Origin: Erysipelotrichaceae bacterium
GTDB lineage: Bacteria > Bacillota_I > Bacilli_A > RFN20 > CAG-449
Direction: 5' to 3'
Assembly: GCA_022772105.1 (NCBI GenBank)
Contig: JALFBO010000004.1
Coordinates: 1 to 32,208, forward strand
Length of the DNA: 32,208 nt
Shown: one piece after another, positions 1 through 32,208 of the stretch
Numbering within the stretch: position 1 is the first letter of the stretch
How the letters are laid out: each line of letters opens with the position of its first letter
Notes under the pieces: generated by a model
What the model was told of the DNA's origin: nothing
The model's input: the letters and a program-made list of their open reading frames with translations, nothing else
The model's database searches: none
Translations under genes and position numbers: made by a program

Positions 1-1
1 T

Positions 2-340
2 ATGGCTTACAATATAAAAGAGATTACAAGAGAAAAAATAAATGAATTATTAATAAAAGGATATTTAACATTTGAAGTTGTTTATCAAATAAACGATGAA
101 GTGAAAGAAAAAAGAGATATCATGTGTAAAGAAGATGATATCATTTTCTCTAATGGAACTACGATTATTTCTTTAAGTGAGATTTTGCCTGATTCCATTA
201 AAATAGAGATATTTAATCAAGAATTTTACTCAGAAGAAGAGATAGATGATAAAATATCTTCTCATTCAATGTTTGACATTTTACCAAATGGCAATAATAT
301 AAAAATATCATTTAGATATCGGAAAGCAAAAATAAATTAA
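2..340 (+). CDS. Hypothetical protein, 5' end uncertain
   Basis: I do not recognise this gene. The frame is open from the window edge and the first ATG is at base 2, so the true start may lie outside the window; as seen it gives 112 residues. The product is acidic and lysine-rich, with no signal peptide, no membrane segment and no obvious motif. The second half alternates short hydrophobic strands with charged residues, which suggests a small soluble alpha/beta protein. It ends a few bases before a hairpin terminator shared with the gene facing it. No function is assigned. Confidence 0.55.
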   Translation: MAYNIKEITREKINELLIKGYLTFEVVYQINDEVKEKRDIMCKEDDIIFSNGTTIISLSEILPDSIKIEIFNQEFYSEEEIDDKISSHSMFDILPNGNNIKISFRYRKAKIN

Positions 341-341
341 A

Positions 342-380
342 AAGCAACAAGATGAGCTATTCATCAAGTTGCTTCTTTTT
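342..380. terminator. Bidirectional rho-independent terminator
   Basis: AAGCAAC (342-348) pairs with GTTGCTT (368-374); inside an AA/AA internal loop GATGA pairs with TCATC. A T5 run follows on the plus strand, and A-rich sequence precedes the hairpin for use on the minus strand. It lies between two convergent genes and overlaps the stop region of the minus-strand one. Confidence 0.75.
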
Positions 381-1280
381 ATCTTTCTTTTTGAATTTAA
401 AGATTTTTTTCTTTTCTTCTTTTTTATTACCAAGCAGTTCATCAATTTCGTTGATTTCTTGTCTTGTTATTTCCGAGGTTGGTTCGCCTAAAAATTCATC
501 TTGAGGTTGATCTAAATTTTGCTCATGAATCAAACGAATTAAATTATCTAATTCTTCATCGCTATATTCTGGCATAAAGGCTTGTTTTGAGTAAATATGA
601 TATGTTTCTTGTCCTACTTGCGATATTAGAAGAAGACATATATTCTTAGTGATTAATGATATGGCAGGATTATAAACTAATTTTTTAAACCAAGTTCCAG
701 GATTTAACGCATTAATAATGGTATGACCCACTTCTACAACTTTATTTAATTTATATTTTTTGGTGGTTTTTACAACAATATTATTTTCCACATTTTGTTT
801 TAGATTTAAAAGTTTAAGAATAGTGGAAAGTTTTAATTTTTTAAACATATTAATCTTAACTTTACTTAGAATGAGTTCTAATTTATCCATGATGTAACGA
901 TCTAAGAGAATGAGTTCTTCGATGGAGAGTTCAGCAAGAGGCTTTTTAGAGTCAGGATAAAAATGAGAAGCGATTTTATTCATCATCTGTATATTGACAT
1001 TTTTGATTGTTTCCCACGATATTCCGTTTTCCTCTTTGCGAAGTTCAATAAATCTATCTTGTGCTTCCTTTATATCTGATTCGACAATTTGTTTCATTTC
1101 TTCGGAAGATATTTTATTGATTTCTCTTCCGACAATAATTGCTTCGTCATCAATCTTTTTTAAGGTGGAAAGAACATAAACTAGCGTTAGAAGAACAACG
1201 CCACAGCATATACCAAAAAGAAAAGTAAAAATACTTGCCCAATTTATTACAAATTTGAATTCAACTACGTAATAGTTCAT
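357..1280 (-). CDS. Membrane-anchored protein of unknown function
   Basis: The 307-residue product has one strong N-terminal membrane segment (about residues 12-38), then a long, mostly helical cytoplasmic part. Residues 45-90 are charged and may form a coiled coil. A hydrophobic region at about 190-235 contains NPGTWFKKLVYNP and ends with QETYHIYSKQAF; it could be a membrane-associated helical pair. The last 30 residues are almost entirely Lys/Glu, a disordered basic tail. The start is supported by AGGAAGG eight bases upstream and by a TTTATT-17-TATAAT promoter. I cannot name the family; the NP-x-W-x-x-K motif recalls membrane-associated proteins of Firmicutes, but that is an impression only. 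Confidence 0.7.
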   Translation of the reverse strand: MNYYVVEFKFVINWASIFTFLFGICCGVVLLTLVYVLSTLKKIDDEAIIVGREINKISSEEMKQIVESDIKEAQDRFIELRKEENGISWETIKNVNIQMMNKIASHFYPDSKKPLAELSIEELILLDRYIMDKLELILSKVKINMFKKLKLSTILKLLNLKQNVENNIVVKTTKKYKLNKVVEVGHTIINALNPGTWFKKLVYNPAISLITKNICLLLISQVGQETYHIYSKQAFMPEYSDEELDNLIRLIHEQNLDQPQDEFLGEPTSEITRQEINEIDELLGNKKEEKKKIFKFKKKDKKKQLDE

Positions 1281-1304
1281 ATTTTTATCCTTCCTAATAC
1301 GAGT

Positions 1305-1333
1305 ATTATATCACTTTAACGCAATCTAATAAA
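1305..1333 (-). promoter_or_regulatory. Promoter of the 307-residue membrane protein gene
   Basis: On the minus strand TTTATT (1328-1333) is followed after 17 bases by TATAAT (1305-1310), 25 bases upstream of the start codon. The -10 is perfect and the -35 poor. Confidence 0.45.
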
Positions 1334-1393
1334 GAATTTGCAAAATTATGCAATCTCTATTTATGAAAAAAAATTATATATTTATGAAAAAGA

Positions 1394-1423
1394 TTAGTAT
1401 TTTAATAATAATAATGTTAATAT
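1394..1423 (+). promoter_or_regulatory. Weak candidate promoter of proS
   Basis: TTAGTA (1394-1399), an 18-base spacer and TAATAT (1418-1423) lie 35 bases before proS. The surrounding sequence is nearly all A/T, so chance matches are likely. No T-box or other tRNA-sensing leader is seen here, unlike alaS. Confidence 0.3.
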
Positions 1424-1457
1424 TACATACGTAAAAATTGAAAGGAAGTAATCTATT

Positions 1458-3176
1458 ATGAAAGCAAGTAAAATGTTAATTGCTACAATGAAAGAAACTC
1501 CTACAGAGGCTCAAATATCGTCTCATATTCTTTTATTGCGTGCAGGCATGATTAGAAAATTAGTTGCAGGAGTATATAATTACTTACCGCTTGGACTTCG
1601 TGTATTAAATAAAGTGGAAAATATTATAAGAGAAGAAATGGATAAAGCAGGGGCTTTAGAAATTTTATCTTCAGCAATGCAACCAAAAGAATTATGGGTT
1701 GAATCTGGAAGATGGCAAAAATATGGTCCAGAATTAATGAGATTTAAAGATCGTAAAGATAATGAGTTTTGCTTAGGACCTACACATGAAGAAATTTTCA
1801 CAGACCTTGTAAGGAATGAAGTTAAATCAAAAAAGAATTTACCATTAAACATTTATCAAATTCAAACTAAGTATCGTGATGAGGTTCGTCCTCGCTTTGG
1901 CCTTATGAGAGGCAGAGAATTTATTATGAAAGATGCTTATTCATTTGATACTTCTGTAGAAGGATTAGATGCATCGTATAAGAATATGTATGATACCTAT
2001 TGTCGTATATTTGATAGATTGCATTTAAATTATAAAATAGTTCTTGCCGATACAGGAGCTATTGGAGGTACAGGTTCTCATCAATTTATGGCTATCTCTG
2101 ATGTTGGGGAATCTGATATTATTTATTGTTCATGCGGTTATGCTGCGGACCAAGAAAAAGCTTCATCTTTATGTGATACTTACAAGAACGATGAAGAAAT
2201 GAAGGAAAAAGAAGAAGTTCTAACTCCAAATCAAAAGAGTATTGAAGAAGTGTCTACCTTCCTAAATTGTTCACCAAAAGATGTATTAAAATCAATTGTA
2301 TATATTGATATGTCTCGCGAAGATAAAAATGTTCCTGTTATGGTTATTGTAAGAGGAGATAGAAGCATAAATGAAATTAAAGTAGTTAACGCATTAAATA
2401 TTGCTGAGCATGAACTTCGTTTAGCAACTGAAAAAGAAATATTAGAAATAGGTTCAGTTGAAGGATTTGTTGGTCCTATCGGCGTAAAAGATGTTGTTAT
2501 CCTTGTTGATGAAGAAGCTTCTAAGATGAAAAATGTTGTCGTAGGTGGTTCTAAGAAAGATACTCATATAAGAAATGTTAATTACGGAAGAGATTTTGAA
2601 GGACAAATTGGACAATTTAGAAATGCTGAAGAAGGTGATATTTGTCCTGTATGTGGTAAAAAATTATCTTTAGAGAGAGGAATTGAAGTAGGACAAATCT
2701 TTAAATTAGGTACTAAATATTCTGCACCTATGCACTGTGAATTCCAAGATGATGATGGAAAGGTAAAACCTATGGTGATGGGATGTTATGGAATTGGTGT
2801 TACAAGAACCATGTCATCAATTATTGAACAATATCATGACGAATATGGTATCAAATGGCCACTTAACGTTGCTCCTTATCATGCGGTGGTAGTTCCAGTA
2901 TCTTATCAAGATGAATGCCAAAAAGAAGCTGCAGAAAATATTTATAAACAATTAATGAACAATAAGGTTGAAGTTGTTCTTGATGATAGAAATGCAAAAC
3001 CAGGATTTAAATTCAAAGATTGGGAGTTAATTGGTATACCTTACATGATTATTGTTGGAAGAAGAGCAAACGAAGGCATTTGCGAACTTAAGAATCGTCA
3101 GACTTTACAAAAGCAAGAATTGACTTTTGAACAAGCGGTGAAAGTTATTGTAGATGAAGTTAAATCTCTTAGTTAA
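1458..3176 (+). CDS. proS: Prolyl-tRNA synthetase
   Basis: Charges tRNA-Pro with proline in the cytoplasm. The 572-residue length is that of the bacterial-type (ProS type 1) enzyme. Class II motif 2 is visible around residues 138-160 (RPRFGLMRGREFIMKDAYSF), with a TxxE-like loop before it (GPTHEE). An inserted YbaK-like editing domain occupies about residues 225-400; it clears mischarged Ala-tRNA-Pro in this family. Motif 3 (GCYGIGVTRTMSS) is near residue 445; the usual GIGVSR reads GIGVTR, a conservative change. The anticodon-binding domain fills the C-terminus. An AAAGGAAG site precedes the ATG. It is transcribed alone. Confidence 0.97.
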   Translation: MKASKMLIATMKETPTEAQISSHILLLRAGMIRKLVAGVYNYLPLGLRVLNKVENIIREEMDKAGALEILSSAMQPKELWVESGRWQKYGPELMRFKDRKDNEFCLGPTHEEIFTDLVRNEVKSKKNLPLNIYQIQTKYRDEVRPRFGLMRGREFIMKDAYSFDTSVEGLDASYKNMYDTYCRIFDRLHLNYKIVLADTGAIGGTGSHQFMAISDVGESDIIYCSCGYAADQEKASSLCDTYKNDEEMKEKEEVLTPNQKSIEEVSTFLNCSPKDVLKSIVYIDMSREDKNVPVMVIVRGDRSINEIKVVNALNIAEHELRLATEKEILEIGSVEGFVGPIGVKDVVILVDEEASKMKNVVVGGSKKDTHIRNVNYGRDFEGQIGQFRNAEEGDICPVCGKKLSLERGIEVGQIFKLGTKYSAPMHCEFQDDDGKVKPMVMGCYGIGVTRTMSSIIEQYHDEYGIKWPLNVAPYHAVVVPVSYQDECQKEAAENIYKQLMNNKVEVVLDDRNAKPGFKFKDWELIGIPYMIIVGRRANEGICELKNRQTLQKQELTFEQAVKVIVDEVKSLS

Positions 3177-3302
3177 TTTGCTTAGATTTTTAAGATAAAG
3201 GGCTTTGACTAATAATTTATGTAATAAATTAAAATTTAAAGTAGATTTTTAGTTAAGATTTTTGTATTATTAAAAAAGGTATCGTGTGAAGAAGGTGAAT
3301 TG

Positions 3303-4235
3303 ATGGAGAAATTTGTCGAAATGACCTTTATATTCTTTATTGGTTCATTATCGGGTTGGACATTAGAATTATTCTTTAGAAGATTTGTTTCTCAAAAAAG
3401 ATGGGTTAATCCTGGATTTCTAAACGGTCCATATCTTCCTTTATATGGATTTGGCTTATTAGGTCTATATCTTGTTTGTCGAATCGATTTATCCAGGTTT
3501 AATTTAGTATCTACCTGGGAAGTGTTTATTAAGATGATGATTATTCTTGTCTTAATGACTTTAATTGAATATATCGCTGGTTTAATTTTTATTAAAGGTA
3601 TGAAAATTAAATTATGGGATTATTCATCGCAATGGGGAAATGTTCAAGGAATTATTTGTCCTTTATTTTCTCTAATGTGGGGTGTGATAGGACTTATTTA
3701 CTATCTGTTTATTGACCCACGAATTGTTGATGGCGTTATTTGGCTATCAAAAAACTTGGCTTTCTCATTTGTGATTGGCGTATTATGTGGCATCTTTCTT
3801 ATCGATGTTTGCAAATCATTTAATATCGCTAGTAAAATCAGAAAAGTAGCAGTTAAGGAACATGCGATTATCGCTTTTGAAAAATTTAAAGTAATCGTAC
3901 AAGAAAGAGAAAAGAAGCTTGCCAAAAAAGTTTCCTTCTTTGTACCTTTTAAATCAAGCGAATCAATCAACGATATTTTAACTGATTACATCAAAAATGG
4001 TAAAACTAAATTTGTAGATTTAATTACTATCACAGAGGAAGAAGCTGATAAACTCTCTATTGTAGGGTTTGTATGTTCTTGTTTAGGTTTAAACTTTGTT
4101 TCTTTACTGATATGTATTGGTGGAAGTAAATCTACTAAAAACAAGAAACTATGGATAAGTGGAATTATTATTTCTACTATTGAGATTATTGTCATTGTTG
4201 TATTATTATTTTTATATGGATTTAAATTAATTTAG
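3303..4235 (+). CDS. CmpB-like multi-pass membrane protein (putative ABC-transporter type IV family)
   Basis: The first 170 residues hold about five membrane segments and the family features of the 'putative ABC-transporter type IV' (CmpB) group: an early G-W-x-x-E-L motif (SGWTLELFFRRF), the NPGFLNGPYLPLYGFG loop and a later W-D-Y-S segment. In this family no transport substrate is established. A cytoplasmic stretch of charged helices (about residues 180-245) follows, and two more membrane segments close the protein, so it is longer than many homologues. I prefer the ATG at 3303 because AAGG is 7 bases upstream; the TTG at 3300 is also possible. It is the first gene of a four-gene operon, 16 bases before the next gene. 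Confidence 0.75.
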   Translation: MEKFVEMTFIFFIGSLSGWTLELFFRRFVSQKRWVNPGFLNGPYLPLYGFGLLGLYLVCRIDLSRFNLVSTWEVFIKMMIILVLMTLIEYIAGLIFIKGMKIKLWDYSSQWGNVQGIICPLFSLMWGVIGLIYYLFIDPRIVDGVIWLSKNLAFSFVIGVLCGIFLIDVCKSFNIASKIRKVAVKEHAIIAFEKFKVIVQEREKKLAKKVSFFVPFKSSESINDILTDYIKNGKTKFVDLITITEEEADKLSIVGFVCSCLGLNFVSLLICIGGSKSTKNKKLWISGIIISTIEIIVIVVLLFLYGFKLI

Positions 4236-4251
4236 AAAGGAAGTGGAGTAA

Positions 4252-5151
4252 ATGTTAAATTTTATTTATGTAAATAAATTTATAGCTAAATATTTTCAAT
4301 CTTCAGAAAATATTGATTACGAGCATCCTTCTAAAAATATAAACCCTGATTCTCCAAATTATCGTGTTATGCTTGAAGCTATTGATTATATCGATAATAT
4401 GGAAAGAGAATTAGTTAATGTTGTATCTAGTGATAAAACAAAATTATTTGCAAGATACTTTAATAATGATTCGGATAAAACAGTTATTTTATTCCATGAT
4501 GTAAATCATGATCCAATTACTCAATTCTGCTGTCATATCAATTATTTCTTCAATGAAGGTTACAATGTTTTAGTCCCATATATGAGAGGACATTTCTTAT
4601 CTAAAGCTAAATATCATTCTTATGGATATTTAGAAAGTAATGATGTTGCTTCTTGGGTTGAATGGACTAATAAACGTGTAGGAACAAACGGATCGATCTT
4701 TTTGGTTGGTATTGGAGTGGGAGCAAACGCTATTTGTATGTACAGTGCTATGGATGTTCCATCTAATGTAAAGAGATTACTTTTAGATTCACCATTCTTA
4801 TCTTTAAAAGATTTTGTTGATGAGATTATTGAAAGCGACAATATTAAGGATGAAGATGGAATGAAGCTTGACATATATAAATCAATAGAAAAGAATCTTG
4901 GTTTCAATATTGTAAAATCAACATGTATCATTCCTATTAAAAAGTGTAAACTACCAGTTTACTTTTCTTGTTTAGAAAGAGAGGGAAGTAAAGTATCCAT
5001 CTATACGCAAACTCTTGCTGCATTCTGTCCAACAACAGTTGATACATTAATACTACCATGTTCAGAATTTGATTCTGATCAAACATATTTTGCAAATCGT
5101 GTTGCATATAATAAATTCTTAAAGAAGTTTGTTAGTGAAAAGGGTAAGTAA
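4252..5151 (+). CDS. Alpha/beta-hydrolase-fold protein lacking catalytic residues
   Basis: The fold is recognisable: VILFHDVNHD stands where the oxyanion-hole strand lies, VPYMRGHFLSKAKYHSYGY matches the usual RGHG-S-G-YG-x-x-E-x-x-D region, and LVGIGVGANA is the nucleophile elbow. The elbow normally reads G-x-S-x-G; here it is G-I-G-V-G, with Gly at residue 155 in place of the serine. The C-terminal segment that usually carries the catalytic His (PCSEFDSDQTYF) has no His either. No signal peptide or lipobox is seen. AGGAAG precedes the ATG and the 3' end overlaps the next gene. Family membership is fairly secure; loss of hydrolase activity is inferred from the residues. Confidence 0.8.
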   Translation: MLNFIYVNKFIAKYFQSSENIDYEHPSKNINPDSPNYRVMLEAIDYIDNMERELVNVVSSDKTKLFARYFNNDSDKTVILFHDVNHDPITQFCCHINYFFNEGYNVLVPYMRGHFLSKAKYHSYGYLESNDVASWVEWTNKRVGTNGSIFLVGIGVGANAICMYSAMDVPSNVKRLLLDSPFLSLKDFVDEIIESDNIKDEDGMKLDIYKSIEKNLGFNIVKSTCIIPIKKCKLPVYFSCLEREGSKVSIYTQTLAAFCPTTVDTLILPCSEFDSDQTYFANRVAYNKFLKKFVSEKGK

Positions 5152-5626
5152 TCATTTAATCCCTCCATTAATTAATAACGCTTCGAAAATACTTATATTA
5201 GGCTCTTTTCCAAGCGTTAAGTCTATGGAAAAGGGTTTTTATTATATGCATTCACAGAATCGATTCTATCAAGTATTAGATGCGATATTTGACGAAAATA
5301 TGTATCAAGGATCTATTGAATTAAAAAAAGAGACTTTGTTGCAGCTAAGGATTGCTTTGTACGATTCAATTGAATCATGTTCATTAAGTGGATCTAGTGA
5401 TGCCTCTATAAAAGATGTTGTTCCTGCCGCTATTAAGGAACTTATTAAAGGTTCTTCTATTAAACACATTTTTCTAAACGGAAAAAAATCTTATGATATT
5501 TTTATTAAATATCATAGTGAACTAAAAGATATAGCTACTTATCTTCCTTCTACTAGTGCAGCGAATGCTAGATATAGTTTAAAAATGCTAGTAGATGAAT
5601 GGAAAGTGATTAAAGATTATTTATAG
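5135..5626 (+). CDS. Hypoxanthine/uracil-DNA-glycosylase family protein
   Basis: The product matches the DNA-deoxyinosine (hypoxanthine) glycosylase group of the uracil-DNA-glycosylase superfamily, which removes deaminated bases to start base-excision repair. Visible motifs are ILGSFPSVKSMEKGFYY with the following HSQNRFYQ near the N-terminus, and LPSTSAANAR near the C-terminus. Length (163 residues) is typical. I chose GTG 5135 because the family usually starts right at this K-R-V segment and a weak AAAGAAG lies 7 bases upstream; TTG 5129 is the alternative. Either way it overlaps the end of the hydrolase-fold gene, implying coupled translation. Confidence 0.85.
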   Translation: MKRVSNHLIPPLINNASKILILGSFPSVKSMEKGFYYMHSQNRFYQVLDAIFDENMYQGSIELKKETLLQLRIALYDSIESCSLSGSSDASIKDVVPAAIKELIKGSSIKHIFLNGKKSYDIFIKYHSELKDIATYLPSTSAANARYSLKMLVDEWKVIKDYL

Positions 5627-5640
5627 AAAGAGGAGAGAAA

Positions 5641-6210
5641 ATGAAAAAAGATCTTATTAAAAAATTAGTTCTTCCTTTATCTTATGTGATAATGGGTATA
5701 TTATTTTGTATTTTTAAATCAGTTGTATCAGAATGGATATGTCGAGTAATTGGTATAATAATTACTCTATACGGAAGTATAAATCTAGTGCAAGATTTGA
5801 AAAATAAGAATGCAAATCTATATTTAACAGGAGATGTGGTAACGATTGGCTTTGGTGCCTTAATTATCGTATTATCATTTGTTATTGTAACAGTGATAAA
5901 CATCTTATTAGGTGTTGTATTTATCATTTATGGATGCTATAAAATAGCCTTTGGTCAAATGGTAGGAAAAATTTCTAAATCAACCCTAATAATTGCATTA
6001 ATTGATGGAGCTTTATACCTAGTTATTGGTATTTTATTGATTATTAATTCCGATTCTATTTATATTATTTTGGGTGTTATCTTAATGGTTGCAGGAATTA
6101 TTGATCTAATTCAAATAATGAGCGCTAAAGGTCCATTTAATGAAAGTAAAACATCTTCAAAAGATGTTCTTGATGTAGAAGTTAAAGTGATAGATGATGA
6201 GGAGAAATAA
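5641..6210 (+). CDS. DUF308/HdeD-like membrane protein
   Basis: A 189-residue protein with six regularly spaced membrane helices of the DUF308 type, the family that includes HdeD. The first two thirds are almost wholly hydrophobic; the last 35 residues form a charged cytoplasmic tail rich in Asp, Glu and Lys. It begins with a positive MKKDLIKK stretch but has no signal cleavage site. AGAGGAGAG precedes the ATG, 14 bases after the glycosylase stop, so it is the last gene of the operon; a hairpin terminator overlaps its stop codon. Molecular role unknown; acid or stress resistance is known only for the enterobacterial namesake. Confidence 0.75.
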   Translation: MKKDLIKKLVLPLSYVIMGILFCIFKSVVSEWICRVIGIIITLYGSINLVQDLKNKNANLYLTGDVVTIGFGALIIVLSFVIVTVINILLGVVFIIYGCYKIAFGQMVGKISKSTLIIALIDGALYLVIGILLIINSDSIYIILGVILMVAGIIDLIQIMSAKGPFNESKTSSKDVLDVEVKVIDDEEK

Positions 6211-6225
6211 CACTCTCCTTTTTTT
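6199..6225 (+). terminator. Rho-independent terminator of the 3.3-6.2 kb operon
   Basis: AGGAGA (6200-6205) pairs with TCTCCT (6214-6219), loop of 8, T run to 6225. The left arm is inside the last codons of the DUF308 gene. Confidence 0.75.
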
Positions 6226-6254
6226 ATTTACAAAAATTTTATTTTTAAAATGGA

Positions 6255-6283
6255 TTGAAACCATATTTTTATAATGTTATTAT
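6255..6283 (+). promoter_or_regulatory. Promoter of the hybrid histidine kinase
   Basis: TTGAAA (6255-6260), a 17-base spacer and TATTAT (6278-6283) lie about 70 bases before the kinase start. Confidence 0.65.
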
Positions 6284-6352
6284 ATACTTAGTTGTGGGGT
6301 AAATATTGTAATTAACCTTGATTATAATGCGATTCAAAAGGGGGTATTTATT

Positions 6353-7678
6353 TTGAAAAATAAAATTATATACGGAACAGTTAATGTTTTATTACTTGCT
6401 TTGATTACAACTTGTTCTCTTGTTAACTTTAGCGGAAATTTTATTGTTGTTATATTAGGTGCTTTTCTTCTAGTGGGTTTTAATATATTATCTTTATTTT
6501 TAATGAAGAAAAATCTTGCTATCAAAGTTGAGAAAGCAGAAAAAGAAAATTTGCGTAAATCCGATTTCTTATTTGCTATGTCTCATAGTATTCGTACTCC
6601 AATGAACGCAGGTGTAGGCATGACCAAAATTGCACGTGATCATATTGAGGACAAAAATATCGTTAACGATTGTTTAAGAAAAATCGATTTATCTGGTAGA
6701 AACTTAGTAAGTTTAGTCAACGATATTATCGACTTTTCAAAGGTTGAAAAAGGAAAATATCAACTTTCAAATTCTGTGTTCTCAATTGAAGAACAATTAG
6801 AATATATTAAGATGATTCTTGGTAATGGCTTTGAAGAAAAAGGTATCAAAGTAACATTCGATACAACAAAAGCAAAATATGATTCTATATTTACAGACGA
6901 ATTAAGATTAAATCAAATTTTATTAACTATTATTAATAATGCTATTGATTACAATCGAAAAGATGGTTTAGTCAACGTAGTGGTTGAAGAGATAGAAATA
7001 CCAAATAGAGAAGATAAAGTAGATTTAGTATATAAGATTTCTGATACTGGTATCGGTATGAGCAAAGAATTTATTGCTAGAATATTCGATCCATATTCTC
7101 GTGAAGTAGATACACGTATCGATAGAGTTAATGGTTCAGGCCTTGGTTTAGCTATTAGCAAAAATTTAATCGACTTACTAGGAGGTACTATCGAAGTTAA
7201 ATCAGAAGTTGGCAAAGGTTCTGAGTTTACTGTCAAACTTGAAGTTGAAATCGGTGGTAATGTCATTCATAAAGAAGAAGAAAAAGATACAATTAAGTTT
7301 AAAAATATGCATATCCTAGCAGTGGAAGATAATGAACTTAATTATGAAATCTTAAGTAAGACTCTAGAACAATACGGTATCACTATGGATCATGCTGAAA
7401 ATGGTGAACAAGCAGTAGAAATTATGTCTAACGCAAAACCAAATCAATATAAACTGATTTTAATGGATATTGAAATGCCTAAGATGAATGGCTATGAAGC
7501 AACAAGAGCTATTAGAAAATTAGCAAATGCTAAAGTGGCTTCCACTCCAATTTATGCACTTACTGCTGATGCATTCTCAGAAGATATTAAAAAGGCTAAA
7601 GAAGCTGGAATGAACGGTCATATCTCTAAACCAGTAGATTTTAATAAAGTTATCGCAGTTATTAAAAAGAATAAGTAA
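6353..7678 (+). CDS. Hybrid sensor histidine kinase with receiver domain
   Basis: 441 residues. Two membrane helices (about 5-25 and 30-52) leave almost no external loop. A short coiled linker leads to the dimerisation/phosphoacceptor box FAMSHSIRTPMNAGVGMT with His78; the more usual sequence is MSHEIRTPMN, so Glu after the His is replaced by Ser. The ATPase domain (about 180-300) shows the N box (INNAID), DTGIGM and GSGLGLAIS. A receiver domain follows (about 318-440) with the acidic pair ED, phosphoacceptor Asp372 in LMDIEMPKMNG, and the conserved Lys in SKPVD. TTG is the start: AAAAGGGGGT sits just upstream and no ATG fits. The lack of a sensor domain suggests it senses the membrane, or a partner. 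A stand-alone HPt gene faces it. Confidence 0.92.
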   Translation: MKNKIIYGTVNVLLLALITTCSLVNFSGNFIVVILGAFLLVGFNILSLFLMKKNLAIKVEKAEKENLRKSDFLFAMSHSIRTPMNAGVGMTKIARDHIEDKNIVNDCLRKIDLSGRNLVSLVNDIIDFSKVEKGKYQLSNSVFSIEEQLEYIKMILGNGFEEKGIKVTFDTTKAKYDSIFTDELRLNQILLTIINNAIDYNRKDGLVNVVVEEIEIPNREDKVDLVYKISDTGIGMSKEFIARIFDPYSREVDTRIDRVNGSGLGLAISKNLIDLLGGTIEVKSEVGKGSEFTVKLEVEIGGNVIHKEEEKDTIKFKNMHILAVEDNELNYEILSKTLEQYGITMDHAENGEQAVEIMSNAKPNQYKLILMDIEMPKMNGYEATRAIRKLANAKVASTPIYALTADAFSEDIKKAKEAGMNGHISKPVDFNKVIAVIKKNK

Positions 7679-7682
7679 AAAT

Positions 7683-7719
7683 AAAATATCTCCTACAAAA
7701 TAAGTAAGAGATATTTTTT
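7683..7719. terminator. Bidirectional terminator between kinase and HPt genes
   Basis: A 10-base arm (7683-7692) pairs exactly with 7708-7717; loop of 15. The right arm runs into T7 on the plus strand and A-rich sequence flanks the left arm for the minus strand. Confidence 0.75.
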
Positions 7720-8072
7720 TATTGATTTATGTATTCTCTAATGGAAGAACATGTTAGTTCATATTGAGCAGTAGTCTCATCTACTAGATGTTGAGGAGCT
7801 GGACCTACACCTCCTCTTAAAGCTTCAGTAAGTTCCATTATTGGTTTAAGTAATCCATCTAAACATAGATTTAAACATAAACCTTTAAGGGTATGAGCAG
7901 CTCGGAAAGCTTCTTCATAGTTCTTATCATTAAGTGAACTAATTAATAAATTGTAAGATGGATCATCTAAAAATTTTCTAATAAAGCGGTCGACAATTTT
8001 ATCCATCATCAATCTTGATAATACTAGTTTATAGTCACCACCAAATTTATTGTAGCATTCTTCTAAAGTCAT
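7719..8072 (-). CDS. Stand-alone histidine-phosphotransfer (HPt) protein
   Basis: A 117-residue, all-helical HPt protein. The phosphoacceptor box RAAHTLKGLCLNL carries His60, followed by the Lys-Gly that is conserved in this family. HPt proteins carry phosphate between a hybrid kinase's receiver domain and a second response regulator. Here the gene lies tail to tail with the hybrid kinase, whose own receiver domain fits as donor. No DNA-binding or enzymatic response regulator is nearby, so the final acceptor must be encoded elsewhere or the HPt may act as a phosphate sink. A GGGG ribosome site lies 9-12 bases before the ATG, and the gene has its own promoter. An IS30 element has inserted just upstream of that promoter. 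Confidence 0.88.
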   Translation of the reverse strand: MTLEECYNKFGGDYKLVLSRLMMDKIVDRFIRKFLDDPSYNLLISSLNDKNYEEAFRAAHTLKGLCLNLCLDGLLKPIMELTEALRGGVGPAPQHLVDETTAQYELTCSSIREYINQ

Positions 8073-8093
8073 TTGAGTATCCCCTTTTTTATT

Positions 8094-8122
8094 ATTATAA
8101 TATTTGGTGAGGTAGATTTCAA
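8094..8122 (-). promoter_or_regulatory. Promoter of the HPt gene
   Basis: Minus strand: TTGAAA (8117-8122), 17 bases, TATAAT (8094-8099). The flanking direct repeat of the IS begins 12 bases beyond the -35, so the core promoter survived the insertion. Confidence 0.7.
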
Positions 8123-8133
8123 TAAATATCCTA

Positions 8134-8149
8134 CATTGATCAGTTTCCT
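8134..8149 (+). repeat. Left flanking direct repeat of the IS30 element (16 bp)
   Basis: CATTGATCAGTTTCCT is present here and again at 9846-9861, immediately outside the element's inverted ends. This is the pattern of a target-site duplication. It contains the palindrome TGATCA. Confidence 0.8.
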
Positions 8150-8190
8150 GTTAATTTAACAACTAAATGCAACAAAGTAAATAATATAAT
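8150..8190 (+). repeat. IS30 left terminal inverted repeat
   Basis: 41 bases, matching the reverse complement of 9804-9844 at 40 positions. Contains AACTAAATGCAAC. Confidence 0.85.
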
Positions 8191-8270
8191 CGTTGCGACT
8201 CGTTGCAATTACATTTTAAATTTGATTTATAATAAAATTGCCTTCTTCGAAAAGGAAGGAGTGTTGCATT

Positions 8271-8753
8271 ATGAAGAAGGGATTAAAACAATTAAATACA
8301 ATTCAAAGAGCCAAATTACAAACATTATTAAAGGTCAAAAAATCATTACAAGAGATATCTGATGAATTAGGTGTTTCAAGACAAACTTTATATAGAGAAA
8401 TACTTAGAAATTCATATCATGTTTCGAAAGATACTTTGTATGTTAAATCTTCTTGCATTCATTATTTAGAATGCCTTAAAGGTCAATCAAGACTCAAATT
8501 TGCATGTCCTAATAATTGCATCAAATATGAACCTGGAAGGCAAGATTGTTTAAAGAAATATCCATTTACATGCAATAATTGTCGTAAGAAAGCTAAATGT
8601 ACTTTCTTACATTATTATTACGATCCAGAGAAGGCTTCTAATGAATATCATTTAAGACTTCAATGTGCAAATGATGGGCCTAAGACAAAAGAAGCAGATA
8701 TAAAGAAAATCGATAAAATAGTTTCTCCTTTAGTAAAAAAGGTCAATCAGTAG
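8271..8753 (+). CDS. IS30-family transposase, N-terminal frame (OrfA)
   Basis: Encodes the DNA-binding half of the transposase. A helix-turn-helix (LQEISDELGVSRQTLYREI) at about residues 24-42 resembles the IS30 N-terminal domain. A cysteine-rich segment follows (Cys pairs in FACPNNC and FTCNNC, and a further KCTF), a probable zinc-binding insert common in Firmicutes members. Start at ATG 8271: AAGGAAGGAG ends 9 bases upstream; a TTG farther up is not needed. The frame ends at TAG 8751, three codons after an A AAA AAG heptamer at 8735-8741. A -1 shift there reads on as VKKGQSVEAILMNHPE, giving one protein of about 433 residues. Confidence 0.85.
   Translation: MKKGLKQLNTIQRAKLQTLLKVKKSLQEISDELGVSRQTLYREILRNSYHVSKDTLYVKSSCIHYLECLKGQSRLKFACPNNCIKYEPGRQDCLKKYPFTCNNCRKKAKCTFLHYYYDPEKASNEYHLRLQCANDGPKTKEADIKKIDKIVSPLVKKVNQ
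8735..8741 (+). promoter_or_regulatory. A AAA AAG slippery heptamer, candidate -1 frameshift site
   Basis: In the reading frame the codons are gtA AAA AAG, the classical bacterial X XXY YYZ slip site. After a -1 shift the next codons are GGT CAA TCA, in frame with the catalytic half. No strong downstream stem-loop or upstream Shine-Dalgarno-like stimulator is evident, so a one-base deletion in an A run is the main alternative. Confidence 0.6.
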
Positions 8754-9571
8754 AAGCAATATTAATGAATCATCCAGAAATAAATGTATCAGCTTTAACT
8801 ATACGAAATTGGATTGCAAAAGGAATACTTAATTGTAAATTATCAGAACTAAGAATGACAGGAAGAAGAAAACCATCATCAAGTTATAATTATTCCAAAA
8901 AACATGATTATACTATTCTATCTTCAAAGAAGATAGGCCATAAATATACAGACTATCGTCTATATATGAGTGAGCATCCAAACGCACTTGTAATCCAATT
9001 AGATACGGTTATTGGTTGTATCGATGGTAAATACAGTGTTTTAACAATTCATATTGTTAATTATAGGTTTCAATTTGGAATTTTGTTAGAAGCTCATACT
9101 AAAGATGAAGTATTTAAGAAATTATCAGAATTATTCGCTTCTATGAAAGAAATTGAAACTGCTGATGGTATGCCTTTTTATTCAACTTTTACTGAAGTTA
9201 TTTTAACCGATAATGGGCCTGAATTTGATGCCTTGCTTAATTTTTGTGATCAAGATTCTAACATTCATGTTTTCTATTGTCATCCTCTTTCATCATTTGA
9301 AAAAGGGGCATGTGAAAGAAACCATGTTCTAGTTAGATATATCCAATACAAAGGATGGACGTTTGATGGAATGAATCAAGATGATATTCAAAAATTATTT
9401 TCCAATATTAATTCTTATCCAAGAAAATCATTAAATGGAAAAACTCCTTACCAATGTGTTGAAGAAGATACGCGTTTTGGTAAAGAGTTTCTGGATCTTA
9501 TTGGAATAAATAAGATTCCTTGTGATGATGTTATTTTAAATCCATCATTACTTAAGTCAATCAAGAAATAA
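8741..9571 (+). CDS. IS30-family transposase, catalytic frame (OrfB)
   Basis: The DDE integrase-type half. The three acidic residues are intact: Asp in IQLDTVIG (codon 9002), Asp in LTDNGPEF (codon 9209) and Glu in EKGACERNH (codon 9314), the last in the IS30 signature region after HPLSSFEKG. The C-terminus has the usual NGKTPYQC segment. The frame becomes meaningful from the slip site at 8741; its first ATG is 8765, but that has no ribosome site and would lose the conserved KKGQSVE linker, so expression by frameshift from OrfA is more likely than independent initiation. Confidence 0.85.
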   Translation, partial: GQSVEAILMNHPEINVSALTIRNWIAKGILNCKLSELRMTGRRKPSSSYNYSKKHDYTILSSKKIGHKYTDYRLYMSEHPNALVIQLDTVIGCIDGKYSVLTIHIVNYRFQFGILLEAHTKDEVFKKLSELFASMKEIETADGMPFYSTFTEVILTDNGPEFDALLNFCDQDSNIHVFYCHPLSSFEKGACERNHVLVRYIQYKGWTFDGMNQDDIQKLFSNINSYPRKSLNGKTPYQCVEEDTRFGKEFLDLIGINKIPCDDVILNPSLLKSIKK

Positions 9572-9639
9572 TTATATCCATTTTTATTTCTTAATTTAGT
9601 AGTCCGAAGAAGGCAAATAACCTATATACTCGTTGCATT

Positions 9640-9666
9640 TAGTTAAAAAAATTGTATTTTTAACTA
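9640..9666 (+). terminator. Possible terminator of the transposase transcript
   Basis: TAGTTAAAAA (9640-9649) pairs perfectly with TTTTTAACTA (9657-9666), loop of 7. The stem is all weak pairs but one and no T run follows, so terminator function is uncertain; it overlaps a copy of the IS end motif. Confidence 0.35.
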
Positions 9667-9803
9667 ATTCTTTTAAGTTGCGCTTCTTCAACTAATATTA
9701 TAATTCATACGACGAAATTTGAAACATATTTATTTTTTCATATTAATTTTTTATTTTTTTTCTTGTTTTTACACATAAAAATTGCTATTTCGAAAAAACT
9801 TCA

Positions 9804-9844
9804 ATTATATTATTTACTTTGTTGCATTTAGTTGTTTAATTAAC
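9804..9844 (-). repeat. IS30 right terminal inverted repeat
   Basis: 41 bases, reverse complement of the left end with one mismatch; includes GTTGCATTTAGTT (9821-9833). Confidence 0.85.
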
Positions 9845-9845
9845 C

Positions 9846-9861
9846 CATTGATCAGTTTCCT
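9846..9861 (+). repeat. Right flanking direct repeat of the IS30 element (16 bp)
   Basis: Exact second copy of the 16 bases at 8134-8149, one base outside the right inverted repeat. Confidence 0.8.
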
Positions 9862-9929
9862 TTTATAATTATTTTTATCATTTTGAACAAAATTTATATT
9901 TTATGCATATAGTAGTATGAGGAAAATTT

Positions 9930-10775
9930 ATGATAGGACAAGTTATTAATGCCTTAGTGACTCCATTTAATGAAAATGGGGAAATTGACTATGAAGAAGT
10001 TAGAAGGTTACTTCAAATTGGAAAAGAGAATTGTAACGATGCTTTTGTCGTGGGTTCAACTACTGGAGAAGGTACATCACTTTCGTTAGAAGAAAAAAGA
10101 AATCTATATATCTTTTGTAAGGAAAATACGTCTTTAGAATGTATTTATGCTTTAAATTGTTTATCCTTAAAAAAGGCGAAAGAGGAATATGATAATATTA
10201 AAGATTTAAATATTTCTTATTTTTTAATAGTGACTCCTTTTTATGTGCTTCCTTCACAAGATGGTCTTTTACTTTATTACAAAGAACTTGCCAAATATTT
10301 ATCGCCAAGTAAAATTATTCTTTATAATGTTCCTAAAAGGACAGGTGTAAATCTATCTTTTTATACGATAAAAAAACTAATTAAAACTTGCCCAAATATC
10401 GTCGCCTTAAAGGAGTGTTCTACCGATAAAAATTTAATTCATCTACTAAAAAAGAACTTTCCTTCATTTTTAGTATTTATTGGAAACGATGATTATGTGT
10501 TTGAAGCACTTGAATCAGGTGCAGATGGGATTATTTCGGTTATATCGATAATTTATGGAAAAGAGATGCAAAGCATTATTAAAGATTATAAATATGGAAT
10601 TAAAGCCGAACTTCTTATCTCTTATATAAAATTTATTTCCAGTATTGTATTTGCTTCATCTAATCCATGTGGTATAAAACATCTTTTAGAAAGAAGAGGA
10701 GAAAAGAGCATGAATTTACGTATTCCTCTTGTTAAGATAACATCAAATGATGATTCGTTTAATATTTTGCTATAA
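9930..10775 (+). CDS. dapA: 4-hydroxy-tetrahydrodipicolinate synthase (DapA family)
   Basis: Condenses pyruvate with aspartate semialdehyde in lysine and cell-wall diaminopimelate synthesis. The 281-residue product shows the family marks in order: VGSTTGEGTSLS (pyruvate-binding Thr-Thr-Gly-Glu), VTPFYVLPSQDG with the triad Tyr (the neighbouring Tyr is Phe), YNVPKRTG with Tyr and Arg, and ALKECS with the Schiff-base Lys. The Arg in YNVPxRTG argues for DapA over N-acetylneuraminate lyase, though this superfamily is prone to misnaming. TGAGG is 7 bases before ATG. Upstream, TTGAAC at 9883 with a poor -10 could be its promoter, only 20 bases beyond the IS repeat. No other lysine gene is nearby. 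Confidence 0.87.
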   Translation: MIGQVINALVTPFNENGEIDYEEVRRLLQIGKENCNDAFVVGSTTGEGTSLSLEEKRNLYIFCKENTSLECIYALNCLSLKKAKEEYDNIKDLNISYFLIVTPFYVLPSQDGLLLYYKELAKYLSPSKIILYNVPKRTGVNLSFYTIKKLIKTCPNIVALKECSTDKNLIHLLKKNFPSFLVFIGNDDYVFEALESGADGIISVISIIYGKEMQSIIKDYKYGIKAELLISYIKFISSIVFASSNPCGIKHLLERRGEKSMNLRIPLVKITSNDDSFNILL

Positions 10776-10790
10776 AAATCTTTTTTTTCT

Positions 10791-10818
10791 TTGAAATAAA
10801 TAATTATTATTATATAAT
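10791..10818 (+). promoter_or_regulatory. Promoter of the alaS T-box transcript
   Basis: TTGAAA (10791-10796), 16-base spacer, TATAAT (10813-10818); the leader would begin near 10825, where the T-box sequence starts. Confidence 0.7.
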
Positions 10819-10824
10819 TATCAC

Positions 10825-11030
10825 GTAATCGATGAGAAAGTGAAGGTATTATTTTTTTCTTTAGAGAGAATCTGGTTGGTGAAAGGATTTGAAAAGATTG
10901 TACTAGGCTACTTTGGAGATTTATGAATTGTCATCGTTGACTGCGTTAAAGTTTGAATTAAGTGCATATCAATAGATATGAAACAGGATGGTACCGCGAT
11001 TTATTCGTTCCTGAAAAGGTACTTTTTTTT
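10825..11030 (+). promoter_or_regulatory. T-box leader, alanine-specific
   Basis: A tRNA-sensing T-box that controls alaS by antitermination. Stem I landmarks are present: the AGAGAGAA bulge followed by CTGGTTGGTGAAA, then TTTGGAG closing the specifier loop. The specifier position reads GCT (10907-10909), an alanine codon. The antiterminator holds the hallmark TGGTACCGCG (10989-10998), flanked by CAGGA and TCCTG arms; UGGU pairs with an ACCA tRNA end, as in tRNA-Ala. The competing terminator uses GTACC (10991-10995) with GGTAC (11018-11022) and a T8 run. Uncharged tRNA-Ala should therefore switch alaS on. Confidence 0.93.
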
Positions 11031-11081
11031 ATGAAAAAAAGACAAAAAAATAGAAAGGAATATATACAAAAGGTGATATTT

Positions 11082-13691
11082 ATGAAAAAAATGACATCTA
11101 CAGAAATTAGAAACACATGGTTAAAATTTTTTGAATCAAAAGGCCACTATATCGAGCCAAGCGCATCATTAATTCCTCATAATGATCCTACTTTACTTTG
11201 GATCAACGCTGGCGTTGCTGCTTTAAAAAAATATTTTGATGGTTCTGAGATTCCTTCTCATACACGTATTACTAATGCGCAAAAAGCTTTAAGAACAAAT
11301 GATATTGAAAATGTTGGAAAAACTGCAAGACATCACACATTCTTTGAGATGCTTGGAAATTTTTCTATCGGCGATTATTTTAGAAATGAAGTTATCCCTT
11401 GGGCTGTTGAATTATTAACTGACGAAAAATGGTTTGGTTTTCCTAAAGAAAAACTCTATATGACTTACCACCCAAGTGATACTGCAAGTAGAGATTTATG
11501 GATTAAAAATGGTATTGATCCATCTCATTTAATTCCTCTAGAAGGTAACTTCTGGGAAATTGGTGAAGGACCATGCGGTCCAGATACAGAAATTTTCTTT
11601 GATAGAGGAGAAAAATATGATCCAGAAGGTCTTGGAAAAAAATTGTTAGAAAACGATATGGAAAATGATCGTTATATTGAAATTTGGAACATTGTCTTTA
11701 GTCAATATAATGCCGAAGAAGGAGTAGATAGAAAAGATTATAAAGAATTACCTTCTAAAAATATTGATACAGGGGCAGGACTTGAAAGATTCTGTTGTGT
11801 TATACAAGAAACAGAAACTAATTTTGAAACTGATTTATTCTTCCCTTATATTGAACAAACCGCAACTCTAGCTTCTTTCCCTTATGAAGGTGAATATAAG
11901 ATGGCATATCGCGTTATTGCTGATCACATTAGAACTTGTACGTTCGCTTTAGCGGATGGAGCAATGTTCTCTAATGAAGGAAGAGGTTATGTTCTAAGAA
12001 GAATTTTAAGAAGAGCGGTCCGTTATGGAAGAAAACTTGGAATTGAAAAACCATTCTTATTTGAACTTGTACCTACTGTTTGTGAAGTAATGAAAGGCTA
12101 TTATCCTTATCTTTATGAAAAGAAAGACCGCGTTATGAAAATGATTAAAGCAGAAGAAGAGAAATTTGCTTCTACTTTAGCACAAGGCGAAGCGATGTTA
12201 CGTAAAATATTAGGTTCTACATCAGGTGATTTAGAAGGTGTCGATGCATTTAAATTGTATGATACATTTGGTTTCCCAATTGAACTTACTTCAGAGATTT
12301 GCCTAGAAGAAGGAAGAAAAGTTGACCTAAAATCATTTGACGAAGAGATGAAGAAACAAAAAGAAAGAGCAAGAGCGGCTCGTGGTGATCTTCAATCAAT
12401 GAACAAACAATCTAAAGACTTAATGGACTTTTCTTTAAAATCTGAATTTATTTATGATGATAAAATCATTGAATCAACTGTAATTGGTTTATTTAAGAAC
12501 GGAGAAAAAGTAGATGTTATTGAAGATGAAGGAGAAGTAGTCTTTGATGTGACAAATTTCTATGCAACAAGTGGTGGTCAAGTTGCCGACACTGGCATTA
12601 TTGAAAATGACAATTGTTCTATGGAAGTAGTTGATGTTTCCAAAGCTCCACAAAAACAATTCCTCCATTCAGTAAAAGTACAATTTGGAAGTGTAAAAGT
12701 TGGTGATAAATTCACTTTAAAATTAGATTTAGAAAGAAGAAAGAAAATCAGATGCAATCACTCAGTTGTTCACCTTCTTCAAAAAGCTTTACAAGTAGTT
12801 TTAGGTGACCATGTCCATCAAGAAGGTTCATTTGTAAGTGATGATTTATGTAGATTTGACTTTACTCACTTTGAAAAGATGACTTTCACTCAACTATGCC
12901 AAGTTGAAAAATTAGTTAATGAATATATTAATCAAGGTGCAGAAGTTAGTACTTTAGTTCTTCCTCTTGAAGAAGCTAAAAAATTAGGAGCTATGGCATT
13001 ATTTGATGAAAAGTATGGCGATTTAGTACGTGTTGTCTGTATGGGTGATATTTCAAAAGAATTCTGTGGCGGCACGCACGTATCAAATACAAGAGAAATT
13101 GGATGCTTTACAATAGCTTATGAAGAATCAATCGCTGCTGGAGTGAGACGTATTGAAGGAAGAACTGCTCTTGCATCTTATGATATGCTCAAACAAAAAG
13201 AAGTTATTTTAAATTCTTTACAAAATTTAGTAAAAGCGTCATCTTATGGAGAAGTAGTGACACGTGTTTCTTCTTTACTTGAAGAAAATGCTTCTTTAAA
13301 GAAAGTTAATAATGATTTATCACAAAAAGTATCTTCTTATGAAGCTAAATTAATAAAAGACGAATTTGTTGTTGTTAATAACAAGCATATTCTCTTAAAG
13401 AAATTAAATAATTATTCAAAAGATATGTTTAATATCTTATTTGATTCTTTAAAAGTAGTATATGATGATGCAATTATCGTTTTGGCAAATTGTAGTGCAG
13501 ATAAAGTATCCTTTATTTGTTCTGTTTCACCTAAACTTACTTCTACATATAAAGCTGGAAATATTATAAAGAAAGTAACCTCTATTTGTGGAGGATCAGG
13601 TGGAGGACGTCCTGATGTTGCTCAAGGTGGAGGAAAAGATGTTTCTAAAGTCGGAGAAGCATTTGCATCTATTTTAAAGGATTTTGAGTGA
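11082..13691 (+). CDS. alaS: Alanyl-tRNA synthetase
   Basis: Charges tRNA-Ala with alanine. The 869-residue length is standard. The N-terminal class II core starts MTSTEIRNTWLKFFESKGH, with RHHTFFEMLGNFSIGDYF as motif 2 and GAGLERF in the motif 3 region. The editing domain has the zinc/catalytic pairs HSVVH and CGGTH, and a DHHA1 domain rich in glycine (GGSGGGRPDVAQGGGKD) ends the protein. ATG 11082 is the start: AAAAGGTGAT is just upstream and homologues begin here; the frame stays open upstream through the T-box, which is coincidental. Its TGA overlaps the ATG of ruvX. Confidence 0.97.
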   Translation: MKKMTSTEIRNTWLKFFESKGHYIEPSASLIPHNDPTLLWINAGVAALKKYFDGSEIPSHTRITNAQKALRTNDIENVGKTARHHTFFEMLGNFSIGDYFRNEVIPWAVELLTDEKWFGFPKEKLYMTYHPSDTASRDLWIKNGIDPSHLIPLEGNFWEIGEGPCGPDTEIFFDRGEKYDPEGLGKKLLENDMENDRYIEIWNIVFSQYNAEEGVDRKDYKELPSKNIDTGAGLERFCCVIQETETNFETDLFFPYIEQTATLASFPYEGEYKMAYRVIADHIRTCTFALADGAMFSNEGRGYVLRRILRRAVRYGRKLGIEKPFLFELVPTVCEVMKGYYPYLYEKKDRVMKMIKAEEEKFASTLAQGEAMLRKILGSTSGDLEGVDAFKLYDTFGFPIELTSEICLEEGRKVDLKSFDEEMKKQKERARAARGDLQSMNKQSKDLMDFSLKSEFIYDDKIIESTVIGLFKNGEKVDVIEDEGEVVFDVTNFYATSGGQVADTGIIENDNCSMEVVDVSKAPQKQFLHSVKVQFGSVKVGDKFTLKLDLERRKKIRCNHSVVHLLQKALQVVLGDHVHQEGSFVSDDLCRFDFTHFEKMTFTQLCQVEKLVNEYINQGAEVSTLVLPLEEAKKLGAMALFDEKYGDLVRVVCMGDISKEFCGGTHVSNTREIGCFTIAYEESIAAGVRRIEGRTALASYDMLKQKEVILNSLQNLVKASSYGEVVTRVSSLLEENASLKKVNNDLSQKVSSYEAKLIKDEFVVVNNKHILLKKLNNYSKDMFNILFDSLKVVYDDAIIVLANCSADKVSFICSVSPKLTSTYKAGNIIKKVTSICGGSGGGRPDVAQGGGKDVSKVGEAFASILKDFE

Positions 13692-14116
13692 TGAGCGGAA
13701 AAGTTCTAGGCCTTGATTTAGGGGAGAAAACTCTTGGCATTGCCGAATCGGATATACTTGGAATCATTGCGCAAGGAGTGGAAAATTTCCGCTTTGAATC
13801 GTGCAATTTTTCTAAAGCTTTAGAAAGAGTAAAGTATTATGTAGAACGTGATGAAATTAAAGAAATAGCTTTAGGCTTACCACTTCACATGTCAGGAGAT
13901 GAATCAGATCACTCACTAATGTGTCGAGAATTTAAAGAAAAGATTGAAAGTGCTCTTCCTGATGTTAAAGTAGTTTTAATCGATGAAAGATGGACTACAA
14001 AACAAGCAACTAGATATTTATTAGAAGCAGATTTATCAAGAGCAAAAAGAAAAAAAGTCATTGACAAAATGGCGGCTGTTGTTATACTAGAAACATACCT
14101 AGCACAAAGGAGTTAA
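13691..14116 (+). CDS. ruvX: RuvX/YqgF-type Holliday-junction resolvase homologue
   Basis: An RNase-H-fold nuclease of the YqgF family, described as a putative Holliday-junction resolvase and, in E. coli, as a 16S rRNA processing factor. Motifs: GLDLGEKTLGIAESD at the N-terminus, IALGLPLHMSGDES in the middle, and DERWTTKQA and IDKMAAVVILETYL at the C-terminus, supplying the conserved acidic residues. Normal length (about 141 residues). ATG 13691 overlaps the alaS TGA by one base (TGATG), indicating translational coupling. The ireB/yrzL gene often found between alaS and ruvX in Firmicutes is absent here. Confidence 0.93.
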   Translation: MSGKVLGLDLGEKTLGIAESDILGIIAQGVENFRFESCNFSKALERVKYYVERDEIKEIALGLPLHMSGDESDHSLMCREFKEKIESALPDVKVVLIDERWTTKQATRYLLEADLSRAKRKKVIDKMAAVVILETYLAQRS

Positions 14117-14117
14117 T

Positions 14118-14384
14118 ATGGAAGAAAACGGAAGATTTATCTTTGAAGACGAAAATGGTGAAAAAAAGGAATTAGAAGTATATTTTACTTATCATAGCGA
14201 AGAATTTGATAAAGATTTTATCGTATTTATCGATCCTGATGATTCCTCAAATTTAATTGCATGTGAATATAATGAAGAGACACATGAAGTATTCGACATC
14301 GAAAATGATGAGGAATATGATGAACTTGATAAAGTAATAGAAGCTTATCAAAATGATAAGATTAAATTTGAAGTAGAAGAATAG
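14118..14384 (+). CDS. DUF1292 (YrzB-like) acidic protein
   Basis: An 88-residue, strongly acidic protein of the DUF1292 family, known from this same operon position (B. subtilis yrzB) but without a defined function. It starts with the characteristic F-x-x-E-D-E-x-G-x-x segment and an alternating beta pattern (KELEVYFTYHSEEFDKDFIV), followed by an Asp/Glu-rich C-terminus. AAAGGAGTT lies inside the end of ruvX and the ATG follows that stop by one base. A strong terminator closes the operon. Confidence 0.88.
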   Translation: MEENGRFIFEDENGEKKELEVYFTYHSEEFDKDFIVFIDPDDSSNLIACEYNEETHEVFDIENDEEYDELDKVIEAYQNDKIKFEVEE

Positions 14385-14389
14385 CGGAA

Positions 14390-14428
14390 GAACTTGTAAT
14401 GTTACAAAACATTATAAGTTCTTTTTTT
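14390..14428 (+). terminator. Strong rho-independent terminator of the alaS operon
   Basis: A 14-bp stem (14390-14403 with 14408-14421, one G-T pair), ACAA tetraloop, and T7. Confidence 0.9.
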
Positions 14429-14445
14429 ATAGGAGAGTAACTTTA

Positions 14446-14474
14446 TTGTAAAATATCTTTTATTTTTCTATAAT
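14446..14474 (+). promoter_or_regulatory. Promoter of holA
   Basis: TTGTAA (14446-14451), 17 bases, TATAAT (14469-14474). The transcript would start only about a dozen bases before the start codon, giving a very short leader holding AGGAGG. Confidence 0.7.
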
Positions 14475-14494
14475 TAAATCTAGGAGGAATGAGC

Positions 14495-15502
14495 ATGATT
14501 TATTTAGTTTATGGCGAACAATATCCACTTATAAAGAAACGTATTAACAAGATTGTTAAAGAATGTTTTAATGGTGAAATTGATGACTTTTCTTATATTA
14601 AATTAAATGGAAGAGAAGTTAGTGTCCAAGATATTGTTTCTGAATGCGAATTTATTCCTCTTGGTAGTGATAGAAAAGTTGTATATGTTTATAACGCATA
14701 TTTTTTAGGGGCAATCAAAGAAAAAGTATCTATTGAAAGTGAACAAGATTATTCGCGCTTAGAAAAATTTTTAAAAGCATATTTTTCTTCTTCATCAAAT
14801 ATGGTAGATGTTATTTTTTCTTTAGAAAGTAAATCAATCAATAAAAAAAGTGCTATATACAAACTGCTTGAAAAAGAAGATAAACAAGCTCGTATTCTAT
14901 TTGAAGAAGGATTAACAAAGGATACTTTAAGTCAAAATGGAATTGCTTATTTTCAAAAAAAAGGTGTAAAAATTAGCCAAGAAGCACTTACCTTATTACT
15001 AAATAAATTAGGTGAAGACTGTTCTTCCTTTATTCAAGAAGCAGAAAAGTTATGTTTATATAAAAAGGAAATAGATGTAAATGATGTACATCTTTTAGTT
15101 CCTACGCCTTTAGAACAAAATGCATTTTTACTCGCGGATGATTTGATCAATAATAAGATTAATGAGGCTATTAAAATATATCGAGATTTGCTTGTATTAA
15201 AAGAAGAACCAGTCAAATTGATCAATCTATTAGCTAGTCAATTTACTACCTTTAGTCAAATTTGTTATCTATATAAAATAGAAAAGTTATCGCAAGAAGA
15301 AATAGCTTCAAAACTTGCAATTCACCCATATCGAGTAAAGTTAGCATGTCGCAATTTTGTACGTTTATCTTATGATAATTTATTAAATATAATTTCTTAT
15401 TTACAAAAATTAGATAATGATATCAAATCGATGAAAACCGATCCTTATATAGGACTTGAATTATTTTTTATTAATTTTGATGATATAAAAAAAGGAGTTT
15501 AA
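14495..15502 (+). CDS. holA: DNA polymerase III delta subunit
   Basis: Delta is the clamp-loader subunit that opens the beta sliding clamp. The 335-residue protein follows the family plan: N-terminal AAA-like domain without a Walker A motif (MIYLVYGEQYPLIKKRINKI), the central region with VIFSLESK, and the all-helical collar domain with NAFLLADDLINNKINEAIKI and LASQFTTFSQI. Among two in-frame ATGs, 14495 is 7 bases from AGGAGG whereas 14489 is only one base away, so 14495 is the start. It is a single-gene unit here; comEC and rpsT, frequent neighbours, are not present. Confidence 0.9.
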   Translation: MIYLVYGEQYPLIKKRINKIVKECFNGEIDDFSYIKLNGREVSVQDIVSECEFIPLGSDRKVVYVYNAYFLGAIKEKVSIESEQDYSRLEKFLKAYFSSSSNMVDVIFSLESKSINKKSAIYKLLEKEDKQARILFEEGLTKDTLSQNGIAYFQKKGVKISQEALTLLLNKLGEDCSSFIQEAEKLCLYKKEIDVNDVHLLVPTPLEQNAFLLADDLINNKINEAIKIYRDLLVLKEEPVKLINLLASQFTTFSQICYLYKIEKLSQEEIASKLAIHPYRVKLACRNFVRLSYDNLLNIISYLQKLDNDIKSMKTDPYIGLELFFINFDDIKKGV

Positions 15503-15512
15503 GCTCCTTTTT
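15489..15512. terminator. Bidirectional terminator between holA and the ttcA-like gene
   Basis: AAAAAGGAG (15489-15497) pairs with CTCCTTTTT (15504-15512), loop of 6; A and T runs on the two sides serve both strands. It overlaps the holA stop codon. Confidence 0.75.
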
Positions 15513-16632
15513 ATAATGCGTTATGTTTTTTGACTATCTCTTTAATGTAGATATTATCTTTTTCCTCATAACCTTCACTAATAAATAATGTTTTATTTAT
15601 CGCTTTATTAATCATTATAGTTGCGGGTGTAGTATGAATAACTATTTCATTTTCAATATAATGAAGAATCTTAGCATCTATATTTTCATCTTTTGATTCA
15701 AAAGTGGTAATGGTAAAGTTTCTTTCATTTTGAATATATGAAATTGTCGCAAGAACTTCGTCTTTCTTTTTTACAAGGAAAATGTTTTCATCATCTTGAT
15801 ATAAGTATCTTTCTTTACGTAACTCCATCACATCAAAAAAATCTTTTGTGGTAATAACTTTTTTTATGTATATTCCATCTTTTGAAATTTGATTTTCTTT
15901 TTTTAAGAACCATAAATCAAAACTTTCTGAATTATTGAGCATATAGAGAAAATTATCTTTAGCTTGATCGTAAGAAGAATAAAGATTCAATGTTAACTTT
16001 TTAATATTCTCACGTTCTGTATTTTTATCATTGCCACATTGATTTTTAAAGGTAGGAATATTTTCTTTTTTTACTAAAGAAGCGATATCACTTTCTCGAG
16101 CATAAATAAGAGGTCGTATAAAGGTAAGATTAGTATTGGAAAGAAACATTTTAGGAGAGAAAGTGGCAACTCTTCCTCCGTATAATTCGTTCATTAGTAG
16201 CGTTTCAATCGCATCATCGCCATGATGAGCAAAGGCTACTTTATTACAATTTAATTGATGAGCCACCTTGTTTATCGATGCTTTTTTCATCCTAGAACAT
16301 ATAGAACAAGGAAGTAGACCTTTTGAGGAACGATGAACATTTAATATTTTGTATACATCTGTTGCGTCTTCAATATAAAGAGGGAAATTATTCTTCTTAC
16401 AATATTCTTGTAAAGGTTTAGTGTCGTTGCCTTCAAATCCTAAATCTAGAAAAATAGGGAAGAATTCAAATTTTTTATGAGGAAATTTTTGATAGATACT
16501 TAAAGCGTGAAGTAAGACCATGGAATCTTTTCCTCCTGATAAACCTAGAGCGATTCTATCTCCTTCTTGAATCATATTAAAATCTAAATCAGCTTTTCTA
16601 AGACAAGCAAGAATTTTTCTAAATGAACTCAT
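15511..16632 (-). CDS. TtcA-like tRNA thiolation PP-loop ATPase with extra C-terminal domain
   Basis: Residues 1-250 match the TtcA group, which uses ATP and an iron-sulphur cluster to make 2-thiocytidine in tRNA. The PP-loop SGGKDS is at residues 32-37. Three cysteines that would hold the cluster are present: Cys109 and Cys112 in LLPCSICSRMKK and Cys199 in NQCG. Residues about 250-373 are an added domain: beta-rich, beginning KVITTKDFFDVMELRKERY and ending LFISEGYEEKDNIYIKEI, a layout that recalls a GNAT acetyltransferase but lacks a clear acetyl-CoA loop. The start has AGGAAATAG-type spacing to a weak site. It diverges from truB across a 66-bp gap. Confidence 0.8.
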   Translation of the reverse strand: MSSFRKILACLRKADLDFNMIQEGDRIALGLSGGKDSMVLLHALSIYQKFPHKKFEFFPIFLDLGFEGNDTKPLQEYCKKNNFPLYIEDATDVYKILNVHRSSKGLLPCSICSRMKKASINKVAHQLNCNKVAFAHHGDDAIETLLMNELYGGRVATFSPKMFLSNTNLTFIRPLIYARESDIASLVKKENIPTFKNQCGNDKNTERENIKKLTLNLYSSYDQAKDNFLYMLNNSESFDLWFLKKENQISKDGIYIKKVITTKDFFDVMELRKERYLYQDDENIFLVKKKDEVLATISYIQNERNFTITTFESKDENIDAKILHYIENEIVIHTTPATIMINKAINKTLFISEGYEEKDNIYIKEIVKKHNAL

Positions 16633-16659
16633 AAATACTATTTCCTTTTTCTTAAGTGA

Positions 16660-16675
16660 ATATATTATAATATAT
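16660..16675. promoter_or_regulatory. Palindromic -10 element shared by divergent ttcA-like and truB genes
   Basis: ATATATTATAATATAT is a perfect 16-base palindrome and reads TATAAT on both strands (16666-16671 plus; 16664-16669 minus). Neither side has a good -35. It is the only promoter-like sequence in the gap. Confidence 0.5.
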
Positions 16676-16698
16676 TTGCTAGCAAGGTGGTATTAAAA

Positions 16699-17544
16699 AT
16701 GGATGGTATTTTACTTGTAAATAAACCTATAGGAAGCACTTCACGCGATGTTGTTAATGCACTTATGAAGAAATTTAATACAAAAAAGATGGGCCATACT
16801 GGAACACTTGATCCTTTTGCTTCTGGTGTATTATTAATAAGCGTCGGTAGAGGCACAAAAATATCAACGTATGTAGAAGGTTTAGATAAAGAGTATGTCG
16901 CAGAATTAACTCTTGGAAAGGATACTGATACTTTAGATTTAGAAGGAAATGTAATTGATGAAAAAGATGTTAAATTACCTCTAGACAAAGAAAAAATAGA
17001 ACAAGTTTTTGCAAATTTTAGAGGAGAGATTACTCAAATTCCTCCTATGTATTCAGCTTTAAAAGTAGGTGGAGAGGAACTTTACAAAAAAGCAAGAAGA
17101 GGAGAAATTGTCGAAAGAAAAGAACGTCAAGTAACGATACATTCTTTAAAATTACTTTCTCTTCATGAAAATAAAATAATATTTAAAGTTGTATGCTCTA
17201 AAGGAACTTACATTCGTACTTTAGGTAATGATATTGCTCATAGTTTAGGCGAATGTGGCCATTTGACAATGCTTACAAGAACTAGGGTTGGAAAATATAA
17301 AATTGAAGATGCTAAAAGTATTGAAGATATTCAAGAAAATGATGTATATTCACTTGAGGATGCTTTATCCTATATGAGTCAAATTATTGTATCAGGGGAT
17401 TTAGAAAAGAAAGTATTAAACGGAGTGGCGCTTAAACTTGTGGGTGAAGATTTATTGCTTATTAAGGACATTAACGGCAAAGCGCTTGCGCTATATAGAA
17501 AAGAAAGTGATGGAAAACATCATTGTTTACGAGGACTATTATGA
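16699..17544 (+). CDS. truB: tRNA pseudouridine-55 synthase
   Basis: Makes pseudouridine 55 in the T-loop of tRNA. The N-terminal DGILLVNKPIGSTSRDVV and MGHTGTLDPFASGVL are diagnostic; the second contains the catalytic Asp. Later family segments are IPPMYSALKVGGEELYKKAR, SKGTYIRTLGNDI and HLTMLTRTRVG. Length 281 residues, within the usual range, with a short C-terminal PUA-like tail. ATG 16699 is chosen because AAGGTGG lies 8 bases upstream; a GTG 12 bases earlier overlaps that site. The final ATGA overlaps the ribF start. Confidence 0.96.
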   Translation: MDGILLVNKPIGSTSRDVVNALMKKFNTKKMGHTGTLDPFASGVLLISVGRGTKISTYVEGLDKEYVAELTLGKDTDTLDLEGNVIDEKDVKLPLDKEKIEQVFANFRGEITQIPPMYSALKVGGEELYKKARRGEIVERKERQVTIHSLKLLSLHENKIIFKVVCSKGTYIRTLGNDIAHSLGECGHLTMLTRTRVGKYKIEDAKSIEDIQENDVYSLEDALSYMSQIIVSGDLEKKVLNGVALKLVGEDLLLIKDINGKALALYRKESDGKHHCLRGLL

Positions 17545-18449
17545 TAAAAGTTATTTATTTTGATATAAATAATCCTATTTCTTTGAAAGAGGATTTAAGT
17601 TTATGTCTTGGATATTTTGATGGTGTACATCTTGGACATATGAAATTAATTGAAGAAGCTAAAAAATCTCCTTTTAAAAAAGCGATGGTTACATTTTCTC
17701 TTAGCCCATATGACTTTCTTCATAATCAAAATAATAAAGTTATTACAACAGTTGATGATAAAAAAGAAATATTACAAAAGATTGGGTTTGATTATTTAAT
17801 CGTTTTAATAACTTCTAAAGAGCTATTATCTCTACGTAAAGACGAATTTATCAATCAAGTTTTAAGAAGGTTTAATCCCAAAAAGATCGTTTGTGGATTT
17901 GATTATTCCTTTGGCTATAAAGCCGAAGGTGATGTTTCTTATCTTAAGTCGATTCTGAATGATATTGAGATAATCACTATTGATGAATATTTAGTTAATG
18001 ACAAAAAGGCTTCATCAACACTAATTAAGGAATATATTGAAAATGGTAATTTAGATAAGGCTAATCAGATTCTTGGAAGACCTTATAAAATTAAAGGTAT
18101 CGTCAAAAAAGGTAATCAAATTGGAAGGACTCTTTCTTTTCCTACAGTCAATGTAAAAATCAGAAATGATTATGTAGTACCTTGTTTTGGTGTCTATGCT
18201 ACAAAGATTAAAGTAGAAGGTAAAGAATATATTGGTGTCACTAATGTTGGTATTCATCCAACTGTAGACAAATTGAATTGTCCAATCATTGAAACGCATA
18301 TTATATCATTTAATCAAGATATTTATTTTGAAGAAGTAGAAGTGGAGTTTTACTCATTTATTAGAAAAGAAAGAAAATTTGCTTCTTTAGAAGAACTAAA
18401 AAATCAAATTGCTTCCGATAAAGAAAAAATTATTGCTTATTTTCAATAA
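17541..18449 (+). CDS. ribF: Bifunctional riboflavin kinase / FAD synthetase
   Basis: Converts riboflavin to FMN and FMN to FAD. The N-terminal nucleotidyltransferase domain (about 1-175) has LGYFDGVHLGHMKLI, with the HxGH-type site, CGFDYSFGYKAEG, and an SSTLI segment. The C-terminal kinase domain (about 178-302) has GRPYKIKGIVKKGNQIGRTL and FPTVNV, and GVTNVGIHPTV with the usual Asn. Length 302 residues. The ATG overlaps the truB TGA (ATGA) with CGAGGA upstream, so the pair is translationally coupled. No FMN riboswitch is seen. Confidence 0.95.
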   Translation: MIKVIYFDINNPISLKEDLSLCLGYFDGVHLGHMKLIEEAKKSPFKKAMVTFSLSPYDFLHNQNNKVITTVDDKKEILQKIGFDYLIVLITSKELLSLRKDEFINQVLRRFNPKKIVCGFDYSFGYKAEGDVSYLKSILNDIEIITIDEYLVNDKKASSTLIKEYIENGNLDKANQILGRPYKIKGIVKKGNQIGRTLSFPTVNVKIRNDYVVPCFGVYATKIKVEGKEYIGVTNVGIHPTVDKLNCPIIETHIISFNQDIYFEEVEVEFYSFIRKERKFASLEELKNQIASDKEKIIAYFQ

Positions 18450-18453
18450 ACGC

Positions 18454-18482
18454 TTGAAAATTGATGAATAATTCTATATGAT
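18454..18482 (+). promoter_or_regulatory. Promoter of rpsO
   Basis: TTGAAA (18454-18459), 17 bases, TATGAT (18477-18482), directly after the ribF stop. Transcription would begin near 18489. Confidence 0.7.
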
Positions 18483-18488
18483 AATAGA

Positions 18489-18561
18489 CGCGACTTATCC
18501 TTAGATAAGAGGATTACTCCATCCCTTTTCCAGGAATAAGTTAAGAAAAATGCTTAATAGG
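18489..18561 (+). promoter_or_regulatory. Structured rpsO leader, possible S15 autoregulatory RNA
   Basis: CTTATC (18494-18499) forms a hairpin with GATAAG (18504-18509), CTTA loop. The same 5' arm could instead pair with ATAAGT downstream (within 18536-18541), and GGAT (18511-18514) can pair with ATCC (18521-18524). S15 represses its own mRNA through leader structures in several bacteria, but these are not conserved in sequence, so the role is inferred from position and from the exclusive pairings. Confidence 0.4.
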
Positions 18562-18572
18562 AGGATAAAAAA

Positions 18573-18842
18573 ATGGCATTAACAAAAGAACAAAAAGCTG
18601 CGATAATCGCAAAATACGGTGAAAACGAAAAAGATACAGGTTCTACAAAAGTTCAAATCGCACTTTTAACAGAACAAATCAATGCTTTAACTGCTCACTT
18701 AAAAGAAAATAAACACGATGGTTCAGGCCGTAAGGGTTTATTCGTCTTAGTCGGTAAAAGAAGAGGATTATTAGATTACTTAGCAAGCAATGACTACGAA
18801 GCATATACTTCTTTAATCGCTGATCTAAAGATTAGAAAGTAG
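18573..18842 (+). CDS. rpsO: 30S ribosomal protein S15
   Basis: Binds the central domain of 16S rRNA early in small-subunit assembly. 89 residues, the standard length. Recognised by KDTGSTKVQIALLTEQINAL, the HKHDGSGRKGL-type segment (NKHDGSGRKGL), LVGKRRGLLDYL and the C-terminal LIADLKIRK. AGGAGG is 8 bases before ATG. It has its own promoter, leader and terminator, although it keeps the Firmicutes order ribF-rpsO-(pnp). Confidence 0.98.
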   Translation: MALTKEQKAAIIAKYGENEKDTGSTKVQIALLTEQINALTAHLKENKHDGSGRKGLFVLVGKRRGLLDYLASNDYEAYTSLIADLKIRK

Positions 18843-18850
18843 CAATGTTA

Positions 18851-18878
18851 AAACAAATCGAAAGATTTGTTTTTTTTT
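18851..18878 (+). terminator. Rho-independent terminator of rpsO
   Basis: AAACAAATC (18851-18859), GAAA tetraloop, GATTTGTTT (18864-18872), T run to 18878. Confidence 0.88.
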
Positions 18879-18887
18879 GACAACAAA

Positions 18888-18916
18888 TTGCATTGTTATA
18901 CATAATCGCTTATAAT
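18888..18916 (+). promoter_or_regulatory. Promoter(s) of the DUF2628-like gene
   Basis: TTGCAT (18888-18893), 17 bases, TATAAT (18911-18916). An overlapping second candidate is TTGACA (18877-18882), 18 bases, CATAAT (18901-18906). Confidence 0.65.
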
Positions 18917-18950
18917 TATTCTAGAAATTTCAAGGGAAGGTGTTTAGATT

Positions 18951-19832
18951 ATGAAAGAAATTCATTTATCTGATAGACTTGGTCATGTTACATCGAAAAA
19001 GATTGGCTTTTCATGGTTACATTTCTTTTTTGGTCCTTTTTATTGCTTTGCAAGATTACATTTTATTCTAGGTATTATTGAACTACTTGTTATATATTAC
19101 TTTTTACCAATTCCAGGACTTGAATCCTTATCTGATGGTATTACTTCTTTAGTGGGATCAATGGTTAATGACTTAAGCCCATCATTTCAACAAAACTTAA
19201 ATCGTGTTCTTCTTGTTTTTAGAAGAGGTAATTATGCATTTGTTTCTGGATTTTTCCTCTTCTTTATTCATTTATTCCTTTCAAATTATGTGATGGGATT
19301 TTTCTTAAGAAGAGATTTAAGAAAAAAGCAATTAAGACCTGTTCAAGAACAAGATGCTCGTCTATTAATCAAATATATGGTTTGCGATGAAAAAATCTCT
19401 CTTGCTGAATCTTTTGATTTAAGACAATCTTCTTCTTTCAAATCAGCAGAAGAAAGTTGGTATGAAAATAACGCTAAAAGGATTAAGGGTGATAGAGCTA
19501 CTCGCTTTATGACACGATCTACAATTCTTTTCGCGGGAGATAAAGAAAATTTTGGTAAGAAAAAAGTGCCAGGAACACAAACTATTGAAATTGAATCCTG
19601 GAACGATAATTCATTTGGTGCATATAAAGAAAGCTTAAATAAAGAAACCAAACAAGATGACGAATTTTCTAACTTTACCGATTATAGTCAATTTATTCCA
19701 CAAGAACAAAAAGAAATCAAAGAGGAAGAACTTGTTCTTACAGAACCTGTAACAATGGAAATTAAATCAAGCGATTTAAACGAAGGATTCTTTTCCTCAA
19801 AAAAAGAAGATAAGGACGATTTTTCATTCTAG
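18951..19832 (+). CDS. DUF2628-like membrane protein with long cytoplasmic tail
   Basis: A 293-residue protein of unknown function. The first 40 residues, KKIGFSWLHFFFGPFYCFAR, carry the Phe/Trp-rich G-F-S-W-x-x-F-F-F-G-P motif seen in DUF2628-type membrane proteins. Three membrane segments follow, at about 22-42, 45-65 and 95-122. The remaining 160 residues are polar, mostly disordered, with several Ser/Asp/Lys-rich stretches and no motif I know. An AAGGGAAGGTG site precedes the ATG. It separates rpsO from pnp, which are normally adjacent, and has its own promoter and terminator, so it is a separate insertion in that order and not an operon partner. Confidence 0.65.
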   Translation: MKEIHLSDRLGHVTSKKIGFSWLHFFFGPFYCFARLHFILGIIELLVIYYFLPIPGLESLSDGITSLVGSMVNDLSPSFQQNLNRVLLVFRRGNYAFVSGFFLFFIHLFLSNYVMGFFLRRDLRKKQLRPVQEQDARLLIKYMVCDEKISLAESFDLRQSSSFKSAEESWYENNAKRIKGDRATRFMTRSTILFAGDKENFGKKKVPGTQTIEIESWNDNSFGAYKESLNKETKQDDEFSNFTDYSQFIPQEQKEIKEEELVLTEPVTMEIKSSDLNEGFFSSKKEDKDDFSF

Positions 19833-19838
19833 TTCATT

Positions 19839-19877
19839 AAGTAATTTCTAGTGAAAACTATGAGATTACTTTTTTTA
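19839..19877 (+). terminator. Rho-independent terminator after the DUF2628-like gene
   Basis: AAGTAAT (19839-19845) pairs with ATTACTT (19865-19871); an inner AGT-GAAA-ACT helix caps it; T run to 19877. The rest of the 208-base gap holds the pnp promoter. Confidence 0.75.
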
Positions 19878-19958
19878 TTTCTTTAATGAAAGGAAATAAT
19901 AAGATATGAAAATAATAAAATTATTTGTTTCGATAAAAAGAAAATTTATTATATTGTT

Positions 19959-19987
19959 TTGTCAAAATAAAGTTAAAAATATATATT
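19959..19987 (+). promoter_or_regulatory. Promoter of pnp
   Basis: TTGTCA (19959-19964), 17 bases, TATATT (19982-19987), about 55 bases before the pnp start. Confidence 0.6.
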
Positions 19988-20040
19988 TTTATATTTGTTT
20001 GTGCTAAACTTTAATAGTTAAAAAGGAGATTAAATTTTAA

Positions 20041-22209
20041 ATGTCAAAGAAAATTTTTGAATTAGACTTTGCAGGAAGAAAATTGAGCGTTGAAACAGGC
20101 GAAATAGCTAAACAAGCCGATGGTGCAGTTTTAGTTCGCTTGAATGATACCGTGATTTTATCCACAGTATGTGCTTCTGATGAACCAAAAGATGGCGATT
20201 TTTTCCCTTTAACCGTAGGTTATGAAGAGAAACAATACGCAGTTGGTAAAATTCCAGGAAGCTTTTTAAGAAGAGAAGGACGTCCAGGTGAACATGCAAC
20301 TTTAACAGCACGTTTAATCGATCGTCCAATTAGACCTATGTTTTCTGATGGTTTTAGAAATGAGGTTCAAATCGTTAACACAGTTATGTCAGTAGATATG
20401 GACTGTACACCAGAAATGACCGCGATGTTTGGTTCTTCATTATGCTTAGGAATTTCTGATATTCCATTTGATGGTCCAATCGCTGGTGTTTATGTTGGTA
20501 GAGTCGATGGAAAATTCATCATCGATCCAACAGTTGAAGAAAAAGAAAAATCAGACTTGTTTTTAGCGGTTGCTGGTACAGAGAAAGATGTAAACATGAT
20601 TGAAGCAGGTGCTAACCAACTTTCAGAAGAAGTTATGTTAGACGCTATTATGTTCGGTCATGAAGCAATTAAAGAATTATGCCGTTTCCAAAAAGAAATT
20701 ATTAAAGAAATTGGTAAAGAAAAAAGACAAGTTAAACTTTATGAAGTATCTAAAGAAATCAATGATCATGTTCGTGAAGTAGCGCAAGAAAGATTAGTTA
20801 AAGCAGTATCAATTGTCGATAAACTTGAAAGATATAGTGCTATTGACAAGATTAATAACGAAGTCAGAGCTTTCTATGAAGAAAAAGAATATAAAGATCA
20901 AAAAGAAAAGAATGCAACTATGATGCAAGTTAATGATATTCTTGAACATATTGTTGCTGAAGAAGTAAGAAGATTAATTACTGAAGAGAAGATTAGACCA
21001 GATGGTAGAAAGGTAGACGAAATTCGTCCTCTTGATGCACAAGTTGATCTTTTACCAAGAGTACATGGTTCTGCAATGTTTACTCGTGGACAAACTCAAG
21101 TTATTTCCGTTTGTACATTAGGTCCTAAAACTGATGAACAAATTATCGATAACTTATCTCCAGAAGATTCTAAACGCTGGATGCATCATTATAATTTCCC
21201 ACCTTATTCAGTTGGTGAAATTGGAAGAATGGGATCTCCAGGAAGAAGAGAAATTGGTCATGGTGCTTTAGGTGAAAGAGCATTATCATATGTTATCCCT
21301 TCAGAAGAAGAATTCCCATACACAATTAGATGTGTCGCGGAAGTTGTTGAATCAAATGGTTCATCTTCACAAGCTTCTATCTGTGCTTCATGTATGGCCT
21401 TAATGGCAGCAGGTGTTCCTATTAAAGCACCAGTTGCAGGTATTGCTATGGGATTAATTTCATCAGGACCATTAGATGGAAATCATCCATATACAATTTT
21501 AACTGATATTCAAGGTATGGAAGACCACTATGGCGACATGGACTTCAAAGTTGCTGGTACTAAAGATGGTATCACCGCTTTACAAATGGATATTAAAGTT
21601 AAAGGTATTACTAAAGAAGTTCTTGCTGAAGCATTAGCACAAGCTCATAAAGCTAGAGAAGAAATTATGGCTTGCATGATGAAAGCAATTTCTAAACCAA
21701 GAGAAGATGTTGGAAAATATGCTCCAAAAGTTGGTCAAACAAATATACCTGTTGATAAGATTAAAGATGTTATTGGTTCTCAAGGTAAAGTTATTAATGA
21801 CATTATTGAAAAATGTGATGGCGTTAAGATTGATATCGATGACAATGGTCACGTTGTAATTTACCATATGGAAAGAGAACCAATTAATAAAGCTCTTGCT
21901 ATGATTGAAAATATCATTCGTGAAGCAAAGGTGGGCGAAATTTATGACGCTAAAGTCGTTCGTATTGAATCATTTGGTTGCTTTGTAAATCTATTTGGTG
22001 ATGTTGATGGCTTATGTCACGTATCTCGTCTTGCTTGGGAAAGAGTCAACCATCCAAAAGATGTGGTTAAATTAGGACAAACTTTAAAAGTTATTGTTAC
22101 TGATATTGATGAAAAGGGAAGAGTAAATGTTTCTCATAAGGAATTTGCTCCTAAACCAGTAAAAAAAGAAACTCCTAAAGTAGAAGAAAATAACGAAAAA
22201 GCTGAATAA
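20041..22209 (+). CDS. pnp: Polyribonucleotide nucleotidyltransferase (PNPase)
   Basis: A 3'-5' phosphorolytic exoribonuclease and core RNA-decay enzyme. Two RNase PH domains (about 1-230 and 315-545) flank a helical domain; the second has [25 protein letters not shown] and the active-site segment [14 protein letters not shown] with its two aspartates. A KH domain follows ([20 protein letters not shown], about 560-610), then an S1 domain ([19 protein letters not shown], about 630-700). 722 residues is typical. AAGGAG lies 12 bases before ATG, a slightly long spacing. The protein ends in a short Lys/Glu tail. Confidence 0.97.
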
Positions 22210-22215
22210 AAAAAT

Positions 22216-22249
22216 AAATCTAGAATCAATCTTCGATTCTAGATTTTTT
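22216..22249. terminator. Bidirectional terminator between pnp and the VanZ/Ig gene
   Basis: A 12-bp perfect stem (22216-22227 with 22235-22246), 7-base loop, T run after it and A run before it. It covers the last codons of the minus-strand gene. Confidence 0.85.
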
Positions 22250-23860
22250 ATTTTGTTGGTTTTTAATATTATTTTTATGCTTTTTTGATAATATTTTAAT
22301 TAAGAATATAGTAAATACAATAATTATTCCAAGATTAAATCCTAGCATATCAATTCCAATATCGCTTAATGCACAAGTTCTTTCTGGTGTAAAATATTGA
22401 ATGATCTCACTTAGGCAAGCTAGATATAATCCGCTACACTCGGATAGGATTAAAGAGATATGAGTTTCCTTTTCATTTAAAGTTGAAATCAAGAATAAGG
22501 AAAGGAATAGGGCGTTAAGTGTAAACAACAGAAAGTGTCCGAAAGCTTTTCTAATTATTAAAGTAAAGGATTTGATTTCTTTGGCAAAATCTTTGTTGAT
22601 TACACTTATATATAATCTAAGAGAAAATGATTCATCTTCATCAGAACTAATTATATCAATATAACAAGATCCTTTTTGGAGAACAGAAATAGTGTTATTA
22701 TCATAAACTTTGATAATAGATGGATTTGAAGATGTTATACGCACATCCTTTAAAGTAGTGGATGAAAAATAGTCTAAATCAATATTGTAAGAACATTTGT
22801 TTTCAAGAAGAAATGTATCATCTTGTTGTTTAGCTTTAATACTAGCGTTAAAACCCAAATGATTTTTTACTTTTAAAGTGACGATAGACTCTAGAGAATC
22901 ATCATATAAAGAAATTGCTTTAATAGTAATTAAAGGAGCGCTTTTCTTTAAGATAGTAACTTTTCCTTCATTACTTATCTTACAAGAAGGATAATCAGTT
23001 TCGTATTTTACAAATTTAAAACTTGTATTGGATGGGTAATAAGATACATTTAAATCATATGTTTGGCCTACATAAATATCTTCATTAAGATTTATTTTTA
23101 ATGAGTCGATATCAATAAGAGAATCATCGGTTTTTTGCTCAACTTTTATATAATTAAAAACTTCCTTATTTGCATTAGAAAATGCGTATAGTTGATATGG
23201 TTCTGAAGAGTAATTTTTAATATGTAATATGTTGTTATCTATAAGTTCTAAAGATCCATTGTCATATACAAAAGTTGAATCATCTTTAATATAGTAAGAT
23301 ACTGTTTTATTCGTGGTGTTTTCAGGAAGGATAGTTGCATCTAAATAAATATATTCTCCTTCTTTTATTGTTAAGGTATTGTTAATAATAGATGAAGAAG
23401 AAATAGATAAAGAAGTTGGTAAAACATCTTCTACTTCTAAAAGGAACTCTTTTTCTAATAATATATTTTTTTCAGGAATAGAAAGCGAACTTTTTAATGT
23501 GACTTGTCCTTGTTTTAAACAGTTTACAAATCCTTTTTCGTCGATTGTTGCAATAGATGAATCAGAACTTTCAAAAGTCACATTTTTAAAAGTAGAATTT
23601 TCAGGAAGCACCTTATATTCTAAAAGGAATGAAGATGAAGTGAAAGATTTATTCACTTCTTTTACTTCTAAAGAAGTAGGGTAAACATTACGCGAGTAAA
23701 TGTTCTTGGTAGCATTGTATACGCTACTTATGATATTGCTTACAAAATTTGATTGTGAGGAAGAAGAACTTCCTGGAAGAGCAGCTTCGCTTAGTATAAT
23801 TATTGAAGTTAATAGAAAAAGAAGGAAATTAGTTCTTTGGAATATTTTCTTTTTATCCAT
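22226..23860 (-). CDS. VanZ-family membrane protein with Ig-like domains inserted in its first loop
   Basis: The N-terminus has one membrane helix (about 11-29) ending in EAALPGSSSSSQSNFVS, the S-S-x-Q-S sequence that follows helix 1 in VanZ proteins. Residues about 60-425 form four beta-rich repeats of the bacterial Ig-like (BIG2) type, for example VLPENSTFKNVTFESSDSSI followed by ATIDEKGFVNCLKQG. The C-terminus (about 440-530) returns to VanZ: RKAFGHFLLFTL, then SEIIQYFTPERTCALSDIGI and a final helix. VanZ itself was named from low-level teicoplanin resistance, with unknown chemistry. The Ig part should be outside the cell. It is 25 bases downstream of the CNNM gene, in one operon. Cell-surface or cell-wall contact is inferred. 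Confidence 0.75.
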   Translation of the reverse strand: MDKKKIFQRTNFLLFLLTSIIILSEAALPGSSSSSQSNFVSNIISSVYNATKNIYSRNVYPTSLEVKEVNKSFTSSSFLLEYKVLPENSTFKNVTFESSDSSIATIDEKGFVNCLKQGQVTLKSSLSIPEKNILLEKEFLLEVEDVLPTSLSISSSSIINNTLTIKEGEYIYLDATILPENTTNKTVSYYIKDDSTFVYDNGSLELIDNNILHIKNYSSEPYQLYAFSNANKEVFNYIKVEQKTDDSLIDIDSLKINLNEDIYVGQTYDLNVSYYPSNTSFKFVKYETDYPSCKISNEGKVTILKKSAPLITIKAISLYDDSLESIVTLKVKNHLGFNASIKAKQQDDTFLLENKCSYNIDLDYFSSTTLKDVRITSSNPSIIKVYDNNTISVLQKGSCYIDIISSDEDESFSLRLYISVINKDFAKEIKSFTLIIRKAFGHFLLFTLNALFLSLFLISTLNEKETHISLILSECSGLYLACLSEIIQYFTPERTCALSDIGIDMLGFNLGIIIVFTIFLIKILSKKHKNNIKNQQNKKSRIED

Positions 23861-23885
23861 GAATAAATCCTCCTTTTATAATATA

Positions 23886-24950
23886 TTAGATAGATTGATC
23901 GTTATTTTTATCAACATTATCTTCAACTACTTTAATCTCATCTAATCTATCTTCTATTATATCCCTTTCTTCATCATACTCATCATCGATTTCACCAACT
24001 AATTCTTCAAGAATGTCCTCCATAGTGATTAGACCAACAATTTTACCAGTTTTTGACTTAACAAAAGCCATGTGTTGCTTTTCTTTTTGGAAAGTTTTGA
24101 GTTGACGAGAAATCTTGATGCTATTTTTTGTCCATAAAGGATTAACGATGATAGAATTTAGATCTTTTTCGTTGTTTAGTAACATTTCATAGAATTCTTT
24201 TTGATAAATGATTCCATATATTGAACTATATTTATTGTTCTTAGCAATAGGAATACGTGAATAATTATATGTTTCGAATACTTCTTGAATCGTTTCTAGA
24301 GAATCGCTATTTTTTACAAACACAATATCTCTACCTTTAGTCATAATATCTCCTACGAGCAAATCTCCATATTCGATAGTATTAAGAATTAAATTTTTTT
24401 CTATTCCATTAAGTATTCCTTCATCGTGGATTTCATCTACTAAGATTTCAAATTCTTCTTCAGTCATAGTAGGTTGGCTCTTAATACCAAATAACTTTCT
24501 AATGCCCTTGCTAAGTAAATCGAATAACCAAGCAAAAGGGAATAAAATATAATAACAAATTAAAAGTGGGTAAGCAAAAATCAACGCCATATTTTCAGCG
24601 AGTGACTTAGATATTGATTTTGGAAATATTTCACCAAAGATTAAAACAGCAAGTGTAACAATAACAGTTCCAAGTGTTGCTCCAATATTTGTATAGTAGT
24701 TTACAAATACAATTGTGGCAATCGTTGTGCCAACGATGTTAACGATATTATTACCAATCAAGATAGTGGTAATTAATCTATCGTAATTATCTCTTAATTT
24801 TAATGCAATGCGAGCACTACGCTTATTTTTTGCTAAATTTTTCATTCTAATAACAGACATTGATGTAAATGCTGTTTCAGATGCAGAAAAGAAAGCAGAT
24901 AGAAATAATAAAATGAATAAACAAATAATATAAATATAGGGGTCCGGCAT
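23886..24950 (-). CDS. CNNM/CBS-domain membrane protein (HlyC/CorC family), short form
   Basis: An N-terminal DUF21/CNNM transmembrane domain (about 1-175) includes SAFFSASETAFTSMS, TTILIGNNIVN and IFGEIFPKSISKSLAEN, all standard for the family. Two CBS domains (about 195-320) follow, recognisable by VGDIMTKGRDIVFV and GKIVGLITMEDILEELVGEI. The usual C-terminal CorC_HlyC domain is missing: after the second CBS only an acidic tail remains, giving 354 residues instead of about 430. The family has been linked to Mg2+ or other cation efflux in some bacteria. AAGGAG precedes the ATG, and a TTGAAT-17-TATTAT promoter drives this gene and the VanZ/Ig gene. Confidence 0.9.
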   Translation of the reverse strand: MPDPYIYIICLFILLFLSAFFSASETAFTSMSVIRMKNLAKNKRSARIALKLRDNYDRLITTILIGNNIVNIVGTTIATIVFVNYYTNIGATLGTVIVTLAVLIFGEIFPKSISKSLAENMALIFAYPLLICYYILFPFAWLFDLLSKGIRKLFGIKSQPTMTEEEFEILVDEIHDEGILNGIEKNLILNTIEYGDLLVGDIMTKGRDIVFVKNSDSLETIQEVFETYNYSRIPIAKNNKYSSIYGIIYQKEFYEMLLNNEKDLNSIIVNPLWTKNSIKISRQLKTFQKEKQHMAFVKSKTGKIVGLITMEDILEELVGEIDDEYDEERDIIEDRLDEIKVVEDNVDKNNDQSI

Positions 24951-24980
24951 GTATAATTTTTCTCCTTGTTACATTTAAAT

Positions 24981-25009
24981 ATAATAGCATAATGAAAAAA
25001 TATATTCAA
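24981..25009 (-). promoter_or_regulatory. Promoter of the CNNM-VanZ/Ig operon
   Basis: Minus strand: TTGAAT (25004-25009), 17 bases, TATTAT (24981-24986), about 30 bases before the start codon. Confidence 0.7.
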
Positions 25010-25126
25010 TGAGGAAGAATAATGTTAAAAGAAAACAACATTAATAAATAAATAAAACAAAAAAATCAATTTTAATTTAGATTTATTTATTTTTTTCTAT
25101 TATTTAGTGATAAAAATTATTCTATT

Positions 25127-25140
25127 TGTAAGCGCTTTTA
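25127..25140 (+). promoter_or_regulatory. Catabolite-responsive element (cre) at the pullulanase promoter
   Basis: TGTAAGCGCTTTTA agrees with the CcpA consensus TGWAARCGYTWNCW at 13 of 14 positions. It abuts likely -10 sequences (TATGAT 25139-25144 or TAGAAT 25144-25149), so CcpA binding would block transcription when glucose is present. The -35 is not clear. Confidence 0.8.
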
Positions 25141-25180
25141 TGATAGAATATTTTTATAAGAAAGGGGAATAAAATTCATT

Positions 25181-27886
25181 ATGAAAAAAAATAATAAAAT
25201 TTTTGCGTGTTTGAGCGTAGCCGCTATGCTTGCCACAGTTACTTTTGTTTCATGCTCGCAAAATAAAACACCTGCAAATAAAGAACAAAATAACAATCAT
25301 ATTAATGAAAATGTTCAAGATGCAGTTTCTCAAAAAATGTTACGAATTCATTATCATAGGGATGATGGTGCGTATTCTGAATGGGATATTTGGTTATGGC
25401 CAGAAGGTGGTGCTGGAGATGCAGTTAAATTCACTAAAACCGATGACTACGGAGTTTACGCGGAAGTAGATCTTGAAAGTGGAGCTTATGCTGGTGCTAC
25501 TAAATTTGGTATTATCATTAGAAAGCCAGACTGGTCTGCAAAAGATGCTTCCGGAGCAGATCGTTTCTTCGAAATTCCTGCAGATGTAGGAGATCAAGGA
25601 TATGATATATATTTATATGGTGGTAAAGAAGATATTTATACAAGTCCAGATGAAGCACAATCTTCTGCATTAAATAATGCATATTTCCAAGATATAACTA
25701 CTGTAAAAGCTGATATCTTCTTAGGAAAAACAGAACATACATTAGTTGTTTCCGATATATCTTTATATGATGGGGATACAAAAATTGATATTTCCAATGT
25801 AGTAATAACTTCTGATTCTATTACATTTAAAGTACCTGAAGGAGCTATTTCTTACTCTGGTCAATACACATTAAAAGTCAAATTTGATGCTGGAGTTGCA
25901 TCTTGTAATGTTTCTTTAACTTCTTTATATGATGATAAGGAATTCTATGATGCTTACACATATTATGGTGATGACCTTGGTGTAACATTCAACAAAACAA
26001 GAACTGCTACTACATTTAAGATTTGGGCGCCAATTTCTAAATCTGTTATTTTAAATATTTATGAAAGTGGCACACCAAAATCATTATCAAATGCATTTGG
26101 AAGCGATGCGATTTATAAACGCATTGAATTAAAGAAAGAACAACAAGGTGTATGGGGTGCAACAATCAATGAAAACTTACACGGTAAGTATTACACATAC
26201 ACTGTTGATAATGGATACGCTGTTAATGAAGTAGTAGATCCATATGCAAAGAGCTGTGGTGTTAATGGCTTAAGAGGATGCATTGTTGATTTCAAAGCAA
26301 TCGATGAAGAAATTCATTGGAACGAAGTATCTCGCCCAAATAATATCACTAAACCAACTGATCAAATTATTTATGAAATGCATATTAATGATATGACTAA
26401 TAGTGAAACTGCTGGTACTAAAGATATGGAATTTGATGGAAAATCATATACAGCAAAGAAACTACGTGGTAAATATCTTGCTATGTCGCAAACAGGTACT
26501 ACTTATACTGATGGCACAACAACGGTTACAACCGGTTTAGATCACTTAAAAGAATTAGGTGTAAACACTGTTCAAATCCAACCAATTTATGATTTCTCTT
26601 CCGTAGAAGAATTTGGTTCTAGCAAAGGATATAACTGGGGCTATGATCCACTTAACTATAACTGTCTAGAAGGTTCATATTCAGTTAATCCAGAAGATGG
26701 TTTATCTAGAATTAAAGAATTTAAAGCAACAATGAAAGCATTCTGTGAAGCAGGAATCAATGTTAATATGGACGTTGTTTATAACCATACTGCATCAACA
26801 GAAAATACAAACTTTGAAAAGATTATTCCAGGTTACTATCATAGAATGACAGAAGCTGGTAAATATTCAAATGGTTCCGGATGTGGAAATGAAATGGCTT
26901 CTGAAAAACCAATGTATCGTAAATTCGTTGTTGATTCATGTAAGTTCTGGTGTGAAACATACAACATTTCTGGTTTCAGATTTGACTTAATGAAATTACT
27001 AGATACAGTTACATTACAACAAGTATATGAAGAATGCGCTAAAGTGTATCCACAAGTAACCGTTTATGGTGAACCTTGGACTGGTGGAACATCAACTGAC
27101 ACATATGTTGGTGTTGATCAAACTACAGTAATCGGTACTAAGGGTGTCGGTGCATTTAACGATCAAATTAGAAACTCAATTAGAGGTGGAAATGATCAAG
27201 GCGCTACTGGTTGGATTCATAATGGAACAACTGGTGTACAAAAGATTGTTGATGGTATTAAAGGTACATTCTACGGTGGATATATTAACGCTGAAAAAGT
27301 TGTTAACTATGTAGCATGTCATGATAACTATTGTATTAACGACCAAATTGAATATTCAAGTGATGGTTCAAATAAGAACAATAAGATCACTCAATCAGAT
27401 GCAATGATCACATTAGCGGAAGGTATTCCTTTCATCTACGAAGGTGATGAATTCTGTAGAACAAAGAATATCTACCATACTACTATTAAAGATGGTAAAG
27501 ATGAAGCAGGTCAAATTATTCATAATACATATAATGCACCACTTTATAACACAATTAACTGGGCAGATAAGATTACTAACTTAAAAGTTAATAATATTCA
27601 TAAAGATCTATTCAAGATTAGAAATGATTATGAAGGATTTAGATACGCTAAAAACAGTGAAATAGCTGAAAATGTTACTATTTTATCACAAGGTAAAGTT
27701 ATCGCTTATAAAGTTAAATCTGGCGATAAAGAATTAGTAGTCGTTCACTCACAAGCTGGTGGAGCTTATAATTTACCTGGCTCATATAAATTATTATTCA
27801 ATAATGTTGATGGCTTAGTTAATTCATCTACTAGTATTACTGATTACATGCTTCCTGTAAATGGAACTGCGGTATTTGTTAAATAA
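25181..27886 (+). CDS. pulA: Type I pullulanase, secreted lipoprotein
   Basis: Hydrolyses alpha-1,6 branches of pullulan, starch or glycogen at the cell surface. A signal peptide ends in lipobox FVSC with Cys25. A CBM41-like starch-binding domain follows (about 50-135: IHYHRDDGAYSEWDIWLWPE), then a linker domain, an isoamylase N-type CBM48 (about 265-360: GVTFNKTRTATTFKIWAP) and the GH13 catalytic barrel. Signature YNWGYDP is present. Catalytic residues are Asp602 in GFRFDLMK, Glu631 in VYGEPWTGG and Asp715 in CHDN; region I reads NMDVVYNHT. 901 residues. AAGGGG precedes ATG. It starts a two-gene operon with the lipoprotein 14 bases downstream. Confidence 0.95.
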   Translation: MKKNNKIFACLSVAAMLATVTFVSCSQNKTPANKEQNNNHINENVQDAVSQKMLRIHYHRDDGAYSEWDIWLWPEGGAGDAVKFTKTDDYGVYAEVDLESGAYAGATKFGIIIRKPDWSAKDASGADRFFEIPADVGDQGYDIYLYGGKEDIYTSPDEAQSSALNNAYFQDITTVKADIFLGKTEHTLVVSDISLYDGDTKIDISNVVITSDSITFKVPEGAISYSGQYTLKVKFDAGVASCNVSLTSLYDDKEFYDAYTYYGDDLGVTFNKTRTATTFKIWAPISKSVILNIYESGTPKSLSNAFGSDAIYKRIELKKEQQGVWGATINENLHGKYYTYTVDNGYAVNEVVDPYAKSCGVNGLRGCIVDFKAIDEEIHWNEVSRPNNITKPTDQIIYEMHINDMTNSETAGTKDMEFDGKSYTAKKLRGKYLAMSQTGTTYTDGTTTVTTGLDHLKELGVNTVQIQPIYDFSSVEEFGSSKGYNWGYDPLNYNCLEGSYSVNPEDGLSRIKEFKATMKAFCEAGINVNMDVVYNHTASTENTNFEKIIPGYYHRMTEAGKYSNGSGCGNEMASEKPMYRKFVVDSCKFWCETYNISGFRFDLMKLLDTVTLQQVYEECAKVYPQVTVYGEPWTGGTSTDTYVGVDQTTVIGTKGVGAFNDQIRNSIRGGNDQGATGWIHNGTTGVQKIVDGIKGTFYGGYINAEKVVNYVACHDNYCINDQIEYSSDGSNKNNKITQSDAMITLAEGIPFIYEGDEFCRTKNIYHTTIKDGKDEAGQIIHNTYNAPLYNTINWADKITNLKVNNIHKDLFKIRNDYEGFRYAKNSEIAENVTILSQGKVIAYKVKSGDKELVVVHSQAGGAYNLPGSYKLLFNNVDGLVNSSTSITDYMLPVNGTAVFVK

Positions 27887-27900
27887 GGGAGGAAAAGAAA

Positions 27901-28977
27901 ATGAAAAAGACTATAACATTATTACTTGCTTCCTTAGTAGCAACAACAGGCATTTTAGCAGGCTGTGGAAAGAAAAAAACCGATCCATCCACTTCAAGTT
28001 CAAATTCAACTACAAGTTTAACTTCAACTTCAACTAATGAAGTAACAAGTACAGTCACATCGCAAACAATAACATCAAATCCATCAACTACGATTCCACC
28101 TGAATCATTCGTAGAAGTTGGAGAATATACCATTACTTGGATTAATGGTATTGGATCATCTTATCAATTAGTAGATGGTGGGGTATTACCAGGAAAAGCA
28201 AATGGAAACGATAAAATTGAATTTAAATTAGCATTAGCTTATGGATTTGAAGTTGCTCCTAATGTAACAGCAAACGATGTAACATTAACTCCTGTAGATG
28301 GTGTTTACTCATTTGTTGTCACTGGAAATACAACAATCAAAGCAGCAGACTTAGATGTTAATTATGATGAAGTTATTGAATATTCTTCATATTATCTTCA
28401 ATTAGGTAGCCAAGAATTTGTAAATAAAGAAGAAAATAGATTTATTGTTGATAAATATCCAGTATATTCTAATGAACAATACTATTTTGAAGATATTGAT
28501 TTCAATATTGGTGATACATTCAAGGTTTATGATAGCGTAACATCAGCTGTATTAACAAACTATGAAAAAGTTGATGGAGTATTACCAACTGGCTCAGTAG
28601 CGGCTGATGGAACATTTACTTGTACTGAAAAAGGTACATATGCTATGTACATAAAAGTAACTGGTGGAGAAACTCTAGTATATGTAGAATGCTACAATGA
28701 ACGTGAAATTAAAATTACTGGAGTTGAAGCAGGCTATACATATTATGTTTGGTCATGGGGTGGCGAAAAAGCTAACACATGGTTACCAGGTGTATTAGAT
28801 GGAACAACATTTACATTTACTCTTCCAAAACGTGCTTCTGGCTTCTTAATTGCTCAATTTAATGATGGCTTAGCAATTGAAGATGCTTCTTGGGATGTTA
28901 AGATTAAACAATCAGAAGATATGGCTCCTGTTAAAGGTGTAAGCTCTTATCCAGTTGTTTGGAAAGTTGGAGCTTAA
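27901..28977 (+). CDS. Lipoprotein, probable alpha-glucan-binding partner of the pullulanase
   Basis: The signal peptide ends in lipobox LAGC (Cys22). A Ser/Thr-rich linker fills about residues 28-68, as in surface tethers. Beyond it are beta-strand-rich domains: about 72-150 (an aspartate- and valine-rich repeat), about 155-255, and a C-terminal one (about 262-358) with YYVWSWGGEKANTWLPG and SGFLIAQFNDG. Tryptophan clusters with a Y-x-W start recall CBM26/SusE-like starch-binding domains, but I cannot assign a family. GGGAGG precedes ATG, 14 bases from the pullulanase stop, so it shares the cre control. The role in starch capture is inferred from context. Confidence 0.7.
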   Translation: MKKTITLLLASLVATTGILAGCGKKKTDPSTSSSNSTTSLTSTSTNEVTSTVTSQTITSNPSTTIPPESFVEVGEYTITWINGIGSSYQLVDGGVLPGKANGNDKIEFKLALAYGFEVAPNVTANDVTLTPVDGVYSFVVTGNTTIKAADLDVNYDEVIEYSSYYLQLGSQEFVNKEENRFIVDKYPVYSNEQYYFEDIDFNIGDTFKVYDSVTSAVLTNYEKVDGVLPTGSVAADGTFTCTEKGTYAMYIKVTGGETLVYVECYNEREIKITGVEAGYTYYVWSWGGEKANTWLPGVLDGTTFTFTLPKRASGFLIAQFNDGLAIEDASWDVKIKQSEDMAPVKGVSSYPVVWKVGA

Positions 28978-29008
28978 TTAATTTCTTAAATTAATAGGTA
29001 TGTTTTGG

Positions 29009-29030
29009 TTCTCTAAATAAAATTGGGGAA
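29009..29030 (-). repeat. Inverted copy of the sequence that ends each LRR unit
   Basis: These 22 bases are the reverse complement of 30432-30453 with one mismatch; a more diverged copy ends unit 2 near 31725-31745. They therefore bracket the first LRR unit as an inverted pair. In the same gap AAATGTCTCAA (29040-29050) is the reverse complement of bases 29244-29254, in front of the first LRR gene. Confidence 0.6.
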
Positions 29031-29089
29031 ACTTTAGGAAAATGTCTCAAATTGATAAGGGACAGCCAAATAAAAATAATCAAAAGAAT

Positions 29090-29124
29090 GGGGGGAAGCT
29101 ACAATGGTAGCAACCCTCATTTTT
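29090..29124 (+). terminator. Rho-independent terminator after the pullulanase operon
   Basis: A G-run arm, GCTAC-AATG-GTAGC apical hairpin (29098-29111), CCCTC arm (29114-29118) and T5. It lies 110 bases past the lipoprotein stop. Confidence 0.75.
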
Positions 29125-29291
29125 CTTTTGTCTAAAAATAAATAATGCTCATGTATTATTTTAATATAAATTTGTTTTGTCATTCATACATACTAGATTG
29201 ATAAAGCAAATTTAAAGGTGTAACATAATATTAGATAAAGAAATTGAGACATTTATCATATTTATTTTATTTATGAAAGGAATATAAGAAT

Positions 29292-30224
29292 ATGGGAAAT
29301 AAATTCTTAAGATTATTTTTAATAGTGATTTCATCTTTTGCTGCTTCTGTTGGACTGGCGTCATGTGGTAATACATATACTCCTAGTTATGATAATTTAT
29401 CTTTTACAGTCATTAGTGAAGAAGAAAAAATTTGTGAAGTAAACGGATATAAGAAGTATTATAACGATGAAAGAGATAATAATATTTACATTCCTAAAAT
29501 GTGGAATGACTACAAAGTAACATCAATTGGCGAATCTGCTTTCTTTGGTTGCGAATCTTTAAGTTCAATCATGATACCAAATAGTGTAACCTCAATTGGC
29601 GGCTCTGCTTTCAGGAAATGTACCTCTTTAAGTTCAATCTCAATTCCAAAAAGTGTAACCTCAATTGGATTCGGTGCTTTCCTTGATTGTACCTCCTTAA
29701 GTTCAATCGTGATACCAAATAGTGTAACCTCTCTTGGCGGTTATGTTTTCCATGACTGTGCCTCCTTAAGTTCAGTAAAAATAGGAAATGGTGTAACCTC
29801 AATTGGAGACGATACTTTTTATGGATGCAGCTCTTTAAGTTCAATCGTGATACCAGGTAGTGTAACCTCAATTGGCGAAAGTGCTTTCAATCTTTGTACC
29901 TCCTTAAGTTCAATCGTGATACCAGATAGTGTAATCTCAATAGACCGCGCTGCTTTCCAAAGATGTTCCTCTTTAAGTTCAGTAACAATAGGAAATGGTG
30001 TAACCTCTCTTGGCGAGCTTGCTTTCTCTTTTTGTCCATCCTTAAGTTCAATCGTGATACCAGATAGTGTAACCTCAATAGGCAGCTCTGTTTTCTATAG
30101 TAGTAAGTCCTTAAGTGATGTATACTATATTGGTTCAGAAGAACAATGGAATGCTATTAGTATTGATTCGACTAATGATGAATTAAATTCTGCTACTATC
30201 CACTATAACTATGTAGGTAAGTAA
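29292..30224 (+). CDS. BspA-type leucine-rich-repeat lipoprotein, 9 repeats
   Basis: A signal peptide ends in lipobox LASC (Cys25), so the protein should be lipid-anchored outside. After a 45-residue N-terminal segment, nine 23-residue LRR_5 (Treponema pallidum/BspA type) repeats run from about residue 78 to 280, pattern V-T-S-I-G-x-x-A-F-x-x-C-x-S-L-S-S-I-x-I-P-x-S. A closing segment VYYIGSEEQWNAI caps them. BspA-like proteins in gut and oral bacteria bind host matrix or other microbes; binding here is inferred. GAAAGGAATATAAG precedes the ATG. At DNA level the 69-base repeats are nearly identical at silent sites but differ at a few codons. Confidence 0.88.
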   Translation: MGNKFLRLFLIVISSFAASVGLASCGNTYTPSYDNLSFTVISEEEKICEVNGYKKYYNDERDNNIYIPKMWNDYKVTSIGESAFFGCESLSSIMIPNSVTSIGGSAFRKCTSLSSISIPKSVTSIGFGAFLDCTSLSSIVIPNSVTSLGGYVFHDCASLSSVKIGNGVTSIGDDTFYGCSSLSSIVIPGSVTSIGESAFNLCTSLSSIVIPDSVISIDRAAFQRCSSLSSVTIGNGVTSLGELAFSFCPSLSSIVIPDSVTSIGSSVFYSSKSLSDVYYIGSEEQWNAISIDSTNDELNSATIHYNYVGK

Positions 30225-30289
30225 CTAATCTTTTATAAAAAGATGTTATCATCTTCAATTCCAAGTAATTTTATTATAAAATTGTACAT

Positions 30290-30355
30290 GTATATGACTC
30301 CTTTCTTTGCTTATTTTTAGACAACTTAATTATAAGAAAAGTCATATACTTTTTT
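30290..30355 (+). terminator. Long-stem terminator of LRR unit 1
   Basis: GTATATGACT (30290-30299) pairs with AGTCATATAC (30340-30349), extended by TTCTT/AAGAA, then T6. The loop is long (about 26 bases). The block 30288-30371 is identical, base for base, to 31579-31662 in unit 2. Confidence 0.65.
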
Positions 30356-30377
30356 AATGGAAAAAACAAAATAAAAA

Positions 30378-30424
30378 CTTATCAAACAAGTGGGGGATTA
30401 TTTTGACCCCAAAAATTTGATAAG
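30378..30424 (+). other. Conserved hairpin of unknown role, unit 1
   Basis: CTTATCAAA (30378-30386) pairs with TTTGATAAG (30416-30424), enclosing GGGG/CCCC (30392-30396 with 30407-30410). No T run follows, so it is not a standard terminator. The rest of the 391-base gap (30225-30615) holds the terminator above and the leader of the next gene. Confidence 0.6.
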
Positions 30425-30615
30425 CGAAGCGTTCCCCAATTTCATTTAGAGAAACCTAAAAATAAATAATGTTCATGCATTATTTTAATATAAATTTATT
30501 TTGTCTTTCATACAAATTGGATTGAAGGAGCGAATATAAAGGTGTAACATAATATTAGTCAATGAAATTGAGACATTTATCATGCTTATTTTATTTATGA
30601 AAGGAATATAAGAAA

Positions 30616-31515
30616 ATGGTTAATAAATTATTAAGATTATTTTTAATAGTGATATCATCTTTTACTGCTTCTGTTGGAATGGCGTCATGTAGTGTAAATA
30701 ATATGTTTCATAGACATAAATATAATAAACAAGTAATAATAGATGAATATAAAGCAAGTGATGCAGATTGTGAACATGCTGGAACATATTATTACTCTTG
30801 TAGTTGTGGCAAACTTGGGACAGAAACATTTGAATATGGAGAACCATTAGGACATAATTGGTGTTATGAATATTTTCAAACATTAGAAGGAGAATTTTAT
30901 CAAATCGTAACTTGTTTTAGATGTGATGAAAAAGAAAAAAGAACCATTCAAAGTGTTAATAATTTATCATTTGCAGTCATTAGTGAAGAAGAAAAAACTT
31001 GTGAAGTAATCGGATATAGGAAGTATTATAACGATGAAAGAGATAATTATATTTGCATTCCTAAAATGTGGAATGACTACAAAGTAACCTCAATTGGCGA
31101 CTTTGCTTTCGAGTTGTGCTCCTCCTTAAGATCAATCGTGATACCAGATAGTGTAACCTCAATTGGAAAATGTGCTTTCGAGTGTTGCTCCTCCTTAAGA
31201 TCAATCGTGATACCAGATAGTGTAACCTCAATTGGCAACTCTGCTTTCTGGTGTTGTTCCTCCTTAAGTTCAATCGAGATACCAGATAGTGTAACTTCAA
31301 TTGGCAACTATGCTTTCTATTATTGTCGCTCCTTAAGATCAGTAACAATAGGAAATAGTGTAACCTCAATTGGCAGAGGTGCTTTCTATGAGTGTACCTC
31401 CTTAAGTGATGTGTACTATATTGGTTCAGAAGAACAATGGAATGATATCAGTATTGGTTCTAGTAATGATAGATTAAAATCTGCTACTATCCACTATAAC
31501 TATGTAGGTAAGTAA
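30616..31515 (+). CDS. BspA-type leucine-rich-repeat lipoprotein, 5 repeats plus Cys-rich N-terminal domain
   Basis: Paralogue of the upstream gene with the same lipobox layout (MASC, Cys25) and the same closing segment. Between the lipobox and the shared NLSFAVISEEEKTCEV segment lies an extra domain of about 80 residues: HRHKYNKQVIIDEY, HAGTYYYSCSCGKLG and VTCFRCDEKEKR, with CxC and CxxC pairs plus His residues, like the small zinc-ribbon-like modules that often precede BspA repeats. Five 23-residue repeats follow (about residues 175-288). AAAGGAATATAAG precedes the ATG. Surface adhesion is inferred from the family. Confidence 0.87.
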   Translation: MVNKLLRLFLIVISSFTASVGMASCSVNNMFHRHKYNKQVIIDEYKASDADCEHAGTYYYSCSCGKLGTETFEYGEPLGHNWCYEYFQTLEGEFYQIVTCFRCDEKEKRTIQSVNNLSFAVISEEEKTCEVIGYRKYYNDERDNYICIPKMWNDYKVTSIGDFAFELCSSLRSIVIPDSVTSIGKCAFECCSSLRSIVIPDSVTSIGNSAFWCCSSLSSIEIPDSVTSIGNYAFYYCRSLRSVTIGNSVTSIGRGAFYECTSLSDVYYIGSEEQWNDISIGSSNDRLKSATIHYNYVGK

Positions 31516-31580
31516 CTAATCTTTAATAAAAAGATGTTATTATCTTCAATTCCAAGTAATTGTATTATAATATTGTATAT

Positions 31581-31646
31581 GTATATGACTCCTTTCTTTG
31601 CTTATTTTTAGACAACTTAATTATAAGAAAAGTCATATACTTTTTT
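31581..31646 (+). terminator. Long-stem terminator of LRR unit 2
   Basis: Same structure as in unit 1: GTATATGACT (31581-31590) with AGTCATATAC (31631-31640), then T6. Confidence 0.65.
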
Positions 31647-31669
31647 AATGGAAAAAACAAAATTAAAAA

Positions 31670-31715
31670 CTTATCAAACTAGGGGGATTATTTTGACCCC
31701 CAAAAATTTGATAAG
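31670..31715 (+). other. Conserved hairpin of unknown role, unit 2
   Basis: CTTATCAAA (31670-31678) with TTTGATAAG (31707-31715), enclosing GGGGG/CCCCC (31682-31686 with 31697-31701). Compared with unit 1 the flanks of the G and C runs changed, yet pairing is kept. The gap 31516-31818 otherwise holds the terminator above and, at 31794-31799, a TATAAT that probably serves psuG. Confidence 0.6.
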
Positions 31716-31818
31716 TAAACGCTCCCTAATTTTATTTTAAGAACCTATGTTTTAAAAGGCGTGCCTATTTTTTTATTTTCGTTTTTGGTGTATTATAATA
31801 AAGAAAGGTGAAAAATAT

Positions 31819-32208
31819 ATGTTATATAAAATTTCTCAAGAAGTACAACAAGCATTAAAAGAAAATAAACCGGTAATTGCCCTAGAATCAACAATTATTT
31901 CTCATGGGATGCCTTATCCACAAAACGTGGAAACAGCATTAAAAGTGGAACAAATAATTAGAGATAATGGATGTATTCCTGCAACGATTGGAATTATTGA
32001 AGGAACTCCAATTATTGGAATGAGTAAAGATGAAATTGAATTATTTGGAAAAACTCCTGGTATTTTAAAAGCATCAAGAAGAGATCTCCCAGTTATTATG
32101 GCTAAAAAATTATGGGGAGCAACAACTGTGGCAACCACTATGATTCTTGCTTCTATCGCGGGAATAGAAGTCTTTGTTACAGGTGGAATTGGAGGAGTTC
32201 ATAAGGGA
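31819..32208 (+). CDS. psuG: Pseudouridine-5'-phosphate glycosidase, 5' part (cut by window end)
   Basis: Cleaves pseudouridine 5'-phosphate to uracil and ribose 5-phosphate in nucleoside catabolism. Only the first 130 codons are inside the window; the family is about 300 residues. Diagnostic segments are VIALESTIISHGMPYPQN near the N-terminus, CIPATIGIIEGTPIIGMS, RRDLPVIMAKKLWGATTVAT and FVTGGIGGVHKG. GAAAGGTG is 8 bases before ATG, and TATAAT lies about 20 bases before the start. A pseudouridine kinase (psuK) would be expected downstream. Confidence 0.93.
   Translation, partial: MLYKISQEVQQALKENKPVIALESTIISHGMPYPQNVETALKVEQIIRDNGCIPATIGIIEGTPIIGMSKDEIELFGKTPGILKASRRDLPVIMAKKLWGATTVATTMILASIAGIEVFVTGGIGGVHKG

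Follow-up and report, generated by a model that had tools for sequence, protein, structure and literature searches.

VanZ proteins are widespread and have been tied to teicoplanin resistance, and the reaction that they carry out is unknown. We know of no biochemistry for any VanZ-2 protein. According to the main text of Burroughs et al. 2025 (PMC12419801), VanZ belongs to the Lipocone superfamily, with an active site at the outer leaflet that is formed by residues of helices H2, H3, and H4; Lipocone proteins are predicted to act on phosphate-linked lipid head groups, and lipid II was proposed for VanZ-2. The fusions described in that text follow the scheme 'SP + X + TM + Lipocone or Lipocone + TM + X', in which X includes extracellular Ig domains.

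The protein described here is encoded in a window of 32,208 nucleotides (the whole stretch of DNA that was analyzed), taken from a contig of a metagenome-assembled genome (MAG) with 196 contigs. It shares with VanZ-2, as presented in that main text, the R-K...H of H2, the ExxQ of H3, the DxxxD of H4, the four core helices, and a helical handle that forms part of the H1-H2 linker, but its core is discontinuous, with Ig domains between the handle and H2. The H2 motif reads RKxxGH, i.e., one residue longer than the RKxxH published there, in compact (uninterrupted) and split members alike. Like the SP + X + TM + Lipocone fusions of the same text, the window protein has extracellular Ig domains and VanZ in one chain; here, however, X lies inside the Lipocone domain, what would be the 'SP' is H1, and X is not followed by a complete core. 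The VanZ of Tn1546/VanA and pneumococcal VanZ (PMC7146870), linked to teicoplanin resistance, match PF04892 as the window protein does, but are uninterrupted. Compact VanZ proteins of the same order (~170 aa, e.g., L099:4020-4541) are its neighbors in the tree and have the same five helices and invariant residues, with a 9-residue loop where the window protein has ~366 residues. The Big_2 Ig domains of S-layer proteins, LigA, intimin, and a Big_2-CBM56 protein have the Ig fold found here (Z 9-14, single domains or pairs), but they belong to end-anchored or free chains, whereas the chain here has both ends fixed in a loop of a membrane protein.

An earlier note on this DNA knew of no description of the architecture, which is partly true: the discontinuous VanZ core appears to be new, whereas VanZ-Ig fusions have already been reported in PMC12419801, in the main text of which they have another arrangement (SP, Ig, TM, and a complete VanZ). 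A discontinuous core with X between the handle and H2 does not appear in that main text and may be listed in its supplementary tables; a literature search found no other paper describing a VanZ split between the handle and H2.

A VanZ core in two pieces

The features of the locus are as follows.

22226..23860, minus strand: split VanZ gene as a whole, 544 aa; VanZ helix 1 and handle, four Ig-like domains, VanZ helices 2-4
23783..23854, minus strand: helix 1 of the VanZ core, residues 3-26, N-terminus inside (AF2, compact-only H1 HMM, full compact HMM)
23708..23773, minus strand: S-S-S-Q-S motif and 'handle' helix, residues 30-51 (AF2); counterpart of helix 34-55 of the compact relative
22592..23689, minus strand: insert with four Ig-like Big_2 domains, ~residues 58-423, ~366 residues (Pfam, AF2 strands within 63-421, PDB matches)
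22481..22585, minus strand: helix 2, residues 426-460, with R437-K438-x-x-G441-H442 (AF2, invariant residues, VanZ HMM)
22394..22474, minus strand: helix 3, residues 463-489, with E485-x-x-Q488 (AF2, invariant residues)
22235..22369, minus strand: helix 4 and basic cytoplasmic tail, residues 498-542, with D500-x-x-x-D504 and with R494 just ahead (AF2, invariant residues)
22216..22246, seen on both strands: terminator-like hairpin where the pnp and VanZ genes converge; it overlaps the stop of VanZ
23886..24950, minus strand: CNNM/CBS (CorC-like) gene, on the same strand as VanZ and 25 bp upstream of it

The VanZ gene starts with ATG, closely preceded by AGGAGG, and is the sole VanZ match found in the window genome. 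In profile searches, its 544-aa product scored 32.6 bits with Pfam VanZ (PF04892; cut-off 30.1), 38.3 bits with NCBIfam vanZ_1 (cut-off 20), and 57.4 bits, in four stretches, with Pfam Big_2 (PF02368); the Pfam search gave nothing beyond Big_2 and VanZ, and no adhesive tip domain or sorting signal was seen. The Pfam VanZ match covers profile positions 39-124 only, at residues 426-517, and thus the C-terminal part without helix 1.

The conserved residues of the core are intact: S33, S37, R437, K438, G441, H442, E485, Q488, R494, D500, and G507 do not vary among 24 long relatives, and the invariance, that of S33 and S37 included, also holds in a second set of 20 split proteins. Within the DxxxD of helix 4 (D500-IGI-D504), D500 is invariant, and D504 is invariant in an alignment of 20 split proteins (A4). 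Compact VanZ proteins of the same order run from helix 1 through G-x-x-S-S-x-Q-S, RKxxGH, ExxQ, and R to DxxxD, and the serines matching S33 and S37 are invariant in 20 compact VanZ proteins, more distant ones included. A longer C-terminal extension after helix 4, with a common pattern (LLSYKTIF/SFKTAF-like), was seen in L106, L071, L072, and L073.

Small residues near the end of the N-terminal helix look signal-like, and SP + X + TM + Lipocone is the arrangement given for VanZ fusions in the main text of PMC12419801; the helix might accordingly be a cleaved signal peptide, followed by either a truncated three-helix VanZ anchor or a complete VanZ after a separate TM. An HMM of the H1 region, built only from 32 compact VanZ proteins, matched the N-terminus of the window protein with 32.1 bits (E 1.4e-9), and among 240 other N-terminal TM helices of the same loci, no true control scored above 12.6 bits; a chance resemblance of the N-terminus to H1 was rejected on these scores. 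One 34.1-bit 'control' (L091_p_4102) turned out to come from a split VanZ that is broken by masked bases, of which it is the N-terminal half. A full-length HMM of 165 positions, made only from uninterrupted relatives of ~170 residues, matched the window protein in two segments that follow on from one another in the model: ORF residues 6-59 align with model 5-57 (E 1.1e-7), and residues 424-535 with model 50-162 (E 1.2e-29). This pattern recurred in 39 of 41 long proteins when read from the table, or in 36 by a stricter script count. With an N-terminus that specifically matches H1 and the handle of compact VanZ, with S33 and S37 as invariant as the catalytic residues, and with only three helices after the insert, where the VanZ profile begins at position 39, a signal peptide is very improbable. 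That the N-terminal helix is instead VanZ helix 1 is strongly supported; for the reading of VanZ-Ig fusions this is a correction, as the supposed 'signal peptide' belongs to the core.

AlphaFold2 (AF2) placed the helices of the window protein at residues 3-26, 30-51, 426-460, 463-489, and 498-542 (mean pLDDT 76, pTM 0.44) and those of a compact relative at 6-31, 34-55, 65-96, 107-129, and 137-173 (pLDDT 90.8, pTM 0.80). All five helices are thus present in the window protein by AF2 and HMM, in the discontinuous order H1-handle-[Ig]-H2-H3-H4, and since they match those of the compact protein one by one, the insert takes the place of the short loop between the handle and helix 2. In sequence and model, both termini lie inside the cell and the insert lies outside. 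Among 41 proteins, the window protein and nearly all relatives have one hydrophobic helix before the insert, none within, and at most three after it. Exceptions are L097, with extra N-terminal helices, and L060, L070, and the truncated L091, with none above the threshold before the insert; L048, L067, L087, and L093 have a weak hydrophobic segment within it. In L097 (3373-6459), two extra TM helices precede a degenerate helix 1, which accounts for its lack of an H1 match.

The central claim of the earlier note, i.e., a VanZ domain split by Ig repeats with helix 1 at the N-terminus, is borne out by the two HMM pieces, the controls, and the AF2 helices. Its placement of the insert in the first external loop is right as to the outside loop between H1 and H2 and can be made more exact: the insert follows the handle and precedes H2. 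The motifs that it quoted are present as S33-S-S-Q36-S37, H442-F443, and E485xxQ488xFxPxR494, except that the spacing from R494 to D500 is R-x5-D and not R-x4-D. The four BIG2-type domains that it saw between the VanZ parts correspond to the four Big_2 stretches in Pfam and to Ig folds in structure comparison. Neither of the two outcomes that would have refuted it was found: the C-terminal part of the window protein has VanZ similarity over the cut-off, and the N-terminal helix matches VanZ helix 1.

The Ig-like insert and the spread of the split form

The limits of the Ig domains are residues 58-146, ~148-245, 248-334, and 335-423, the second domain being poorly modelled (pLDDT ~50). In structure comparisons, residues 56-191 of the model matched the Big_2-CBM56 tandem 7quz (Z 13.7, 117 residues, rmsd 4.8) and residues 248-424 matched LigA 8gyr (Z 11.8); Ig domains of S-layer proteins and intimin were also among the matches of the insert. 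The results of the VIA structure search with the whole window model were filled by Ig matches, and when the compact VanZ model was compared with the PDB, no convincing hit emerged to confirm the Lipocone fold by a solved relative (best Foldseek E 1.7, best VIA Z 7.4). In close pairs of split proteins (core identity 0.55-0.70), mean identities were 0.60 for the core, 0.54 for H1, 0.42 for the first Ig domain, 0.45 for the last, and 0.34 for the middle part. By these sequence comparisons, H1 evolves with the VanZ core, and the middle of the insert changes fastest. With both ends at the membrane, the Ig chain should fold back on itself, and its variable middle would then be outermost.

A VanZ match was found in 168 of the 279 genomes of the order. 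The 150 VanZ matches listed comprise 80 short frames (at most 270 aa), whose match begins at profile position 16 or before, 62 long frames (at least 500 aa), whose match begins at position 32 or later, and 8 frames that combine length and match start differently, including 6 short frames that match late, copies cut by contig ends among them; no VanZ frame between 270 and 500 aa occurs among these 150. The long frames listed fall into two size groups, of 509-665 and 899-1144 aa. In a wider sample of the class, the split form was also found in a few other families (f12, f23, and f27). Where relatives are named, they are MAGs that their submitters labelled as gut Bacilli, Erysipelotrichaceae, or Clostridia. 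A search of genome contigs with the single window protein found no relatives, and a scan of viral contigs yielded none.

The insert is recurrently present or absent among close relatives. In the tree of the core, the split and compact states need eight changes, five of them forced by well-supported branches, in a rough tree from a short alignment that leaves the number of gains and losses uncertain. A single origin of the split form without reversal is disfavored on this sequence tree. At L099:2218-4541, a split VanZ gene (602 aa frame) and a compact one lie tail to tail, with coding ends 2 bases apart. At G610:C27:7376-8185, two VanZ matches occur within one 593-residue frame, likely a tandem duplication of VanZ.

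Peptidoglycan genes, glycan lipids, and possible function

Peptidoglycan loss has been published for some families of RFN20-like orders (PMC10868615), and the order of the window genome is probably among those affected. The genomes of 98 relatives were surveyed with Pfam profiles for the transpeptidase, MraY-type, SEDS, UppS, Bac_transf, and Wzy_C families. Transpeptidase (PF00905) was found in 25, MraY-type (PF00953) in 20, and SEDS (PF01098) in 20, and 73 of the 98 had none of these three; UppS was found in 85, Bac_transf over the cut-off in 63, and Wzy_C in 70. The split form occurred in 29 genomes in all, i.e., in 9 of the 25 transpeptidase-bearing and 20 of the 73 marker-less ones (p 0.45). 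Of the latter 20, 15 are at least 90% complete (G008, G011, G021, G027, G038, G046, G047, G051, G053, G059, G073, G079, G094, G096, and G097). Judged by these marker genes, most of the sampled split-form genomes would have no lipid II to offer. Because these 20 genomes carry a split VanZ and no detectable transpeptidase, MraY, or SEDS, lipid II cannot be the general VanZ substrate, and the range of substrates is narrowed. The window genome, an incomplete MAG, has four transpeptidase matches and UppS, and no match for MraY, SEDS, or Bac_transf; in most of its genus mates, MraY and SEDS are present.

Among peptidoglycan-less genomes at least 90% complete, VanZ of any form went together with Bac_transf (22/25 vs 17/30 without VanZ, p 0.016), Wzy_C (22/25 vs 17/30, p 0.016), and UppS (24/25 vs 22/30, p 0.03), in several tests that ignore phylogeny and sampling and rest partly on one genus; counted by genus, Wzy_C was present in 17 of 17 genera with VanZ vs 3 of 8 without. 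The split form alone showed no significant association with Bac_transf, Wzy_C, or UppS in the same genome set. Sugar-nucleotide and O-antigen-ligase-like genes adjoin several relatives (L059, L060, L065, and L069, in EPS clusters), as annotated by eye from the sequence and partly by Wzy_C matches, and a search around split VanZ relatives for a conserved operon partner found none, the neighboring genes being variable. G059, which is 96% complete and has a split VanZ, has no UppS, Bac_transf, or Wzy_C; a polyprenol substrate does not explain its VanZ, which would have to act on a different lipid. Its genus, g25 (G059 and six others), contains several near-complete genomes without UppS, of which only G059 keeps VanZ (split, 991 aa).

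On balance, we lean towards a four-helix VanZ-2 enzyme of lipid head groups that is split by an Ig chain, with a glycan lipid as substrate and the chain gating or positioning the enzyme. By sequence and model, helix 1 and the handle helix come first, the polypeptide then exits the membrane to form about four Ig-like domains on the outside, and it re-enters for helices 2-4. The VanZ core is predicted to cleave or swap the phosphate-linked head group of an outer-leaflet lipid, a chemistry for which the conserved residues are intact. The lipid in question is probably not lipid II but a polyprenol-linked glycan destined for exopolysaccharide. Since the Ig chain is attached at its two ends to the mouth of the predicted active site, it may serve as a folded-back antenna, and its contact with a surface ligand or glycan would gate or position the enzyme. 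More tentatively, the protein could be a ligand-gated head-group enzyme, in which the Ig domains detect or hold on to a glycan at the surface and so switch the VanZ part, which would act on non-peptidoglycan glycan lipids in wall-less bacteria, although we rather doubt this; if it were true, VanZ-2 would not, in general, be a lipid II enzyme. With the insert next to the predicted active site and present or absent in close relatives, the coupling between an outside domain and VanZ chemistry becomes testable.

Several other readings were weighed against the split enzyme. The VanZ core might be a mere anchor for the display of an Ig adhesin or spacer at the surface, its chemistry being irrelevant, as could be suggested by the likeness of the Ig domains to those of S-layer proteins, LigA, and intimin, by the faster divergence of the Ig region, above all of its middle, and by the stepwise variation in length of the long form. 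We regard this as unlikely, in that not one of the predicted active-site residues varies across 20-24 diverse split proteins, a constancy for which an anchor would have no use, and that a chain tied at both ends and seen with neither a tip domain nor a sorting signal would be an unusual adhesin. A role of the Ig chain in holding VanZ over lipid II by binding to peptidoglycan or wall polymers is similarly improbable. The four transpeptidase matches of the window's own genome, MraY and SEDS in its genus mates, and the lipid II action proposed for VanZ-2 in the main text of PMC12419801 are in line with such a role, but split VanZ is about as common without detectable peptidoglycan synthesis as with it, and the published loss of peptidoglycan in part of such orders points the same way; neither wall ligand nor lipid II substrate can thus be general. 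The wall-binding rod of the earlier note is weakened to that extent as a general reading, with 20 of the 29 sampled split-form genomes lacking detectable PBP transpeptidase, MraY, and SEDS genes, while the window genome itself does have transpeptidases. An assembly or gene-fusion artefact, which the origin of the window from a MAG contig might raise, is hardly conceivable given dozens of split VanZ relatives with the same architecture in independent assemblies of uncultured gut Bacilli, one of them a single-contig genome.

In the window, co-transcription of the VanZ gene with the CNNM/CBS gene upstream is possible, and this pairing is not kept in other genomes. On the plus strand, two ORFs of 358 and 293 aa (27901-28977 and 18951-19832) had no Pfam match at E 0.001, the gene at 25181-27886 is pullulanase-like, with PUD, CBM_48, and alpha-amylase domains, and the gene at 29292-30224 encodes a BspA-type leucine-rich-repeat protein (LRR_5, E 4e-64), a possible surface protein.
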